A stretch of 64,000 bases of DNA from assembly GCA_913060875.1 (NCBI GenBank), contig CAJXSL010000001.1:702464-766463 (forward strand). The letters run 5' to 3'. Both the position numbers and the translations under genes were made by a program. This stretch comes from an uncultured Desulfobacteraceae bacterium (GTDB lineage Bacteria > Desulfobacterota > Desulfobacteria > Desulfobacterales > UBA5852). Under the pieces are notes generated by a model that made no database searches, was not told the DNA's origin, and saw nothing but the letters and a program-made list of their open reading frames with translations. Below, in pieces: positions 1 through 64,000 of the stretch (position 1 is its first letter; the number at the start of each line of letters is the position of its first letter).

Positions 1-315
1 AATAAACCCTTTCCATAGAAGTTCAGTGAATGATCGACTGGCGCGCCCTTGGCTAATGCCACGGTTCTCCAACTCCTTGTATGTAAGGGTAAATCGATTG
101 TCATCTACACGGTCATAGGAGGGCTTGCCGCCTTTTCGTCTGGCCTGTGTGAATTGACGCTTACCAAGAAATAACATCAGGACTTGCGCGGAACTTGTGC
201 TGACGGTATCCGCTGAACCCTTCTGACCTAGTGAGATGAATGCTGGGCTTAAAAAAATCGAAGCCTCTACGAATGTTCCCATGCCGTATCCATTACCGTT
301 TTTCTTTTTTCCCAT
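1..315 (-). CDS. Winged-helix-like DNA-binding protein, partial (cut by left edge)
   Basis: The frame starts at ATG 315 and runs open for 105 codons to the window edge, so the C-terminus is missing. A GAGG-type ribosome site lies just upstream of the ATG. The N-terminus is Lys/Asn/Gly rich (MGKKKNGNG). Around residues 80-105 there is a segment of the form FTLTYKELENRGIS...SFTELLWKGFI, which resembles the helix-turn-helix of winged-helix replication or phage regulatory proteins. It is the last gene of a run of small minus-strand genes (1-1811). Replication initiator, phage regulator or plain hypothetical are all possible. Confidence 0.6.
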   Translation of the reverse strand, partial: MGKKKNGNGYGMGTFVEASIFLSPAFISLGQKGSADTVSTSSAQVLMLFLGKRQFTQARRKGGKPSYDRVDDNRFTLTYKELENRGISQGRASRSFTELLWKGFI

Positions 316-539
316 TCAGTTCCGCCTCTAAAAATATTGGCCGGTGACACCCCGAGGCGGTGGGGGTCATCTTGTCCACGAAACGCCACTTTCGCGCCGA
401 CCAAAGTTAATGTTTTATAAATTTCCACCACCGTTTTTAACAAACCGCCCTAATGTGCCCTGTCATAGCCGTTTTTACCGCACATAGACCCAACTTCGGG
501 GCCTGAAAAGTCATCCGCATACCACCATAGCCACCCCGG

Positions 540-914
540 CTAGTTCGCCTCTGCGGTTGCCCCTATATGGCCCGAAACGGCCTCAGAATCGGAAATCGTT
601 CTCTTATCAGCGCTGGTATTCCTGAAACAATGCAACGGACAGTCTTCGGTAGGGCAAAGGGACACCTCGCGGGGATTGTCCAGGCAACACCATCGGCAAT
701 AATCCCTGATGGCCTTGTCACGCGCCTTCGGGTCTTGATGCCCCTTGCCCATTCGATAGGGGTAAAGGGCACACTCCGTTATTGGACAGTTCCGCACCTC
801 TGCATTGTTCCATGCACTACAGTTCAGACATTTTTCTCTGATGGCCCGCCGCCGGTTCAACTGTTTGACAACGTAACCGCCGTCTTTTGTTTGGATCTTT
901 GCGAAAGTTTTCAT
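540..914 (-). CDS. Small Cys-rich protein with duplicated four-cysteine motif
   Basis: I place the start at ATG 914 (MKTFAKIQTK), 10 nt after the preceding gene ends. An upstream in-frame ATG at 953 would overlap that gene. The 124-residue protein carries C-x2-C-x10-C-x4-C twice in tandem (CLNC...CPITEC and CRWC...CPTEDC), which suggests two structural zinc-binding units. The style is typical of small phage-encoded proteins. The function is unknown. It belongs to a compact set of minus-strand genes with HTH proteins. Confidence 0.6.
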   Translation of the reverse strand: MKTFAKIQTKDGGYVVKQLNRRRAIREKCLNCSAWNNAEVRNCPITECALYPYRMGKGHQDPKARDKAIRDYCRWCCLDNPREVSLCPTEDCPLHCFRNTSADKRTISDSEAVSGHIGATAEAN

Positions 915-924
915 CTTCCATCCG

Positions 925-1173
925 TCAATGTTTATCGGCCATAGCCGCATCAAATTCGTTCATAATAAGGCCGGTTAACCGTTCAGCTTCGTCCTGTTGC
1001 GTCATGGAAAACTGCTCTAAAAAGCCGTCTATCCATTCACGCTTAACCAGAATCTTGCCTGTTCCGTTGACCCTTGAGTGCCGCAATCCCATCTTTAACC
1101 AATCGCGAATTGTCCGTTCCCCAGAAGAACAATATGTTTTTAACCCATTGATATCATACCATTCATGGATCAT
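925..1173 (-). CDS. Small excisionase/MerR-like DNA-binding protein
   Basis: The start is taken as ATG 1173 (MIHEWYDINGLKTYC, 82 residues). Its A is shared with the TGA stop of the upstream gene, and an AAGGAGG ribosome site lies about 10 nt before it. A longer reading from 1227 would overlap the upstream gene. The fold signature (W/Y-hydrophobic, 'GLKTYCSSGERTIRDWLKMGL', then a basic strand 'KILVKREWIDGFL') resembles the winged-helix of excisionases or DNA-binding domains that recognise terminal or regulatory sites. The likely role is regulation or excision of the mobile patch; this is inference. Confidence 0.6.
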   Translation of the reverse strand: MIHEWYDINGLKTYCSSGERTIRDWLKMGLRHSRVNGTGKILVKREWIDGFLEQFSMTQQDEAERLTGLIMNEFDAAMADKH

Positions 1174-1403
1174 CAGTTGTTCACCACCTCCTTTTTGAGA
1201 TTGCGAATCAAATCCTGAATCTTCCATTCAACCTCCGGCGTCATCCTGTGAGAGCCGCCTAGTAATCCGAGCGTATATGGATAACTAAACCCAAGGTATT
1301 GGGCGACGGCACCGAATGAGACGCCCATCTCCTTCAATTCCGCCTTGTACTTTGTGGGCTTGGGTCGATACTGCATGACGAACGATGTTGCTTGAGCCTG
1401 CAT
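1173..1403 (-). CDS. Small helix-turn-helix protein
   Basis: A 76-residue basic protein starting at ATG 1403. The middle (KEMGVSFGAVAQYLGFSYPY) looks like a helix-turn-helix, followed by an acidic/basic C-terminal helix. It is translationally coupled to the next gene: its TGA overlaps the next ATG by one base, and its last codons contain that gene's AAGGAGG. Probably a phage-type repressor or accessory regulator. No family is recognised with confidence. Confidence 0.55.
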   Translation of the reverse strand: MQAQATSFVMQYRPKPTKYKAELKEMGVSFGAVAQYLGFSYPYTLGLLGGSHRMTPEVEWKIQDLIRNLKKEVVNN

Positions 1404-1448
1404 AAGTCCTCCATGAGTGTATGATGTTGATGGTTATCTATTGGGAGA

Positions 1449-1811
1449 TCAAAAAAACTCTCCCCTCTCACTAAACTTCTGAATATTCCTATTTTTCTCA
1501 GAATTTACGGCCGCTCTTATAACTTCGCCGATAATTGGCCTGTATTTATTCACAATTTTTGACACGCAAGATTGCGATATGCTTAGTTTCTTTGCTACAT
1601 CAACTTGCCTGTGACGTCTCATGAAGTAGAGTTCTAAAATTTGTTCGTCGCGTGGAGGTGGAATATTCCGAATGAGTGGACGACAAATTCTATTGTCGTC
1701 ATACGATACGAACATATTCTCCCTGTCTTGCTGGGATAACCCTTCATCATTATCCTTCAGTAATTCAAAATTCGGACACTTCTCATCATCATCGTAACCT
1801 GGACACTCCAA
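1449..1811 (-). CDS. Sigma-70 region-4-like HTH protein
   Basis: 120 residues. The N-terminal part is acidic and contains 'MECPGYDDDEKC'. From residue 55 it reads DEQILELYFMRRHRQVDVAKKL and SISQSCVSKIVNKY, the pattern of a region-4 type helix-turn-helix seen in sigma-like or phage late regulators. It is the first gene of the minus-strand set, so it may be the transcription activator of the patch. It is lower in GC than the housekeeping genes further right. The function is inferred from the motif only. Confidence 0.55.
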   Translation of the reverse strand: MECPGYDDDEKCPNFELLKDNDEGLSQQDRENMFVSYDDNRICRPLIRNIPPPRDEQILELYFMRRHRQVDVAKKLSISQSCVSKIVNKYRPIIGEVIRAAVNSEKNRNIQKFSERGEFF

Positions 1812-1987
1812 GTACTTTTCACATTCAGTTCAAAGCATATCTTCTCCCATTAATATCGAGCGGTTGCGGTGGCGCACTCCACCTGTTCTGAATGAGACGC
1901 AATGATCCTGTTTCCAGATGCAGTGCTGGATTGACGGTAACGCTGATTTATTTTGCGAAGGAGAAGACTTGGGCGGGAAATTTTTTC

Positions 1988-2016
1988 TTGACAGGTGCCT
2001 CAGATATTATTAGAAG
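1988..2016 (+). promoter_or_regulatory. Promoter for candidate small RNA
   Basis: A perfect -35 TTGACA at 1988-1993 is followed after 17 nt by TAGAAG (2011-2016; four of six bases match the consensus -10). The predicted start is near 2023. No plus-strand gene follows; the next signal is a strong terminator at 2077-2108. Confidence 0.5.
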
Positions 2017-2022
2017 GGGCAT

Positions 2023-2108
2023 AGGAAAAAGAGGTTGGCATGCCCGCCAAAGCATATCGCCAACCGTTAGATCCCGCCCGCGAAGTCTTAACCTTCGCGG
2101 GTTTTTTT
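2023..2108 (+). ncRNA. Candidate structured small RNA, about 86 nt
   Basis: The stretch lies between the promoter at 1988-2016 and a rho-independent terminator. A first hairpin forms from GGTTGGC (2033-2039) with GCCAACC (2059-2065), extended by ATGC (2040-2043) with GCAT (2052-2055) across a 3-nt bulge, leaving an 8-nt loop CCGCCAAA. The second hairpin is the terminator. Promoter plus two hairpins plus T-run is the layout of a trans-acting bacterial small RNA. It does not match a small-RNA family that I recognise. The weak open frames over it on both strands look like chance. Confidence 0.5.
2077..2108 (+). terminator. Rho-independent terminator of the small RNA
   Basis: Stem CCCGCGAAG (2077-2085) pairs perfectly with CTTCGCGGG (2093-2101) over a 7-nt loop, followed by seven T (2102-2108). 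On the minus strand no T-run follows, so the terminator acts on plus-strand transcripts. Confidence 0.8.
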
Positions 2109-2437
2109 ATGTATTCATCGCTGACACCTCCTTTGTCGTTGCCCACCAAAACATGATGCGCTGTTGATATTAATATTTCCAACATAGCCGAAAAAACCAT
2201 GCCGACTATTTCATCAAAGCGAGAACCGAATGCGGAGAAGGTATTAAAATTGACCGATTGAAAGCCGGATCAATTACAGATGAGCGCTACAACGAGAAAT
2301 TTCATAAACTAACAAGAACTCTCATACAATATATTGTGTGGCAAGCAATATTTAATACCACATTTACATTTGCCACCTGACGACCACCAGGAAACAGTTT
2401 TGTGTCGGTATCGCACGGTCTTGCAATGTGAAAAAAA
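2109..2437. other. Non-coding gap, nothing recognised
   Basis: About 330 AT-rich bases between the small-RNA terminator and the 3' end of the minus-strand 262-residue gene. I see no open frame with a credible ribosome site, no strong hairpin and no repeat. Confidence 0.4.
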
Positions 2438-3226
2438 CTATGTGGTTTTAAGTCTATTTTTCAAATCTTCCCGTATTGTATCAAGCTGTTCTTTTAAAAG
2501 GTTTACAGCCATGGCTATGGCACTGTCGGTTAACTTCTTATTTTTAGCAGCCATACCGCTGGATTGAACCATTTCATTAACCCTGTTTAAGCCATCTACT
2601 GCAAACACAAGGGATAGTGCATCTGCTATTCTATCGGGTTGGCCTCTCGCAAGGTTTATGTGGCGGATAATTAGGTTGCCAACAACGAATTCTAGAAAAT
2701 CGTTATCAGATAGAGTATCATTTTTCTCTGAAGCTTCGCTAAACCCAATCAATAGTTGACCAGCATATACCTCTAACAACCCGAGTATCGTTGGGTTCAC
2801 CCCTGTCAGATAGAAATCCTTTTCGGAAATTTTTCCATGTTGAGGGGCAAGACAATCTGGATCATCCAGATACTGACAATAATTTATCTGACTTTCTTTT
2901 TGTACGGACTCAATTAAAGAAATGTATTTGGAAAAGAAAAGAACGCGGTGGTCTTGAACTAACGCTTTGAAGTCCTCTTCACTATTCCATTTCCTTAGCA
3001 GTCCATAGGATATCCCGTGAGTCTCCTTATTTTCTTCAGCGATGGTCTTAAGCTTTTTATCGGTTAGGGCAACCATCAAACTGCAATAATACTTGTGTTT
3101 TGGGAATCCTATCCTTTCGCCTTTTGGCGTTCCTTTACGCACCGGTTCGTCATAGCTATCCATAGCGTCAAGGATGTATGCTTCGAAAAATCCAAATTTT
3201 ATTACCAAATCAGTGAATTGTAGCAT
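2438..3226 (-). CDS. Hypothetical protein, 262 residues
   Basis: An intact frame from ATG 3226 (MLQFTDLVIKFGFFEAYILD). The protein is soluble-looking and mostly helical, with no signal peptide or membrane segment. A central stretch (KEMETH-like 'AEENKETHGISYGLLRKWNSEEDF') might be a helix-turn-helix of the 'YGLLRKW' type. The C-terminal 40 residues are a charged amphipathic helix (LLKEQLDTIREDLKNRL). The codon use is AT-rich compared with genes beyond 5 kb, which fits the accessory patch. No family is recognised. Confidence 0.65.
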   Translation of the reverse strand: MLQFTDLVIKFGFFEAYILDAMDSYDEPVRKGTPKGERIGFPKHKYYCSLMVALTDKKLKTIAEENKETHGISYGLLRKWNSEEDFKALVQDHRVLFFSKYISLIESVQKESQINYCQYLDDPDCLAPQHGKISEKDFYLTGVNPTILGLLEVYAGQLLIGFSEASEKNDTLSDNDFLEFVVGNLIIRHINLARGQPDRIADALSLVFAVDGLNRVNEMVQSSGMAAKNKKLTDSAIAMAVNLLKEQLDTIREDLKNRLKTT

Positions 3227-3370
3227 TTCCTGCCTCTGACCAGATTAAGATTAGACCAATATAAGTAACATTATAACACAAAATGTTACTGAGATCAAGA
3301 AAAAAGATGGGGTGCCTTAACTTGTGGGATCAAATGCGACTTAATTGAAAAATTTAGCTACAGTGTTCTG

Positions 3371-3402
3371 TGACCGTATTTGTCACGTTACGGTGATATA
3401 GT
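3371..3402 (+). promoter_or_regulatory. Extended -10 promoter overlapping an inverted repeat
   Basis: TG at 3394-3395, one base, then TATAGT (3397-3402) fits an extended -10 element. It overlaps an imperfect inverted repeat, TGACCGTA (3371-3378) and TACGGTGA (3389-3396), with 7 of 8 bases complementary. This placement suggests an operator covering the promoter of the small gene at 3433. Confidence 0.4.
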
Positions 3403-3432
3403 AGCCGCAAAATCCAGAACCCGGAGGCAGCT

Positions 3433-3675
3433 ATGCAGCATTGGAAACTCTTGGAGCAGGTTGAAAACGACAGCATTGAACCCGTTTATTTGGCGCATAC
3501 AAGGCGTCTGTTACAATCAGACCTTTGGTCAGCGGAAATAGTGCTTCGTGAACAGGCAGGATTAGAACCAGACCGGATCAGGCAGATGGATGACGAGCGG
3601 GAAAGGATCGCTGGGGCAATAAACAAGATCGAAAAACGGATTGAGGGGTTGGCGAAAGTGATTGATAGCACATAA
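3433..3675 (+). CDS. Small helical protein, unknown
   Basis: 80 residues from ATG 3433 with a good ribosome site (GGAGG, 3423-3427). The C-terminal half (MDDERERIAGAINKIEKRIEGL) is a strong coiled-coil heptad pattern. There is no signal peptide. The gene stands alone, with its own likely promoter at 3394-3402, at the right end of the accessory patch. The function is unknown. Confidence 0.6.
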   Translation: MQHWKLLEQVENDSIEPVYLAHTRRLLQSDLWSAEIVLREQAGLEPDRIRQMDDERERIAGAINKIEKRIEGLAKVIDST

Positions 3676-3894
3676 TTACATTAACCCTTGCGTGTCGCCT
3701 TCTGCTTATTTGGTCACGCTAAAGAAACATGAAAATAAGTTCTCAATTAAGCAGGCGTTTTAGTGTAATGTTTTTCCTTGAAAGTACAGTAATTTAGTAG
3801 AGTTAAAATTCTATCGTTCTGTTATCTAAGCCAATTCAATATGCGGGGTTTATCGCATAAATATTGCATGCATAGAAGGAGGTTTGTTCTAAAG

Positions 3895-3995
3895 AAAAAG
3901 CCAAACCCGCTGTGAAGCGGGGACGGAAAGCCACGGGTCTCTCAGGGGCGAATGCCACAGACCTACGGGAGAAAGCCGAGTTGCCTTGGTTACAG
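3895..3995 (+). promoter_or_regulatory. Cyclic-di-GMP-I (GEMM) riboswitch aptamer
   Basis: The order of conserved elements matches the GEMM-I family: 'AAGCCAAACC', a GC hairpin with a GNRA-like loop (CCGCTGTGAAGCGG), 'GGACGGAAAGCCACGGGTCT', a variable arm, then 'GACCTACGGGAGAAAGCCGAGTTGCC'. It sits 40-140 nt before the start codon of the PEP-CTERM protein gene (4033), which it should control. Downstream bases form a terminator that shares sequence with the aptamer (separate entry). Confidence 0.85.
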
Positions 3996-4015
3996 GTGAC
4001 TTGGCTTTTATATTT
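3972..4015 (+). terminator. Riboswitch expression platform: terminator exclusive with aptamer
   Basis: AAAGCCGAGT (3972-3981) can pair with ACTTGGCTTT (3999-4008), 10 bp with one G-U, over a 17-nt loop, followed by the U-rich TTATATTT. The left arm lies inside the conserved 3' part of the aptamer, so a folded (ligand-bound) aptamer should prevent the terminator. This predicts a transcriptional ON switch. The pairing is seen; the direction of control is inferred. Confidence 0.55.
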
Positions 4016-4032
4016 GGGTGAAGGAGGTAGGG

Positions 4033-5001
4033 ATGAAACTCCAGGCGGTTGTATTGATGGTATGCTTATTGTGCTTTTCAGTTCCAGCCAATTCAGCACT
4101 TATCGACCGTGGAACAGGCATGATTTATGATACTGAAACTGGAATTACATGGCTTCAGGATGCGAACTATGCGTACACCACAGGTTACACTCAAGGCCCA
4201 GATTGGCAGCAGGGTCGAATGAACTGGTCCGAAGCCAAAACTTGGGCAAATCAGTTAACTTTTGGTGGGTTAGATAATTGGCGATTAGCTTCTGCTTACA
4301 AGATTGATGGTAGCGGGTTAGGTTGGGGCTTCGACACACAGAATACTGAATTTGGTAATTTGTATCACGAATATGGAATTAGCTATTACAATCCAGGGCC
4401 ATTTATCAATATTGGACGTCCATATTTCTCAGATCCTTATGCTGGTAGTGCAGCATATTGGTTAAACGAGGCTGACCCATCAAATGGTTCAACCCCTTCA
4501 AATGCTTTTGCAGTATGGCAGACTAATAGTGGAGTGGTATCAGATGGTATAGATGGCCTTAATTATGCTTGGGCAGTCCGAGACGGCGACTACGGTCCTT
4601 CAGTATCAACAGACCAATCCTACCTGACTGATTACATCCTCCTTGGTGACACTTTCACCTTCGATTACTGGTGGGAAATGGGAACAGAACCCACAGAATT
4701 TAACTTTGACCTAATGATTTACAACGGCACCGGTTGGGAAATATTGGGTGCAGAGTGGACTTTTGGCGGCTCATCAACCGAGTGGCTATCAGCATCTTTG
4801 CTGGTGCCCGAGTGGGCCAGAGGTTTAGAAACACAAATCATGTTCAGTATATTTGATTTGGGGCAATCAACCGATCCTACTGTTTATCTGCGGAACATCA
4901 GCACGAATTCTGCCCCCGTTCCGGAGCCTTCAACAATCGTATTGCTCGGACTTGGGATCGCAGGCCTTGCAGCATACCGCACAAGGAAAGCCAAACATTG
5001 A
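4033..5001 (+). CDS. Secreted DUF1566-domain protein with PEP-CTERM anchor
   Basis: The start is ATG 4033 (ribosome site AAGGAGG at 4021-4027), not the GTG at 4018 that overlaps the ribosome site. 322 residues: a signal peptide (about 1-22, ending PANSA), then a DUF1566 (Lcl C-terminal-like) region with 'TGITWLQDANYA', 'WSEAKTWANQL', 'NWRLAS' and 'AWAVRDGD'. A beta-rich middle follows. The C-terminus from about 295 is a PEP-CTERM sorting signal: VPEPST, a hydrophobic helix, then RTRKAKH. PEP-CTERM proteins are processed by an exosortase and usually go to the cell surface or matrix; no exosortase gene is in this window. The upstream GEMM riboswitch ties expression to cyclic-di-GMP, which fits a surface or biofilm role. 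Codon use is AT-richer than the neighbours. Confidence 0.85.
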   Translation: MKLQAVVLMVCLLCFSVPANSALIDRGTGMIYDTETGITWLQDANYAYTTGYTQGPDWQQGRMNWSEAKTWANQLTFGGLDNWRLASAYKIDGSGLGWGFDTQNTEFGNLYHEYGISYYNPGPFINIGRPYFSDPYAGSAAYWLNEADPSNGSTPSNAFAVWQTNSGVVSDGIDGLNYAWAVRDGDYGPSVSTDQSYLTDYILLGDTFTFDYWWEMGTEPTEFNFDLMIYNGTGWEILGAEWTFGGSSTEWLSASLLVPEWARGLETQIMFSIFDLGQSTDPTVYLRNISTNSAPVPEPSTIVLLGLGIAGLAAYRTRKAKH

Positions 5002-5234
5002 TTCGCTTTAATAGGGACTCCGCATCAGGTTGGGTGGGACTCCAACTGATCTTTCCTTGAACCCCGCCTCCCGGTAGGGCCTTACCACCGCCCCCTGTTT
5101 GCAAAGCCTTGCAACTTGTTGCGTATGGAGTGCAGATCAAAGCAAAGCATCTACACCCCATATGATTTGGTGCTAATAAAAACAGCGGGTTACCGGCCCC
5201 TACCCACTCCCTGCATCGCCACCACTTGCTTACA

Positions 5235-5274
5235 ATGGGCCGTAACCCCGAGGGGTTACAGCCCATTTTTGTTT
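5235..5274 (+). terminator. Rho-independent terminator
   Basis: ATGGGC (5235-5240) and GTAACCCC (5242-5249) pair with GGGGTTAC (5252-5259) and GCCCAT (5261-5266), followed by TTTTGTTT. It lies 230 nt after the PEP-CTERM gene and probably ends its transcript. Confidence 0.75.
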
Positions 5275-5440
5275 GGCTCGGTGGCGCCAGAATGCCCCCG
5301 CTTGAGGGGGTATCTTATCGCACGGCCTGCAAAACGAAGTGCTCTTGCCGCTGGTTGACATCTCCCTGTCGACTGACTACTACAATGGTTCGCGTCGTAA
5401 TTCTACCTGACCATAATGCTACCCAAAAAGGAGGTTGAGG

Positions 5441-5656
5441 ATGAGGAAACAAATTGTCATTGGCCTGATCACCATGCTTTTGGTTTGTTTTACCCTCACA
5501 AGCTGTGGCGGCGGCGGGGCGAAAGTCGAGAGCCAGGTGAGCACCCAGACGTTGGGTCAACAGTTGATCGATCTTGAAAAAGCGTACAAAGAAGGTGTCA
5601 TTACCGAAAAGGAATATAAAAAAGCCAAGGAAGGGCTTCTGGAAAAATACGAATAG
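5441..5656 (+). CDS. Small SHOCT-domain lipoprotein
   Basis: 71 residues from ATG 5441, six bases after an AAAGGAGG ribosome site that rules out the TTG at 5435. The signal peptide ends in the lipobox LTSC, so the mature protein is lipid-anchored at Cys. It is followed by a Gly-rich spacer and a SHOCT domain (LGQQLIDLEKAYKEGVITEK...). SHOCT modules are short helical pairs whose function is mostly unknown; they may be oligomerisation units. A second SHOCT protein lies 0.8 kb downstream (6487). Confidence 0.75.
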   Translation: MRKQIVIGLITMLLVCFTLTSCGGGGAKVESQVSTQTLGQQLIDLEKAYKEGVITEKEYKKAKEGLLEKYE

Positions 5657-5664
5657 GGTGTTCT

Positions 5665-5708
5665 GTGCCGAAAGGCCCCGATCCGGATTGTGTGAGGCTT
5701 TTCGGCAC
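5665..5708 (+). terminator. Hairpin after the SHOCT lipoprotein, no T-run
   Basis: GTGCCGAAAGGCC (5665-5677) pairs with GGCTTTTCGGCAC (5696-5708), 11 of 13 positions canonical. It begins 8 nt after the stop codon. No T-run follows, so it may be an mRNA 3'-end stabiliser rather than an intrinsic terminator. Confidence 0.35.
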
Positions 5709-5864
5709 GCCTTACGACAACATCGCGTTCCCCCGACGCTCATCCCGCACCTCATCCGATGCATGGTTGCCATCGCCCACCGGCAGTCGCATGAATCCGT
5801 TTCCATTCGATTACAGCCTGCCATCTGATGGGCAACCTGAAATCCGCATCCGCATCTTTAGACC

Positions 5865-5894
5865 TTGATAATCCATTTGCCCCTGTATTATAAT
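5865..5894 (+). promoter_or_regulatory. Sigma-70-type promoter before DUF1992 gene
   Basis: TTGATA (5865-5870), an 18-nt spacer, and a perfect TATAAT (5889-5894). The start of transcription would be near 5901, about 20 nt before the coding start. Confidence 0.7.
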
Positions 5895-5923
5895 TATTAA
5901 CTGTCGCCAATTATGGGAAACAG

Positions 5924-6352
5924 ATGCGGGATGGTTTCAACACCCGCACAAAGATGGGTAGCGCCATGTTTACTGGTTTTGAAAAAATTGTCGAAGAACG
6001 AATACGTCGTGCCCAGCAGCGCGGTATGTTCGAAAATTTGGACGGTGCCGGGAAACCCCTTCCCCAGGACGTTATTGGCGATACGGTATCTGAAGATTTG
6101 CGTTTGTCGTATCGGATACTCAAGAACGCCGATTGTCTGCCCCCCGAGATCGAGGTGAAAAAGGAAATACGTCGGACTGAGGATTTGTTGGCCGACATGG
6201 CGGACACGCGGGGGCGCTACCGGATGCTAAAAAAACTCAATTACCTTATCCTTAAACTCAACACCATGCGCGACGGTTCCGCAGCCCTGGATATCCCCCA
6301 GCACTACGCCGATAAGCTGATGGGGCGGCTGGAGAACGATGCAACCCGATAA
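5924..6352 (+). CDS. DUF1992 (DnaJ-homologue-associated) protein
   Basis: The sequence FEKIVEERIRRAQQRGMFENL followed by GAGKPLPQD is the hallmark of DUF1992, the conserved domain of DNAJC28-like proteins (YhdN-type in bacteria). The role is not established. 142 residues from ATG 5924; an ATG at 5966 (MFTGFEKI) fits the usual family N-terminus better, so the true start may be there. It is a soluble, charged helical protein. It has its own promoter at 5865-5894. Confidence 0.75.
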   Translation: MRDGFNTRTKMGSAMFTGFEKIVEERIRRAQQRGMFENLDGAGKPLPQDVIGDTVSEDLRLSYRILKNADCLPPEIEVKKEIRRTEDLLADMADTRGRYRMLKKLNYLILKLNTMRDGSAALDIPQHYADKLMGRLENDATR

Positions 6353-6486
6353 AGGGCGGGGGGATTCCGTCGCCTGTCCGGCCCGCAATCAGGGCCGCTA
6401 GTGTGTCTGCTGTTACGTTTCGCAGGGCACTGCCTGTAACTCGGATTGACACCCATCCGCGGTTGCGTGCCATAATGTAGATCGAC

Positions 6487-6972
6487 ATGTCCTTGTTCAA
6501 GAAAAATGACGGCGACGGCCTCATGAAGAGCGTCATGATGGCCTATCTCATATTGATCCTGCACATTGTGTTGCTTGTGGGCTTGGGAATACTCGTCTTT
6601 TTTTTCCGCGGTATCGTCCATTACATGCTTTGGATTGTCCTGTTCGGGGGGCTTGGGATTCTGGCGTCCGGATATTGGTTTTACCGACGCATGAAAGCCG
6701 AGGGCCGCAGCTTGCGCGAAACCCTTAATTCCCCCCTGTTCAGGAACAAAACCGTCGAGATCAGCCTGCTGGGTGGATTGGCCCAGTTTCGTGTCGGCCA
6801 GTCCAATAGCAGGCCACTTTTGGATCAAGATCAAGCGGACCGCCCCCAGCAACTGGAATGGTCGGGCGACACGCCGGTTCAGGAATTGACGGAATTGGCG
6901 CGCCTGCTGCAAAGTGGTCTGATTACGCCGGATGAATACGAAAAAGCCAAGCAGCAACTCTTTCGGTCTTGA
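6487..6972 (+). CDS. Membrane protein with C-terminal SHOCT domain
   Basis: 161 residues. Two transmembrane helices lie at about 18-40 and 46-66 (YLILILHIVLLVGLGILVFF; YMLWIVLFGGLGILASGYWF). A cytosolic-looking linker follows, and the last 30 residues form a SHOCT domain (LTELARLLQSGLITPDEYEK). The ribosome site is weak. Together with the 5441 lipoprotein, it makes two SHOCT proteins around the DUF1992 gene. The function is unknown. Confidence 0.7.
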   Translation: MSLFKKNDGDGLMKSVMMAYLILILHIVLLVGLGILVFFFRGIVHYMLWIVLFGGLGILASGYWFYRRMKAEGRSLRETLNSPLFRNKTVEISLLGGLAQFRVGQSNSRPLLDQDQADRPQQLEWSGDTPVQELTELARLLQSGLITPDEYEKAKQQLFRS

Positions 6973-7032
6973 TGGCCGTCCCGGCAACGGGACGCTGACC
7001 GCTAACCCACCTTACGACCCAAAGGAACCACG

Positions 7033-7980
7033 ATGAAAAAACTCAAGATTGCCTTGCTCGCGGGAGGGATTTCCTCGGAAAGGGACGTATCGCTCAACAG
7101 TGGTCAACAGGTCTACGAGGCGCTCGACAAGGCACGCTATGAGATCGTGCGCTATGACCCCCAAACCGATTTACCCCGTCTGATGGCCGATGCGGCCGAA
7201 ATCGACGCCGCCCTGGTGATTTTACATGGTCCTTACGGGGAGGACGGTACCATCCAGGGGATGCTGGACCTGCTGGACATCCCCTACCAGGGAGCGGGCG
7301 TCCTGGGCAGTGCCGTGGCCATGAACAAGCTGGTGGCGAAACGGCTCTACGAGCATGCCGGGTTGAAAATTCCCCCTTATTGTCTGGTCCGGCGAGATCC
7401 TATCCCGGAGCTCGGAGGGTGCGTTCAGCATCTCGGGTTGCCCATCGTTGTCAAACCGGTGGCCGGCGGATCCAGTATCGGCATGGCCATCGCGACCACC
7501 GAGAAAGAACTGCGCGAGGCGGTCGAGGATGCTTTCCGGTATGATGATCGGGTGCTTTTGGAAAAATATCTCGAAGGGACCGAGGTGACCGGCGGCGTGC
7601 TGGGCAATGATGAGCCGGAAGCCCTGCCGCTGATTGAAATCGTTCCGGGTGAGGGGCATACGTTCTTCAACTATACCGCCAAATACACGGCCGGGGAAAC
7701 CCACGAAATCTGTCCGGCCCGTATCAGCGACGCCCTCACCGACAGGGCCCAGGCGTGTGCCGTAAAAGCGCATGAGGCCCTTTTTTGCCGGGGGTATAGC
7801 CGGACCGACATGATTATCTGCCAAGACGAGATTTTTGTCCTTGAAACCAATACCATTCCCGGCATGACCGCCACCAGCCTGTTTCCCCAGGCGGCGGCCA
7901 AGGCCGGATTGGATTTTACCCGTCTACTGGATCGATTGATTGCCCTGAGTCTCGAAGGGCGATCCCCCCAGGCATCATAA
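7033..7980 (+). CDS. ddl: D-alanine--D-alanine ligase
   Basis: A cytoplasmic ATP-grasp enzyme that joins two D-alanines for peptidoglycan precursor synthesis. 315 residues, normal length. Visible family features are the N-terminal 'LAGGISSERDVSLNSG', 'LHGPYGEDGTIQG', the ATP-grasp core 'PIVVKPVAGGSSIGM', and the Mg-binding C-terminal 'ETNTIPGMTATS'. Ribosome site AAAGGAA before ATG 7033. It stands 200 nt before purDE and may share its transcript. Confidence 0.93.
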   Translation: MKKLKIALLAGGISSERDVSLNSGQQVYEALDKARYEIVRYDPQTDLPRLMADAAEIDAALVILHGPYGEDGTIQGMLDLLDIPYQGAGVLGSAVAMNKLVAKRLYEHAGLKIPPYCLVRRDPIPELGGCVQHLGLPIVVKPVAGGSSIGMAIATTEKELREAVEDAFRYDDRVLLEKYLEGTEVTGGVLGNDEPEALPLIEIVPGEGHTFFNYTAKYTAGETHEICPARISDALTDRAQACAVKAHEALFCRGYSRTDMIICQDEIFVLETNTIPGMTATSLFPQAAAKAGLDFTRLLDRLIALSLEGRSPQAS

Positions 7981-8189
7981 ACCTGAGGCCGAGGGCTGCC
8001 GGCCCGGGCGAACGATGCGCCCACTCGGTCAGGGGGGATGCCAAGCCGTCCAAGGCATCCTCCGAGGTGTTGTAGGCAGTTGAAACGCGCACTTGGCGCT
8101 GGAGACGGTGCCCTTTTTTACGATTCTCGTGGTGTCCTGAAGACGACCCAATATTTTTGCAACCATTTACGATGAGAAGGGAGGTCTGT

Positions 8190-9962
8190 ATGAAAGTGCT
8201 GGTGATCGGAAGCGGCGGCAGGGAGCATGCCTATGCCTGGAAAATTGCGCAAAGCCCCCTGGTAGAAAAAGTGTTTTGCGCTCCCGGCAATGCCGGTATT
8301 GCCTCCGTGGCCACCTGTGTGCCCATCGATGCCGAGGATGTGCAGTCCCTGTTGGATTTTGCCCAAAAAGAAAAGATCGACCTGACGATCTGCGGCCCCG
8401 AGGGTCCGCTGGCCAAGGGGGTTGTCGATATATTTGAGGCGGAAGGCCTGAAGATCTTTGGTGCATCGCAAAAAGCCGCGGAACTGGAAGCCAGCAAATC
8501 CTTTTCCAAGTATATCATGGAAAAATATGGTGTCCCCACCGCCAAGGGGCAAACGTTTACACGTGTGCAGGCCGCTCGCGCTTACATTAAAAAGATGGGC
8601 GTTCCCATCGTGGTCAAAGCCGACGGTCTGGCAGCCGGCAAAGGGGTGATCGTCTGCCAGACGGAAAAGGAAGCTCTGGACGCCATCGACCGGATCATGG
8701 TGAAGAAGGAATTTGGTTCGGCCGGCAAAAAGGCCGTTGTCGAGGAATGCCTGGTGGGGGAGGAAGCCTCGTTTATCGCTTTTACGGACGGCAAGACGGT
8801 CCTGCCGTTGCCTTCGTCCCAGGATCACAAAGCGGTTTTCGACGATGACAAGGGGCCCAATACCGGCGGCATGGGGGCCTATTCCCCGGCGCCGATCGTG
8901 GATCGTTATCTACACGAACGTATCATGAAGGAGGTCATGATTCCGACTGTCCAGGGGATGGCGGCCGAAGGGCGGCCTTACAAAGGATTCCTCTACGCCG
9001 GTATGATGATCGATGGCGACAAAATCGGGGTTCTGGAATTCAATGCCCGGTTGGGGGACCCGGAAGCCCAACCCCTGCTGATGAGGGTCAAGAGCGATAT
9101 CGTTCCGATCATGCTGGCGATCATCGATGGCCGCCTGGACCAGTGTCGTCTTGAGCTTGATGAACGGGCCACAGTATGCGTGGTAATGGCCTCCGGCGGC
9201 TACCCCGGTAAATACGGCAAAGGGCTGCCCATCAGTGGCCTTGACAAAGCGCGTCGCCTGAAAGATGTCGTCGTCTTCCATGCGGGCACAGGCACCAAAG
9301 GAAAAGACATTGTGGCCAACGGAGGACGTGTGCTGGGTGTCACCGCTCTGGGCGATACGGTAGAAAAGGCGATTAAACGCGCCTATCAGGCCGTGGCCAA
9401 AATCAATTGGAAAAAGGTGCACTATCGCAAGGATATCGGCCAGAAGGCCCTGCAACGCTTTCAGCAGAAACCCGCCGTGGGGATCGTCATGGGCAGCGAT
9501 TCCGATCTCGGGGTCATGCACGGTGCCGTGGCCATGCTGAAGAAGTTTCATGTGCCATACGAGATGACCGTGGCTTCGGCGCACCGTACGCCGGAACGGG
9601 CCGCTGAATGGGCCCGCACGGCACCGTCCCAAGGGATCAAAGTCATTATCGCCGGCGCGGGCCATGCCGCCCATCTGGCCGGGGCAATGGCCGCCCAGTC
9701 GACCCTGCCGGTGATCGGTGTGCCCATCGATTCCTCCAGTCTCCAAGGACTGGATGCCCTGCTGTCGACGGTCCAGATGCCCCCGGGCATTCCGGTGGCC
9801 ACCATGGCGGTGGGAAAGCCGGGGGCCAAGAATGCCGGATTGCTGGCGGTTCAGATCCTGGCCCTTGCCGATGCGGACCTGGCGGCGCGTCTGGCGGCCC
9901 ACCGGGAAGAGATGGCGGCCCAGGTTGAGCAAAAAGCCGCGACGCTTCAACGGGTTGAGTAA
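8190..9962 (+). CDS. purDE: PurD-PurE fusion: GAR synthetase plus N5-CAIR mutase
   Basis: A 590-residue protein starting at ATG 8190 (ribosome site GGGAGG; the TTG at 8157 is too early). Residues 1-425 are phosphoribosylamine--glycine ligase: VLVIGSGGREHA, ATP-grasp segments 'VVKADGLAAGKGV' and 'EEASFIAFTDG', and 'EFNARLGDPEAQ'. Residues from about 427 are a full PurE: GIVMGSDSDL, SAHRTPER, 'AGAGHAAHLAG', and 'GIPVATMAVGKPGAKNA', of class I type. The two enzymes act at steps 2 and 6 of IMP synthesis, so the fusion joins non-consecutive steps. No break or frameshift separates the halves. PurK is not in the window. Confidence 0.93.
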   Translation: MKVLVIGSGGREHAYAWKIAQSPLVEKVFCAPGNAGIASVATCVPIDAEDVQSLLDFAQKEKIDLTICGPEGPLAKGVVDIFEAEGLKIFGASQKAAELEASKSFSKYIMEKYGVPTAKGQTFTRVQAARAYIKKMGVPIVVKADGLAAGKGVIVCQTEKEALDAIDRIMVKKEFGSAGKKAVVEECLVGEEASFIAFTDGKTVLPLPSSQDHKAVFDDDKGPNTGGMGAYSPAPIVDRYLHERIMKEVMIPTVQGMAAEGRPYKGFLYAGMMIDGDKIGVLEFNARLGDPEAQPLLMRVKSDIVPIMLAIIDGRLDQCRLELDERATVCVVMASGGYPGKYGKGLPISGLDKARRLKDVVVFHAGTGTKGKDIVANGGRVLGVTALGDTVEKAIKRAYQAVAKINWKKVHYRKDIGQKALQRFQQKPAVGIVMGSDSDLGVMHGAVAMLKKFHVPYEMTVASAHRTPERAAEWARTAPSQGIKVIIAGAGHAAHLAGAMAAQSTLPVIGVPIDSSSLQGLDALLSTVQMPPGIPVATMAVGKPGAKNAGLLAVQILALADADLAARLAAHREEMAAQVEQKAATLQRVE

Positions 9963-10641
9963 ACTCGTCAGAATCGATCCGGTAGCACCGGATCCGGCCG
10001 TGATTGATCACACGGTGGCCATCCTGCGCCGGGGCGGATTGGTGGTCATCCCCACACGCCATCTTTACGGCCTGGGGGTGGATGCGTTAAACCCCCGGGC
10101 GGTCGAACGTGTTTTTGCGGCCAAGCAACGGCCTCCGGATCAACCCCTGTTGATTCTGGTGGCCGGACCTGACGACGTTCACCGATATGCGCGGGGCATG
10201 GACGAACGCACAGCGGTGTTGATGGACACTTTCTGGCCCGGCAAGGTCACGATCGTTGTGTCAGCCCGGGCGTCCCTGCCCGCGTCGCTGACCGGGGGAA
10301 CAGGACGAATAGGTATTCGCGTGCCGGGGCATCCGGTGTGCCGGTCCTTGACACACGTTCTGGCGGGGCCTTTGACCGCTACTAGCGCCAATATTTCCGG
10401 GCAACCCGGTTGCCACCGCATCGCAGATCTGGATCCCGCCATCCTAGCTGCAGCGGATCTGGTCCTGGATGCGGGGCCCTTGGTGCCGGGTGTCGGGTCT
10501 ACGGTGGTGGATATCCGGCCTTCCGGTGTGCATATTTTGCGGGAAGGCGCGGTGGCCGCGGCCGCGATCCGGGCTGCGATGGAATCCACGGTGGTGCGGC
10601 CGTCCTCGGGAGCCCGGCAGGAACCCGATGGGAGCCACTGA
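9955..10641 (+). CDS. Threonylcarbamoyl-AMP synthase-like (TsaC/YrdC family)
   Basis: A YrdC-fold protein of the TsaC/YciO/YwlC superfamily, which forms threonylcarbamoyl-AMP for t6A37 of tRNAs. Features are 'VVIPTRHLYGLGVDA', 'AAKQRPPDQPLLILV', 'FWPGKVTIVV', 'RIGIRVPGHPVC', 'TATSANISGQPG' and 'GVGSTVVDI'. The longest frame begins inside purDE; the probable start is TTG 9955, overlapping the purDE stop by 8 nt and translationally coupled, giving 228 residues. There is no SUA5 C-terminal domain. The first core motif reads TRHLYGLG where TsaC usually has T-ETYGLG, so YciO-type function is possible. Confidence 0.8.
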   Translation: MSKLVRIDPVAPDPAVIDHTVAILRRGGLVVIPTRHLYGLGVDALNPRAVERVFAAKQRPPDQPLLILVAGPDDVHRYARGMDERTAVLMDTFWPGKVTIVVSARASLPASLTGGTGRIGIRVPGHPVCRSLTHVLAGPLTATSANISGQPGCHRIADLDPAILAAADLVLDAGPLVPGVGSTVVDIRPSGVHILREGAVAAAAIRAAMESTVVRPSSGARQEPDGSH

Positions 10642-10693
10642 GTTTTCCGGAGTTCCTTATTCTATAACGATGCCGTTTCCTTTAGGGTTTGGG

Positions 10694-10722
10694 TTGACAA
10701 TTGGAGACAGGTTGTCTAAGAG
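10694..10722 (+). promoter_or_regulatory. tRNA promoter
   Basis: A perfect TTGACA (10694-10699), 17-nt spacer, then TAAGAG (10717-10722), a weak -10. Transcription would begin about 9 nt before the tRNA. Confidence 0.45.
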
Positions 10723-10737
10723 ATAAGTCCTGTTTTT

Positions 10738-10825
10738 GCCGGAGTGGTGAAATTGGTAGACGCGCCAGACTCAAAATCTGGTGGGCCTTGCGCCCGTGGG
10801 AGTTCGATTCTCCCCTCCGGCACCA
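10738..10825 (+). tRNA. tRNA-Leu (anticodon CAA)
   Basis: Acceptor stem GCCGGAG pairs with CTCCGGC. The D-loop contains GGTAGACGC. The anticodon stem CCAGA/TCTGG encloses loop CTCAAAA, so the anticodon is CAA (reads UUG). A long class II variable arm (GGGCCTTGCGCCC) and the T-arm GGGAGTTCGATTCTCCC are present. CCA is encoded (10823-10825). Confidence 0.95.
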
Positions 10826-10836
10826 CTTGCTTGCCC

Positions 10837-10874
10837 AAAGGAGACGACCGAGATGAAGGTTGTCTCCTTTTTTT
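10837..10874 (+). terminator. Rho-independent terminator of tRNA-Leu
   Basis: GGAGACGACC (10840-10849) pairs with GGTTGTCTCC (10858-10867, one G-T), flanked by AAA and a seven-T run (10868-10874). Confidence 0.85.
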
Positions 10875-10969
10875 ATGGTGTTCCGCCTACGGCGCCGACT
10901 GTTTGTTCCTTCCGCCCTTCAGGTGCTGGTATCATCGTCCTGTAACGCGAATCGTTCGGGAGGTATGAC

Positions 10970-12427
10970 ATGGTAAACCGCTGTCTCTGCTTTGTCCTGG
11001 TGCTGGTTTTACTGTCGGTCGGGAATTCCGGCAATGCCCATGCCGTAAAGACCATTGGCGGGGTGGACCGCATCAATCCGGCCTGGACCGGGGATTATGA
11101 CGGCATGGCCCAGCGGCGGACGGTGCGGGTGTTGGTGACCTATTCCAAAACCTTCTATTTCCTGGATGGCGGGAATCAGCGGGGCCTGTCCTATGAATTG
11201 ATTCAAGCCTTTGAGAAATACCTCAATCGGAAGAAGGGTTCTAAAAGCCCGCTCAAAGTCAATGCCATCATCATCCCCGTGGCGCGGGACGATCTGCTGC
11301 CGGCCCTGCTCGAGGGACGGGGCGATATCGCGGTTGCCAATCTCACCGTCACGCCTGCGCGGCGCGAGCAGGTGGATTTTTCCGATCCTTTCATGACCGA
11401 CGTCAGCGAAATGATGATCACCGGAAAGGACGTCAGGCCCATTCGGGCCCTGGCGGATATGGCCGGGATGGAGGTGCATGCCCGGCCCACCAGTTCGTAT
11501 TATGAGAGTTTACAGGCCATCCAGCAAAAATTGAAACAGGGCCACCTGGACCCCATGCGCCTGAAACCGGCGGATGAGAATCTGGAGGATGAAGATCTTC
11601 TTGAAATGTTGAACGCCGGTCTTATCCCGGCACTTGTCATGGACAGCCACAAGGCCGCCTTCTGGGCGCAGATATTCAAGGAGATCAAACAGCATCCGGA
11701 TTTTCCCCTGCGACAGGGCGGCCGCATCGCATGGGCTTTCCGTAAGAACAGCCCCCTGCTGAAGAAGCAGATCAATACCTTTGTACGCCAGAACCGCAAA
11801 GGGACGTTGATGGGCAATATGCTTTTCAAGCGCTACCTGAAGAATACCCGCTGGGCGCGCAATGCCCTGGCCGAAGAAGATATGATGCGCTTTGAAGGCG
11901 TTGTGGATCTTTTCAGGGAATACGGCGACCGCTTCGATTTCGACTATTTAATGGTGGCAGCTCTGGCCTATCAGGAATCCGGCCTGGATAACGCCAAGCG
12001 CAGCCCGGCCGGTGCCGTGGGGATCATGCAACTTTTACCCAGCACGGCGGCCGGTAAACCCATCAACATTTCGAATATTGAAAAACTAGAAAACAACGTG
12101 CATGCCGGGGTCAAATACCTGCGGCATATTTACGATACCTACTATAAGAACGACAAGGCGGTCGACGTTCCGAACAAGCTTCTTTTTACCTTCGCCTCCT
12201 ACAATGCCGGGCCGTCCAGGGTCCAATCCCTGCGCCGACAGGCGGCCGGGATGCAACTGGATCCCAATCGATGGTTTCACAATGTGGAAATCATCGCCGC
12301 CAAACGGATCGGCCGTGAAACCGTGCATTACGTGAGCAATATCTACAAGTATTATATTGCTTATCGGCTGACGATTGAAAATCTTATGCAGAAGAAGACG
12401 GTTTCCAATAATGCAAAGGCATTGTAA
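10970..12427 (+). CDS. MltF-like lytic transglycosylase with solute-binding domain
   Basis: 485 residues with a signal peptide (about 1-25, ending AHA). Residues 48-285 are a bacterial extracellular solute-binding protein family 3 domain (VRVLVTYSKTFYF; 'GDIAVANLTVTPARREQVDFSDPF'). Residues 310-460 are an SLT transglycosylase domain with catalytic Glu in ALAYQESGLDN (about residue 336), 'GAVGIMQLLPSTAA', and 'FASYNAGPSRVQ'. This is the MltF/YfhD architecture: it cleaves murein glycan strands in the periplasm, and the binding domain can sense cell-wall peptides. Here the protein is predicted soluble or signal-anchored rather than a clear lipoprotein. The next gene also ends in an SBP family 3 domain. 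Confidence 0.88.
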   Translation: MVNRCLCFVLVLVLLSVGNSGNAHAVKTIGGVDRINPAWTGDYDGMAQRRTVRVLVTYSKTFYFLDGGNQRGLSYELIQAFEKYLNRKKGSKSPLKVNAIIIPVARDDLLPALLEGRGDIAVANLTVTPARREQVDFSDPFMTDVSEMMITGKDVRPIRALADMAGMEVHARPTSSYYESLQAIQQKLKQGHLDPMRLKPADENLEDEDLLEMLNAGLIPALVMDSHKAAFWAQIFKEIKQHPDFPLRQGGRIAWAFRKNSPLLKKQINTFVRQNRKGTLMGNMLFKRYLKNTRWARNALAEEDMMRFEGVVDLFREYGDRFDFDYLMVAALAYQESGLDNAKRSPAGAVGIMQLLPSTAAGKPINISNIEKLENNVHAGVKYLRHIYDTYYKNDKAVDVPNKLLFTFASYNAGPSRVQSLRRQAAGMQLDPNRWFHNVEIIAAKRIGRETVHYVSNIYKYYIAYRLTIENLMQKKTVSNNAKAL

Positions 12428-12743
12428 ACCCGGGAAGACGCTTGGCCCGGCAGGCAAGCCATTGACCCGCGTGCCCGGAATATCAATGTTAACCAGAAGT
12501 GGCCAAACCGGGAAATGACGTTCCGGATCTCTTCTCGAAAAATGCAGCCAATGCTCATTACACCATCTGTCCCGGCAGGCACCAAGGATGCATGACAATC
12601 CTGAATTCCTGCGCTCACCGGTTTTTACACGTCTACTGATCCTCGCCTAACATGTGCTCTCGCCCTTGTGTACGCCATGGCCGACGGCTCGGCTAACCGC
12701 GCTCTGTCTTAAATGATGATATTTTCAGAAAGGTGGATGCCGT
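12428..12743. other. Non-coding gap
   Basis: About 315 bases between the MltF-like gene and the symporter fusion. No convincing open frame, hairpin with T-run or consensus promoter was found. The ribosome site of the next gene (AAAGGTGG, 12730-12737) lies at its end. Confidence 0.4.
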
Positions 12744-14927
12744 ATGGGTACCCAACTAACGCCTAAACGCCGGCTGAGTCTCTCCAGCTGGATCCTGGTG
12801 GGGATGGCGGCAGGCATTGTTTGCGGCATTGTGTTTGGTGAGTATTGTGCTTTTTTACAGATTTTCGGCGATGCGTTCATCAAACTGCTGCAGGTGACCA
12901 TCCTGCCTTATATCTTCGTCTCCCTGATTCAGGGCATCGGCGGTCTGACCTATGACCAGGCCAAACTGCTGGCCCTGCGTGCAGGTGGGCTGCTGCTGGT
13001 GTTCTGGGCCATAACTTTCGCTGTCATCCTTTTGCTGCCGTTTTCCTTTCCGGAATGGGTGTCGGCGGCCTTTTTCAGTTCTTCCTTGGTGGAAACGCCG
13101 CCCACAGTGGATTTTCTAAACCTCTATATCCCATCCAATCCATTTGCGTCCCTGGCCAACAACGTGGTGCCGGCGGTGGTTCTGTTCAGCATCCTGGTCG
13201 GTGTCGCCCTGATCGGTATCGAGAACAAACAGACGCTTCTCAAAGGGCTCGCCGCCACCGCCGCGGCTTTGATCCGGGTGACCAACATCATCGTCAAACT
13301 GACGCCTTTGGGCGTCTTTGCCATTGCTGCCGCCGCAGCCGGCACCATGACCCTTGAGGAGTTCGGGCGGCTGCAGGTCTACCTTGTGAGTTTCAACGTG
13401 GCGGTCCTGCTGCTGACCTTCTGGGTGCTGCCCATGATGCTGGCGCCCATGACCCCTTTCAAATACAAAGACATTGTTGTCCTTTCACGGGATGCTTTGG
13501 TAACGGCCTTTACAACGGGCAATCTGTTCGTCGTCCTGACCGTGCTGACGGAGAACTGCAAATCGGTTTTCGAACGGTACGATTTGAGGCGTGACAAAAC
13601 AGATGCCTACATCGATGTCATTATCCCGGTCTCCTTTAATTTCCCCAACATGGGCAAACTGATCATGCTGGTTTTCGTCCTGTTTGCCGCCTGGTTCACG
13701 GGGGCCCACTTCAGCGCTTCGCAATACGGGACTTTTGTTTTTTCCGGCCTGCTGAGCTTTTTTGGCGGTGTCGATGTGGCGCTCCCGTTCATGCTGGACC
13801 TCATGCAGTTGCCGTCGGATATGTACCAGCTCTATGTGGTGACCGGCATCATCAACGGACGGTCCGCCACCCTGCTGGCCGCCATGAATTTGATTGTGTT
13901 CACCATGTTGGCAACGGCATCGCTGACCGGTGTCATGACTGTCAATAAAAAGCGGCTGGTGAGCTACATCGGATTCAGTTTGCTGATCACCGGCGCCGTA
14001 ATCGGCGCAACGCGCCTCTATCTGGGGGCCGTGGCCTCCAATGTCTACGCGAAAGACAAATTGATCGCCAGGATGCAACTGCTGATCCATGAAGCGCCCA
14101 AGACGGTTTACCGCGACATGCCGCCTCCGAACCCATCCGAACAACAGGCGGGTGAATCGATCCTGGACCGGGTGCGACGGACCGGGGTTATCCGGGTGGG
14201 ATATCATTCCGACAATCTTCCCTTCTCCTATTTCAACCTGCACGAACAGCTCGTGGGTTTCGACGTGGATATGGCCCTGCTGCTGGCCAGCGAACTGGGC
14301 TGCAAAGTCCTGTTTATTCCGTTTCAATTCAGGACGCTCGCCGATCAGATCGAACAGCATGATTTTGATGTCGCCATGTCCGGCGTCGCCATTTCAACGG
14401 AAAGACTCAGCCGGATGATGTTTTCGGAATCCTATCTGGAAACCACGCTGGCGTTTGTGACGCGGGACTATAATCGGGAGAAGTTCGCCGCCATTGAGTC
14501 CCTGCGCCGGACGCCGAAGATCAAACTGGGCATTCCGAGGGTCATGGGGCATTTCCAGCACCAGCTGACGCGTTATCTGCCGAAGGCCAAGATTGATGTC
14601 ATCGATTCGCCGCGCGATTTTTTCAGCAACCTGCGCACCGATCTCGACGCCATTATTTTGAGCGCCGAGGCTGGTTCGGCTTGGACCCTGATTTATCCCA
14701 ACTACCAGGTGGTCGTTCCCAAGCCTGACACCGTGGGCGTTCCCCTGGCCTACCCTGTTGCCGGTCATGACGATAAACTGGCCGAATTCCTCAGCCGCTG
14801 GATTGCATTGAAGCGTTCCGGGATGGAATACCGGCGGCTCTATGACCATTGGATCCTGGGGATGGATGCCGAAGAAAAAAAGCCCCGCTGGTCGTTGATC
14901 CGCAATGTCTTCCACTGGGTGGAATAG
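12744..14927 (+). CDS. Dicarboxylate/amino-acid:cation symporter fused to solute-binding domain
   Basis: 727 residues, far longer than the usual 400-450 of SDF (DAACS) symporters. Residues 1-435 are the symporter: 'FGDAFIKLLQVTILPYIFVS', re-entrant loop and TM8 features 'NNVVPAVVLFSILVGVALI', 'VTAFTTGNLFVVL', 'VSFNFPNMGKLIML'. After a short linker, residues 475-705 form a family 3 solute-binding domain (RTGVIRVGYHSDNLPFSY; 'VGFDVDMALLLASELGCKVLF'; 'FDVAMSGVAIS'). The binding domain after the last TM would be in the periplasm, possibly feeding or gating the transporter. The frame is unbroken. Confidence 0.9.
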   Translation: MGTQLTPKRRLSLSSWILVGMAAGIVCGIVFGEYCAFLQIFGDAFIKLLQVTILPYIFVSLIQGIGGLTYDQAKLLALRAGGLLLVFWAITFAVILLLPFSFPEWVSAAFFSSSLVETPPTVDFLNLYIPSNPFASLANNVVPAVVLFSILVGVALIGIENKQTLLKGLAATAAALIRVTNIIVKLTPLGVFAIAAAAAGTMTLEEFGRLQVYLVSFNVAVLLLTFWVLPMMLAPMTPFKYKDIVVLSRDALVTAFTTGNLFVVLTVLTENCKSVFERYDLRRDKTDAYIDVIIPVSFNFPNMGKLIMLVFVLFAAWFTGAHFSASQYGTFVFSGLLSFFGGVDVALPFMLDLMQLPSDMYQLYVVTGIINGRSATLLAAMNLIVFTMLATASLTGVMTVNKKRLVSYIGFSLLITGAVIGATRLYLGAVASNVYAKDKLIARMQLLIHEAPKTVYRDMPPPNPSEQQAGESILDRVRRTGVIRVGYHSDNLPFSYFNLHEQLVGFDVDMALLLASELGCKVLFIPFQFRTLADQIEQHDFDVAMSGVAISTERLSRMMFSESYLETTLAFVTRDYNREKFAAIESLRRTPKIKLGIPRVMGHFQHQLTRYLPKAKIDVIDSPRDFFSNLRTDLDAIILSAEAGSAWTLIYPNYQVVVPKPDTVGVPLAYPVAGHDDKLAEFLSRWIALKRSGMEYRRLYDHWILGMDAEEKKPRWSLIRNVFHWVE

Positions 14928-15048
14928 ACCTTTTGGGCAAACGAATTCTTCTCAAAATGCCGATTGGGGCTAAGGGCCTTGTTTTATATGGGATTTTCCG
15001 ATATGGTATCCGCATCCCACCTATTATTCTAAATCTTAGGAAACGATC

Positions 15049-15648
15049 GTGCCCTACATCGCCTGCCATGAATGCGACTTGGTTCATCGACTCGATGAGA
15101 TTCCGCCCGGCGGGGCGGCACGCTGTGCGCGCTGCGGCGCTTCCCTGCGCCGCCCCAAGCGTGACAGCATCAACCGCACCCTCGCGCTGACCATGGCCGG
15201 CGTGATTCTCTTCCTGGTGGCCAACACCAATCCCTTTCTGGGCTTCCGGATAGGCGTGCAGGTCCGCGAGACCATCCTGGCCACCGGCATCTATCAGCTG
15301 TTCCAGCAGGACATGAAAATTATCGCCACTTTGGTATTGTTTACCGTTGTGATCGTGCCGGCCATTCATCTTTTAAGCATGCTCTACATCCTGGTGCCGC
15401 TGCAGCTGAATCTCGTCCCCCGGCATTTGGCCCGGGTTTTCAGGTTGTACATGTTCCTCAAACCCTGGGGGATGATGGAGGTTTTCATGCTGGGGATCCT
15501 GGTGTCCATCGTCAAGCTGGTGAAGATGGCGACCATCATCCCCGGGGTGGCCCTATATGCGTTCCTGGCCTTGATTTTTGTGCTGGCCGCCATGGCCGTA
15601 ACCCTGGATGACCATTTGATATGGGAACAGATCGACTATCGCCGTTGA
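15049..15648 (+). CDS. pqiA: PqiA-like membrane protein, first half
   Basis: 199 residues from GTG 15049 (ribosome site AGGAAA). It starts with a zinc-ribbon-like Cys set (CHECD...CARCGASL) and has about four transmembrane helices. PqiA in enterobacteria is one protein of two homologous halves; here each half is a separate gene (see 15621). PqiABC forms an inner-membrane to outer-membrane lipid transport or envelope-maintenance system. It overlaps the next gene by 28 nt, so the two are co-translated. Confidence 0.85.
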   Translation: MPYIACHECDLVHRLDEIPPGGAARCARCGASLRRPKRDSINRTLALTMAGVILFLVANTNPFLGFRIGVQVRETILATGIYQLFQQDMKIIATLVLFTVVIVPAIHLLSMLYILVPLQLNLVPRHLARVFRLYMFLKPWGMMEVFMLGILVSIVKLVKMATIIPGVALYAFLALIFVLAAMAVTLDDHLIWEQIDYRR

Positions 15649-16280
15649 CGGATCAGGATCGGACGGCCCGGCGCATGGGCATGGTGGCCTGCCACCACTG
15701 CCACCTGCTGTGCCGGCAACCGCCCGCGCCCGCCGATTGCCCGCGCTGCGGCGCGCCGCTGCACAGCCGCAAGCCCAACAGCATCGCCCGGGCCTGGGCC
15801 CTGGTGCTGGCCGCGGCCGTGTTCTACATCCCGGCCAATTTGCTGCCCATCACCCACACGACATCGCTGGGGGCGGTGCAGTCGGACACCATCATGAGCG
15901 GCGTGATCTATTTCATCCATTCCGGCAGCTGGCCCATCGCCCTGGTGATCTTTGTCGCCAGTGTATTTGTGCCGCTTTTAAAACTGCTGATTCTATCGTT
16001 CTTGCTGATATCGGTTCAGCGGCGTTCACGGTGGCGCCCGGCGGAGCGCACCCGCCTCTATCGAATTACGGAAGCCATCGGGCGTTGGTCCATGCTGGAT
16101 ATCTACGTGGTCACCATTCTGGTGGCCCTGGTGCACCTGGGTGCTCTGGCCAACATCGCGGCAGGGCCGGGTGCGCTCTTTTTTGCCGCCGTGGTTGTGG
16201 TGACCATGTTTGCGGCGGAAGCCTTTGACCCCCGACTCATCTGGGATGGCATGGAGGATAGGGATGACGGAAAACACTGA
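15621..16280 (+). CDS. pqiA: PqiA-like membrane protein, second half
   Basis: 219 residues from ATG 15621. Alternative starts are TTG 15645, overlapping the previous stop, and ATG 15675 (MGMVACHHCHLL). The same layout as the preceding gene: a Cys set (CHHCHLLC...CPRCGAPL), then four membrane helices ('PANLLPIT', 'GSWPIALVIFVASVFVPLLK'). The two genes together replace the two-domain PqiA. Confidence 0.85.
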   Translation: MGTDRLSPLTDQDRTARRMGMVACHHCHLLCRQPPAPADCPRCGAPLHSRKPNSIARAWALVLAAAVFYIPANLLPITHTTSLGAVQSDTIMSGVIYFIHSGSWPIALVIFVASVFVPLLKLLILSFLLISVQRRSRWRPAERTRLYRITEAIGRWSMLDIYVVTILVALVHLGALANIAAGPGALFFAAVVVVTMFAAEAFDPRLIWDGMEDRDDGKH

Positions 16281-17931
16281 CGGTTCCCCCAGGATCGCCG
16301 ATGCGGCCGTACCGGTCGTCAAGAAACGCCGTTCGATTTCCATCGTGTGGATCGTCCCGCTGGTGGCCCTGCTGATCGGTGCCTGGCTGGTCTACAAAGC
16401 CGTGACCGAAAAAGGCCCCACGATTAACATTACCTTTGAAACGGCCGAAGGGCTCGAGGCCGGCAAGACCAAGGTCAAATACAAGGATGTTGAAGTGGGC
16501 ACGGTGCAGACCATCATGCTCGACAACGAGCTTGAACATGTCAAACTGACGGTCGCCATGGAAAAGGGCGCCGATGTCTACCTGACCGAAAACACGCGCT
16601 TCTGGGTGGTGCGGGCCCGGGTGGCCGCCGGCCAGGTCACCGGTCTGGGAACGTTGTTTTCAGGGGCCTATATCGGCATCCAGCCTTCCAGAGAAGGCAA
16701 GCCGTCGCGGCATTTCAAAGGCCTGGAAAAACCGCCTGTTGTGTCCGGCGACGTCCAGGGACGGCGGTTCAACCTTGTCGCTTCAAAACTCGGCTCCCTC
16801 AATCCCGGATCGCCCATTTATTTCCGGCAGATCGAAGTCGGACAGGTGACGGATTTTAAACTGGACCCGAACGGCCAAAAAGTCGAGGTACAGATTTTTG
16901 TCGAGGCCCCTTATCATCGTTACGTGCGGCAGCGAACCCGCTTTTGGGTGGCCAGCGGCCTGGATATCAATTTGACCGCCAACGGATTGCGGGTGGATAC
17001 GGAATCCGTCGTATCGCTGCTCATCGGCGGGCTTGCCTTCTCCACCTTCCCCAATGAAGAACCGGGGCCGGAGGCGGCGGAAGACACCCGGTTCAAATTG
17101 TATGACACCTACGAGGCGGCCCGGGACGACCGCTATACCATCAAACGCGATTTGATTGTCGAAATCCAGGACTCGGTGCGGGGGCTGTCCATCGGGGCCC
17201 CGGTGGAATTCCGGGGGCTACAGATCGGCGAGGTGATCGACATCGACTTGGACGCGGACTTTGAGAATTTGAATTTTATCGTTCCGGTGCGCATCCGGCT
17301 CGAGCCGGAGCGGTTGAAGGTCGCCAGCCCGGCGGGCGAGGACGACCAGCTCGAGCGCTGGCAGCGTCTGGTCGACAAAGGGTTCCGCGCGCAATTGGAG
17401 ACCGGGAACCTGCTGACCGGACAGTTGTATGTCAAACTCGACATCTTTGAGGATGCGCCGCCGACCAAGATTTCTTTTTACAAAGGTTTGCCGGTTATCC
17501 CCAGTGTGCCGTCGGCTTCCCAGGAGATCATGCAGGGTGTTACAAGGTTTGTGAAAAAACTGGACCAACTGCCCCTGGAACAGATCGGTCAGGATTTGCA
17601 GCATACGATGGCGGGCATGGACCGGCTGGTGAACGGTCCGGATTTGCGCAACGCGATTCAATCGCTGCGCCAGATATTGAGCGAACTTGAAACCACGACG
17701 ACGTCCCTGAACGCGGAGACCGTTCCCCGGATCAACACGGCTTTGGCGGAAATGGAGACTGTTCTCAAGGATCTGGATGGTTGGATCAGTGCCGATGCGC
17801 CCCTGCAGGGGGATCTGCGGCAGACCCTGGAGGAACTGGCCGCTGCGGCCCGGGCCGTGAGCGACCTGGCCGATTTGCTCGAACGCCACCCGGAGGCCCT
17901 GATTCGGGGAAAAGGAGGTGAGGGGAAATGA
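16264..17931 (+). CDS. pqiB: PqiB-like MCE-domain protein
   Basis: 555 residues from ATG 16264 (ribosome site GGAGG at 16254-16258), overlapping the previous gene by 17 nt. One N-terminal membrane helix (about 23-45), then three MCE (mammalian cell entry) domains starting with 'GPTINITFETAEGLEAGKTK', 'NLGSLNPGSPIYFRQIEVG' and 'RGLSIGAPVEFRGLQIGEV'. The C-terminal 120 residues form a long helix/coiled-coil, as in PqiB, which builds a tunnel spanning the periplasm for lipids. It is followed by pqiC with an ATGA overlap. Confidence 0.9.
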   Translation: MTENTDGSPRIADAAVPVVKKRRSISIVWIVPLVALLIGAWLVYKAVTEKGPTINITFETAEGLEAGKTKVKYKDVEVGTVQTIMLDNELEHVKLTVAMEKGADVYLTENTRFWVVRARVAAGQVTGLGTLFSGAYIGIQPSREGKPSRHFKGLEKPPVVSGDVQGRRFNLVASKLGSLNPGSPIYFRQIEVGQVTDFKLDPNGQKVEVQIFVEAPYHRYVRQRTRFWVASGLDINLTANGLRVDTESVVSLLIGGLAFSTFPNEEPGPEAAEDTRFKLYDTYEAARDDRYTIKRDLIVEIQDSVRGLSIGAPVEFRGLQIGEVIDIDLDADFENLNFIVPVRIRLEPERLKVASPAGEDDQLERWQRLVDKGFRAQLETGNLLTGQLYVKLDIFEDAPPTKISFYKGLPVIPSVPSASQEIMQGVTRFVKKLDQLPLEQIGQDLQHTMAGMDRLVNGPDLRNAIQSLRQILSELETTTTSLNAETVPRINTALAEMETVLKDLDGWISADAPLQGDLRQTLEELAAAARAVSDLADLLERHPEALIRGKGGEGK

Positions 17932-18542
17932 TAGCCCGACGCACGTTTTATTATCTGATGATTGCGCTATTGATCACGGGTTTGTGGATGGGATGCACCG
18001 GCACGACACCCCCGGCGGTTTTTTACACATTGAACCCCATGGAGCGTGTGTCGGATCCGGGCCCGATCGATTTACCGGAAAAGATGGCCATTGGGATCGG
18101 ACCGGTAAAATTCCCGGACGAACTCGATCGCCCCTCCATTGTCTCCCGCACCGGCCGGAATCGGCTCGAGGTCAACGAATTTCGTCGCTGGGGCGGTTCG
18201 CTGGAGAAAAATGTCACGCGGGTAATGGAAGAAAACCTGGCCTTGTTGATGAAGACCGACCAGGTCATGGCCCGTCCCTGGGAGCGCTATTTTCAGCCGG
18301 ACATCCGTATCGCGCTGGATATTCGCCAGTTCGACGGGCGTCTGGGGGAATATGCCTTCCTGAATGCGACCTGGACGATTGTCGATCCGGATGGTGATGT
18401 GCCGCTGCTCGTGCGCCGTACCATCATCCAGGAAACCGTGGCGGGCGAGGACTACGATGCGTATGTGGCGGCTCAGAGCCGGGCCCTTGCCGAGCTCTGT
18501 CGCGAAATTGCCACGGCCCTGTCCGAACGATTGGCGAACTAG
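17928..18542 (+). CDS. pqiC: PqiC-like outer-membrane lipoprotein (DUF330 / ABC-type transport auxiliary)
   Basis: 204 residues. ATG 17928 overlaps the pqiB TGA. The lipobox-like WMGC at about residue 20-23 marks a lipoprotein. It continues with the family pattern 'AVFYTLNP', 'AIGIGPVKFPDELDRPSIV', 'GRNRLEVNEFRRWGGSLE'. It is the auxiliary, outer-membrane end of the Pqi/MCE system and completes pqiA-pqiA-pqiB-pqiC. Confidence 0.88.
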   Translation: MIARRTFYYLMIALLITGLWMGCTGTTPPAVFYTLNPMERVSDPGPIDLPEKMAIGIGPVKFPDELDRPSIVSRTGRNRLEVNEFRRWGGSLEKNVTRVMEENLALLMKTDQVMARPWERYFQPDIRIALDIRQFDGRLGEYAFLNATWTIVDPDGDVPLLVRRTIIQETVAGEDYDAYVAAQSRALAELCREIATALSERLAN

Positions 18543-18624
18543 GGGATACCGCTCCCCCATTCTTGCCCCAACCATACCCCCCGCCGGGGCGTCTCCTGCG
18601 GCCCGGGCGCCTGCTGGTGGAAAC

Positions 18625-19083
18625 TCACTGGCGAAATGGATTGCGGCTGGTGGCCCTGTCGGATACCACCTCTCCGCTGGCCGCATCTTCCACCCAGAAT
18701 TCATACTGACCTGCATTCGGACCTGTGCCGGTGATGCGTTGGGTGCGCACGCGGTATTGCCGGCCTGCGCTCAGCAGTGCGTTGACCTCGGAGAAGGTTT
18801 TGGCACTTTCGATGAACTGGGGAACCAGCACGAGTTGGTGCAGGCCCGGCCGCAGAATGGCACGGGTGGTCATCAGCAGGTCCGGTTGGGATTCGTGTTT
18901 GATATTGACCACCTCGCCGTTCAGGCTGTAGATCTTCACGCCCACATCAGGGGTCAGCAGGGCGGTTTCCGTTTCGGGCAGCCTTGGCCCGGGATACCCG
19001 TAGTAAGGTTTGGTACAGCCGCTCAGAATGAACGCGAGCAAAAGAAAACAGAACGCTCGCACATGGATGCCGGATAAGGTCAT
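18625..19083 (-). CDS. Lipoprotein, unknown
   Basis: 152 residues from ATG 19083. The longer frame from 19221 adds an N-terminus without a signal-like order, while 19083 gives a clean signal peptide ending FILSGC (lipobox). The mature part has beta-rich 'VGVKIYSLNGEVVNIKHES' and 'ILRPGLHQLVLVPQF'. This resembles small lipoproteins found across Desulfobacterota. It converges with pqiC and has no recognised function. Confidence 0.65.
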   Translation of the reverse strand: MTLSGIHVRAFCFLLLAFILSGCTKPYYGYPGPRLPETETALLTPDVGVKIYSLNGEVVNIKHESQPDLLMTTRAILRPGLHQLVLVPQFIESAKTFSEVNALLSAGRQYRVRTQRITGTGPNAGQYEFWVEDAASGEVVSDRATSRNPFRQ

Positions 19084-19469
19084 GGTCGTATTCCCTATTG
19101 TATTTGTTGCGCGCGCCAGGAAAAACAGGCTGGCGTGGCATGCTACGCTGGACACTTGGCTGCTTTTCCAATGCCTGTGAACCATAGGCACCCGTTTTCC
19201 GGAAAACCGGCCTACAGCCAACCCCGATTTGATTTCTGTTGACCGTTTGGTTTTTTTTCAACCGACTGCCGTAAAAATTATAGCACAGGCTTTCGGCGTT
19301 CTGCAAAGCCGTAATGCGGTTGATTGCGGGGGCGTACGACCTATAAGAGCGATAACCCTCTGAACACTCTTTCCCTGTTGCTGTTCAGCTCCAGGCGGTT
19401 TCATTCCTGAAAACATGATGGAACAGGGGGAAGACAATTGTTGCATTACTGTCAAACCTGATTTATATA

Positions 19470-19498
19470 TTAGTAATAAAATGATTGGCTCATATAAT
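19470..19498 (+). promoter_or_regulatory. Promoter with perfect -10
   Basis: TATAAT at 19493-19498, preceded at 17 nt by TTAGTA (19470-19475), a weak -35. The surrounding 19450-19500 is very AT-rich. It is the likely promoter of the gene at 19521. Confidence 0.5.
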
Positions 19499-19520
19499 AT
19501 GCTCCGTCAAGGGAGAGCCC

Positions 19521-20117
19521 ATGAAGAAAAAAAAGACAGCGGATGCCTTCGAGACGATAACCCTGCCCCGTCCGTCATCCTCGGACCTGCGCGGTAAACA
19601 ATCGGTTCGCGCGACCTTCCGACTGACCTCCCGGGCCATTGACGCCATCAGTGTCGTTGCCGTTCATCTGGGGATCAAGCAGAAGTCGCTGTTTGAGCAC
19701 CTCATCGAAGATGCCCAGACCTTGTCGCAGATTGCGCGTCAGGTTCAGGAAAAGGCCTACCATCCCCGGGAACGTGTTCAGAAAACCTATGTCCTCAGTC
19801 GTCGCACGTTGGACATGCTGCAGGAAGCCTGTGAGGCTTTCGACGCCCCCCGGGATGCCCTGGTGGAGTATTCCATCCTGCGGTTGATGCCCGTCATCGA
19901 AGAAGAGCGGGAGAAGCATCGGCGCCGCAAGGCCATGCTGAAGGACATCAGCGGCCATGTGCGTCAGGGTGAGGCTGTCCTGGCGAAAATCGAGAGGGCC
20001 CTGGGGGACGACGATCCCGTCTATCACGGCTACCGTCAGGCCTTGCGCAGCCTGAAACAGGCCGAGCAGGAGATTGCCGCCTACATCGAAAGAGGCAAGA
20101 TTATCGAAGCCTATTGA
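19521..20117 (+). CDS. Possible double ribbon-helix-helix protein, unknown
   Basis: 198 residues from ATG 19521 (ribosome site AGGGAG); the ATG at 19485 lies upstream of the likely RNA start. A basic N-terminus (MKKKKTADAF) is followed by two segments of the same kind: 'VRATFRLTSRAIDAISVVA...SLFEHLIED' (about 28-65) and 'VQKTYVLSRRTLDMLQEAC...ALVEYSILRL' (about 85-125). Each has strand-helix-helix spacing like ribbon-helix-helix DNA-binding units. A charged coiled-coil C-terminus follows. The regulator role is inference. It overlaps the 3' end of the convergent EF-hand gene by 7 nt. Confidence 0.6.
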   Translation: MKKKKTADAFETITLPRPSSSDLRGKQSVRATFRLTSRAIDAISVVAVHLGIKQKSLFEHLIEDAQTLSQIARQVQEKAYHPRERVQKTYVLSRRTLDMLQEACEAFDAPRDALVEYSILRLMPVIEEEREKHRRRKAMLKDISGHVRQGEAVLAKIERALGDDDPVYHGYRQALRSLKQAEQEIAAYIERGKIIEAY

Positions 20118-20347
20118 TCGACAAATGACTGCCATTCGTCAGGTGTTATTTCGCCGTTTTTGTTGCGATCCGCTTCCAGGAAGACCTTAGGGTCGGCCTC
20201 CGGAAAGTGGGTTTTGAATTCGTGCCATTCGACGACGCCGTCGCCGTTTTGATCCATGTCGGCGAAAGGCGCGTTATAAACGGGGAGGGAGGCACAGGCG
20301 GCCAAAAGCGCCGTCACCATGGCTATCGAAAGACGTTTCGGTATCAT
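20111..20347 (-). CDS. Small EF-hand lipoprotein
   Basis: 78 residues from ATG 20347, selected because it gives a signal peptide with lipobox LLAAC. Two EF-hand loops follow: DMDQNGDGVVEWHEF and EADRNKNGEITPDEW, with the expected D-x-D/N-x-D/N-G positions. It probably binds calcium at the outer or inner membrane surface. A longer frame to 20503 has no signal and is unlikely. Confidence 0.75.
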   Translation of the reverse strand: MIPKRLSIAMVTALLAACASLPVYNAPFADMDQNGDGVVEWHEFKTHFPEADPKVFLEADRNKNGEITPDEWQSFVDQ

Positions 20348-20529
20348 AAAGACCATGCCTGAATCGTTCCGGGTGATTGCATGATCGCAGCATACGCCAT
20401 CCCATGCGGATCTGCAAGCGAGCAACGCGAAAGACACCGGCGGCCGTGATACGGAATCGTGGAATGTCCGATCTGAATGCCACTGTAGGGAGTTGATGTT
20501 CAACGCCGGTTAGGGTAATATTTATTATT

Positions 20530-20675
20530 TAGTGCCCATCCATCAATGGCATCTTTCGGCCCCTGGCGGCGTTCTCGATCGTTTTCAATCCTCGAAATAG
20601 AGGACTATTCCTCCGGTTGAAAACGCGCTCGGGCCTTGCCAGGAACCAAAACCTACCATTTATGGACGGACACTA
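20530..20675. mobile_element. MITE-like element B (146 bp, TA-flanked)
   Basis: Terminal inverted repeats TAGTGCCCATCCATCAATGG (20530-20549) and CCATTTATGGACGGACACTA (20656-20675) match in 17 of 20 positions. TA dinucleotides at both outer ends fit the TA target duplication of IS630/mariner-type elements. Inside, an imperfect palindrome runs from about 20580 to 20626: CGTTTTCAA with TTGAAAACG, and AATAG with CTATT. There is no coding potential. A second 146-bp element with a matching core lies at 36431-36576. Confidence 0.65.
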
Positions 20676-20727
20676 TTTAGGGCATCGATTGCGGGCTGAA
20701 GGCAGAAACCAATGAAGGAGATCGTTG

Positions 20728-21126
20728 ATGATTTTTATCGGTAAATTTTTCTACCTCACCAACCAGCAGGAAATCGAAGAACAGGACCGCCGCCACGGGG
20801 AGTTCGATCTCATTGTCGAAGCCCAGGACGGGGAGGCCGCCTTCCTGAAATTCAAACAGCGCATCGGCGAATTGCGGGATAGTCGCGATTTTTTTCAGGG
20901 GCAGACCCGCATCTTTTTTATCCAGTTGCTGGAGTTCGACCGATTCCCCCGAAACCAGGCGCTCATGCTGAATCTCAAGTCGACGGCCGGTGATCCGCTG
21001 ATGCCCTTTATCGGCTGTTCCATTCCGTCGGATCAGGCCGATGCCTGCCGCATCTATGACTGGAAGAACAACGAGCCGGAAATCGACGGGCAGAATGAGA
21101 AGCTCTTCCTGGAATTTCACGTTTGA
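20728..21126 (+). CDS. Conserved-looking hypothetical protein
   Basis: 132 residues from ATG 20728 (ribosome site AAGGAG); the TTG at 20725 is three bases upstream and less likely. Soluble, acidic, mixed alpha/beta: MIFIGKFFYLTNQQEIEEQD, then 'FDLIVEAQDGEAAFLKFKQR' and a C-terminal 'EKLFLEFHV'. There is no signal or membrane segment. It is likely co-transcribed with the lipoprotein that overlaps its 3' end. No family is recognised. Confidence 0.6.
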   Translation: MIFIGKFFYLTNQQEIEEQDRRHGEFDLIVEAQDGEAAFLKFKQRIGELRDSRDFFQGQTRIFFIQLLEFDRFPRNQALMLNLKSTAGDPLMPFIGCSIPSDQADACRIYDWKNNEPEIDGQNEKLFLEFHV

Positions 21127-21769
21127 GCCACGCCGCACCGCCGGCGACGGCCACGCCCCGGCCAAGCCGGCGTCGTTTGGCATCGGCATCCTATGGATCG
21201 TTCTGATCCTGTTCAGCTGTTCGGAGCCGCCGCCAGTTTCACAACCGGTGTCCGAAGAGCGCATCGGCACCATCGATGCTTATGTCTTTAAACCGGACGA
21301 CCAAACCTACCTTGCCGCGCCCCGGGCTTTTGCCCTGGCGCCGGAAATGTCTCCGACCGACGCCCTGACGGCGCTGGGCCGCCATCTCAGCCGGCATTAT
21401 TTCTCAGATGACGCCGGTGAACCGGCGCTGCGGTTCGAAGCCCTGGGCGTGCATCACGTCCCGGCGCCCTATCGCGCTTATCGCCTGGCCGTCATCAACA
21501 TGGTCGACCCTGATCTGCGGGCCCTGCAGGATTTTTTCCAGGGATCGGCCGGCGCTCAGACCACCTATTACATGCTGACCGCAACCTTTCTCCAGCCCCA
21601 TCTCGACCCGCCCCTGGTGGATGGCTTGATCCTGCTGTATAATGGGAATGAATTCCCGCAGACGGATCATGCCAACTTACGGGGCATTGTCGCCGCCGAA
21701 CGCATAAAACCAATGGTCATGAAAATTCTTCAGCGTCAACCCCGGGTCGGTTCCACCATTTTCGGGTAA
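21095..21769 (+). CDS. Lipoprotein, unknown
   Basis: The signal peptide with lipobox LFSC lies near codon 45 if ATG 21095 is used (224 residues). This gives an unusually long leader and a 32-nt overlap with the previous gene, so a later start by an unusual codon is possible. The mature part 'EERIGTIDAYVFKP', 'ALTALGRHLSRHYFS' and 'PPLVDGLILLYNGNEF' is not a family I know. It appears to be in an operon with the 20728 gene. Confidence 0.55.
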   Translation: MRSSSWNFTFEPRRTAGDGHAPAKPASFGIGILWIVLILFSCSEPPPVSQPVSEERIGTIDAYVFKPDDQTYLAAPRAFALAPEMSPTDALTALGRHLSRHYFSDDAGEPALRFEALGVHHVPAPYRAYRLAVINMVDPDLRALQDFFQGSAGAQTTYYMLTATFLQPHLDPPLVDGLILLYNGNEFPQTDHANLRGIVAAERIKPMVMKILQRQPRVGSTIFG

Positions 21770-21781
21770 TGGCGGGTTGAA

Positions 21782-21814
21782 GCCCTGCCGGGCGGATAGT
21801 GCGCCGGGCAGGGC
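21782..21814 (+). terminator. GC-rich hairpin after lipoprotein gene, no T-run
   Basis: GCCCTGCCGGGCG (21782-21794) pairs with CGCCGGGCAGGGC (21802-21814) at 12 of 13 positions over a 7-nt loop, 13 nt after the stop. It lacks a T-run, so intrinsic termination is uncertain. Confidence 0.4.
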
Positions 21815-22132
21815 CCCTGGTAATCAGTGTGAGGGCCGTTGGCATCCAAAGGAAGACCTGCGGGCAGACGGCTATTTCACTTGCGCAAGAACCTGCTCAC
21901 GGATCCGGGCTTCGGGGCCGTCGCCCATTTGTTCACGACCACCCTAACCCGAACATTTCAGGAAATTTTACTACACAATAAATTGTATGCAATAGATCAA
22001 GTTCATAAGCGTTATTCGGGCTGAAGGGGTAAGAACCGGGCATGCCCGGGATGATGCGTGGCCATCGCACTGCCAACTGACATTCGGGCGGATGCGGGAA
22101 CCACGCTGGTTCGGTCAGGCCCATCGGGGGGG

Positions 22133-22513
22133 ATGATGGTTGCGCGGATGCTGGTGGAGGCACTGTTGGTGCTGCACCTGCTCTTTATCGTGTTTGCCGT
22201 TGCGGGCGGCTTCCTGGTGTTGCGCTGGCCGCTACTTGTTTGGCTCCATATTCCGGCGGCTGTATGGGCGGCCCTGATTGCCCTGGTGGGCGGTATCTGC
22301 CCGCTTACCGAACTGGAAAACAGTTTGCGGCACGGGGCCGGAATGGCCGGCTATCCGGACGGTTTCGTCGGTTCGCTGTTGATTCCCATCATCTATCCCC
22401 ATGGACTCACCCGGTTTCTGCAGATCATGTTGGGGGTGTCCGTCATTGGCCTGAACGGTGTTGCCTACGGTCTGCTGCTAAAGCGACGAATGCGATCGCG
22501 GCGTCGTCCCTGA
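22133..22513 (+). CDS. DUF2784 membrane protein
   Basis: 126 residues from ATG 22133 (second ATG at 22136), just after a G-rich ribosome site. Four predicted transmembrane helices. The sequence 'ALLVLHLLFIVFAVAGGFLV' and 'GGICPLTELENSLR' near the middle matches the DUF2784 family, small inner-membrane proteins of unknown role. The 320 bases before it (21815-22132) hold no gene or clear signal. Confidence 0.75.
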   Translation: MMVARMLVEALLVLHLLFIVFAVAGGFLVLRWPLLVWLHIPAAVWAALIALVGGICPLTELENSLRHGAGMAGYPDGFVGSLLIPIIYPHGLTRFLQIMLGVSVIGLNGVAYGLLLKRRMRSRRRP

Positions 22514-22621
22514 AGACCGACCTCCGGTTTGACAGGCTGGATTCCTTCAGGTATCCAACACTGTTTCCGATGGATCCGAACGTGACCTTGCCACTTTCAA
22601 CGAATCCGGGATCGACCCTTT

Positions 22622-24535
22622 ATGGCGATAAGGACCCTTCAACATATAGACTACGGTTTCGGCGGCCGGCCGCTCCTCGTGGATATTGATCTGCAAATCG
22701 AGCCGGGTGAACGGATCGGCGTCCTGGGGCGCAACGGAGCCGGCAAGACGACGCTGCTCAAAATCATCAGCGGCGAGCAGGCACCGGATCGCGGCGTGGT
22801 GGAATCCCCGCCGGGGGTGCGTGTGGCCCGCCTGCCCCAGGGGATACCATCGGACCTGACAGGCCCTGTTTTCGAAGTGGTGGCCCAGGGATTGGGGGAC
22901 CGGGGCGCCCTCTTGGCCGAATACCACCGCCTGAGCAAACGATTGAGCCGGGATCCGGCACCCGCCTGCGCCCAGCGGCTGGATGCGGTTCACCAAGCCC
23001 TGGACGCGTCCGCCGGCTGGGATGCGGAGCGGGAAGTCCATACCCTCCTGTCCCGGATGACGCTGCCGGGCCATGAAGACTTTACCAACCTGTCGGTGGG
23101 ATTGCAGCGGCGGGTGCTGATGGCCAGGGCCCTGGCGGCCCAACCGGATATCCTCCTGCTGGATGAGCCCACCAATCACCTGGATATCGAAAACATACGG
23201 TGGCTGGAAGAACTGATGCGCGCCTGGCACGCTACCCTGCTGTTTGTGTCCCATGACCGGGTATTTCTGCAGCAGCTGGCCACCCGTATCGTCGAATTGG
23301 ATCGGGGCCGGCTGGTATCCTGGCGCTGTGACTATGCCACCTATCTCAAGCGCAAGGAGGCCGCGCTTGAGGCCGAAACCCTCCAAAACCGCCGTCAGGA
23401 CAAGAAACTGGTTACGGAGGAGGGGTGGATCCGTAAAGGTCTCAAGGCCCGACGGCGCCGCAACGAAGGCCGGGTGCGGGCCCTCAAGACCCTGCGGGCC
23501 GAGCGGCGGGCCCGGATGGAGCGGGTCGGCAACGTCCGGCTCATGGCCCAGGAGGCCGAGCGCAGCGGCAAGCTGGTCATCGAAGCCGACGGACTGGGCT
23601 ATGCCTATCAACAGCAGACAATTTTTGCGGACTTCCGGACCGTGATTATGCGGGGCGACAAGGTCGGGGTGGTCGGCCCCAACGGTTGCGGTAAATCGAC
23701 CCTGCTGAAAGTCCTGCTGGGGAAACTGGCGCCCGAAAGCGGCCGGGTGCGGCACGGCACCCGCCTGCAGACCGCCTACTTCGACCAGATACGCGCCCAG
23801 CTCGATGAGGATCGTTCGGTGCAGGCGAATATCGCCGACGGCGGCGACAAGGTGGTCATTGACGGCCGCACCCGGCACGTCATCGGCTATCTCAAGGATT
23901 TTCTTTTTACCCCGGATCAAGTCCGGTCACCGGTGCGGGTGCTGTCGGGGGGCGAGCGCAACCGTTTGCTCCTGGCCAAGTTATTTGCCAAACCGGCCAA
24001 TTTGCTGGTGCTGGACGAACCCACCAACGACCTTGATCTGGAAACCCTTGAATTGCTGGAACACCTTCTGGTGGCTTTCCAGGGCACTATCCTGCTGGTC
24101 AGCCACGATCGCGCTTTTCTGGATAACGTGGTAACCAGCACCCTGGTATTTGAAGGGGAGGGGCGGATCGCGGAATACATCGGCGGGTACACGGACTGGC
24201 AACGCCAGCGTGTGACCACCGTCCCCGTCAAAGCCGCCAAGAAGTCCGGCGGAAAGTCGCGTGTATCGCCGCGTGCAAAAAAAGGACCTCGGAAACTGTC
24301 CTACAACGAAGCCCGAGAACTGGAGCAATTGCCGGCGCTGATCGAAACGCTTGAACAGGAGCAGGCGGATTTGTTTGACATGCTGGCCGACCCATCGTTT
24401 TACCGGTCCGAAGGTGAAACCGTGGCGGCGGCCCGGGAGCGCCTGTCCGAAGTGGAAAACGAACTGACAAGGGCCTATGGCCGCTGGGAAGCATTGGACG
24501 CTATTGACCGGGGTACGGCCAAACCGGCATCTTGA
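22622..24535 (+). CDS. uup: ABC-F family ATPase (Uup-like)
   Basis: 637 residues with two ABC modules and no membrane segment. Module 1 has Walker A GRNGAGKTTL and signature/Walker B 'LSVGLQRRVLMA...LLLDEPTNHLD'. Module 2 has GPNGCGKSTL and 'LSGGERNRLLLA...LVLDEPTNDLD'. The C-terminal 90 residues are a coiled-coil domain like that of Uup, which binds branched DNA. ABC-F proteins act on ribosomes or DNA, not in transport. The first signature reads LSVGL rather than LSGGE. Confidence 0.9.
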   Translation: MAIRTLQHIDYGFGGRPLLVDIDLQIEPGERIGVLGRNGAGKTTLLKIISGEQAPDRGVVESPPGVRVARLPQGIPSDLTGPVFEVVAQGLGDRGALLAEYHRLSKRLSRDPAPACAQRLDAVHQALDASAGWDAEREVHTLLSRMTLPGHEDFTNLSVGLQRRVLMARALAAQPDILLLDEPTNHLDIENIRWLEELMRAWHATLLFVSHDRVFLQQLATRIVELDRGRLVSWRCDYATYLKRKEAALEAETLQNRRQDKKLVTEEGWIRKGLKARRRRNEGRVRALKTLRAERRARMERVGNVRLMAQEAERSGKLVIEADGLGYAYQQQTIFADFRTVIMRGDKVGVVGPNGCGKSTLLKVLLGKLAPESGRVRHGTRLQTAYFDQIRAQLDEDRSVQANIADGGDKVVIDGRTRHVIGYLKDFLFTPDQVRSPVRVLSGGERNRLLLAKLFAKPANLLVLDEPTNDLDLETLELLEHLLVAFQGTILLVSHDRAFLDNVVTSTLVFEGEGRIAEYIGGYTDWQRQRVTTVPVKAAKKSGGKSRVSPRAKKGPRKLSYNEARELEQLPALIETLEQEQADLFDMLADPSFYRSEGETVAAARERLSEVENELTRAYGRWEALDAIDRGTAKPAS

Positions 24536-24546
24536 AAGGAGTGTGT

Positions 24547-24954
24547 ATGACGTCGAGGGATGATACCCACAGCAAACTGATCGGCTACATCCTGTGGATT
24601 TTCGGATTCATGGGGGCTCACCGTTTCTATTTTGGCCGGCCCATCAGCGGCACCATTTATTTTTTTACCCTGGGGCTGCTGTTTGTGGGCTGGATCGTCG
24701 ACCTCTTTCTGATACCCGGAATGGATCGCAATGCCGAGCTGCGATTTACCGCCGGACCGCTGAATTACAATGTGGCCTGGGCCCTGTTGACCTTTCTGGG
24801 CATTTTCGGGGTCCATCGGTTTTACATGGGCAAATGGCTTAGCGGTATCCTCTATCTGTTCACCGGCGGATTGTTCCTGGTCGGTATTATCTACGACTAC
24901 TGGACCCTGAACGATCAATTGACGTTGATCAACAGTCGCGCCGCCAGGGCCTGA
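24547..24954 (+). CDS. TM2-domain protein (two TM2 units)
   Basis: 135 residues from ATG 24547 (ribosome site AAAGGAG). Two TM2 domains in tandem, each with a G-x-H-R-F-Y motif: 'GAHRFYFGRPISGTIYFFTL' and 'GVHRFYMGKWLSGILYLFTG', giving four membrane helices. Proteins of this type are small inner-membrane proteins of unknown role. It lies 11 nt after the ABC-F gene and is probably in its operon. Confidence 0.85.
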   Translation: MTSRDDTHSKLIGYILWIFGFMGAHRFYFGRPISGTIYFFTLGLLFVGWIVDLFLIPGMDRNAELRFTAGPLNYNVAWALLTFLGIFGVHRFYMGKWLSGILYLFTGGLFLVGIIYDYWTLNDQLTLINSRAARA

Positions 24955-25095
24955 TTCCCTTCTTTGTGCCGATTGGATGGCGGCATGCCCGGGAACAGGT
25001 ATCGGCCCGTTTCGATATCGCCCGATCCATCCGGCTGAAAACAGCGCTTTGCCGACGGCCTGGTAGGATGGTATAAACATATCGTGCACGATACC

Positions 25096-26322
25096 ATGAA
25101 CATCCTGCTGGTTTCATACGGATCCACGGGGGATGTGCGCCCCTTCCTGGCGCTGGGGCTGGCCTTGCGCGCAAAGGGGCCGCGCGTTCGTATCTGCGCG
25201 CCGCCGGACAGTGAGCGGATTTTTGCGGAGTGCGGGCTGCCGTTTTCCCCTTTGGGTCGAAGCGTTCGGCACCTGATGGCCAGTCGGGCGGATCAGCTTG
25301 TCGCCCGGCCGTTGGCCGCCATGGCACCGATGACCCGCGAACTTCGTCGCGAGCTGGTCACCCAATTCAAGCATCTGCCGGCATTCGCCCGGGATGCGGA
25401 TATGATCGTTGGCGGCGGGTTGGCGATCGCCGTGCCTTCGGTGGCGGAAGCTTGCGGCATCCCCTATCGTTACGCCGTCGGTATACCGGCCCTGCTGCCA
25501 TCCCGGTGCCATGCCCCGATTACGCTGCCCTGGCAGAACCTGCCGGCGTTTGGCAACCTTGTTCTCTGGCGCTTGGCCGGCACCCTGCTCGACTGGGGCT
25601 ACCGGTCGCTTCTGAACCACCATCGTCGCATACTGGGATTGGCCGCTGTTTCCCATATCTTGCCCCACCTTACGGCCAACCTGATCATCGCCGCGGATAA
25701 AGAACTGGCGCCTTTGCCCTCCGAAGCGCCTCTTGACTGTTGGCAAACCGGCTACTGGCATCCGCCGTCTAATGATCGGCTATCGACAGCGATCGTGCGA
25801 TTTCTGGAGGATGGTGATCCTCCCATTTACATCGGGTTTGGCAGCATGGGGGATCCGGCGCCTCAGGAGACCATCGCGCTTCTGCGTCGGGCCGTCAAAA
25901 GGGCCGGGGTGCGGGCCATTCTGCAAAGCGGTTGGGCCGGATGGCGTTTTCAAAGCGACGCCGCCTGTCTGTGTGTCACTGATGAGTTGCCCCACGCCCA
26001 CCTGTTTGCCCGTGTTGCCGCCGTGGTTCACCACGGTGGTGTCGGGACGGTCATGACGGCGGCCCGGGCCGGCGTGCCTCAACTGATCGTTCCCCATCTT
26101 TTGGATCAATATTACTGGGGGCGGCGGGTATGGGGGCTGGGCCTCGGACCGCGACCGGTTCCCAAAAACCGTTTAAGCGCCGAGGGGTTGTCGCAGACTT
26201 TGGATCGAATGATCACCTCACGAACGATGCGCGCCAACGCCCGGAAATTGTCACGCCTGTTGGGGGGCCGCGATGGCGCCCGGCAGGCAGCGGACCTGAT
26301 CCTGGACCGTATGGGGAATTGA
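25096..26322 (+). CDS. Glycosyltransferase, UDP-glucosyltransferase/MGT-like
   Basis: 408 residues from ATG 25096; a GTG four codons upstream is possible. The GT-B fold N-terminus MNILLVSYGSTGDVRPFLA is followed by the C-terminal donor-binding segment 'VAAVVHHGGVGTVMTAARAG' and 'QYYWGRRV'. This is the pattern of GT1/GT28-type transferases that glycosylate lipids or small molecules (sterol/rhamnosyl transferase-like). The acceptor cannot be told from sequence. It stands alone between the TM2 gene and the DUF134 promoter. Confidence 0.8.
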   Translation: MNILLVSYGSTGDVRPFLALGLALRAKGPRVRICAPPDSERIFAECGLPFSPLGRSVRHLMASRADQLVARPLAAMAPMTRELRRELVTQFKHLPAFARDADMIVGGGLAIAVPSVAEACGIPYRYAVGIPALLPSRCHAPITLPWQNLPAFGNLVLWRLAGTLLDWGYRSLLNHHRRILGLAAVSHILPHLTANLIIAADKELAPLPSEAPLDCWQTGYWHPPSNDRLSTAIVRFLEDGDPPIYIGFGSMGDPAPQETIALLRRAVKRAGVRAILQSGWAGWRFQSDAACLCVTDELPHAHLFARVAAVVHHGGVGTVMTAARAGVPQLIVPHLLDQYYWGRRVWGLGLGPRPVPKNRLSAEGLSQTLDRMITSRTMRANARKLSRLLGGRDGARQAADLILDRMGN

Positions 26323-26438
26323 GGTCCGATGAGACCATTTCTGCAAGGCTTTTCATTTGCGTGTTATTGCCAATTTAGATCTTGATATCATTCAAAAAAT
26401 GTGTATTGTGCGGAGATCGCAAGTTTTTGAAAAGCGGC

Positions 26439-26466
26439 TTGACAAGAAGGCCGTGCCCATTATATT
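26439..26466 (+). promoter_or_regulatory. Sigma-70-type promoter of DUF134 gene
   Basis: TTGACA (26439-26444), 16-nt spacer, TATATT (26461-26466). The transcription start would be about 26473, near 30 nt before the ATG. Confidence 0.7.
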
Positions 26467-26501
26467 CATTTTTGAGATTATACCCATTACGGAGGCTACC
26501 T

Positions 26502-26969
26502 ATGCGCCCTCAAAAAGACCGTATCGTTGCGTTCAACCCGGATGTCAGTTATTTCAAGCCACGCGGCATCCCCATGATGTCCCTCGAAGAAGTTCGCCTG
26601 ACGGTGGATGAATGTGAGGCCCTGCGCCTGTCGGACCTGCTGGATCTATCCCACGAAGACGGCGGCAAACAGATGGGGGTTTCGCGGGCGACCTTTGGCC
26701 GGATATTGCAAAAAGCCCGCAGTGTCGTGGCCGATGCCCTGATCAATGGGAAAGCGATCAATATCGAAGGCGGCAATTACAAGATGACCTCCAAGGAACG
26801 CATTTTCGAATGCGATGCCTGCCATCGGCGGTGGAGTGAAACGCTGGGCACGGGACGGCCGGACTATTGTCCGCATTGCAACAGCCGCAAACTGTTTCGC
26901 GTCAACCAGGGGCACAAAAATGCCGGGGCCGGGCGTGGCAGCAGTGCGAAGTCCAAGGGGCAAAAATAG
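26502..26969 (+). CDS. DUF134 (UPF0251) DNA-binding protein with C-terminal zinc ribbon
   Basis: 155 residues from ATG 26502 (ribosome site ACGGAGG). The N-terminal part has the family pattern 'VSYFKPRGIPMMSLEEVRLT', 'DECEALRLSDLLDLSHEDGG' and a sigma-like helix-turn-helix (KQMGVSRATFGRILQKAR). From about residue 105, 'FECDACHRRWSE...YCPHCNSRKLF' forms a C-x2-C / C-x2-C zinc or metal site. DUF134 genes often precede Mrp-type ATPases in this phylum, as here. An Fe-S or metal-related regulatory role is inference. Confidence 0.88.
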   Translation: MRPQKDRIVAFNPDVSYFKPRGIPMMSLEEVRLTVDECEALRLSDLLDLSHEDGGKQMGVSRATFGRILQKARSVVADALINGKAINIEGGNYKMTSKERIFECDACHRRWSETLGTGRPDYCPHCNSRKLFRVNQGHKNAGAGRGSSAKSKGQK

Positions 26970-27100
26970 CGCCTGACCCTTTGGCGGAAACAATGGGGAT
27001 TGGCCCCGTGGAGGGCCTATCGCCGCTCTATGAATGACGTCTGCGTGCAGTGGCACGCGTGTGAATAGCTAACGGATGTATGAACAGGAGATGGTGTATC

Positions 27101-27943
27101 ATGGCTGAAATTATGAGTTCTCCCGACGATGCCAATAAAAAGCGGCAAAGCCAGGAGGAGCAGGACGCGGCGGTAAAGGATTCCCTCGGACGGATCAAAA
27201 ATAAACTGGTGGTCATGAGCGGCAAAGGTGGGGTGGGTAAAACCAGTACCTCGGTCAACCTGGCGATTGCCCTGGCCGGCCTCGGCCATCGTGTGGGACT
27301 CATGGATGTGGACCTTCATGGCCCGGATGTGCCCCGGGTGTTGGGACTGATGGGCATGATCGGGTTGAGCCAGAACCATAAACTCGACCCCATCCGTTAC
27401 AATGACAATTTGAAAATCGTTTCCATCGAGTCCCTGACCACCAGCAAGGACGATGCGATTATCTGGCGGGGTCCCATTAAATTTTCCGCCATTCGCCAGT
27501 TTATTGCGGATGTGGAATGGGGCGAGCTTGATTTTCTTCTGATCGACGCGCCTCCGGGCACCGGAGACGAACCCCTGACCGTGGCCCAGACCATTCCGGA
27601 TGCCAAGGCGATTATTGTCACCACCCCCCAGGAGATTTCTTTGGCGGATGTGCGCAAATCCATCAATTTTTGTAAAACGGTCAAGATGGATATTTTCGGT
27701 ATGGTGGAGAACATGAGCGGCTATATCTGCCCCCACTGCGGGGAACAGGTGGATCTGTTCGGTTCCGGCGGCGGTGAGCGAACCGCCCAGGAGGCCTCCG
27801 TGCCTTTCCTGGGGCGGGTGCCTTTCGATCCGAATATTGTGGCCTGCGGCGACAATGGCAAACCCTACCAGGCGACATACCCGGAATCACCGGTGACCCA
27901 GGCGTATCAGAGCATTGCGCGCAAAATGGGGGCGCTGGTTTAA
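27101..27943 (+). CDS. Mrp/NBP35 family Fe-S carrier ATPase
   Basis: 280 residues from ATG 27101 (ribosome site AGGAGA). The deviant Walker A is KGGVGKTSTSVNLA; Mrp signature elements 'LMDVDLHGPDVPRVLG' and 'LIDAPPGTGDEPLT' follow. A CxxC (ICPHCGEQVDLFGSGGG) near residue 210 would hold the bridging Fe-S cluster in a dimer. It carries or inserts Fe-S clusters into apo-proteins. It lies 130 nt after DUF134, and the CGGC-domain gene follows. Confidence 0.92.
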   Translation: MAEIMSSPDDANKKRQSQEEQDAAVKDSLGRIKNKLVVMSGKGGVGKTSTSVNLAIALAGLGHRVGLMDVDLHGPDVPRVLGLMGMIGLSQNHKLDPIRYNDNLKIVSIESLTTSKDDAIIWRGPIKFSAIRQFIADVEWGELDFLLIDAPPGTGDEPLTVAQTIPDAKAIIVTTPQEISLADVRKSINFCKTVKMDIFGMVENMSGYICPHCGEQVDLFGSGGGERTAQEASVPFLGRVPFDPNIVACGDNGKPYQATYPESPVTQAYQSIARKMGALV

Positions 27944-28061
27944 ATCAATTCAGACGCCGCCCCGACCATGGGCCGGGGCGGCCGAGCATCGTTTAGGAGT
28001 GAAACGTATAGGCCGGAACGCTTGAACCTGTATCGACATTAAACGCCGGGAGGTCAACGCG

Positions 28062-28430
28062 ATGGAGAAACTTTTGATCATCGGGTGCAAACGGGCCATG
28101 GACGACGTTTGTATTGGTTGTTCCCGCTGTCTGGTGGGGTTGAACCGCAGAGAGGGCAGTTTCAGCCGCTATGCGGGGCAGGAGGTCGAACTGATGGGCC
28201 TGCTCAATTGCGGCGATTGCCCGGGGGCGGCCATTGTGCCCCGTCTGGCTCAGGTCAATCTGTGGAACAAGCCCATGGGCGAGCAGGTTACCAAGGTGCA
28301 TATCGCGCCCTGTATCGTGGATCACTGCCCTTACAGCGAAACACTGATCAAGAAGATCAAGGCCAAAGCCGGCGTGGAGGTGATCGAGGGGGCCCATCCC
28401 TATATCCCCGAGAATATTTTCGCCCCCTGA
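28062..28430 (+). CDS. CGGC-domain (metal-binding) protein
   Basis: 122 residues, ribosome site GGGAGG. It matches the CGGC-domain family: 'LLIIGCKRAMDDVCIGCSRC', then 'LNCGDCPGAAIVPRL' and 'IAPCIVDHCPY'. Eight or so conserved Cys/His residues could bind zinc or an Fe-S cluster. The position after DUF134 and Mrp suggests a metal-cluster or redox role, but the function is unknown. Confidence 0.85.
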   Translation: MEKLLIIGCKRAMDDVCIGCSRCLVGLNRREGSFSRYAGQEVELMGLLNCGDCPGAAIVPRLAQVNLWNKPMGEQVTKVHIAPCIVDHCPYSETLIKKIKAKAGVEVIEGAHPYIPENIFAP

Positions 28431-28472
28431 CAGACGCGGCGGTGTTTCGGATAGGGGCCGGGTCTGCCATTA

Positions 28473-28892
28473 TCAGCGGGTCAGCATAACCGGGCATCGG
28501 GCATGATGGGCCACCTTGCGGCTGACACTGCCGAATACCATGCCCTCGATGGCCCCCAGGCCGCGAGTCCCCATGACCACCAGGTCGACCTGCTGGGCCT
28601 CGGCGGCCGCGAGGATTGCCTCCGCTTCCGGTCCTTCCAGCAAGTCTTCCAAAATGGTCATGTCTTTCGGGGCAAGGCGCTTGCGGACCTTGTTCAGGAT
28701 TGCCTGCCCGGCGGCTTTGCGGCGGGCGACCAGCTTTTCGAAATCCTCGTATCCCAGCAGGTCCGATGTGTGAGGGTAAGCATGCACAAGGAACACGGTT
28801 GCGCCAAAGGCCTTCGCCATACCGGCGGCGTAGTCCGCGGCGATTTCACTGTGGTCCGAGCCGTCCACGGCGAGAAGTATTTTACGGAACAT
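28473..28892 (-). CDS. Universal stress protein (UspA family)
   Basis: 139 residues from ATG 28892 (ribosome site AGGAGG, eight bases before). N-terminal 'FRKILLAVDGSDHSEIAADY'. The ATP-binding pattern G-x2-G-x9-G-S is present as GTRGLGAIEGMVFGS. It is a single-domain, ATP-binding Usp. Start and length are typical. It is transcribed toward the CGGC gene. Confidence 0.9.
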   Translation of the reverse strand: MFRKILLAVDGSDHSEIAADYAAGMAKAFGATVFLVHAYPHTSDLLGYEDFEKLVARRKAAGQAILNKVRKRLAPKDMTILEDLLEGPEAEAILAAAEAQQVDLVVMGTRGLGAIEGMVFGSVSRKVAHHARCPVMLTR

Positions 28893-28999
28893 GGGAATAC
28901 CTCCTGTGCATTGTCGGCATGTTGCCCGGGTGCCGGGCCTGCCCATAAAATGCCTATGGGAGCACCCCTTGTCAAAAAGGGACGAAAGGCCGGCGTGCC

Positions 29000-29713
29000 A
29001 TGAAACAAGAATGGCTGGCTATCGATCTTCCCCTGACAGACTACGGTGAGGCCCAGGCCCTCCAGGAGGCCTGTGTGGCGGCCAAACGCAATGGCGGGTT
29101 GCGGCACGACCTGATGCTGTTGCTGGAACATCCTTCCGTGTTTACCTTGGGTCGCAACGGCGGGCGGGAAAACCTGATGGTGTCCGATGCATTTCTGGAT
29201 GCCAGGTGCATCGCCGTCATGCCTTCGGAGCGGGGAGGAAACATTACCTACCACGGCCCCGGCCAAATCGTGGGGTATCCGGTGATTGATCTTCAGCGGG
29301 CGCGCATGGGGGTTGAAGATTATGTGACCGCCCTGGAAGAGGTGATGATCCGCGTGGCCCGCCGCTGGGATGTTGACGCCCAACGGGATTCTCGCAACAG
29401 GGGCATCTGGGTGGCCGGCGCCAAAGCCGGCAGTATCGGTCTTTGTCTGCGGCACGGAATGGCCTTTCATGGTTTTGCCCTGAATGTCAACAATGACCTT
29501 TCCCCCTTTGAGTGGATCAATCCCTGTGGATTGGCCGGGGTCGCCATGACGTCGTTGCGACAGGTCCTGGCCATGGAAATTGCCATGGATGAGATTCGTC
29601 GGAGTGTTTGGGAAGCGGTGGCCGACGTGTTTGCGGTAAGCCTCAAGCGGTTGTCGCCGACGGCGTTGAACGGCCTGCTGGAGCAGGAGAAGCCCCATGT
29701 CAAGGAGAGCTGA
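29000..29713 (+). CDS. lipB: Octanoyl-[ACP]:protein N-octanoyltransferase
   Basis: 237 residues. Family motifs: 'LLEHPSVFTLGRNGG', 'ERGGNITYHGPGQIVGYPVI', the Lys site 'GAKAGSIGLC', and the catalytic Cys in 'INPCGLAGV'. It transfers octanoate from acyl carrier protein to the lipoyl domains of 2-oxoacid dehydrogenases or glycine cleavage H protein. The stop is immediately followed by the lipA ATG. Confidence 0.93.
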   Translation: MKQEWLAIDLPLTDYGEAQALQEACVAAKRNGGLRHDLMLLLEHPSVFTLGRNGGRENLMVSDAFLDARCIAVMPSERGGNITYHGPGQIVGYPVIDLQRARMGVEDYVTALEEVMIRVARRWDVDAQRDSRNRGIWVAGAKAGSIGLCLRHGMAFHGFALNVNNDLSPFEWINPCGLAGVAMTSLRQVLAMEIAMDEIRRSVWEAVADVFAVSLKRLSPTALNGLLEQEKPHVKES

Positions 29714-30598
29714 ATGAGTCATTCATCCCATCGTGCCAGATCGCCCCGCAAACCCCCTTGGCTGAAACGGCGTCTCCCGTCCGGTCCGGTCTATGGCAAT
29801 ATCTGCCAGTCCCTGGGCGACCACCGCCTGCATACCGTCTGCCAGGAGGCCAAATGCCCCAACCAATGGGAATGCTTTTCCCGCAAGACGGCCACCTTTC
29901 TCATTCTGGGAGCGCATTGCACCCGCAATTGCGGCTTTTGTGCCGTCGCCCACGGACCCGAGGGTCCGCCCGATCCGGATGAACCTCAGCGTGTTGCCCG
30001 GATGGCGTGCGAAATGGGGCTGGCTTACGTGGTGGTGACCTCGGTCACCCGGGATGATTTGCCGGACGGCGGAGCCGCTATTTTTGCTGCGACCATCCAG
30101 GCCCTGCGGGACGAAATTCCGGGGGTGCGGGTGGAAGTGCTGATTCCGGATATGCAGGGATCGCGGGAGGCCATCCAAACGGTGGTGGATGCCGGTCCGG
30201 ACGTTTTGAATCACAACCTGGAGACCATCCCCGCGCTTTACGCCAAGGTGCGGCCCGAGGCGGACTACCGGCGCTCGCTGGGTTTGCTGCAACGCGTGCG
30301 CGACCTGGCGCCGGACATGCCAACCAAGTCCGGTTTGATGCTGGGATTGGGTGAGGCGCCGGAAGCCGTGCAGCGAACCCTGGCCGATCTGCGGTCCGTG
30401 GATTGCCGCATGCTTACCCTTGGCCAGTATCTGCAACCCTCCCCACGGCACCTGCCCGTCCACCGCTATGTCCCGCCCGAAGAATTCGACCAGTGGCGGG
30501 AGAAAGCCCTGCAGATGGGGTTTGCCCAGGTCGCCAGCGGCCCGCTGGTGCGCAGCTCCTATCAGGCCCGTGAACTTTTTCAAGCGGGCCGTGACTGA
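29714..30598 (+). CDS. lipA: Lipoyl synthase
   Basis: A radical-SAM enzyme that inserts sulfur at C6 and C8 of octanoyl groups. 294 residues. The auxiliary cluster motif is CQEAKCPNQWEC; the radical-SAM motif is CTRNCGFC; 'LPDGGAAIFAATIQALRDE', 'VFNHNLETI'-type 'LNHNLETIPALY', and the end 'SSYQARELFQAG' are present. It forms a lipB-lipA operon with zero gap. Confidence 0.95.
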   Translation: MSHSSHRARSPRKPPWLKRRLPSGPVYGNICQSLGDHRLHTVCQEAKCPNQWECFSRKTATFLILGAHCTRNCGFCAVAHGPEGPPDPDEPQRVARMACEMGLAYVVVTSVTRDDLPDGGAAIFAATIQALRDEIPGVRVEVLIPDMQGSREAIQTVVDAGPDVLNHNLETIPALYAKVRPEADYRRSLGLLQRVRDLAPDMPTKSGLMLGLGEAPEAVQRTLADLRSVDCRMLTLGQYLQPSPRHLPVHRYVPPEEFDQWREKALQMGFAQVASGPLVRSSYQARELFQAGRD

Positions 30599-30625
30599 CC
30601 TGCCGGTCGCGATTTTCCCGTATAG

Positions 30626-30859
30626 CTACCCCTCTGATGCGCCGGCGTGCGCTTGCCTGCGGCGCCGTTGTTTTTCCTTGTAATGAATAAGACAGGAAGA
30701 ACGGTATTTACAGTACAGATCCGGGTCCTGGCAGGCCAGCTGCTCCTCCCCCTGCTGATGGCGGTTGTATTTCATGCAGAGATAGCGAATATCGCCATCT
30801 TCCGAGCCCTTTCCGGTCTCTTCGCTGTTTTTCCCCAAAGGATTCGTCGCGTTGGCCAT
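30626..30859 (-). CDS. Small Cys-containing protein downstream of thioredoxin
   Basis: 77 residues, with a ribosome site GAGGAAG 3-4 nt before ATG 30859, starting 14 nt after the thioredoxin stop. There are four Cys: one in IRYLCMKYNR and three in 'LACQDPDLYCKYRSSCLIHY'. This pattern could form a small zinc or Fe-S site. The C-terminus is basic. The position suggests co-transcription with thioredoxin. I do not know the family; it may be a lineage-specific small gene. Confidence 0.6.
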   Translation of the reverse strand: MANATNPLGKNSEETGKGSEDGDIRYLCMKYNRHQQGEEQLACQDPDLYCKYRSSCLIHYKEKQRRRRQAHAGASEG

Positions 30860-30873
30860 GCTTCCTCGCGCGT

Positions 30874-31236
<363 letters not shown>

Positions 31237-31589
31237 TTAAAATTAACCTTTCGATTGAAGTTTTTAACTGAGTCATAAGAGCGATGCCGCAGTGAAAAGT
31301 TACACCTTTCGGATTTAAAAAGCCAGATTTGGATGAATGTTTTGTTTGTGCCACCCACGTCTTGAAACGAATCACGGGGGGGACGAGCCTGGCGCTCATC
31401 AGAGCCAACAGGAAGATACGGGCGGATTTGACCATGCCGGCCAAAGGCCGGGAAGATGCCGTCTCAAGTTATGCCGGCAACCGGCCGATAATGGTTTGGG
31501 GGCCGGATGGTTGCACGTGAATGTCGACCGGTGGGCGCGTTCCTTACCGGCTGTGAATTGGCTGGAGAACCTGGGCGAAAGGTAATCGG
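31237..31589. other. Divergent intergenic region, trxA and PilZ genes
   Basis: 350 bases between two divergently read genes. I find no consensus-quality promoter or riboswitch here, though both genes must start within it. Several short frames are shadows. Confidence 0.35.
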
Positions 31590-32405
31590 GTGGGTCATCT
31601 AAACGCTTGTCATGAGTCGGCATCCTGCCACCCCAGCGGGATGATGCCGTTGCCGTCGGAAGATGACAGTGCGGCGGAGGGGCAGCCCGTGCGTATTCTG
31701 CTGGTGGCTCGTCCGGGCGACGCCTGCACCCAATACGAGCAAGCGATCCGGCAAACCGGTGCCATGGTGGACAAGGTCGCCTCCATCGATTCCTTTTTCG
31801 GTGCCGTCACCCATTTTGCCTACAATGGACTGGTGGTCGACATCCAGACCAAGATCAGGGCCCTGAACGATCATAAGGACCTCGTCTACAGCATTCTGGA
31901 TCGTTTCCCGGTAATCCAGGTCAATTTTGACCGCCGCGGAAACCGCGTCCGGGCGCTTTTGTACGGCCACCATGAGCGGACCGGTGCTCTGGAAGATCTG
32001 ATCCGCGAGGCCTGTTGGCACAGCCCCCCGCGCAAGCTCCGTTCGGAAGAACGCAAGCCCTACCACTACAACGTGCTGCTGTCTTTGTCGCCCCGTTTTC
32101 ATCCGGAGAGGCTGATACGGACTGTTACCATGGATGTTTCCCGCAAGGGATGTTTTCTGTTTTCGTCGGCGCGGTTTCAAGTGGGGGCGCGAGTGTGGAT
32201 GCGCATCGTGGATTTTTACGACCAGACGCCCATCAGTTGCATCATCCGCCACAAACGTAAATGGGGCGAAGCCATGGTGATTCCGGGCATAGGGGTGGCA
32301 TTTGAAACCATTACCGACAGCCAGCGTGAATCCTTGATGAACCCGAACAACCCGGCTGATGATCCGAACCTGATTCTCAATCTCGACCGATTAGGGGGCA
32401 CATGA
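31590..32405 (+). CDS. PilZ-domain protein with N-terminal receiver-like domain
   Basis: 271 residues if GTG 31590 is used (ribosome site AAAGG at 31578-31582); ATG 31641 or 31644 is an alternative. Residues about 30-140 look like a response-regulator-type alpha/beta domain (VRILLVARPGDACTQYEQA...). Residues 150-255 are a PilZ domain: 'ERKPYHYNVLLS', then DVSRKG (D-x-S-x2-G) and 'GIGVAFETIT'. The usual second Arg of R-x3-R is His here, so cyclic-di-GMP binding is not certain. Its stop overlaps the start of the CheX-like gene. Confidence 0.75.
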   Translation: MGHLNACHESASCHPSGMMPLPSEDDSAAEGQPVRILLVARPGDACTQYEQAIRQTGAMVDKVASIDSFFGAVTHFAYNGLVVDIQTKIRALNDHKDLVYSILDRFPVIQVNFDRRGNRVRALLYGHHERTGALEDLIREACWHSPPRKLRSEERKPYHYNVLLSLSPRFHPERLIRTVTMDVSRKGCFLFSSARFQVGARVWMRIVDFYDQTPISCIIRHKRKWGEAMVIPGIGVAFETITDSQRESLMNPNNPADDPNLILNLDRLGGT

Positions 32406-32863
32406 TGAAAGCGGTATACATTAATCCATTCATCAATGCCGTCATCAATTTGTTCCATACCATGGTGGGTTTGACGGTGAACGTCGGTTCGCCCGAATTG
32501 AAGTCGGATGCCAAGCCGCATCATGATGTTTGCGGGGTGATCGATGTCACCGGCGAGGTCCAGGGGCGCGTGGTGGTGAGCATGCCGGAAACCATGGCGA
32601 CCGTTCTGGCGTCCGAGCTCCTCGGCGATCCTATTGAACAGCTCGATGAAGACTGTATCGACGCCGTGGGTGAGATCGCCAATATGATTGCCGGCAATGC
32701 CAAGACGGATTTCCCGGAGGGGGGCAATACGATCTCGGTTCCCCAGGTGGTAATCGGTCGCGGAAATGTTACCTATCCTGCCTCAACCCCCGTTATCAGT
32801 ATCCCCTGCCAGACCGATCAAGGCGCGCTGTCCATCGATGTGGCCTTGAAAGTGTCCGCCTGA
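32402..32863 (+). CDS. CheX-like CheY-phosphatase
   Basis: 153 residues from ATG 32402, coupled to the PilZ gene by an ATGA overlap. It matches the CheC/CheX/FliY-type phosphatase family: 'GVIDVTGEVQGRVVVSMP', catalytic E-x2-N in GEIANMIAGNAKTDF, and 'IPCQTDQGALSIDVAL'. A CheX dimer removes phosphate from CheY-P. No chemotaxis genes are in the window, so the partner could be the receiver-like domain of the PilZ gene. This is inference. Confidence 0.85.
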   Translation: MMKAVYINPFINAVINLFHTMVGLTVNVGSPELKSDAKPHHDVCGVIDVTGEVQGRVVVSMPETMATVLASELLGDPIEQLDEDCIDAVGEIANMIAGNAKTDFPEGGNTISVPQVVIGRGNVTYPASTPVISIPCQTDQGALSIDVALKVSA

Positions 32864-32954
32864 AATGCGCTTCGGTTAGCGTCTATGAGTTGCCACGTCG
32901 GCCGTTTATTGTGGATCGAAAGAAGTGACCCAAAATGTGTTACGCGATGGGGTG

Positions 32955-33494
32955 CTAATCCACGTAACCGCTGCCGATGGCCGAGAAGGGAAGATCCAAC
33001 TCCAGTTCCGGAACCTGTTTGGCGATCCAGGCGGTGAACGTGTTGCTGTTCGGGCCGGGGAAGGCCTTGTAGGTCATTTTCCAAGGGTAGTTTCGGGCGG
33101 CTTTGTCGACGGCATCGATTAAAGCATCGACACCTGGCCCCCTGTGCTGCTGCAAAAGTTGGGGTTCGGCCCCATACCAGTGGCGGTCGGGGAGGTCCTG
33201 AAAAACTCGTATGACCGGCTTGCCGCGATAATGGCGCCAGCCGACGACGTCGTAAACCGTGTAAGCGGTTTCTCCGGTCCGTTTGGCAGCGATCCAGGTG
33301 TGGATGGCAAACCATCCGCGCCATCCCCAGGCGTCGGCGCCATAAATCTGCACGACCGCCTCGGGTGTGGTCGCAGGGTCGGGGGCAATGCCCGCCGAGT
33401 CCCGGCTGGCCGTACGCCAATCTCCATCAGACATACATCCTGAAAACAGCAGGACGTTAAGTAATAGAAATGTTGCCTGCCGCTTGATGTTCAT
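32955..33494 (-). CDS. DUF3750-like lipoprotein
   Basis: 179 residues from ATG 33494 (ribosome site GCAGGA). The signal peptide ends LLFSGC (lipobox). The mature part contains 'VVQIYGADAWGWRGWFAIHT', 'RTGETAYTVYDVVGWRHYRG' and 'RNYPWKMTYKAFPGPNSNTF'. This pattern matches the DUF3750 family, whose function is unknown. The gene is convergent with the CheX gene. Confidence 0.75.
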   Translation of the reverse strand: MNIKRQATFLLLNVLLFSGCMSDGDWRTASRDSAGIAPDPATTPEAVVQIYGADAWGWRGWFAIHTWIAAKRTGETAYTVYDVVGWRHYRGKPVIRVFQDLPDRHWYGAEPQLLQQHRGPGVDALIDAVDKAARNYPWKMTYKAFPGPNSNTFTAWIAKQVPELELDLPFSAIGSGYVD

Positions 33495-34047
33495 CGATTT
33501 TGTATCCTGCCGGGTTGGGGTTGCCAATAACGTCCAATATTTCTATCGGACTTGTCGTCGAAAGTTCCAATGATTCATTTTAGTTCTTGTAGATGAATCG
33601 TCAAGGGGCTGCCGCGGGTGTCGACTCGGGCGGAAGTGCGCGGGAAATGCCCCCTGATCATTGGCCCTTGTGAAAAAGGGCGACGTCAGGTGGGCTAAAG
33701 ATAAAAGATAATGTTCAGAGCATGGCGATCGTTTGAGAACATCCGGCTATCCGGCCGTTGCTGATCAGATCTGGCGCGTTCTGAGTGCCCTCTATCCAAT
33801 CTAAATCCAATCAAAAGAATAGTGGATATTCTTCGGCGATAATAGGTCCGGCGACCCCACGCCCCGCGCAAGATCCGGGAGACGCTTGATGTGCGCCTTA
33901 AAATAACATACAAAGGAAGCGCCACACGGAACCGTGTCAGGCGGCCCGCCGGCGGCTTTTCTGATCCGCCTGTTGAATAGCGGGACGCGACCAAAACCCG
34001 ATAACGATTAACGCTTGCTCGTTCAAACACGAGCTTACAGGATGTCT
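33495..34047. other. Non-coding gap upstream of pyrD
   Basis: 550 bases. A 7-bp inverted pair (GATTCAT...ATGAATC) lies at about 33570-33600. No terminator or promoter of consensus quality, and no gene, was found. A 111-codon frame on the minus strand has no ribosome site and looks spurious. Confidence 0.35.
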
Positions 34048-34977
34048 ATGGATAAACCGCTTCCCGATTTAACCACCCGGATAGCCGGGTTGACGCTGCC
34101 GAACCCTGTCATGACCGCCTCGGGCACCTTCGGCTATGGCGGTGAGTTTCGTGATTTGGTGGACCTCGGCCGGCTGGGGGCGATCATCGTCAAGGGCCTG
34201 TCGCTACAGCCGGCCGAGGGTAATCCGCCGCCCCGTATTGTGGAAACCCCCTGCGGTATGCTGAATGCCATCGGTCTGGAAAATATCGGTATTGACGCTT
34301 TCCGGGCAACCCGTCTGAAGTTTTTGCGGAAGCTGGAAACGCCGATTATCGTCAACATTTACGGCCAGAGGGAACAGGACTATGTCGCCCTGGCCGAGAT
34401 CATTGAGGATGAGCCGGATATTGCCGCCATCGAGGTGAATATCTCCTGTCCCAACGTGAAAGCCGGCGGCATTGCGTTTGGTGTGGATGCCCGGGCGGCG
34501 GCGGACCTTACCCGGCAAATCCGCAACTGCACGACCAAACCCCTGATTCTCAAATTGTCGCCCAATGTGACCGACATCACCGTTATTGCGCGGGCGGTCG
34601 AGGCGGAGGGCGCCGACGCCGTTTCCCTGATCAATACCCTGACGGGCATGGCCATCGATATCGGATCCCGCCGACCGAAACTGGCCAATATCACCGGGGG
34701 GCTTTCCGGCCCCGCCATTCGACCGGTGGCGGTGCGGATGGTGTGGCAGGTGGCCAATGCCGTGGACATCCCGGTTATCGGCATCGGCGGTATCATGAGC
34801 GGACGCGATGCCCTGGAATTTTTGATTGCCGGTGCATCCGCCATTCAGGTGGGAACGGCCAACTTCGTGAATCCCGGGGTTACCATGGCGATTATCGATG
34901 ACCTGTGTGATTTTATGCGGACGCGGGACATCATGCAATTAAGTGATCTGGTTGGCAGTCTCGTATTGCCATCCTAA
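34048..34977 (+). CDS. pyrD: Dihydroorotate dehydrogenase, class 1B catalytic subunit
   Basis: 309 residues if ATG 34048 is used; ATG 34042 and TTG 34015 are further options. FMN-binding TIM barrel: 'LTLPNPVMTASGTFGYG', 'GLENIGIDAF', catalytic Cys in EVNISCPN, 'VSLINTLTGMAIDIG' and 'IGIGGIMSGRDALEFLIAGA'. It oxidises dihydroorotate to orotate in pyrimidine synthesis. Class 1B enzymes work with PyrK (Fe-S/FAD) and NAD; pyrK is not in the window. Confidence 0.93.
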   Translation: MDKPLPDLTTRIAGLTLPNPVMTASGTFGYGGEFRDLVDLGRLGAIIVKGLSLQPAEGNPPPRIVETPCGMLNAIGLENIGIDAFRATRLKFLRKLETPIIVNIYGQREQDYVALAEIIEDEPDIAAIEVNISCPNVKAGGIAFGVDARAAADLTRQIRNCTTKPLILKLSPNVTDITVIARAVEAEGADAVSLINTLTGMAIDIGSRRPKLANITGGLSGPAIRPVAVRMVWQVANAVDIPVIGIGGIMSGRDALEFLIAGASAIQVGTANFVNPGVTMAIIDDLCDFMRTRDIMQLSDLVGSLVLPS

Positions 34978-35064
34978 TGGAACCGCCTGTGCGGCCTGGC
35001 GCCGGGGTTCGGCGTAGTTGGGGCGCCGGTGCCGACGCGCTGTAACGAATGGAAAGGAGAATTC

Positions 35065-35532
35065 ATGGACTTCAAATCGCTCGATGACATCTTAGATTTT
35101 GCCATTTCCAAGGAGGTCGAAGCCGAACAATTTTATCTCAGCCTGTGCGGGGAAGAAACCCTTTCCGGGAATCGCCGGACGTTTGAGGATTTTGCCAAGG
35201 AAGAGCGGAAACATGTCAAGATGCTGGAATCCCTCAAGGCGGGCGGTGTTGTCGAAGGCGCCGAAGATTATGAATTTAAATGGATAAAGGATATCAAACG
35301 CAGCGATCTCGTATTGGACATCGACTACAAGAAAGGCATGCATTACCGCGATATCCTGATGCTGGCCATCAAGCGTGAGGAAAAGGCCCTGCTGCTATAC
35401 AACGAACTGCAGGACAAAGCGGACACCGACGACAGTAAAAATGTCTTCAAGATTCTATGCCAGGAAGAAGCCAAACATAAACTGGCCCTCGAGTCCATGT
35501 ACGACGACTATATGGCGGAAATGGGGGATTGA
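35065..35532 (+). CDS. Ferritin-like/rubrerythrin-type diiron protein
   Basis: 155 residues from ATG 35065 (ribosome site AAAGGAG). A four-helix bundle with diiron ligands: E-x2-E-x2-F in KEVEAEQFY, E-E-x2-H in EERKH (about residue 50), then E-x2-E and EEAKH near the end. There is no C-terminal rubredoxin domain. It probably reduces peroxide in anaerobic cells. It is a single gene after pyrD. Confidence 0.85.
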   Translation: MDFKSLDDILDFAISKEVEAEQFYLSLCGEETLSGNRRTFEDFAKEERKHVKMLESLKAGGVVEGAEDYEFKWIKDIKRSDLVLDIDYKKGMHYRDILMLAIKREEKALLLYNELQDKADTDDSKNVFKILCQEEAKHKLALESMYDDYMAEMGD

Positions 35533-35613
35533 GGCGGTCTTTGCCCTTCTTCTCCATGAAGGGTGCCAGCAAAAGCATACCGCTTTAAACTGTTTAGCGG
35601 AAAAGTAGGTTGC

Positions 35614-35662
35614 TTGACATTAGAGGCAAGTTTTATTAATTGAACACTCATTCATTTAATGA
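35614..35662 (+). promoter_or_regulatory. Promoter with operator-like repeat
   Basis: A perfect TTGACA (35614-35619), 17-nt spacer, TAATTG (35637-35642, weak -10). Just downstream, TCATT (35648-35652) and AATGA (35658-35662) form an inverted repeat, placed where a repressor such as a TetR type could block transcription. The region precedes the TPR gene. Confidence 0.4.
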
Positions 35663-35686
35663 TTCTATTCATAGCGGGAGGTTGCC

Positions 35687-36433
35687 ATGAGGAAGGTTCT
35701 GGGGTGGGGGCTGATACTGGCATTGGTGCTGTTCGGCAACGGGGTCGTTATGGCGGGCTCGGTCCTGAGCGAAGCGGACGCGCTCTACGATGCCGGCGGA
35801 CTGGAAAATTACCTGGCGGCAATTCCCCTTTACGAAAAAGCGGTTGCGGAACTCGGCGACCAGTTCGATGTTCTGTGGAAATGCGCCCGTGCCCATCGTG
35901 ATTACGGCAACAAGATCAAGCAGCAGGGCGAAGGCGACTGGGAGGATCTGTGCGCCAAACACGGCAAGGCTGGCATGCAGTTTGCCGAGCGGGCCATTGC
36001 CTTGGAACCCGAAAAAGTCGAGGGGTATTACTACTACGGACTCAGTGTCGGCATCTACTCCGACGGGGTGAGCATTTTAACGGCCCTTAGCGAGGGCCTG
36101 AAGAACAAAACCCAGGAAAGCTTCGAAGCGGCCTACAAGATCGATAAAGCCTACAACAAGGGCGGCCCGATTCTTTCCCTGGGGCGTTTCTGGACGGTGC
36201 TGCCCTGGCCCATGAGCGATGAAGACAAAGCCCTGGACTATTTTCGCGAGTATCAATCGGGCGGTTTCCTGGACGGATCGGACGAGGGCAAGATCTACAT
36301 GGCCGAATTGCTGATGGACATCGGCGGCAAGGACAATGAGGCCGAGGCCCGCTCGATGCTGAAGACGGCTGAGCAGTCATCCGAACGGTATTTCGCCGAC
36401 TGGGCCAAGCGCCTGCTCGACGATCTGGATTAG
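35687..36433 (+). CDS. Exported TPR-type repeat protein
   Basis: 248 residues with a signal peptide (about 1-23, ending VVMAG). It holds TPR-like helices: 'NYLAAIPLYEKAVAELGDQF', 'AERAIALEPEKVEGYYYYGL' and 'ALDYFREYQSGGFL'. It is periplasmic and probably a protein-interaction scaffold. The stop codon TAG (36431-36433) is the first three bases of the inserted MITE-like element, so the ancestral C-terminus may have been different. Confidence 0.75.
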   Translation: MRKVLGWGLILALVLFGNGVVMAGSVLSEADALYDAGGLENYLAAIPLYEKAVAELGDQFDVLWKCARAHRDYGNKIKQQGEGDWEDLCAKHGKAGMQFAERAIALEPEKVEGYYYYGLSVGIYSDGVSILTALSEGLKNKTQESFEAAYKIDKAYNKGGPILSLGRFWTVLPWPMSDEDKALDYFREYQSGGFLDGSDEGKIYMAELLMDIGGKDNEAEARSMLKTAEQSSERYFADWAKRLLDDLD

Positions 36434-36576
36434 AAGCTATCGCAAAAAAGTTTTTTCGCCCGATATCGGCGTTGTGCCCTCGTCTCAAGTCCTCGACATA
36501 CTACAGTATGCCTGCGGGTTGATTCTCGGCCACGCCTTGATCTCGAACGAAAACCCTAATTTTGAGATGGCTTCTA
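36431..36576. mobile_element. MITE-like element A (146 bp, TA-flanked)
   Basis: Terminal inverted repeats TAGAAGCTATCGCAAAA (36431-36447) and TTTTGAGATGGCTTCTA (36560-36576) match in 15 of 17 positions; TA sits at both outer ends. The core (from 36481) carries CATAC...GTATG and flanking TCAA...TTGA palindromes, beginning 50 bp from the left end exactly as in the element at 20530. It overlaps the stop of the preceding gene. It has no coding potential. Confidence 0.7.
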
Positions 36577-36648
36577 TAGAAAGTAGCGGGAAGTTATTCT
36601 GATGAATGGTGTCGTCGTGAAAAGGGACCGAAGAGAGAGGAGAACATC

Positions 36649-37227
36649 ATGATGAAAAAATCCGTGGCCATGATCGCCGTGATCGGCCTGCTTTTAATCG
36701 GGGGCAGTTTGGCGTGGGCCGGTGATATGGAAATTGCCGATGTCACTTTTCCGGGCGAAAAGGTGGTGGACGGCAAAACCCTCAAACTCAATGGCGTGGC
36801 CCTTAAAACCAAATTTTTCATCAAAGTTTTTGCCGGGGGGTTTTATCTCGAAAATGCCACCCAGGATGCCACCGAGGCCATCGAATCCGAACAGGTCAAG
36901 CATTTTGTCCTTCACTATCTGACCAGCAAGGCCACCGCCAAAAAACTCCAGAACGGATTCAAGGAAGCCATCGAAGAGGCCAATCCGCCGGAGTTGGTGG
37001 CGCAATACCGTAAAGAGATCGATCTTTACGCCTCCTGGCTGGATCAGGATATGGCCCCGGGGGCCACTTCGGTGACCACTTACGTTCCCGGCAAAGGGCT
37101 GACCCTGGTGTTCAAGGGGCAGGAAAAGGGCACCATTGCAGACAAAACCTTTGCCCAGATGTATTTCCGCTATAATTTGGGCGAGGAGGCCGATTCATCC
37201 ATGCGCGAGGGCTATCTCGGGCAGTAA
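36649..37227 (+). CDS. Exported chalcone-isomerase-like domain protein
   Basis: 192 residues from ATG 36649 (ribosome site GAGGAGAA), with a signal peptide ending AWAGD. The mature part 'DGKTLKLNGVALKTKFFIKV', 'AGGFYLENATQDATEAIE' and 'KHFVLHYL' has the chalcone-isomerase-like fold pattern seen in periplasmic bacterial proteins. It probably binds a lipid-like ligand rather than acting as an isomerase. A strong terminator follows. Confidence 0.85.
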   Translation: MMKKSVAMIAVIGLLLIGGSLAWAGDMEIADVTFPGEKVVDGKTLKLNGVALKTKFFIKVFAGGFYLENATQDATEAIESEQVKHFVLHYLTSKATAKKLQNGFKEAIEEANPPELVAQYRKEIDLYASWLDQDMAPGATSVTTYVPGKGLTLVFKGQEKGTIADKTFAQMYFRYNLGEEADSSMREGYLGQ

Positions 37228-37273
37228 ACCATACGCATTTCCCAAAGGTATGCGGAATACCTTCCGCACATGG

Positions 37274-37306
37274 AAAAGCAGAGACGCCATCGCGTCTCTG
37301 CTTTTT
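37274..37306. terminator. Bidirectional rho-independent terminator
   Basis: AAAAGCAGAGACGC (37274-37287) pairs perfectly over 14 bp with GCGTCTCTGCTTTT (37292-37305) across a 4-nt loop. Runs of A on the left and T on the right let it serve the plus-strand gene ending at 37227 and the minus-strand leuA ending at 37336. Confidence 0.9.
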
Positions 37307-37335
37307 GGGCTTAAAAGGGATAGGTCGGGAACGTT

Positions 37336-38883
37336 CTATAACCCCTGGCGGGCTTTCACCGGGTGGGCTTTAAGGTATTCGAGACGGTTCAGCCCGTTGA
37401 TATAGGCTTTGGCGCTGGCGGTGATGATGTCCGGATCGGCGCCTTTGCCCAGCGCCACCAGGCCGTTTTCCCTGAGACGAACCGTCACTTCGCCCATGGA
37501 GTCAGTGCCGCCGCTCAAAGCGCTGACGGTGAACCGCAGCAGCTCCGATTGCGTTCCGGTCAGTTTGGCAATGCTGTTGAAGGCCGCGTCGATGGGACCG
37601 TTGCCGTAGCCGGCGTTGCGGGCCGTCCGTCCGTTGATGGAGAGTTCCACACTGGCCATGGGCAGCACGGTGGTGCCGCTGGTCACCTGCATATAATCCA
37701 ACTGGAAGACATCCGATGTTCGCAGGATACCCTCGGTGACCAGCACCTCCAGATCTTCGTCGACAATGTGCTTCTTTTTGTCAGCCAGGTCCTTGAACTT
37801 GCCGAAAATCAGGTCCAATTCCTCTTCACTCAGCTCATACCCCAATTCTTTCAGACGGTTACGCAAGGCATGCCGGCCGGAATGCTTGCCCAGGACAAGT
37901 TGGTTTTGGCTCAGACCAATGGTCTCGGGCCGCATGATTTCATAGGTCATGGGGTTTTTGAGCATCCCGTCCTGGTGGATGCCGGCTTCGTGGGCGAAGG
38001 CGTTGGCCCCCACGATCGCCTTGTTGGGCTGCACCAGGATGCCGGTGATCATGCTGACCAGGCGGCTGCTGGCATGGATATGCTCGGTATGGATACCGGT
38101 TTCGAGACCAATGTGATTCTGGCGGGTGTGCAGCGCCATCACCACTTCTTCCATAGATGTATTGCCGGCCCGCTCGCCGATCCCATTGAGGGTGACTTCG
38201 GCCTGACGGGCGCCGGCCTGGATCGCCGCCAGGGTGTTGGCGGTGGCCAGGCCCAGATCGTTGTGGCAATGCACACTGAGAACGGCGCGGTCGATATTGG
38301 GGGTGTGCTCGCATACATAGCGGACCATCTTGCCGAATTCGTCCGGAACGGCATAACCAACGGTATCCGGAAGATTGACGGTGGTGGCGCCGGCGTCGAT
38401 GGCCGCCTCGAAAACCTGGCAGAGAAAATCCCAGTCACTGCGGGAGCCATCCTCGGCCGAAAATTCGACATTGTCGGTGTAAGTACGCGCATGACGTACG
38501 GCCTCGATGGCGGCCTGGATCACTTCGTCCCGGTTCATGCGCAGTTTGTATTTCAGGTGGATATCGGAGGTGGCGATAAAGGTGTGGATGCGGGGATGGG
38601 CCGCATGCCGGACAGCCTCCCAGGCCCGGTCGATATCCTTTTCGGTGGCGCGGGCCAGCCCCGCCACCTGAACATGCTTCAATTTGGCGGCAATCTGGGA
38701 TACGGCGTCGAAATCCCCTTCGGATGCGGCCGGAAATCCGGCTTCGATGACATCGACGCCCAGTTTTTCAAGCTGCACGGCCAGGCGCAGTTTTTCCGCG
38801 GTGTTCATGCTGGCGCCGGGGGACTGCTCGCCATCCCGCAGCGTGGTGTCGAAAATAATGACACGGTTCTTATCCATCGTCAT
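37336..38883 (-). CDS. leuA: 2-isopropylmalate synthase
   Basis: 515 residues from ATG 38883 (ribosome site GAGGAG). Condenses acetyl-CoA with 2-oxoisovalerate, the committed step to leucine. Motifs: IIFDTTLRDGEQSPGASM, metal-binding 'VLSVHCHNDLGLATAN', 'LNGIGERAGNTSMEEV', 'HEAGIHQDGMLKN', and a full C-terminal LeuA regulatory domain (about 395-515) with feedback-site style segments. It is the last gene of the ilv operon, after a 320-nt gap. Confidence 0.95.
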   Translation of the reverse strand: MTMDKNRVIIFDTTLRDGEQSPGASMNTAEKLRLAVQLEKLGVDVIEAGFPAASEGDFDAVSQIAAKLKHVQVAGLARATEKDIDRAWEAVRHAAHPRIHTFIATSDIHLKYKLRMNRDEVIQAAIEAVRHARTYTDNVEFSAEDGSRSDWDFLCQVFEAAIDAGATTVNLPDTVGYAVPDEFGKMVRYVCEHTPNIDRAVLSVHCHNDLGLATANTLAAIQAGARQAEVTLNGIGERAGNTSMEEVVMALHTRQNHIGLETGIHTEHIHASSRLVSMITGILVQPNKAIVGANAFAHEAGIHQDGMLKNPMTYEIMRPETIGLSQNQLVLGKHSGRHALRNRLKELGYELSEEELDLIFGKFKDLADKKKHIVDEDLEVLVTEGILRTSDVFQLDYMQVTSGTTVLPMASVELSINGRTARNAGYGNGPIDAAFNSIAKLTGTQSELLRFTVSALSGGTDSMGEVTVRLRENGLVALGKGADPDIITASAKAYINGLNRLEYLKAHPVKARQGL

Positions 38884-39204
38884 GGCTATACTCCTCATAA
38901 GGTCGTGTGTTGCATAAGGGTGCCCGATGCGGCAGATCTTGCACGGCTGTCGGCCGAAAGGCGTTCATGCTGACGATCGGGCTGTCCGGGTGCGTTGGGG
39001 CAGGGGGTAATGAACGCCGCGCAGGCTTTTCACCCCTCGGATCAAGCAGATTCAACCGGTGGCGAGGAGCATGGGCCGCAGGGATTGGCCGGGGCGGCTC
39101 CCTGCGGCGTTGGACCTTCCGTCGCTTTGTTGGGGGTTCATCAGTACACTCTCTATTCGGAAAGGGCCTGTCGTGAGGCCCGTCCGGTAACGGATCCTCT
39201 TGGT
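38884..39204. other. Gap between cimA and leuA with one inverted repeat
   Basis: 320 bases. The only structure is a 10-bp inverted repeat, GCCGCAGGGA (39075-39084) and TCCCTGCGGC (39099-39108), with no T-run on the minus strand. No leader peptide rich in Leu and no T-box motif were found. leuA may have its own promoter here; none of consensus quality is visible. Confidence 0.4.
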
Positions 39205-40851
39205 TTAGACGGTGGCCCGGTCCGTGTCCGGGGCATCGCTGTGGATGACCGTCGCGCTGTTGGCCGTTTTGGACAGTTTGTATTGAAAACTGTCCGCCAG
39301 GGCCTGCCAGCTGGCTTCGATAATATCTTCCGAGACCCCGATCGTACTCCAGATGTGATCATGGTCGCGGGATTCGATCAGAACGCGGACCTTGGCCTCG
39401 GTGCCCTCCCGGCCGTCGATGACGCGGACCTTGAAGTCCACCAGGCGCATGCTGTCCAGGTCGGGATAAAAGCGTCCCAGGGCTTTGCGCAACGCATTGT
39501 CCAGGGCGCTGACCGGCCCCAGGCCTTCGGCTGCCGTAATCTCTTCCGAATCGCCCACCGCGACCTTGATGGTGGCATGGGCGGAACAGGGCTGATCCCG
39601 GTCTTTTTCGATGGCCACGCGAAACGATTCCAGCTCGAACAGGGGCTTGAACTGCTCGGTAAATTTTTCCACCATGATTTTGAAGGTGCCGTCGGCCACA
39701 TCGAACTGGTAGCCCTGCTCTTCCATTTCTTTGATGCGGTTGACGATCACCTGGCTGTCAAACCCATTACCACCCAGGGTGACCCCCAACTCCTGGGCCT
39801 TGTATTCCACATTGCTTTTGCCGGACAGGTCGGAGACGAGAACACGCCGACGGTTGCCGACCTGTTCCGGATCCATGTGTTCGTAAGCCAGGGGCTCTTT
39901 CATAATGGCGTTGACGTGGATGCCGCCCTTGTGGGCAAAAGCACTTTTACCCACAAAAGGACGACAGTTGCTGGGGACCTGGTTGGCCGTCTCGCTGACA
40001 AAACGTGACAGGCTTTTGAGCTTGGCCAAATTGGCCGGGGCCACGCAGGCGTGCTTCATTTTGATCTGCAGCACCGGGATCAGCGACGTCATATCGGCAT
40101 TGCCGCAGCGCTCCCCATAGCCGTTGATCGTACCGTGGACCATGCGGGCGCCCGCCCGGACGGACGCCAGGGCGTTGGCCAGGGCCAGCCCGCTGTCGTT
40201 ATGGGTGTGGATGCCGATTCCCGGAACGGCTCGGCCTGTTTCGGAACACCAGGCGGTGAGCTGCTCGGCGACCTCCTGGGTGGCGGCTTCCACGTCGTGC
40301 GGCAGGGAGCCGCCGTTGGTGTCGCACAGCACCACCCAGTCCGCCCCGGCCTCCACAGCGGCCTGCAGGGTCTCGAGGGCATACGTCCGGTTGGCGGTAT
40401 ACCCGTCGAAAAAATGCTCGGCATCGTAGACCACTTCACGGTCGCGCGCCTTGAGAAACAGCACGGTATCCCGAATCATGTCGATGTTAGCGCTCAACCG
40501 GTTGCCCATGATTTTTTCGACGTGCAAATCCCAGGTTTTGCCAAAGATGGCCAGCACCGGGGCTTCGCTTTTCAGCAGGGCGTTCAGGTTCGCGTCTTCG
40601 GCCGCTTTTCGGTCCGCCCGGCGGGTGGCCCCGAAGGCCGTGAGCTTTGCCTGGTTGAACCTTTCGCGGCGGGCGATGTCGAAAAAGTGCATGTCCCGGG
40701 GGTTGGAGCCCGGCCATCCGCCTTCGATATAATGCACGCCGATATCGTCGAGCCGCTGGGCGATCGTAAGCTTTTCGTCGGCCGAAAAAGCGATATTCTC
40801 TCCCTGGGTTCCGTCCCGCAGGGTCGTGTCATAGAGCAGTATGGGGTCCAT
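39205..40851 (-). CDS. cimA: (R)-citramalate synthase
   Basis: 548 residues from ATG 40851 (GGAAA before it; an ATG at 40857 and TTG at 40863 are alternatives). The LeuA-like HMGL-type TIM barrel reads 'LLYDTTLRDGTQGENIAFS', 'GIHTHNDSGLALANALA', 'INGYGERCGNADM', then 'KGGIHVNAIMK' and a C-terminal regulatory domain. Makes citramalate from pyruvate and acetyl-CoA, a threonine-independent entry to isoleucine. The distinctive Q-G-E-N after TLRDG separates it from LeuA. It lies between ilvC and leuA. Confidence 0.93.
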   Translation of the reverse strand: MDPILLYDTTLRDGTQGENIAFSADEKLTIAQRLDDIGVHYIEGGWPGSNPRDMHFFDIARRERFNQAKLTAFGATRRADRKAAEDANLNALLKSEAPVLAIFGKTWDLHVEKIMGNRLSANIDMIRDTVLFLKARDREVVYDAEHFFDGYTANRTYALETLQAAVEAGADWVVLCDTNGGSLPHDVEAATQEVAEQLTAWCSETGRAVPGIGIHTHNDSGLALANALASVRAGARMVHGTINGYGERCGNADMTSLIPVLQIKMKHACVAPANLAKLKSLSRFVSETANQVPSNCRPFVGKSAFAHKGGIHVNAIMKEPLAYEHMDPEQVGNRRRVLVSDLSGKSNVEYKAQELGVTLGGNGFDSQVIVNRIKEMEEQGYQFDVADGTFKIMVEKFTEQFKPLFELESFRVAIEKDRDQPCSAHATIKVAVGDSEEITAAEGLGPVSALDNALRKALGRFYPDLDSMRLVDFKVRVIDGREGTEAKVRVLIESRDHDHIWSTIGVSEDIIEASWQALADSFQYKLSKTANSATVIHSDAPDTDRATV

Positions 40852-40887
40852 GATCATTTCCAATACAATAACAGCAGACCGCGCGGG

Positions 40888-41946
40888 CTACTGTTGTTCA
40901 CGTCGGTTTTCGGGGCGCAGCGATCGCACGGCCTTGCCGGCCTGCCACATTTCCGAATCGCCGACCACTTTGAGTTCCGCCTCGAGCTTCTCCCGGTAGT
41001 CTTCCGTGCTGCAAGATTCCATGACCCGCCGGGTTTCCGCTCCGGAGGTGACACTGGCGTAGAGTTCGTCAAAAACCGGTTTAACGGCATCGCGAAAGCG
41101 CGGCGCCCAGTCCAGGGCACCCCGCTGGGCCGTGGTGCTGCAATTGGCGAACATCCAGTCCATCCCGTTTTCCGCCACGAGGCGAATCAGGCTCTGAGTG
41201 AGCTCTTCCACGGTTTCGTTGAAGGCCTCGCTGGGGCTGTGCCCATGGTTGCGCAGCAGGTCGTACTGGGCTTCCATGACGCCGGCCAGGCACCCCATGA
41301 GCACACCGCGTTCGCCGGTGAGGTCGCTGTAGACCTCGCGCTCGAAAGTGGTGGGGAAAAGATAGCCGGATCCGATGGCGATGCCGGCGGCCAGGGTCCG
41401 CTGCCGGGCCTTGCCCGTAAAGTCCTGAAAGACGGCAAAGCTCGAGTTGATGCCGCTGCCATCCAGGAAGTTGCGCCGCACCGTGGTGCCGGAGCCTTTG
41501 GGGGCCACCAGAATCACGTCCACGTCGGCCGGCGGGATCACGCCGGTCTGGTCTTTGTACACCACCGAGAAGCCGTGAGAAAAATAAAGGGCGTCGCCCT
41601 CGTTGAGACAATCCTTGATTTTGGACCACATGGCCGACTGGCCGGCGTCCGACAAGAGATACTGAATGATGGTGCCGCGTCGGGCGGCTTCCTCCACGGG
41701 AAAAAGGGTTTCGCCGGGCACAAACCCGTCGGCGACGGCGCGATCCCAGGAGGCACCGCCTTCCCGCTGGCCGACAATGACCTGAATGCCGTTGTCGCGC
41801 ATGTTCAATGCCTGCCCGGGGCCCTGGACGCCGTATCCGAGAACGGCAACGGTTTCTTGCCGCAGCACTTCCCGGGCTTCGTCCAGGGTAAACTCTTCGC
41901 TGGTGATAACTTCCTCGATGGTTCCGCCAAAATCAATCTGGGCCAT
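40888..41946 (-). CDS. ilvC: Ketol-acid reductoisomerase
   Basis: 352 residues from ATG 41946 (ribosome site AGGAGG). NAD(P)-binding motif GYGVQGPGQALNMRDNG; catalytic region 'VAPKGSGTTVRRNFLDGSGI'. The helical C-terminal domain 'SDLTGERGVLMGCLAGVMEA' carries the Mg ligands. Converts acetolactate or acetohydroxybutyrate to dihydroxyacids in Val/Ile synthesis. Third in a run with ilvB, ilvH. Confidence 0.93.
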   Translation of the reverse strand: MAQIDFGGTIEEVITSEEFTLDEAREVLRQETVAVLGYGVQGPGQALNMRDNGIQVIVGQREGGASWDRAVADGFVPGETLFPVEEAARRGTIIQYLLSDAGQSAMWSKIKDCLNEGDALYFSHGFSVVYKDQTGVIPPADVDVILVAPKGSGTTVRRNFLDGSGINSSFAVFQDFTGKARQRTLAAGIAIGSGYLFPTTFEREVYSDLTGERGVLMGCLAGVMEAQYDLLRNHGHSPSEAFNETVEELTQSLIRLVAENGMDWMFANCSTTAQRGALDWAPRFRDAVKPVFDELYASVTSGAETRRVMESCSTEDYREKLEAELKVVGDSEMWQAGKAVRSLRPENRREQQ

Positions 41947-42014
41947 TGGATTTCCTCCTGCAACGTTTTTTGCTGGGGTTATTTGCATGCCGGCGATGAC
42001 GCCGGCTGTTTTGA

Positions 42015-42503
42015 CTATTTGGGCTCCCGCATGAGGGCGATGGCCCCTGTCCTTGCGATTTTTTTGATGCCCATGGGGTGCAACAAACTCAATAGGGCGG
42101 TCAGTTTTCCCTCGTCGCCGGTGACTTCGATGATAAAATGCTCCAGGCCGACATCCACGACCTTACAACGGAAGATATCCACGATGCGCAGGATCTCCGC
42201 CCGATTGTCCGGACTGGCCTTGACGCAGATCAGGGCCATTTCCCGCTGAACCGCATCGACATTGGTCAGATCCCGAACCTTGATCACATTGATGAGCTTG
42301 TTGAGTTGTTTCTCGATCTGTTCCACCACTGGCGGATTGGCTTTGGTGACGATGGTGATCCGGGAAACCCCCTTTGTCACCGTCTCCGCCACGGACAGGC
42401 TCTCGATGTTGAATCCCCGTCCGCCGAAGAGGCCGACGACACGCGAGAGGACGCCGGGTTCGTTATCCACCAGCATGGTGATGACATGTTTATCTTCTTT
42501 CAT
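42015..42503 (-). CDS. ilvH: Acetolactate synthase, small (regulatory) subunit
   Basis: 162 residues from ATG 42503 (ribosome site AGGA). Starts with an ACT domain 'HVITMLVDNEPGVLSRVVGL' and 'GRGFNIESLSVAET', which senses valine, then the C-terminal half 'REMALICVKASPDNRAEILR' and 'FIIEVTGDEGKLTALL'. It pairs with IlvB, whose stop lies 28 nt upstream. Confidence 0.93.
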   Translation of the reverse strand: MKEDKHVITMLVDNEPGVLSRVVGLFGGRGFNIESLSVAETVTKGVSRITIVTKANPPVVEQIEKQLNKLINVIKVRDLTNVDAVQREMALICVKASPDNRAEILRIVDIFRCKVVDVGLEHFIIEVTGDEGKLTALLSLLHPMGIKKIARTGAIALMREPK

Positions 42504-42531
42504 TCGCAATCCTGTCAAAAGGCCTTATGGT

Positions 42532-44220
42532 TTAAACGAGCAGCATCTCCGTGATGTTGGCGCCGGCCGGCACCATGGGATAGACACTCTCTTCCTTCTC
42601 CACGACAAAATCCATGATGACCGTGCGGTCGGAGTCCAGTCCCTCCCGCAGCACCGCCGCGACCTGGTCGGGCCGGGTCGCCCGCAATCCCAAAGCCCCG
42701 TATGCTTCCGCCAGTTTAACGAAGTCGGGCTGGTGGTCCATGAGCGTGCAGGCATAGCGGCGGTCGTAGAACAACTCCTGCCACTGTCGCACCATCCCGA
42801 GATAGCCGTTGTTCAGGATGACAATTTTTACCGGAAGGCACGATTGGACGGCTGTCGCCAGTTCCTGGATATTCATCTGAATACTGCCGTCCCCGGCGAT
42901 ATCCACGACCTGGCGATTCGGGCAGGCCGCCTTGGCGCCGATGGCGGCCGGTAGACCGAAACCCATGGTGCCCAGACCACCGGAGGAGAGAAACTGACGG
43001 GGACCGTCGAAGTGATAGAACTGGGCCGCCCACATCTGGTTCTGGCCCACTTCCGTGGTCACGATGGCCTGGCCCTGGGTCAGCTCGAAGAGTTTGTCGA
43101 TGACGAACTGGGGTTTGATGACCTCTTCGCCTTGATCGTATGCCATGCGGAACTGCTTTTTCCACGTTTCGATCTGGTCGAGCCACCCCCGGTGGCGGTC
43201 ATCGAAATCAACGATGCCCTCCTCGGCGATCAGGGCATTCAACCGTTCCAGGGCTTGCCGGCAATCACCGACCACCGGTATGGCCACCTGGACGTTTTTG
43301 CGGATCGAGGTGGGGTCGATATCGATATGCACGATTTTGGCATTGCCCGCAAATGTGTCGATTTTGCCGGTGACCCGGTCGTCGAAGCGTACACCGATGG
43401 CGATCAGGAGATCACAGTTGCCCGTGGCCATGTTGGCCCGGTAGGTGCCGTGCATACCGATCATCCCCAGCCAGAGGGGATCCGATCCGGGAAAGGCGCC
43501 CAGGCCCATCAACGAGGTGGTGACCGGCGTCCGGGTTTGCCGGGCAAATTCGGTAAAGGCTTCGGAGGCATCGGACAGGATCAATCCGCCGCCCCCGAAC
43601 AGAACGGGGCGCTTGGCTTTCCTGATCAGCCCCACGACCTTCTTCAGCTGTTTCATGTTGGGCTTGTAGGTGGGCTGATAGGATTTGATGCGCACCTGGG
43701 GATCGCCGTTCAGGCGGGTGCGCGCGTTGGCCACGTCCTTGGGGATATCCACCAGAACAGGGCCGGGGCGTCCGGTCTGGGCGATATAGAACGCCTCCCG
43801 CATAACACGGGCCAGGTCATCGACAGATTTGACCAGATAGTTGTGCTTGGTGCAGGGGCGGGTGATCCCGGTAATGTCCACTTCCTGAAAAGCATCGTTG
43901 CCGATCAGGTGGGTGGGGACCTGGCCGGTGATCACGACCATGGGTATCGAGTCCATAAATGCGGTGGCAATGCCGGTCACTGTGTTGGTGGCCCCCGGCC
44001 CCGAGGTGACCAGGCAGACGCCCGGACGACCACTGGCCCGGGCATACCCGTCGGCCGCGTGCACGGCCCCCTGTTCGTGACGGACCAGGATGTGCCGTAT
44101 GTCGGTTTTGACCAACTCATCGTAGATGTCGATGACGGCGCCTCCCGGGAAACCGAAGATGGTATCCACGCCCTGTTCCTTTAAAACTGCCATCAGAATT
44201 TGGGCTCCGGTCATTTCCAT
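42532..44220 (-). CDS. ilvB: Acetolactate synthase, large (catalytic) subunit
   Basis: 562 residues. TPP enzyme: catalytic Glu in RHEQGAVHAADGYARASG, 'PGVCLVTSGPGATNTVTGIA', FAD region 'LLIAIGVRFDDRVTGKID', and TPP/Mg motif 'DIAGDGSIQMN...LNNGYLGMVRQ'. Condenses pyruvate with pyruvate or 2-oxobutyrate. Ribosome site AGAGGAA before ATG 44220. Length and motifs are normal. Confidence 0.95.
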   Translation of the reverse strand: MEMTGAQILMAVLKEQGVDTIFGFPGGAVIDIYDELVKTDIRHILVRHEQGAVHAADGYARASGRPGVCLVTSGPGATNTVTGIATAFMDSIPMVVITGQVPTHLIGNDAFQEVDITGITRPCTKHNYLVKSVDDLARVMREAFYIAQTGRPGPVLVDIPKDVANARTRLNGDPQVRIKSYQPTYKPNMKQLKKVVGLIRKAKRPVLFGGGGLILSDASEAFTEFARQTRTPVTTSLMGLGAFPGSDPLWLGMIGMHGTYRANMATGNCDLLIAIGVRFDDRVTGKIDTFAGNAKIVHIDIDPTSIRKNVQVAIPVVGDCRQALERLNALIAEEGIVDFDDRHRGWLDQIETWKKQFRMAYDQGEEVIKPQFVIDKLFELTQGQAIVTTEVGQNQMWAAQFYHFDGPRQFLSSGGLGTMGFGLPAAIGAKAACPNRQVVDIAGDGSIQMNIQELATAVQSCLPVKIVILNNGYLGMVRQWQELFYDRRYACTLMDHQPDFVKLAEAYGALGLRATRPDQVAAVLREGLDSDRTVIMDFVVEKEESVYPMVPAGANITEMLLV

Positions 44221-44244
44221 GATGCTTTTCCTCTTGCTGAAAAG

Positions 44245-45912
44245 TTAAGCGACAATCGCCCCTTGGGCCGCCGATGATACCAATTTGGCATAACGGGCCA
44301 TGTAGCCCCCGGTGATGCGGGGTTCCGGCGCTTGCCAGGCCGAACGCCGGCGTTCCAGTTCATTGTCATCCACCTGAAGGGTTATGGCTTTGCCGGGAAT
44401 GTCAATGGCGATGCGATCGCCTTCCTGCACCAGGGCGATGGGCCCACCCTGCATGGCCTCCGGTGATACATGGCCGATGGAGGCGCCCCGGGTTCCGCCG
44501 GAAAACCGGCCGTCGGTCAGCAGGGCCACATGGGCGTCCAGGCCCATGCCGGCAATGGCGGAGGTGGGGGTCAGCATCTCCCGCATGCCGGGTCCGCCCT
44601 GGGGGCCTTCGTAGCGGATGACCACCACGTCGCCCTTGCGGATAAGGCCGTCCATGATGGCGCGGCTGGCCGCTTCTTCGGTGTCGAAAACCCGGGCCGG
44701 ACCCTCGTGTCGCAGCATTTCTTCCCGGACGGCCGATTGCTTGACCACACAGCCCTCCGGCGCCAGGTTGCCGAAAAGCACCGCCAGCCCGCCGACGGCA
44801 TGGTAGGCCTTTTCCACCGGGCGGATGATGTCGGTATCCCTTACAACCGCCTGGGCCAGCGTTTCCCCCAGGGGCTGGCCGGAGACGGTCAGGACACTTG
44901 GATCGATGAGCCCGGCTTCGCTCAGGATTTTCATCACGGCCGGGATGCCGCCGGCCCGATACAGGTCTTGAACATGGTGGTGGCCGCCGGGGCTGAGGGA
45001 GCAGAGATGCGGCGTCCGGCTGCTGATGTCGTTGATCATGCCAAGATCCAGCGGCACCCCGGCTTCATGGGCAATGGCGGTCAGGTGCAGCACGGTGTTG
45101 GTGGAGCAGCCCAGCGCCATGTCGACGGTCAATGCATTGCGAAAGGCCTGGGGCGTCATGATCTGTTTGGGGGTCAGGCCGGACCGGGCCAGGGCCACAC
45201 TTTGCATGCCCGCCTGCTTGGCCAGGCGAATGCGGGCCGACATGACCGCCGGGATGGTGCCGTTGCCGGGCAGGCCGAGACCGATGGCCTCCGTCAGGCA
45301 GTTCATGGAGTTGGCCGTAAACATGCCGGAGCATGAGCCGCAGGTCGGGCAGGCCGCATCCTCGATGGCGCCTAACTCTTCCGGAGACATTTTCCCGGAT
45401 TTCACCGCACCGACCGCTTCAAACACCGAAATCAAATCGACGCGCGTGCCCGGCTTCGAGGGGTGCTCACCGGCCAGCATGGGGCCGCCGCTCACCACGA
45501 TGGTGGGAAGGTCCAGGCGGGCGGCCGCCATGAGCATGCCCGGAACGATTTTATCACAATTGGGAACCAGGACCAGGGCATCGAAGGCATGGGCCCGGGC
45601 CATGATTTCGACGGAATCGGCGATGAGTTCGCGGCTTCCCAGGGAATACTTCATACCGGTATGGTTCATGGCAATGCCGTCGCAAACCCCGATGGTGCCG
45701 AATTCGATGGGGGTGCCGCCGGCCATGTAAACCCCGTTCTCGACGGCCCGGGCGATGCTGTCCAGGTGGGCATGGCCGGGGATGATCGTGTTGGCCGCAT
45801 TGGCCACGCCAATCAGGGGGCGCTCGATTTCATCGTTCGTATAGCCGATTGCTTTGAGCAGGGATCGGTGCGGTGCGCGTTCGATGCCTTTTTTGACGTT
45901 GTCGCTCTGCAT
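44245..45912 (-). CDS. ilvD: Dihydroxy-acid dehydratase
   Basis: 555 residues from ATG 45912 ([16 protein letters not shown]; ribosome site AGGACG). Fe-S cluster Cys sites: '[11 protein letters not shown]', '[18 protein letters not shown]' and '[13 protein letters not shown]'. Makes 2-oxo acids from dihydroxyacids in Val/Ile synthesis. First structural gene of the operon, after the attenuator. Its leader starts at about 46120. Confidence 0.95.
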
Positions 45913-45946
45913 GGGGGTCGTCCTGTTTCCTTTCCAATGGCGTGGC

Positions 45947-46028
45947 AAAAAAAAATCCGTTATCAGCTCGGGGCTGATAACGGATTCGGTCGTTTTGGGA
46001 ATCCAGCGTTTTAGGCCATTATCAACCC
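45947..46028 (-). promoter_or_regulatory. Transcription attenuator of the ilv operon
   Basis: On the minus strand, terminator stem AATCCGTTATCAGC (45986-45973) pairs perfectly with GCTGATAACGGATT (45967-45954), followed by a T-run to 45947. Antiterminator: GGGTTGATAATGG (46028-46016), the last codons of the leader peptide, can pair over 13 bp (two G-U) with CCGTTATCAGCCC (45983-45971), the left arm of the terminator. A separate hairpin, CCTCGTGG (46065-46058) with CCACGAGG (46040-46033), lies inside the leader and may act as a pause site. A ribosome at the leader stop covers the antiterminator arm, giving termination; a ribosome stalled earlier leaves it free. Confidence 0.85.
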
Positions 46029-46112
46029 TTTGCCTCGTGGCAGAATGAGAATGTCTACCACGAGGACGAGAATAAGGCCGACAAGGCTGAAAATGCTGGA
46101 CTGCGTAAACAT
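46011..46112 (-). CDS. ilv operon leader peptide (33 residues)
   Basis: ATG 46112 to TAA 46011, too short for ordinary gene calling. A GGAAA ribosome site precedes the ATG. Of 33 residues, 7 are Leu, 5 Ile and 4 Val; residues 7-24 hold 14 branched-chain residues in 18 positions, interrupted only by F, S, G and D. The last codons form one arm of the antiterminator. This is the classical layout for translational attenuation by charged tRNA-Leu/Ile/Val. It could be mistaken for a membrane peptide, but the coupled terminator argues for a leader. Confidence 0.85.
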
Positions 46113-46165
46113 AAGAGTTTCCAAATAATAATTTTAGGAACCCCTAACAAGCCAGGAAGGGCTTG

Positions 46166-48475
46166 TCAAGGAGAATCTGTATCGTCGTTTTCTTCTTCGG
46201 GAATGGGTTCCCGGTTGCCGCAGCCTTCGGCGATGCAGGCATAGAAGCGGCCGTCGCGTTTGGTGGATTTTTCGACCATGAAGGGGGCGTTGCACACCTC
46301 GCATTTACGGGCGACCGGTTTGTCCCAGATGGCATAGGTGCACTCCGGAAAACGGCTGCAGCCGTAGAAGATTTTACCCCGTCGCGATTTGCGTTCGACC
46401 AGCTCCCCGTCACAGCCCGGCTCCGGGCAGGCAATCCCGGTGGATTTGCCGTTGGTCCCATTGTTGAGGGACTCGGTGTGTTTGCATTCGGGGTAGCCGG
46501 TGCAAGCCAGGAACTCGCCATAACGGCCGTGCTTGATGACCATGGGACGACCGCATTGCTCACAGGTTTTGTCCGAGGGGATGTCTGCCGCCGGTTCGAT
46601 CGGCTGGATTCGCCCCTTCTCGTCGCGTTCGTAATCCCGTGAATAATCGCATTCGGGATAGGCGCTGCAGGCGATGAAGGGGCCGTTCTTGCCCACCTTG
46701 ATGTGCAAAGGGCTGTTGCATTGGGGGCATTTCAAGTCTGTCGGAAACCCCACCCCTTTGATGCTGATCATCCCGTCGGCGGCGGCTTCCAGCTTGGCTT
46801 TGAACGGCTGGTAGAATTGCTCCAGAACGCGTAAGGCTTTCGCCTCATTCTGCTCGATTTGATCCAGATTGTCTTCCATCCGGGCGGTGAATTCCACGTT
46901 GAAGATGTCGGGGAAATTCATCACGATGAGATCGTTGACGATAAAGCCCAGTTCGCTGGGGCGAAAATAGCCCTTGACCCGGTCGACGTAGCCCTTGTCG
47001 CGGATCGTGGAGAGAATGGAGGCGTAGGTGCTGGGTCGCCCGATACCGTTTTCTTCCAGTTCTTTGACCAGCGACGCTTCGGAAAACCGCGGCGGGGGCG
47101 CCGTGAAATGCTGCTTGGGGTCCAGGTTGTCGAGTTTGAGAGGGGTTCCCTCCGGCAGGTCGGGAATATCTTCCTGCTTCTTTTCTTTCTGTTGTTTGGC
47201 GTCATCTTCGGCCGATGTGTAAAGGGCCATGAATCCGGGGAACTTGACCGATGAGCCGTTGGCGGAAAAGATGAAATCGGCGGCCTTGATCGAAAGCTTC
47301 AACTGATTGATGAGCGCAGGCTGCATCTGGGAGGCCACGAATCGTTTCCAGATCAGGGTATACAGGGCGGCCTGGTCGGGTTGGAGATAGGGCGCTACCG
47401 ATTCCGGTGTGTGCAAGACCGACGTCGGGCGAATGGCCTCGTGGGCGTCCTGGGCTTTTTTACGGTTTTTGAAGGCGCGTGGCTTGTCGATGGCATAAGT
47501 CGGGCCGAAACGCTCCCGGATGTGCTGAAGTGCTTCCTGGGCGGCTTCATCGGCAATACGGGTGGAATCCGTTCGCATGTAGGTGATCAGACCGACGGGC
47601 TCGCCATCCCCCAGTTCGATGCCTTCATAGAGTTGCTGCGCGACCATCATGGTCTTGCGGGCGGAAAAACGCAGGCGGCGAATGGCCTCCTGCTGCAATT
47701 TGCTGGTGATGAAGGGCGGCTGCGGATTGCGCCGCGTGGTTTTTTTGACGACCTGATGGACCGAAAAATCCGCCTGGGCGAGTTGATCGACAATGGTGCG
47801 GGCCGCATCGCCGTCGGGAATATGGATTTTTTGGCCGGCCTGGCGCACCAGTTTAGCGTTGAATGGCGGCGGGCTGTCACCGGCCAGTCGGGCGGTGATG
47901 CTCCAGTATTCTTCGGGCTCGAAAGCCTGGATGGCCCGTTCCCGGTCGCAGATGATTTTGACCGCGACCGATTGAACCCGCCCGGCACTCAAACCGCCTT
48001 TCACTTTTTTCCACAGCAGCGGGGATATCTGGTAACCCACCAGGCGGTCCAGAATGCGTCGGGTCTGCTGGGCTTCATATTTGTTGGTGTCCAGTTGCAG
48101 GGGATGCTGGAGCGCCTCTTTGATGGCATTGGGGGTGAGTTCGTGAAACAGCACCCGATGAAACCGTCGCCCCTTTTTTTTGAGAACTTCGGCCGTATGC
48201 CAGGCAATGGCCTCGCCCTCGCGATCCGGGTCAGGGGCCAGGTAAATTTCGTCCGCGTCGCCGGCAGATGCCTTCAGGTTCTTGATGACTTTCTGCTTGC
48301 CGGCAATGGTACGATATTTGGGTTTGAAGTCGTCCTCGATATCGACGCCCATCTCTTTTTGCGGCAGGTCCCGGATATGGCCCACGGTGGCCGCGATATT
48401 GTAAGCGTCACCGATGACCTTGGACAGGGTTTTGATTTTTGTAGGGGATTCGACAACAACGAGCGGTTTGGTCAC
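46166..48475 (-). CDS. topA: DNA topoisomerase I
   Basis: 769 residues from GTG 48475 (ribosome site AAAGGAG). Toprim region at the start: LVVVESPTKIKTLSKV; 'LAPDPDREGEAIAWH'; catalytic Tyr in GLITYMRTDSTRIAD. The C-terminal 200 residues carry four C4 zinc-finger repeats: CPQCNSPLHI, CEQCGRPMVI, 'CPEPGCDGELVERKS' and CEVCNAPFMV. Relaxes negative supercoils. Downstream, ACAAGCC and GGCTTGT form a short hairpin (about 46144-46164) before the ilv leader. Confidence 0.95.
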   Translation of the reverse strand: MTKPLVVVESPTKIKTLSKVIGDAYNIAATVGHIRDLPQKEMGVDIEDDFKPKYRTIAGKQKVIKNLKASAGDADEIYLAPDPDREGEAIAWHTAEVLKKKGRRFHRVLFHELTPNAIKEALQHPLQLDTNKYEAQQTRRILDRLVGYQISPLLWKKVKGGLSAGRVQSVAVKIICDRERAIQAFEPEEYWSITARLAGDSPPPFNAKLVRQAGQKIHIPDGDAARTIVDQLAQADFSVHQVVKKTTRRNPQPPFITSKLQQEAIRRLRFSARKTMMVAQQLYEGIELGDGEPVGLITYMRTDSTRIADEAAQEALQHIRERFGPTYAIDKPRAFKNRKKAQDAHEAIRPTSVLHTPESVAPYLQPDQAALYTLIWKRFVASQMQPALINQLKLSIKAADFIFSANGSSVKFPGFMALYTSAEDDAKQQKEKKQEDIPDLPEGTPLKLDNLDPKQHFTAPPPRFSEASLVKELEENGIGRPSTYASILSTIRDKGYVDRVKGYFRPSELGFIVNDLIVMNFPDIFNVEFTARMEDNLDQIEQNEAKALRVLEQFYQPFKAKLEAAADGMISIKGVGFPTDLKCPQCNSPLHIKVGKNGPFIACSAYPECDYSRDYERDEKGRIQPIEPAADIPSDKTCEQCGRPMVIKHGRYGEFLACTGYPECKHTESLNNGTNGKSTGIACPEPGCDGELVERKSRRGKIFYGCSRFPECTYAIWDKPVARKCEVCNAPFMVEKSTKRDGRFYACIAEGCGNREPIPEEENDDTDSP

Positions 48476-48577
48476 GAGTACTCCTTTATGCAAGCTGTGC
48501 TTTCCGACAAGCGTGTAGACACCGTCGGAACCATGGATATGCCATGGTGATCGGCTTTTTTGTGTTTCTTTTGATGA

Positions 48578-49714
48578 TCACGGAAGCCTTTCCGCTAATC
48601 GAAAAAGTTTGCCGGGTTCCTGTTGGACAAGGCCCTCCAACTCCAACTCCAGCAGAATACCGGCCACGCGGCCCGAATCGATCGCCGCCTGGCGGGTCAG
48701 TTCATCCACATGGATGGGGTAAGGCGAAAGCAACGCCATTACCGCCTGTGCTTCTTCCGATAGCTCCGGCGCTGCCGGAGGCCGCGGCGTTTCGTTGGCC
48801 AACGGGGCGGTGGCCGGTCCCATGGCCAGCGGCGGGAGCTCTTCCAGGATATCCCCCACATGGGTCACCAGTTTGGCCCCCTCTTTGATCAAGGCATGGG
48901 TGCCCATGCTTTTGAACGAATTCACGCTCCCGGGTATGGCGAAGACCTCGCGATTCTGTTCGAGGGCCAGGCGCGCGGTGATGAGCGATCCACTGCGCTG
49001 GGTGGCTTCGACCACAACGGTTCCCAGCGACATTCCACTGATAATGCGGTTGCGCTGGGGAAAATGGTGCGGATCCGGACCGGCCTCCAGCGGAAATTCC
49101 GACATTACGGCGCCGCCCCCGTCGACAATGCGCCGGCAAAGATCCCTGTTTTCCTGGGGATAAATCCGGGATAACCCGCTTCCCAGCACGGCAACGGTGC
49201 GCCCGCCCCCTTGCAGCGCCCCTTCATGGGCTGCCGTGTCGATGCCCCGGGCCAGTCCGCTCACCACGGTGATGCCCTGACGGGCGATATCGGCACTGAG
49301 GCGTCGCGTGGTGGTCAGCCCGTAGGATGTCGCATGCCGCGAGCCGACCATGGCAACGCAAGCCGTAAAAGGCGCCGTATCGCCGACCACATACAGAAAA
49401 GGTGGCGGATCCGCAATTTGGAGCAGCAACTCCGGATAGCGCGCATCCGTCTGGGTAACGATCTGGCAGCCCATGCGAAGGGCCTGGTCCAGTTCACGCT
49501 GGCTGGCCCTCTCGGAGGGCTGGGTACACTGCCGCAGGCGAGCCACCAGACGCGGTGACATGCCCTCCACGGCCAGCAAATCCTCAGTCCCGGCGGCGAG
49601 AACAGCCGAAGGATCGCCAAAGCGCACCACCAGGCGGCGGAAAATCAGATTCCCGATACCGGAAACGGACCGCAGCCGAAGCCACGGCAGAATGGTGTCA
49701 GGGGAGCTCGTCAA
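48578..49714 (-). CDS. dprA: DNA-processing protein DprA/Smf
   Basis: 378 residues. HhH-like N-terminus (LRSVSGIGNLIFRRLVV). The Rossmann-like core reads 'MVGSRHATSYG', 'VVSGLARGIDTAAH', 'LGSGLSRIYPQENR' and 'MSEFPLEAGPDPHHFPQRNR'. A C-terminal winged helix (VDELTRQAAIDSGRVAGILL) follows. It protects incoming single strands and loads RecA in transformation. Located just upstream of topA, a common bacterial pairing. Confidence 0.92.
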   Translation of the reverse strand: MTSSPDTILPWLRLRSVSGIGNLIFRRLVVRFGDPSAVLAAGTEDLLAVEGMSPRLVARLRQCTQPSERASQRELDQALRMGCQIVTQTDARYPELLLQIADPPPFLYVVGDTAPFTACVAMVGSRHATSYGLTTTRRLSADIARQGITVVSGLARGIDTAAHEGALQGGGRTVAVLGSGLSRIYPQENRDLCRRIVDGGGAVMSEFPLEAGPDPHHFPQRNRIISGMSLGTVVVEATQRSGSLITARLALEQNREVFAIPGSVNSFKSMGTHALIKEGAKLVTHVGDILEELPPLAMGPATAPLANETPRPPAAPELSEEAQAVMALLSPYPIHVDELTRQAAIDSGRVAGILLELELEGLVQQEPGKLFRLAERLP

Positions 49715-49885
49715 CGGTTTTGTTCTCCCTGAATCCCAGTGGCGGCCGTTGTTTTATATACCCCCTGGCAACGCCGGTATGGGGCAAGCGCTCAAATGAT
49801 GCCCATGACCAAGACGTCTGACCTGTCGACAAAGGCGATAAGGGCGTTTGCCGGCAGGCCAGCGGGCGTCCGGACCCCAAGGCGG

Positions 49886-50926
49886 CTACCGGGCGGATGA
49901 TTTCCGCTGCCATGCCAGGAGAATGGGACTGGCCACATAGATGGACGAATAGGTACCGATCAGGACACCAACGAGCAGGGCAAAAGCAAAATCGTGAATA
50001 ATACCGCCCCCCAGGATGAAAAGGGTGACCACGACCACCAAGGTTGTCAACGAGGTGAGCAAGGTGCGGCTGAGGGTTTCGTTGATGCTTCGGTTGATGA
50101 TGGACGCCAGCGGGTTCTTATGGAGCTTTTTGGAATTTTCACGGATGCGGTCAAACACGATGATCGTATCGTTCAGGGAATAGCCGATGATGGTCAAAAG
50201 GGCCGCGATGATCGGCAGGGTGAATTCTTTGTTGAAAAGGGAGAAAACCCCCACGGTAATCGTGACGTCATGGATGAGGGCCACGATGGCCCCCATGGCA
50301 TAGCGCAGGTTCAGAAACCAGAAAAGCACCAGGGTCACCAGCACAGCGATCAAAATCAAAAAGGGAATACTGACGTCCAAGAGGCCGAATACATAAACGG
50401 CGCCGATCAGCGCCACCGCCAACACCGCGCTTTTCAACCACTCCAGTTCAAACCGCCCGGAAATGTACACGGTGATAAACAGCAGGGCATAAAACATGGC
50501 CTTCAGCGCTTTTTCCCTGAGATCCTGGCCCACCTGGGGACCGACCATTTCCACGCGTCGGATTTCCACGGCGGCGCCCGTGGTTTCGCTCAACGTCTGC
50601 CGCAGGGTCTGGTTGAAATTCTGATCCGTGATACCGGCCGCGTCGGTGCGGATCAGGTATTCCGATTCGCCTTCTTCGCCGAATTGCTGGACGGAGGCCT
50701 GACTGAAATCCATGCGGCTCAGCCCGGCCTTGACCTGGGCGATTTCGATCGGTTTTTCAAACTTGACCTGGATCAGGGTGCCGCCGGCAAAATCGATCCC
50801 GTAGCGCGGGCCACCATGCATGAGCAGGGTACCAATGCTGACCGCAATGATGATCAGCGAAAAAATAAAGGCGAACTTGCGTTTGCCGATAAAATCAAGG
50901 TTGATGTCAGGTCGGATAAATTGCAT
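49886..50926 (-). CDS. secF: Protein translocase subunit SecF
   Basis: 346 residues. Starts MQFIRPDINLDFIGKRK, then a membrane helix, the P1-like periplasmic part 'YGIDFAGGTLIQVKF' and five further membrane helices, with the family patterns 'GYSLNDTIIVFDRIREN' and 'NRSINETLSRTLLTSLTTL'. Works with SecD to pull proteins through SecYEG using proton-motive force. It lies 85 nt after secD. Confidence 0.95.
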   Translation of the reverse strand: MQFIRPDINLDFIGKRKFAFIFSLIIIAVSIGTLLMHGGPRYGIDFAGGTLIQVKFEKPIEIAQVKAGLSRMDFSQASVQQFGEEGESEYLIRTDAAGITDQNFNQTLRQTLSETTGAAVEIRRVEMVGPQVGQDLREKALKAMFYALLFITVYISGRFELEWLKSAVLAVALIGAVYVFGLLDVSIPFLILIAVLVTLVLFWFLNLRYAMGAIVALIHDVTITVGVFSLFNKEFTLPIIAALLTIIGYSLNDTIIVFDRIRENSKKLHKNPLASIINRSINETLSRTLLTSLTTLVVVVTLFILGGGIIHDFAFALLVGVLIGTYSSIYVASPILLAWQRKSSAR

Positions 50927-51010
50927 GAAAGCTGTCCTTTTCTCTGACGTTTCCGTTGCCGGCCGCCCGGGAGCGCTTGCAGGCTGCGGGCGGCAACGCG
51001 AACGGACCCA

Positions 51011-52597
51011 TTAGATACTGATTTGCCGAACCTTGCGGCCGGATAAAAACATGTCGAAAACAACGCGGGTGAACACCAGGGCGGTAAACATGCTGGCAAT
51101 GACGCCGAGGCTCAGGGTCACTGCAAACCCTTTTACCGGCCCGGTGCCGAACTGAAAGAGCACCACGGCGGCGATCAGGGTCGTCACGTTGGCATCGAGG
51201 ATCGTCAGGGTGGCCCGGTCATAGCCGGAATCCACGGCCGCCCGCGGCGGTTTGCCGATATTGAGCTCTTCGCGGATACGTTCGAAAATAATGACATTGG
51301 CATCCACGGCCATGCCGATGGTGAGGATGAAAGCGGCAATACCCGGCAGGGTCAACGTGGCTTGAAAGGCGGCCAGTCCGGCGCCCATGAGCAGGATGTT
51401 CAACATCAGGGCAATGTCCGCCAGCAGGCCGGCGCCTTTATAATAGATGACCATGAAAATGACCACCAGGATCCCGCCCACGATCATGGACATCAGCCCT
51501 TTGTTGATGGAGTCATGGCCCAGCGAGGGACCGACGGTCCGTTCCTCCAGAACCTTGACCGGGGCGGGCAATGCGCCGGCCCGCAGCACGATGGCCAGAT
51601 CCTCGGCCTCCTCGGCGGAAAAACTGCCGGTGATCACGGCGCTGCCGCCGGCGATGCGGTCCTGGATTTCCGGTGCGGAGTGGACTTTGTTGTCAAGAAC
51701 GATGGCCAGCCGCTTGTGGATGTTATCACCGGTGACGCGTTCGAAAATGCGGCCGCCCTTGCGATCGAAATCGATGGCCACGTAATAGCTGCGCTTATCC
51801 TGATCGTAGCGCACCCGGGCATCCGTCAGATAGGCCCCGGTCAGCATGGTGCGTTTTTTGATCAGGAAAGGGGTCTGGAAACTCCGTCGGGTGTTGGGGT
51901 CGACATTGACCTGGTAGAGAACTTCGCTGCCGGGCGGCGGTCCGTTTTTAAGGGCCGTTTCCGGCGCCATCTGATCGTCCACCAACTTGAACTCCAGCTG
52001 GGCTGTTCGCCCGATGAGTTCCTTGGCCCGTTCCGTATCGTTGATGCCGGGCAATTGGATGAGAATGCGCCGGTCGCCCTGGCGACGGATATCCGGCTCC
52101 GCCACGCCGAACTGGTCGATGCGGTTGCGGATCGTTTCCAGGGCCTGGGCCGCCGCCAATTCCTTGATGCGATCGGTTTCCGTTTCCGGTAAATCCAATA
52201 CCAGGTTCAGTCGGTCGCCGGCCAGGGAGCGGTCTTTCTCGCGCAGGTCGCGGAATTCCGCGTCCATCAGTTTCTGGAACCCGGCGATATTGGATTCGCC
52301 GCTGATGGCGACCTGAATCCGGTTCCCTTCGCTGCGCTCCACCTGGATTTTCTGGAGGCCTTCCCGGCGCGAGCGTTCGCGCAGATCCTGCACGATGCGC
52401 TCCAGCGTGCCCTCGACCGTTTTATCGGTCTCCACTTCCAGCACCAGGTGCATACCGCCCTGCAGGTCCAGTCCCAGGTTTATTTTTTTATACGGCCAGA
52501 GGGATGTATTGAACGTCGGTAGGATATAAATGATGGCTGCCAGAATGACCGCTGCAATAACGACTGGCTTCCACGCAATGTTTTTCAATGGTCTCAT
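51011..52597 (-). CDS. secD: Protein translocase subunit SecD
   Basis: 528 residues with one N-terminal membrane helix, a large periplasmic region (P1 head/base, 'LGLDLQGGMHLVLEVE', 'LIQLPGINDTERAKELIG'), then five membrane helices. Conserved TM4 region 'FILTIGMAVDANVIIFERIREEL' carries the proton-path Asp and the SecD signature. Forms the yajC-secD-secF operon on the minus strand. Confidence 0.95.
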   Translation of the reverse strand: MRPLKNIAWKPVVIAAVILAAIIYILPTFNTSLWPYKKINLGLDLQGGMHLVLEVETDKTVEGTLERIVQDLRERSRREGLQKIQVERSEGNRIQVAISGESNIAGFQKLMDAEFRDLREKDRSLAGDRLNLVLDLPETETDRIKELAAAQALETIRNRIDQFGVAEPDIRRQGDRRILIQLPGINDTERAKELIGRTAQLEFKLVDDQMAPETALKNGPPPGSEVLYQVNVDPNTRRSFQTPFLIKKRTMLTGAYLTDARVRYDQDKRSYYVAIDFDRKGGRIFERVTGDNIHKRLAIVLDNKVHSAPEIQDRIAGGSAVITGSFSAEEAEDLAIVLRAGALPAPVKVLEERTVGPSLGHDSINKGLMSMIVGGILVVIFMVIYYKGAGLLADIALMLNILLMGAGLAAFQATLTLPGIAAFILTIGMAVDANVIIFERIREELNIGKPPRAAVDSGYDRATLTILDANVTTLIAAVVLFQFGTGPVKGFAVTLSLGVIASMFTALVFTRVVFDMFLSGRKVRQISI

Positions 52598-52622
52598 CCT
52601 TTCCTACGATCGCTTAACGCCA

Positions 52623-52661
52623 AAATGGTTAAACCGCCTGGAGGAGGCGACTTAACCATTT
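52623..52661 (-). promoter_or_regulatory. Hairpin in the yajC-secD gap
   Basis: AAATGGTTAA (52623-52632) pairs perfectly with TTAACCATTT (52652-52661), and inside it CGCCT (52635-52639) pairs with AGGCG (52645-52649). On the minus strand it is followed by only a short T-run, so it may be an attenuator or an mRNA processing site that sets the YajC:SecD ratio. Confidence 0.45.
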
Positions 52662-52697
52662 CAATCGCTATAAGCGATGGGTTGCCGGATCCTGATG

Positions 52698-53069
52698 TCA
52701 GGACTTGTCCGTACTGCTCTTGTCCTTTTCCTTTTTCGCGGGGGCTGCCGCAGCCGCGCTGGAGGCCAGGGCGGACACGTTGGCGCGGACGACCTTGACC
52801 CGCACCTTGTCGGCAATTTCCACGGTGAGCGTAGCCTCGTCCAGACCCGTAATGCGACCGTAGATGCCGCCGTTGGTAATGATGCGATCGCCCTTTTTAA
52901 GATTGGTGATCATTTCCTTGTGTTCTTTATTGCGCTTTTGTTGGGGGCGGATGAGGAGAAAATAAAAAATCACGAACATGAGGATGATGGGGATCAATCC
53001 ACCAAAACCGCCGGCACCCTGCCCGGCGGCGGCTCCGCCCTGACCCATTGCATATGCGATACCTGTCAA
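52698..53069 (-). CDS. yajC: Preprotein translocase subunit YajC
   Basis: 123 residues from TTG 53069, chosen because AAGGAGG lies five bases upstream; the longer frame begins before that ribosome site. A Gly-rich N-terminus, one membrane helix (IPIILMFVIFYFLLIRPQQK) and the family segment 'KGDRIITNGGIYGRITGLDE' are present. The C-terminal tail is Ala/Lys rich. It is an accessory part of SecDF. Confidence 0.93.
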   Translation of the reverse strand: MTGIAYAMGQGGAAAGQGAGGFGGLIPIILMFVIFYFLLIRPQQKRNKEHKEMITNLKKGDRIITNGGIYGRITGLDEATLTVEIADKVRVKVVRANVSALASSAAAAAPAKKEKDKSSTDKS

Positions 53070-53324
53070 GATGACCTCCTTGGGGTTGTTGCTGCAAGCA
53101 GCCTGTCGTGATGTGCGCAATGACAGAACGCGGCGGCTGCCTGGCTTTAAAGAAGAGGCGCCCGCACGGCGCTCTCTTCCATCGGTTTCACAATCGTCAG
53201 CAGAATAAAATGGCGCTCATATACTGTAAAAGCACCATGAGGTCAAACATTTCTTATTCCCGGTCGCCGCGCCCGGATCGTCCGCCCTCCGATGCATGCG
53301 GCCGGCGCAGCTGGGGGCAATACG

Positions 53325-54110
53325 TCATTGCGCCGGTACCCAGAGGGTATCGCCGTCAAACTGGATGTGGTTGATATTCTGGTAATCCACCTGTTCCAGA
53401 AAGGCGAAAACCCGGTCCATTTTATAAATCACGATTTTGGTTTGGGGCTCGATCAGGTTCAAATTGTCACTGAACGTTTTTTCCTTGATGTTGTAGATGT
53501 ACACCATGTTCTCTGAAAATTTCAGCAATTTGCCGATGCCGGAACTGTAGCCGCCGCTCACGGGTTCGTCGGCCACCGGCGACAAGGTGACATTGCGGCG
53601 GTCGAAATAGTCCTTCAGAAAACGAAAATGGATATTCCAGATATTGTCGCCGGGCTGCACGATATAGATGCCGTAGCTTTCCGCCGGCTGGGGCATGGGC
53701 CGGCCATCGGGACCGATGGTCTCCTCGGCGATTTCCCCCAGTTTCAACTGGATTTGGCGCTGGATTTCCTTCATGGAGACGGTGACGTCGCCAACCTGGA
53801 TATTTTCATCTGACCGGGCAATGATATCAATACCTTCCCCCACTCCGAAGTCCTCTTTGCGCTGGGTCATGAGGGATTGCAGCGTGTCATCCGAGTCCAG
53901 TTTGCCGTAGTCGATAACAGGGGATTCCTTTTCCGCCGGTGCCGGTACCGATGCCGGTGTGTCGGCCGCCGGAACCGGTTCTGATTCGCGAACCATTATC
54001 CGCGGTTCCATCAAGATTTTGATTGCCACCAGAATGGCCAGCAGAACCAGGCCGGCCAGGGCAATGATGACCAGGGAGTTGGTTTTGCGGTTTTTGTGAT
54101 ATGCAACCAT
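53325..54110 (-). CDS. Membrane-anchored LysM-like protein
   Basis: 261 residues with an N-terminal membrane helix (about 13-33) and a Pro/Ala-rich linker (AADTPASVPAPAEK). A LysM-like segment lies near residue 150 (GIYIVQPGDNIWNIHFRFL). The C-terminus 'INHIQFDGDTLWVPAQ' also resembles the end of LysM-like modules. Probably faces the periplasm and binds peptidoglycan. It sits between rng and yajC in the minus-strand run. Confidence 0.75.
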   Translation of the reverse strand: MVAYHKNRKTNSLVIIALAGLVLLAILVAIKILMEPRIMVRESEPVPAADTPASVPAPAEKESPVIDYGKLDSDDTLQSLMTQRKEDFGVGEGIDIIARSDENIQVGDVTVSMKEIQRQIQLKLGEIAEETIGPDGRPMPQPAESYGIYIVQPGDNIWNIHFRFLKDYFDRRNVTLSPVADEPVSGGYSSGIGKLLKFSENMVYIYNIKEKTFSDNLNLIEPQTKIVIYKMDRVFAFLEQVDYQNINHIQFDGDTLWVPAQ

Positions 54111-54156
54111 GAGTAGATCCTTCCGCCCTCCAAAAGGTTATGCCGAGGATGGCCCC

Positions 54157-55617
54157 TTACTCGCAGGTGATCAGGCTTTCGCCCGGCACCATGTGATCGT
54201 CGGCTTCAATCCGGATGGCAAGATTCCTTTTTTCTTCGAGTTCCGTCAATTCTTTGCGTTTGCGGTTGAGCAGGTAATCCGCAACGCTGGCAGGTACCCG
54301 GCCCTTCAGGGTCTTGATGTCGCATTTGAGGCTTTCGAGACTGAGCTTGCGCAGAAAAGCCACCCCGAGGGTTTCGGTGGAAGGAACCTGCCCCCGGCCC
54401 CGGCAGTGCTCGCACTGTTGGTAGCTGCTGAATTCAATGGAGGGGTGAATGCGTTGACGGGACATCTCCAGCAGGCCAAACCGGGATATGCGCCCCACTT
54501 TGGTGCGGGCCTTGTCGGTTTTGAGATGGGTTTTCATGGCCCGTTCGACCTCGCTCCGGTTTTTACGGTCGCGCATGTCGATCAGGTCGACCACTATGAG
54601 CCCTCCCAGGTCGCGCAGCCGCAACTGCCGGGCCACCTCTTCCACCGCTTCCAGATTGGTGAGCAGGGCCGTATCTTCGATGGACCCCTTCTGGGTGGCT
54701 TTGCCCGAATTGACATCGATGGCCACCAGGGCTTCGGTCTGGGCAATGACGATGGACCCCCCGGATTTCAGCGGGACCCGACTGTCGTAGACGGTGGCGA
54801 TCTGGTTCTCCAGCTGAAACCGGGTAAAGATCGGCTTGGCCGCCTTGTGCTGCTTGACGATTTTGGTCTGCTTGGGGGATATGATCTTCATGAAATCTTT
54901 GATTTCCTGGTAGACGGTCGGGTCGTCCACCAGGATTTCCGAAACTTCCGGCGTGAAGTAGTCACGGATAGAGCGCACCACAAGATTGCGTTCTTTGTAT
55001 AACAGGTAGGGGGCCTCCACATCCATGACACGGCTCTTGATGGTCTTCCATAGACGCATCAGGTAGTTGAAATCTTTGGTGATGGCGGTTTTGGTGGCGC
55101 CCTTGGCAATCGTGCGCACGATGACGCCGAACCCTTCCGGGATGTTGAGGGTGTTGGTGATGTCTTTGAGACGCTGACGTTCTTCCTCGTCTTCGATCTT
55201 GCGCGAAATCCCGCAGGTTTCGTTGCCCGGCATGAGCACCAGCAGACGGCCGGCCAGGCTCAAATTGGTGGTCAGCATGGCGCCTTTGTTCATGATGGGG
55301 TCTTTGACCACTTGCACCAGCATTTCCTGGCCCTTGCGCACCAGTTTGGAGATGTCCTGGCCGCCGCTCTCGACATCGTTAAAATAGTCATAATGGATTT
55401 CCTGGATTTGCAGAAATCCATTGCGTTCCGCACCGTAATCAATAAAGACGGCCTGCAAACTGGGTTCGATCCGGGTGATGGTGGCCTTGTAGATGTTGCC
55501 CTGGGTGATCTCGATGCTGGCGCTTTCGATCTGAAATTCTTCCAGTTTGCTGTCTTTGACTTTGGCGATGCGACATTCTTCCGTGTCAACGGCGTTGATT
55601 AGAATCTTGCTGCTCAT
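54157..55617 (-). CDS. rng: Ribonuclease G/E family endonuclease
   Basis: 486 residues. S1 domain at about 40-120 (GNIYKATITRIEPSLQAVFI). The 5'-sensor and DNase-like core carries catalytic Asp sites 'LVAIDVNSGKA' and 'GGLIVVDLIDMRDR'. The zinc-link Cys pair is CEHCRGRG. The short form without the long C-terminal tail is RNase G-like. It processes 5' ends of rRNA and mRNA. ATG 55617 overlaps nothing. Confidence 0.93.
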   Translation of the reverse strand: MSSKILINAVDTEECRIAKVKDSKLEEFQIESASIEITQGNIYKATITRIEPSLQAVFIDYGAERNGFLQIQEIHYDYFNDVESGGQDISKLVRKGQEMLVQVVKDPIMNKGAMLTTNLSLAGRLLVLMPGNETCGISRKIEDEEERQRLKDITNTLNIPEGFGVIVRTIAKGATKTAITKDFNYLMRLWKTIKSRVMDVEAPYLLYKERNLVVRSIRDYFTPEVSEILVDDPTVYQEIKDFMKIISPKQTKIVKQHKAAKPIFTRFQLENQIATVYDSRVPLKSGGSIVIAQTEALVAIDVNSGKATQKGSIEDTALLTNLEAVEEVARQLRLRDLGGLIVVDLIDMRDRKNRSEVERAMKTHLKTDKARTKVGRISRFGLLEMSRQRIHPSIEFSSYQQCEHCRGRGQVPSTETLGVAFLRKLSLESLKCDIKTLKGRVPASVADYLLNRKRKELTELEEKRNLAIRIEADDHMVPGESLITCE

Positions 55618-56166
55618 AGGGGTTGTGTCCTTGTGAGTCGTGTAGCGGGAAATGGGGTGGTTCGGGCATCGGTCTGCCGCCGGCCGCCATGCCGGTGGGC
55701 TCCAGGTCCGAATAAAATTGTCTGTGTTGGCGCAAAAAAATGCGTTTCAGGCGGCCTTTCCGTGTCCGGGCCTGTGGTTTGCCGATCAGAAAACCTCAGG
55801 GTTGCCGGGGTAGCGCTTCGCCGGGTGCGTCCATCCTGTTGACGATGTCGCCCCGGTGCGTTTGATCTGATGTTTTATGTAAACGATATAAATAGGCAAT
55901 TGGTGCCATCAAGTCAAACAGTTTTAGTCCGTACGGTGAAACGGGAGGCCCGCGGCGATGGCCTTAACCACGGGAAAGGAGGGGGGGGGGAAGGGTATCC
56001 CGGCGGGGCGTCGAGGGGAGACGGCAAGGCCAAGCGGGTTGCTATTTGTGATGCATTATGGCATGGAGATCATTTGCCCACCGGGCGTTCGGGCAGCAAC
56101 CAGCGCGGGCTTGCCGGACGCGTGATTGAGAAAATATGCGGATTTATCTGGAGGCAGGCAGACATC
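55618..56166. other. Non-coding region upstream of leuS with a ten-G tract
   Basis: 550 bases between divergent rng and leuS. A possible leuS promoter is TTGATC (55862-55867), 17 nt, GATATA (55885-55890). A run of ten G (55981-55990) lies about 180 nt before leuS. I see no T-box motif and no leucine-rich leader. A long open frame through here joins leuS, but it starts far upstream and reads through the G-run, so it is not taken as coding. Confidence 0.5.
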
Positions 56167-58758
56167 ATGGATGAGCGTTACGATCCCCTGAGCATCGAAA
56201 CCAAATGGCAACAGTGGTGGGAGACGTCCGGCTTGTTTAAAGTCGACGACGATGCCACCCGGAAAAAATATTATCTTTTGGAAATGTTTCCCTACCCCTC
56301 GGGTAAAATTCACATGGGGCACGTGCGCAATTACACCATCGGTGACGTGGTGGCCCGCTACAAACGCATGCGCGGGTTCAATGTCCTGCACCCCATGGGA
56401 TGGGACGCCTTTGGCATGCCGGCCGAGAATGCCGCCATCGCCAACAACACCCACCCGGCCAAATGGACCTATGCCAATATCGACGCCATGCGTGACCAGT
56501 TGCAGCGCCTGGGATTTTCCTATGACTGGAGTCGGGAAATCGCGACGTGCCGCCCGGAATACTACCGCTGGGAACAGTGGCTGTTCCTGAAAATGCTGGA
56601 AAAGGGCATGGCCTACCGCAAGGAGTCCTACGTCAACTGGTGTGATCCCTGTCAGACGGTTCTGGCCAACGAGCAGGTGGAAGCCGGCATGTGCTGGCGA
56701 TGCGGGCAGCCGGTGCGCCAGAAAAAACTCTGGCAGTGGTTTTTCCGCATTTCCGATTATGCCGAGGATCTCCTGGTGCATTGCGATCAGCTTCCGGGGT
56801 GGCCCGACAAGGTTCTGACCATGCAGAAAAACTGGATCGGCAAAAGTCTGGGGGCTGAGATCCGGTTTCCGGTAGAGGGCTCGGAGGAGGTCATCACCGT
56901 GTTTACCACCCGGCACGACACGGTGTTCGGCGCGACTTTCATGTGCCTGGCGCCGGAGCACCCCCTGGTGGGCAAGCTTGCCCGCAATACGCCCCAGGAA
57001 GCGGAGGTGCAGGCCTTTGTGGAGCGCATCGCCATGCAGGACCGTTCCGACCGCGGGCTGGAAAAATATGAGAAGGAGGGCGTTTTCACCGGGGCCTATT
57101 GCATCAATCCCGTCAACAATCGCCGGATGCCGATCTACTCGGCCAATTTCGCCCTGATGGAGTACGGTACCGGTGCTGTCATGTCTGTTCCGGCTCACGA
57201 TCAGCGCGATTTTGATTTCGCCCGCAAATACGGGCTGGAGATCGTCGTGGTGATCGACCGGGAGGACGATCCCCTGGATGCCGCCACCATGACGGAGGCC
57301 TATTCCCAGGACGGCGCCATGGTGAATTCGGGCGAATTTGACGGCCAGCCCAACCGCCAGGCCATGGCGGCGATCGCCACCCATCTCGAAAACCATGGCC
57401 TGGGCCGCAAAACCGTCAATTTCCGCCTGCGCGACTGGGGCATTTCCCGCCAGCGGTACTGGGGCGCCCCGATTCCGGTGGTCTATTGCGAAGACTGCGG
57501 TGTGGTTCCCGTACCCGAGGACGAACTGCCGATCCTTCTGCCCGAAGACGTGGACCTGCTGGAAGGCGGCAAGTCGCCGTTGCCTGATCTGGAGGATTTT
57601 CGCCGCACCACCTGCCCCCGCTGCGGCCGGAAGGACAGCCGCCGGGAAACCGATACCATGGACACGTTTGTGGAATCGTCCTGGTATTTCGAGCGTTACT
57701 GCAGCCCGCGCTGTACGACGGGCATGTTCGACAAAGACGCCGTGGACTATTGGATGCCGGTCGACCAGTACATCGGCGGGGTGGAGCATGCGGTGCTGCA
57801 CCTGCTGTACTCCCGCTATTTCACGCGTGTCTTGAAGGATTTCGGGCTGACCCGGTTCAAGGAGCCGTTCACCCGCCTGCTGACCCAGGGGATGGTCTGC
57901 AAGGAAACCGTGGCCTGTCCGGAGCATGGCTTCCTCTTTCCGGATGATGTCGCGGAAAAGGACGGTCAGCGTACCTGTCGGTTGTGTGGCCGGGAGGTCA
58001 CGGTGGGACGGGTCGAGAAAATGTCCAAATCCAAGAAGAATGTCATCGACCCCACGACCCTGCTCGATCAATACGGGGCCGATACGACACGGCTGTTCTG
58101 CCTGTTCGCCGCGCCGCCCGAACGGGATCTGGAATGGAGTGCCCAGGGAGTCGACGGCGGCTACCGGTTCCTGAACCGCGTGTGGCGGCTTGTCTGGCAC
58201 TGGCTGGCGGTCATCGACGGCGTGGCCCCTTTCGATGGCGACGATGCGGTCCTGTCTGCCCCCCTGAGGAACCTCTTTAAAAAGGTGCATCAGGTGACGC
58301 ACAAGGTCACCCACGACATCGAGGACCGTTTCCATTTCAATACGGCCATTAGCGCCGTCATGGAATTGGTCAACATGTTTTCGGGCGATGCCATCAAGCC
58401 CGCCTCCGATGACGAAGCGGGGGTTGTCCGGCTGGCGCTGGAGCGCATCGCCCTGCTTTTAGCCCCCATCGTGCCCCATTTTGCGGAGGAAATCTGGGCG
58501 CACCTGGGGCATGCCCCCAGCATCCTGGAGGCATCTTGGCCCTCCTACCGGGAAGCGGCCCTGTCACGGGACGAATGGGTTATTGTCGTCCAGGTCAATG
58601 GCAAACTGCGCAGCCGCCTGACGGTGGATGCGGGCACCGACAAGAAGGTGATCGAAGAACAGGCCCTGGCAGATGAACGCGCCCGCAAATTTATCGGGGA
58701 CAAACCGGTGCGCAAGGTCATCGTGGTGCCGGGTAAACTGGTGAACATCGTTGTATAG
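56167..58758 (+). CDS. leuS: Leucyl-tRNA synthetase
   Basis: 863 residues from ATG 56167 (ribosome site GGAGG at 56149-56153). Class I motifs: the HIGH-type sequence [20 protein letters not shown] and KMSKS in [14 protein letters not shown]. The CP1 editing region has '[20 protein letters not shown]'. A zinc-like Cys set is present (CPRCGRKD, and CRLCGRE). The tRNA-binding C-terminal domain ends in '[10 protein letters not shown]'. Charges tRNA-Leu. Downstream lptE follows after 13 nt, as in enterobacteria. Confidence 0.96.
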
Positions 58759-58771
58759 AAAGCGGTCGACC

Positions 58772-59329
58772 ATGCCAACAAGACGACCGGAAACCGCCTT
58801 TGTACGGCGGTTTCCCAAAGGGCCTGCCGCAGTCAGGATCATTTTGGTTCTGCTGGCGGCCTTTGCCCTGAACAGCTGTGGGTACCGTTTCAGCGGCGAC
58901 CGGGATCCCGTGATCCATGTAAAGACCGTTCATATTCCCCCCCTGAAAAACACCACCACCAAGGTGGGGATTGAAACCCTTTTCACCAATGATTTGATTT
59001 TTGAAGTGAACCGGCCCGGGGTTTCCGAGGTGGTGGACCGTCCTGGGGCTGAAGCCGTACTGGAAGGGGTGATTCGGGATCTTCGGACCGGATCGGTATC
59101 CCGCCGCAACATTACCACCACGTTGGAGCGCCGGGTCAGCGTCTCGGTGGATCTTTTACTGAAAGACCGTCGCGGAAAAGTGCTTTGGAAAAGCAGTTTG
59201 AGTGACAGCGAGGAATATACGGTTCTGTCAGATAAAACCAGCACGGAAGGCAATCTGCGCCGGGCACTGGCAGTTGTCTCCCGCCGCCTGGCGGAAAAAT
59301 TCCACTATCGGTTCACCGCGTCGTTTTGA
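58772..59329 (+). CDS. lptE: LPS-assembly lipoprotein LptE
   Basis: 185 residues from ATG 58772; a TTG at 58751 is upstream and inside leuS. Signal peptide with lipobox LNSC, then GYRFSGDRDPVIHVKTVHIP. The middle 'NTTTKVGIETLFTNDLIFEV' and the region 'GVIRDLRTGSVSRRNITTTL' match LptE. It plugs LptD in the outer membrane for LPS insertion. The leuS-lptE order is conserved in proteobacteria. Confidence 0.85.
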   Translation: MPTRRPETAFVRRFPKGPAAVRIILVLLAAFALNSCGYRFSGDRDPVIHVKTVHIPPLKNTTTKVGIETLFTNDLIFEVNRPGVSEVVDRPGAEAVLEGVIRDLRTGSVSRRNITTTLERRVSVSVDLLLKDRRGKVLWKSSLSDSEEYTVLSDKTSTEGNLRRALAVVSRRLAEKFHYRFTASF

Positions 59330-59337
59330 AACAGCAA

Positions 59338-59366
59338 ACGCATGACAACGAAGCGTTGCCATGCGT
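59338..59366 (-). terminator. Hairpin at the 3' end of rpsT
   Basis: ACGCATG (59338-59344) and CAACG (59346-59350) pair with CGTTG (59354-59358) and CATGCGT (59360-59366) across a 3-nt loop. On the minus strand it comes 32 nt after the rpsT stop and is followed by a modest T-rich stretch (TTTGCTGTTT). It probably ends rpsT. Confidence 0.6.
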
Positions 59367-59397
59367 CGGGGTATCAAGCGGTTCCGTCGGCGAGATT

Positions 59398-59664
59398 TTA
59401 GGCCTGGGAGGCCTTGACCAGACGGGACAGACGGGAAATTTTGCGTGCAGCGGTTTTGCGATGATAGACGCCTTTTTTGGCGGCTTTGTCGATGGCGGAC
59501 TGGGCCAGTTTCAGCTGCTCCGGTCCCTGGGCGGTATCTTCGCCGGCTGCGGAGGCGCGTACGTTTTTGACAATACCTTTGATCCGGGTTTTGACGGAAC
59601 GGTTGCGCAGACGCCGGACCTCGTTCTGCAAGGCTCGCTTTTTCGCCGATTTATGATTGGCCAA
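59398..59664 (-). CDS. rpsT: 30S ribosomal protein S20
   Basis: 88 residues from ATG 59664. The basic helical protein has the family start MANHKSAKKRALQNEVRR and the pattern 'KAAKKGVYHRKTAARKISRL'. It binds 16S rRNA. The gene lies divergently from murJ, as in many proteobacteria. Confidence 0.96.
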   Translation of the reverse strand: MANHKSAKKRALQNEVRRLRNRSVKTRIKGIVKNVRASAAGEDTAQGPEQLKLAQSAIDKAAKKGVYHRKTAARKISRLSRLVKASQA

Positions 59665-59819
59665 GGTCGAATCTCCTTTGATTGATTTTCGTGAATTTGC
59701 CTACCTAACGGAATCGAGATGAATTGTCAAGCACCGAATCATGAATTTCCTCATATTAATACACCGCCCTTCATCGGCAAGAAGCTTGCCGGTGGTACCT
59801 ACTGACATCGGGCCAACCC

Positions 59820-61427
59820 GTGCACACATCCCCAACTGACACGAGGCCCCTGCCAGGCCAGGCTGCCGGTGCCCGGGACGCCGGGGTCGTGGTAACGGCC
59901 ACATTCGTGAGCCGGATCCTTGGGTACGTCCGGGATATGCTGATTGCCTGGAGCTTTGGGGCCGGTGTTTACGCCGATGCGTTTATCGTTGCCTTTCGTA
60001 TCCCCAACCTGTCACGGCGTCTTGTGGGGGAAGGGGCGCTTGGCATGGCCTTCATACCGGTTTTTCACGACCATGCCCGGCGACGGGGGTTGGCGGCGGC
60101 GATGGATCTGGCCGTTGTTGTATTTCGCCGCCTGGCGCTGATCCTGGCGATCCTGGTGATCATAGGAGCCTTGGCAAGTCCGGCCATTGTGCGGGGGCTC
60201 GCACCCGGTTTCGAAGCATCGGGAGATCAGTTCCAACTGACCGTTCAGTTGACCCGCATTATGTTTCCCTACGTGCTGCTGGTGGGATTGGTGGCCCTGA
60301 GTATGGGTATCCTAAATGCCATGGGCCATTTTATGGCCCCCGCCCTGGCGCCGGTAGCCCTCAATGTGGCCATGATCGTCGCCATCATGGCTGGTGTCTG
60401 GATGGTGCCATCCATGACCCTGCGCACCATATTCCTGGCGGTCGGGGTTGTCGTGGGCGGTCTCATGCAGCTGGTGATCCAGTTGCCGGCCCTGGGCCGC
60501 CACGGTATCCGGTTCCGGCGCAGGGCCCGTTTGGCATCCGGTGTCCTGGGGCACTTCGGTCGTTCGGCCCTGCCGGTCATGTTAGGAGGGGCAACCTACC
60601 AGGTCAACGTTGTGCTCGGAACCCTGCTGGCCTCTTACCTGGCTGTGGGCAGCGTGTCGTCCCTGTTTTATGCGGATCGTCTGGTCCAGTTTCCCCTGGG
60701 CATTTTTGCCATTTCCGCGGTAACGGTGATAATGCCCGATCTGTCCCGGAAAGCGGCCGCGCAGGATCTGGAGGCCATGAAACAGATCCTGCGGCAATCC
60801 CTGATGCACGTGGGGTTTGTTGTTGTGCCGGCCATGGCGGGGTTGATCGTTTTGCGTGAGCCCATCGTGGCAATTTTGTTTGAAAGAGGCGCTTTTGATA
60901 GTAATTCCACCCGTTTGACGGCCGATGCGCTCCTGTGGTATAGTACGGGATTATGGGCCTACGCGGCCTTGCGCATTCTCCTGGCCATGTTTTATGCCCT
61001 CCAGGACGCTTACCGTCCCCTGACGGCAGCGGTTTTGAGTGTCGGCGCCAACCTGGCGGGCGGTCTTCTGCTGATGCACATCATGGGGCACGGGGGTATT
61101 GCACTGGCCGCCGCCCTGGCGGCCATGGTGAACGTGGTCCTGCTGGTGGTCATGCTCAGGCGAAAAATCGGGCCTCTTGGCGGACGGAAGATGTTGCCTG
61201 CCGCCGGTCGGATTCTGGGATGCTCTCTCTTGATGGGGGCAGGGGTTCACTGGCTGGATACCGGGTTGCAAACAATGACGGCTCCCGGCGTTATGTTTCA
61301 AATCGGCCGTTTGGGTTGCGGTATTACTTCAGGCGTGGTGATGTATACCGTCGCTTCGTTTTGTTGCCGCAGCCCGGAATTGCATACCTTCTGCCAGATG
61401 GTCTGGCGACGGAAAAAGGTGCCATGA
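59820..61427 (+). CDS. murJ: Lipid II flippase MurJ
   Basis: 535 residues from GTG 59820; the ribosome site is weak. About 14 membrane helices. Family motifs: 'TFVSRILGYVRDMLIAWSFG', 'YADAFIVAFRIPNLSRRLVG', 'EGALGMAFIPVF' and 'YADRLVQFPLGIFAIS'. It flips lipid II across the inner membrane for peptidoglycan synthesis. The stop overlaps the ftsB-like start by ATGA. Confidence 0.94.
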   Translation: MHTSPTDTRPLPGQAAGARDAGVVVTATFVSRILGYVRDMLIAWSFGAGVYADAFIVAFRIPNLSRRLVGEGALGMAFIPVFHDHARRRGLAAAMDLAVVVFRRLALILAILVIIGALASPAIVRGLAPGFEASGDQFQLTVQLTRIMFPYVLLVGLVALSMGILNAMGHFMAPALAPVALNVAMIVAIMAGVWMVPSMTLRTIFLAVGVVVGGLMQLVIQLPALGRHGIRFRRRARLASGVLGHFGRSALPVMLGGATYQVNVVLGTLLASYLAVGSVSSLFYADRLVQFPLGIFAISAVTVIMPDLSRKAAAQDLEAMKQILRQSLMHVGFVVVPAMAGLIVLREPIVAILFERGAFDSNSTRLTADALLWYSTGLWAYAALRILLAMFYALQDAYRPLTAAVLSVGANLAGGLLLMHIMGHGGIALAAALAAMVNVVLLVVMLRRKIGPLGGRKMLPAAGRILGCSLLMGAGVHWLDTGLQTMTAPGVMFQIGRLGCGITSGVVMYTVASFCCRSPELHTFCQMVWRRKKVP

Positions 61428-61747
61428 ATACCCGACAAAGCATTGCGATCACCTGTGCCATCGTGGGCCTTTTTATATTCCTGCTCGTGATTGTTTTTGG
61501 CGACAAGGGGTTGGCTGATCTGCATCTGGTACGACTGGAACGCGATCGTCTGGCGGATAAAAACCAGGCCTTGCTGAAGGAAAATTTGGCCCGTTTCACC
61601 GAAAAGGATCGCCTGGAAAACGATTCGTTTTATGTTGAACATGTCGCCCGCACTGAACTGGGGCTGGTGGCGGAAGAGGAGCTTATCTTCATCGCTCCGG
61701 GGGACACAACGGCGGAGAGGGCGTCTTCCGGTTCGGCTAAGCCCTGA
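61424..61747 (+). CDS. FtsB/DivIC-type septum formation initiator
   Basis: 107 residues from ATG 61424, overlapping murJ by 4 nt. One membrane helix (ITCAIVGLFIFLLVIVF), then a coiled coil (LVRLERDRLADKNQALLKEN) and the family segment 'DSFYVEHVARTELGLVAEEE'. It matches the FtsB/DivIC family of division proteins. The position after murJ fits a cell-wall role. Confidence 0.85.
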   Translation: MNTRQSIAITCAIVGLFIFLLVIVFGDKGLADLHLVRLERDRLADKNQALLKENLARFTEKDRLENDSFYVEHVARTELGLVAEEELIFIAPGDTTAERASSGSAKP

Positions 61748-61831
61748 TGCTGGTCGTCAATCGTGCCCGTTGGATCAAGGCCGGGCCGATGCCACCGGGC
61801 AAACCTACGAAACCCTGCGGATCTATCGATT

Positions 61832-62098
61832 ATGGCAGTCGAAAAAGAATTTGAGACCGAAACCATGGCACAGATCTATGCGGATCAGGGCCATTATGAA
61901 AAGGCGGCGGCGATTTATCGACGGCTGCTGCAGGAGGCGCCCGAGCGCGCAGACCTTAGCGATCGACTGAAGGCAACTGAAGATTTGGCGAAGACTTCCG
62001 CCGGCCAGCGTTTGTCCAACCAGTTCGGCGCATGGGTTCAGCTTCTGTTGAAGAAAAAACAGATCGACAAATTGCGCAACCTGCGCAAATCAGAGTAA
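61832..62098 (+). CDS. Small TPR protein
   Basis: 88 residues from ATG 61832. Starts MAVEKEFETETMAQIYADQG and holds one TPR-like repeat (HYEKAAAIYRRLLQEAPER), followed by a basic helical tail. A longer frame from 61763 lacks a better ribosome site. It may be in the murJ-ftsB transcript. The function is unknown. Confidence 0.65.
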   Translation: MAVEKEFETETMAQIYADQGHYEKAAAIYRRLLQEAPERADLSDRLKATEDLAKTSAGQRLSNQFGAWVQLLLKKKQIDKLRNLRKSE

Positions 62099-62130
62099 AG
62101 GCTACCGGCCGGCATGCGTTATTTGATTCG

Positions 62131-62213
62131 AAAAGGGCAAATCCGTTGAAAGACGGAGACGCAAAACCACGGGTCTAAAGCCGACAGGTTAGGACAGCCG
62201 GGTTGCCGAAGGT
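62131..62213 (+). promoter_or_regulatory. Second cyclic-di-GMP-I (GEMM) riboswitch
   Basis: Conserved GEMM-I order: 'AAAGGGCAAATCCG', loop TTGAAAGA, 'CGGAGACGCAAAACCACGGG', then 'TCTAAAGCCGACAGGTTAGG', 'ACAGCCGGGTTGCCGAAGG'. It is closer to the textbook consensus (GACGCAAA-CCACGGG) than the one at 3895. It precedes the unknown gene at 62291. Confidence 0.9.
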
Positions 62214-62225
62214 CAAACCGCGGAG

Positions 62226-62264
62226 AAAGCCCTTGGTCATGGATGGCCGGGGCTTTATGCTTTT
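62226..62264 (+). terminator. Riboswitch-linked terminator hairpin
   Basis: AAAGCCC (62226-62232) pairs with GGGCTTT (62250-62256), with an inner GGTC/GGCC stem, followed by ATGCTTTT. GCCCTT (62229-62234) can instead pair with AAGGGC (62133-62138) at the 5' side of the aptamer, which would oppose the terminator. Two alternative folds are visible; the sign of control is inferred. Confidence 0.5.
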
Positions 62265-62290
62265 GGATTCCGCTGAGGATCAGAATTGCG

Positions 62291-62683
62291 ATGGAAATGT
62301 ATGTCGTTCAGGAAAAAAAGGAAGACTGCGGCAGCAGTGTTTTCTATAAAGGGCAGATCGCCTATGCGGTTATGCCCAATGGGCGCAAGGTTGCCCTCCA
62401 GGCCTGCGGCGACGTCAAGTTCGTTCTTCCGAATCCCGACCGCAAATTCGACGTCTACAGTCACAATGCCGCCAGCGGCGGACTTGAGAAAATGGAAATC
62501 GCCGGACTGACCGACGATGATCTTCCCCGCGATGCCAATCGCTGGCTAAACCGTAACCATTTCGAAATTGTCAAACTTTCGCGCTATGGCGACGTGGTCG
62601 GTGATGGGATTCTGGCCGGCGAAGACTATGACGAGGCCATGAACCGGTTTCTGGAGTATTGTGTAACCATGGGCGGGCACTAA
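62291..62683 (+). CDS. Unknown protein under GEMM riboswitch
   Basis: 130 residues from ATG 62291 (ribosome site GAGG at 62275-62278, somewhat far). Soluble, no signal or membrane segment: 'MEMYVVQEKKEDCGSSVFYK', 'NGRKVALQACGDVKFVLPNP', 'DANRWLNRNHFEIVKLSRYG'. I do not recognise the family. The riboswitch implies a cyclic-di-GMP-linked role such as motility, adhesion or exopolysaccharide. A palindrome starts right after the stop. Confidence 0.65.
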   Translation: MEMYVVQEKKEDCGSSVFYKGQIAYAVMPNGRKVALQACGDVKFVLPNPDRKFDVYSHNAASGGLEKMEIAGLTDDDLPRDANRWLNRNHFEIVKLSRYGDVVGDGILAGEDYDEAMNRFLEYCVTMGGH

Positions 62684-62709
62684 CCCGGATATTTCATGAA
62701 ATATCCGGG
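62684..62709. repeat. 26-bp perfect palindrome after the stop codon
   Basis: CCCGGATATTTCA (62684-62696) is followed immediately by its exact reverse complement (62697-62709). No T-run follows. On the minus strand the region 62710-62824 encodes a short open frame (LEEDLQTVLKKVADANP...) ending in this palindrome, which could be the end of a truncated transposase. The palindrome may be a terminal repeat relic or a bidirectional hairpin. Confidence 0.5.
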
Positions 62710-62907
62710 GCCGCCGCCAGTCGAACGCGCTCACCGGGTTGGCGTCAGCCACCTTCTTCAACACCGTTTGCAAGTCTTCTTCGAGGAACTTTCCTGAAGC
62801 CGTCTTCTTTAACGGGGGCGGCACACCTAAAGATTATGATCGATTGTTGCTGCACAGAGTCCGGGGTTTTTTTGCTGACATGCCAAGTGCAGGTTGATTA
62901 GGGCGCT

Positions 62908-64000
62908 ATGCCATATCCTGTAACCCAATCCAAAAATCGTTTCCGAGTCGCTGCTGTTTGTCTCCTGCTGTTTTTTTTGTCCCTGTCGGCGGCTTGCCGC
63001 CCCCCGGCGGGATCTTTGCCTTTACCGGCGGGAAAAGTCCGGCCGGATGCCGATTTCAATCGGCTGTTCACGCGTCATGGCGGCGGGTGGACCGGAGGGG
63101 ATGGCACCCTTTCCATCCCCCTGCCGGATGGGCGCTCCCTGTGGCTGTTCGGCGACACGTTTCTGGGACGGGTCCGACCGGACGGCACCCGGCCGGAAGA
63201 AAGCCCCCTGATTCGCAATTGCCTGGTGGTCCAGGATGGCCGGAAGCTGACCACGCGCTACGGCGGCACCACGGGCGCGCCGGAAGCCTTTTTGGTGCCG
63301 GAAGAACCGGACACCTGGTACTGGCCCGGCGACGGAACCCTACAGCCGGACCGGCTGCAGGTCTTCTTTCATCGGTTCCGGCAGGTGGCGCCGGGCATGT
63401 GGGGGTGGGCCTGGGACGGCACCGTAATCGCAACCGTCCGGCTGCCGCATCTGACCCTGGAGCGCGTGACCCGCCGGGATGATGCCAACGGGATCGCCTA
63501 CGGGGCCTCCTTGCTGGAAACAGGACCGTGGATCTATATTCTTGGCACCAAGCAGGTAGGCGCGATCAAGCACCTGCATCTTGCGCGGGCTGGACGTGGA
63601 GGCCTGGAGGGCCAATGGGACTACTGGGACGGGCAATCATGGTCGCCGAAGGCGGCCGCCTCCCGCGCGATCTTGTCGGGTGTGGGCAGCCAGTTCAGCG
63701 TGGTCATGATTAAAAAAGGCGTCGCACTGGTCACCGTGGATGGGCGGCAGCCGTTTACCGGGCGGATCGTGGCCTATTGGGCCGAAGACCCTACCGGCCC
63801 CTGGCGGGGACCGGTGGATATCTACCAGGCCCCGGAAGCCAATGATCAGGTCGCGGCCTACAATCCTTTCGTGCACCCCCAGTTTCGTTCCCGGAAGGGC
63901 GATTTGATTTCCTACAACATCAACCACCTCCACGATCCGGACCGGTTATACCAGGATGCCGCCCTCTACCGACCCCGTTTTATCCGGGCGGATCTCGACG
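62908..64000 (+). CDS. Lipoprotein, DUF4185-like beta-propeller type, partial (right edge)
   Basis: An open frame from ATG 62908 for 364 codons to the window end, without a stop. The signal peptide ends LSAAC (lipobox). Beta-rich mature part with blades such as 'GDGTLSIPLPDGRSLWLFGD', 'PIRN'-type 'ESPLIRNCLVVQDG' and 'DPDRLYQDAALYRPRF'. The pattern fits DUF4185/glycosidase-like beta-propellers. The function is unknown. The C-terminal end is outside the window. Confidence 0.7.
   Translation, partial: MPYPVTQSKNRFRVAAVCLLLFFLSLSAACRPPAGSLPLPAGKVRPDADFNRLFTRHGGGWTGGDGTLSIPLPDGRSLWLFGDTFLGRVRPDGTRPEESPLIRNCLVVQDGRKLTTRYGGTTGAPEAFLVPEEPDTWYWPGDGTLQPDRLQVFFHRFRQVAPGMWGWAWDGTVIATVRLPHLTLERVTRRDDANGIAYGASLLETGPWIYILGTKQVGAIKHLHLARAGRGGLEGQWDYWDGQSWSPKAAASRAILSGVGSQFSVVMIKKGVALVTVDGRQPFTGRIVAYWAEDPTGPWRGPVDIYQAPEANDQVAAYNPFVHPQFRSRKGDLISYNINHLHDPDRLYQDAALYRPRFIRADLD

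Follow-up and report, generated by a model that had tools for sequence, protein, structure and literature searches.

A predicted leucine, isoleucine and valine attenuator ahead of ilvD and its neighboring genes in Desulfobacterales

Organization of the region between topA and ilvD

The interval between topA and ilvD in the DNA analyzed here (the window, a stretch of 64,000 nucleotides from an uncultured Desulfobacteraceae bacterium) very probably contains a transcription attenuator of the ribosome-mediated type, which responds to the charging of tRNAs for Leu, Ile and Val. Most likely, a decoy leader peptide and a foldable RNA act together to switch the downstream genes off when leucine, isoleucine and valine are abundant. 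The element is located on the minus strand between the end of topA (position 46166) and the start of ilvD (position 45912). Its parts are listed in the direction of transcription.

46169-46141, minus strand: predicted promoter, marked by a word conserved in the upstream regions of relatives
46112-46011, minus strand: leader peptide ORF of 33 codons, 16 of them Leu, Ile or Val
46102-46074, minus strand: segment 1, the protector (anti-antiterminator), formed by early leader codons (minimum free energy fold)
46065-46054 with 46044-46033, minus strand: leader hairpin of 12 bp, the apex of the protector stem (fold)
46028-46016, minus strand: segment 2, the 5′ arm of the antiterminator, within the leader ORF, GGGTTGATAATGG
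46019-46011, minus strand: in-frame ATG GCC TAA at the leader end, equivalent to an out-of-frame start-Ala-stop mini-ORF in most relatives
45983-45971, minus strand: segment 3, the 3′ arm of the antiterminator, common to the terminator, CCGTTATCAGCCC
45986-45947, minus strand: intrinsic terminator of 14 bp with its T-run (sequence and simple scan)

An earlier note on this DNA had described a 33-residue leader with 16 Leu/Ile/Val residues, which was confirmed letter by letter (46112-46011) and comprises 7 Leu, 5 Ile and 4 Val. The 13-bp antiterminator that it proposed between the last leader codons and a downstream arm (46028-46016 with 45983-45971) also is present and includes two G-U pairs. 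The 14-bp terminator with T-run was found as described: its arms (45986-45973 and 45967-45954, the latter being segment 4) flank a loop of 5 nt (45972-45968) and are followed on the 3′ side by nine T residues (45955-45947). A simple terminator scan reports this structure with 15 pairs. Antiterminator and terminator are mutually exclusive, as claimed, because both stems use 45983-45973.

Other parts of that description required revision. The 8-bp leader hairpin exists, but extends to 12 bp and is the tip of a larger protector stem in which 46102-46074 pairs with 46029-46000 and which takes 12 of the 13 bases of segment 2 in the minimum free energy fold. The attenuator had been termed complete: the core parts stand, but there are four segments and not three, the protector stem having been overlooked, and neither the promoter nor the ATG GCC TAA that closes the leader in frame had been noted. 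It also had been termed translational, whereas the element is predicted to act on transcription through an intrinsic terminator.

The leader RNA (46160-45947) folds at -84.1 kcal/mol compared to -49.5 kcal/mol (sd 4.5) for 200 shuffled versions (z -7.7). Among 3,000 dinucleotide-preserving shuffles of 46169-45913, a terminator of at least 10 bp with a T-run arose five times, a terminator with an overlapping antiterminator in none, and a terminator, an exclusive antiterminator and a Leu/Ile/Val-rich ORF together in none. The sequence itself provides a putative leader rich in the three amino acids, a terminator ahead of the first structural gene and an antiterminator that excludes the terminator; folding alone supplies the protector stem by which termination would be restored when the leader is not translated.

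Folding of the leader RNA and proposed switch

Folds of the unoccupied RNA were computed with a ribosome placed at each of six stall positions (codons 10-24), taking 14 nt to be protected. The antiterminator (46028-46016 with 45983-45971) formed in all six. Once the ribosome was placed on the stop codon, the free RNA formed the terminator alone, and with the ribosome absent both the protector stem and the terminator formed. The equilibrium fold of full-length RNA carrying a stalled ribosome preferred the terminator; therefore, the choice of antitermination must be kinetic and made during transcription. Known attenuators likewise decide kinetically, while transcription proceeds.

In the proposed mechanism, RNA polymerase would start near 46134 and a ribosome would enter the leader at 46112. 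If any one of leucine, isoleucine or valine is short, the ribosome would stall in the run of Leu/Ile/Val codons and cover segment 1, leaving segment 2 free to pair with segment 3, in which case no terminator would form and the operon would be transcribed. If all three amino acids are plentiful, the ribosome would reach the stop codon at 46013 and cover segment 2, such that segments 3 and 4 would form the terminator and transcription would end near 45947. If the leader is untranslated, the protector stem would trap segment 2 and transcription would end as well. The leader hairpin is probably an RNA polymerase pause hairpin.

Predicted promoter

The predicted promoter comprises a -35 box TTGACA (46169-46164), a 17-nt spacer, a TG dinucleotide (46149-46148) and a weak -10 box TAGGGG (46146-46141). 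From this layout we infer a transcript start near 46134, only ~22 nt ahead of the leader ORF. The word CTTGACAA, with at most one mismatch, is present in 24 of 29 upstream regions, window included, and in 20 of these 24 sits 52-64 nt upstream of the leader start. Shuffling of the upstream regions gave a best word present in 11 of 29 (one shuffle, single run). A consensus promoter scan of the window does not report the leader promoter because the -10 box is weak. The -35 box (46164-46169) overlaps the stop codon of topA.

It could be argued from that overlap, with topA ending at 46166, and from the absence of the leader promoter in the scan list, that the terminator is constitutive or serves the upstream topA gene and that the ilv genes use another promoter. 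Leader and terminator, however, occur together before ilvD, ilvB, cimA or leuA in many genomes, and CTTGACA is conserved upstream of the leader in relatives. This explanation is very unlikely, and the attenuator reading is followed below.

The downstream operon

Six genes follow the element, each identified by an NCBIfam match above the cut-off.

44245-45912, minus strand: ilvD, dihydroxy-acid dehydratase (TIGR00110)
42532-44220, minus strand: ilvB, acetolactate synthase large subunit (TIGR00118)
42015-42518, minus strand: ilvH, acetolactate synthase small subunit (TIGR00119)
40888-41988, minus strand: ilvC, ketol-acid reductoisomerase (TIGR00465)
39205-40863, minus strand: cimA, citramalate synthase (TIGR00977, 707.6 bits with a cut-off of 450)
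37336-38898, minus strand: leuA, 2-isopropylmalate synthase (TIGR00973)

The intergenic gaps are short except that between cimA and leuA, which is 306 nt. Thus, the six-gene operon of the earlier note holds for ilvD-ilvB-ilvH-ilvC-cimA, whereas membership of leuA is likely but unproven. A simple scan found neither a minus-strand terminator nor a promoter match in the cimA-leuA gap. The clean gap is weak evidence because the same scan misses the leader promoter and lists a promoter-like site inside ilvB (43361-43334).

Conservation within Desulfobacterales

An IlvD search of 40 relatives (own genome included) matched 39 and returned 30 loci. The element was found upstream of ilvD in 29 of these 30 regions with the window included, that is, in 28 of 29 relatives, and the segment 3 motif CCGTT(A/G)TCAG likewise in 29 of the 30 regions, window included. 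Locus L029 has no element within 400 nt of ilvD, but its genome (G023) does have covariance model matches, the best of which is on another contig. The leaders of relatives are also rich in Leu, Ile and Val; between families this composition is kept, but the residue order is not.

A covariance model (R1) built from the 29 element sequences upstream of ilvD matched 254 of 291 genomes of the order and had no match in the other 37; because 29 of the matched genomes supplied R1 sequences, the corresponding count without these is 225 of 262. Matches occurred in 162 of 173 good-quality genomes and in 127 of 138 genera. Scanning a collection of named genomes with a three-part DNA pattern gave 91 loci, all of which contain TAATGGC by construction. 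The titles of 80 listed pattern loci are either of Desulfobacterales type (Desulfobacterales, Desulfobacteraceae, Desulfococcaceae) or merely delta-proteobacterial or 'Proteobacteria', and one of the remaining 11 loci (L123) bears the title Desulfuromonadales. Named carriers include Desulfosarcina cetonica, Desulfoluna butyratoxydans, Desulforapulum and Desulfosudis. The first of six searched genes on the same strand was ilvD in 58 and ilvB in 18 of the first 80 pattern loci (76 in all); the other four end 50-211 nt downstream, too short to tell. The cimA gene is part of the gene run in 13 of 14 pattern loci with at least 6 kb downstream. As ilvD or ilvB comes first and cimA follows, the element goes with the head of the operon and not with ilvD itself.

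Second copies also were observed. Genomes of family f36 (G280, with L204 and L205, and G132, G251 and G096) carry two copies each, the copy at ilvD being richer in Ile and Val and the copy before a divergent 2-isopropylmalate-synthase-like gene being richer in Leu. In G017, a second copy (L206) precedes a divergent acetolactate-synthase-like gene ~45% identical to ilvB of the window.

Pairing and covariation in relatives

For the antiterminator (segment 2 with segment 3), assessed in 29 sequences with the window included, 93.1% of cells were paired compared to 20-57% when the arms were slid. Covariation in this stem is weak, with two compensatory cells and a score reached in 29 of 500 shuffles. 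In the terminator, one of 12 consensus pairs covaries (UA in 13, AU in 11 and GC in 3 sequences, with two sequences unpaired); there is little covariation because the terminator core is nearly invariant. The leader hairpin was paired in 83.2% of cells versus 42-58% when slid and showed 25 compensatory cells against 9.2 in shuffles, a count that none of 500 shuffles reached, with the structure taken from the window and relatedness left in the shuffles. Thus, the comparison that had been suggested to check the attenuator came out in favor of a conserved leader frame, of the leader hairpin and of pairing in the two exclusive stems, but showed few compensatory changes in these stems because both are so conserved. 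The reading as a multivalent ilv attenuator, in which the last leader codons supply one arm of an antiterminator exclusive with the terminator, is supported.

A larger set comprised the 102 of 121 loci (L003-L123) that passed a filter for presence of the motif, an arm score of 9 of 14, no fewer than 8 Leu/Ile/Val residues and distinct DNA; the Leu/Ile/Val content of the set is therefore partly built in by the selection. The leader hairpin is more stable than in codon-order shuffles in 86 of the 102. In the window, segments 1 and 2 have a better duplex energy than codon-order shuffles (p = 0.020), and this is so at p < 0.05 in 42 of 102 loci, compared to 5 of 102 for a control with segment 2 reversed. 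In relatives, segments 1 and 3 are almost alike (GnCATTATCAnCC and CCGTTATCAGCC), and the same holds for segments 2 and 4 (GGGTTGATAATGGC and GCTGATAACGG). The near-invariance observed in the structure comparisons would fit an RNA in which each segment pairs with its neighbors while segment 2 also carries stop codons. RNAalifold applied to the full alignment of 28 rows (L026 left out) recovered the terminator alone, a shortfall which we think is due to misaligned leader loops.

Leader codons and operon content outside the order

A sample of 395 genomes of the phylum included 28 from outside the order with weaker covariance model matches, and 35 places in 27 of these were examined (all but G320 and a second place in G660). 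A gene of branched-chain amino acid synthesis comes first in 31 of the 35: cimA in 22, leuA in 3, ilvB in 5 and ilvD in 1. The place in G592 (L210) is the sole one examined outside the order in which a Leu/Ile/Val leader is not ahead of such a gene: an Ile-rich leader and an element of the branched-chain type precede an acyl-CoA-dehydrogenase-like gene (423-1562, below cut-offs), and ORFs that by sequence impression resemble electron-transfer flavoprotein also are there.

Codon composition was compared among 31 Leu/Ile/Val leaders before branched-chain genes outside the order, leaving out L210. In tests that ignore kinship, the Leu share was higher with leuA (14 vs 14, p = 3e-5, three short stretches left out), the Val share was higher with ilv genes (16 vs 11, p = 3e-4, four short stretches left out), and Ile/(Ile+Leu) was higher in cimA places without leuA than with it (11 vs 11, p = 4e-4). 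The rows include near-duplicates (L189/L195, L216/L217, L202/L219 and L218/L220). The gene run of L184 was read as cimA-leuC-leuD-leuB-like. Kinship is controlled for when two leaders of the same genome are compared, and in five of six such genomes Val was more abundant in the ilv-linked leader (G323, G662, G534, G492 and G467, but not G642; G534 and G492 share one genus). Against this stand L211 (cimA with a Leu-rich leader, although the downstream stretch is only 2.8 kb), L209 (ilvBHCD, no Val) and L203 (ilvB-ilvH, one Val), and more weakly L197 (two Val). Overall, leader codons tend to follow operon content, with Leu accompanying leuA, Val accompanying ilv genes, and Ile prominent where cimA occurs without leuA. 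The window fits this tendency in that Leu, Ile and Val all occur in a leader ahead of ilv genes, cimA and probably leuA. The Ile-rich leaders ahead of cimA would support citramalate as a route to isoleucine in these bacteria.

Leaders of other composition were observed in attenuator-like elements. Those of L200 (G428) and L214 (G400) are rich in Tyr and Phe (DYYFFYYT and FYYFYYT); the gene that follows looks by sequence like aroK (shikimate kinase), for which there was no NCBIfam match at the limit used, and aroC (chorismate synthase) is next in L200, the one of the two places where enough sequence is available. In L221 (G436), a Trp-rich leader (WGWWW) with an attenuator-like fold lies ahead of ORF 5242-3374, which is iorA (indolepyruvate ferredoxin oxidoreductase, above the NCBIfam cut-off) and is followed by an iorB-like gene (below the cut-off); nearby ORFs give the impression by sequence of a liv-type transporter. 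A Trp-rich leader before iorA would suit a biosynthetic role of indolepyruvate ferredoxin oxidoreductase.

These comparisons bear on the proposal that the product of the Leu/Ile/Val-rich ORF is a small membrane protein, such as a toxin-like or stress peptide, with the hairpin being just its terminator. The leader peptide indeed is hydrophobic and begins ~22 nt from the predicted transcript start. However, families keep its composition and not its residue order, and outside the order leaders turn nearly Ile-only, Val-rich, Tyr/Phe-rich or Trp-rich with the downstream genes. The end of the ORF moreover is locked into the antiterminator arm, and ilvD or ilvB is next in all of the 80 pattern loci examined except four that are too short to tell (76 of 80). 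A membrane protein thus is highly improbable, and the ORF is treated here as the leader of an attenuator.

A start-Ala-stop mini-ORF in the antiterminator arm

The leader stop codon (UGA, UAA or UAG) falls inside segment 2 in 73 of the 102 loci. In 25 loci the leader reads on to the Met-Ala-stop position, as in the window, and four are otherwise. Early-ending leaders often have a start codon in a different frame, either after the stop or overlapping it. This feature was tested in loci found with the IlvD protein or with R1 and not with the DNA pattern, because pattern loci hold TAATGGC by construction. Among 65 early-ending leaders of the order, a start codon was at the usual place in 50 (44 ATG, 4 GTG and 2 TTG) and absent in 15, counts in which some bias remains because the R1 training sequences mostly have ATG there. 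Codon 2 of the mini-ORF is Ala in 41 of the 50, drawn from all four Ala codons, and a stop occupies codon 3 in 41 of the 50 (TAA 25, TGA 11 and TAG 5). Stops occurred at codon 4 in two and at codon 5 in four of the 50, and in shifted frames in none and one of 50. In a small sample from outside the order, four of seven have a stop as codon 3. Under a looser position rule the motif was found in 44 of 65 leaders of the order, with ~4 expected, and in 7 of 23 outside it, with 1.1 expected; the Leu/Ile/Val filter of this count left out L200, L209, L214 and L221. The pattern looks like selection on codons.

Tentatively, the two-codon AUG-Ala-stop gene might park a ribosome on the antiterminator arm and thereby tighten termination, although this role is doubtful. 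A ribosome ending the leader at UGA would restart at the AUG a few nucleotides on, or a ribosome would enter there directly, and the second stop two codons on would keep it on the arm while the terminator forms. A rival reading remains in which the second stop merely guards the other reading frame and the AUG is held by base pairing, and leaders do switch frame even inside one genus. In the genus of the window, the L006 leader ends early whereas those of L005 and L007 read on. The frame differences among these three loci center on a G-run in the antiterminator arm.

To our knowledge, classic attenuators have no such ribosome-parking mini-ORF. Two-codon minigenes are found elsewhere, as in lambda bar. 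The mini-ORF described here would resemble the lambda bar and axe-txe minigenes in having a regulatory role, and differs in sitting in an antiterminator arm. The axe-txe minigene is a regulatory two-codon minigene, and the opening of its abstract draws no link to attenuation (PMC8708949). The start-Ala-stop motif raises the question of how a released ribosome stays on the antiterminator arm.

Relationship to known attenuators

The Escherichia coli ilvGMEDA (ilvL) attenuator is among the closest known systems. The two share a multivalent Leu/Ile/Val leader, a serial arrangement of protector, antiterminator and terminator, and a position at the head of an ilv operon. Unlike ilvL, the present element is in another lineage, has cimA inside the operon and has a leader stop that falls in or just past the antiterminator arm.

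The Corynebacterium glutamicum ilvBNC attenuator is reported to use CUU and GUA as control codons, and its overlapping hairpins are described as a 'fast' switch (PMC11857589). By that description, it shares with the window a leader with control codons and antiantiterminator, antiterminator and terminator hairpins (PMC11857589). The Leu, His, Thr and Trp leaders in Rfam (RF00512, RF00514, RF00506 and RF00513, respectively) follow the same regulatory principle, but the window element matches no Rfam family; Ile/Val attenuators were not in Rfam according to a comparative study of RNA regulons from 2013, which also holds that amino acid attenuators may have originated in gamma-proteobacteria (PMC3766115).

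A search of Rfam release 15 with the window and 11 related loci gave no family that matches the element, leader families and T-box included. This result bears on a further explanation, in which the terminator is under the control of a riboswitch or T-box that binds a metabolite or tRNA, the ORF being incidental. Mutually exclusive stems occur in riboswitches too, and the terminator core is very conserved. However, the element has no family at the gathering score in the window or the 11 related loci, nothing relevant appeared in Rfam at E ≤ 10, only ~22 nt separate the predicted start from the leader, and the leader codons tend to follow the pathway. A riboswitch or T-box is extremely unlikely, and translation of the leader is preferred as the sensing step.

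A literature search of titles and the opening parts of abstracts gave, among the matches listed, no recognizable description of the element, and a term search of the main texts of PMC545781 and PMC2965389 found nothing on it. Vitreschak 2004 or Lopatovskaya 2010 may already predict attenuators in some delta-proteobacteria. The principle of attenuation is well known and the mechanism is classic; the start-Ala-stop mini-ORF is possibly the one new part. The element nonetheless adds a family of branched-chain amino acid attenuators that is absent from Rfam, kept across much of an order and represented in further orders of the phylum as well. As related elements precede cimA, leuA, ilvB or ilvD with changing codons, the evolution of attenuator specificity becomes directly readable.

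Elsewhere in the window, c-di-GMP-I type riboswitches were matched above the Rfam gathering score (RF01051, RF03167) at 62126-62210 and 3891-3989, both on the plus strand, and a tRNA gene (Rfam RF00005 match) is located at 10738-10822 on the plus strand.
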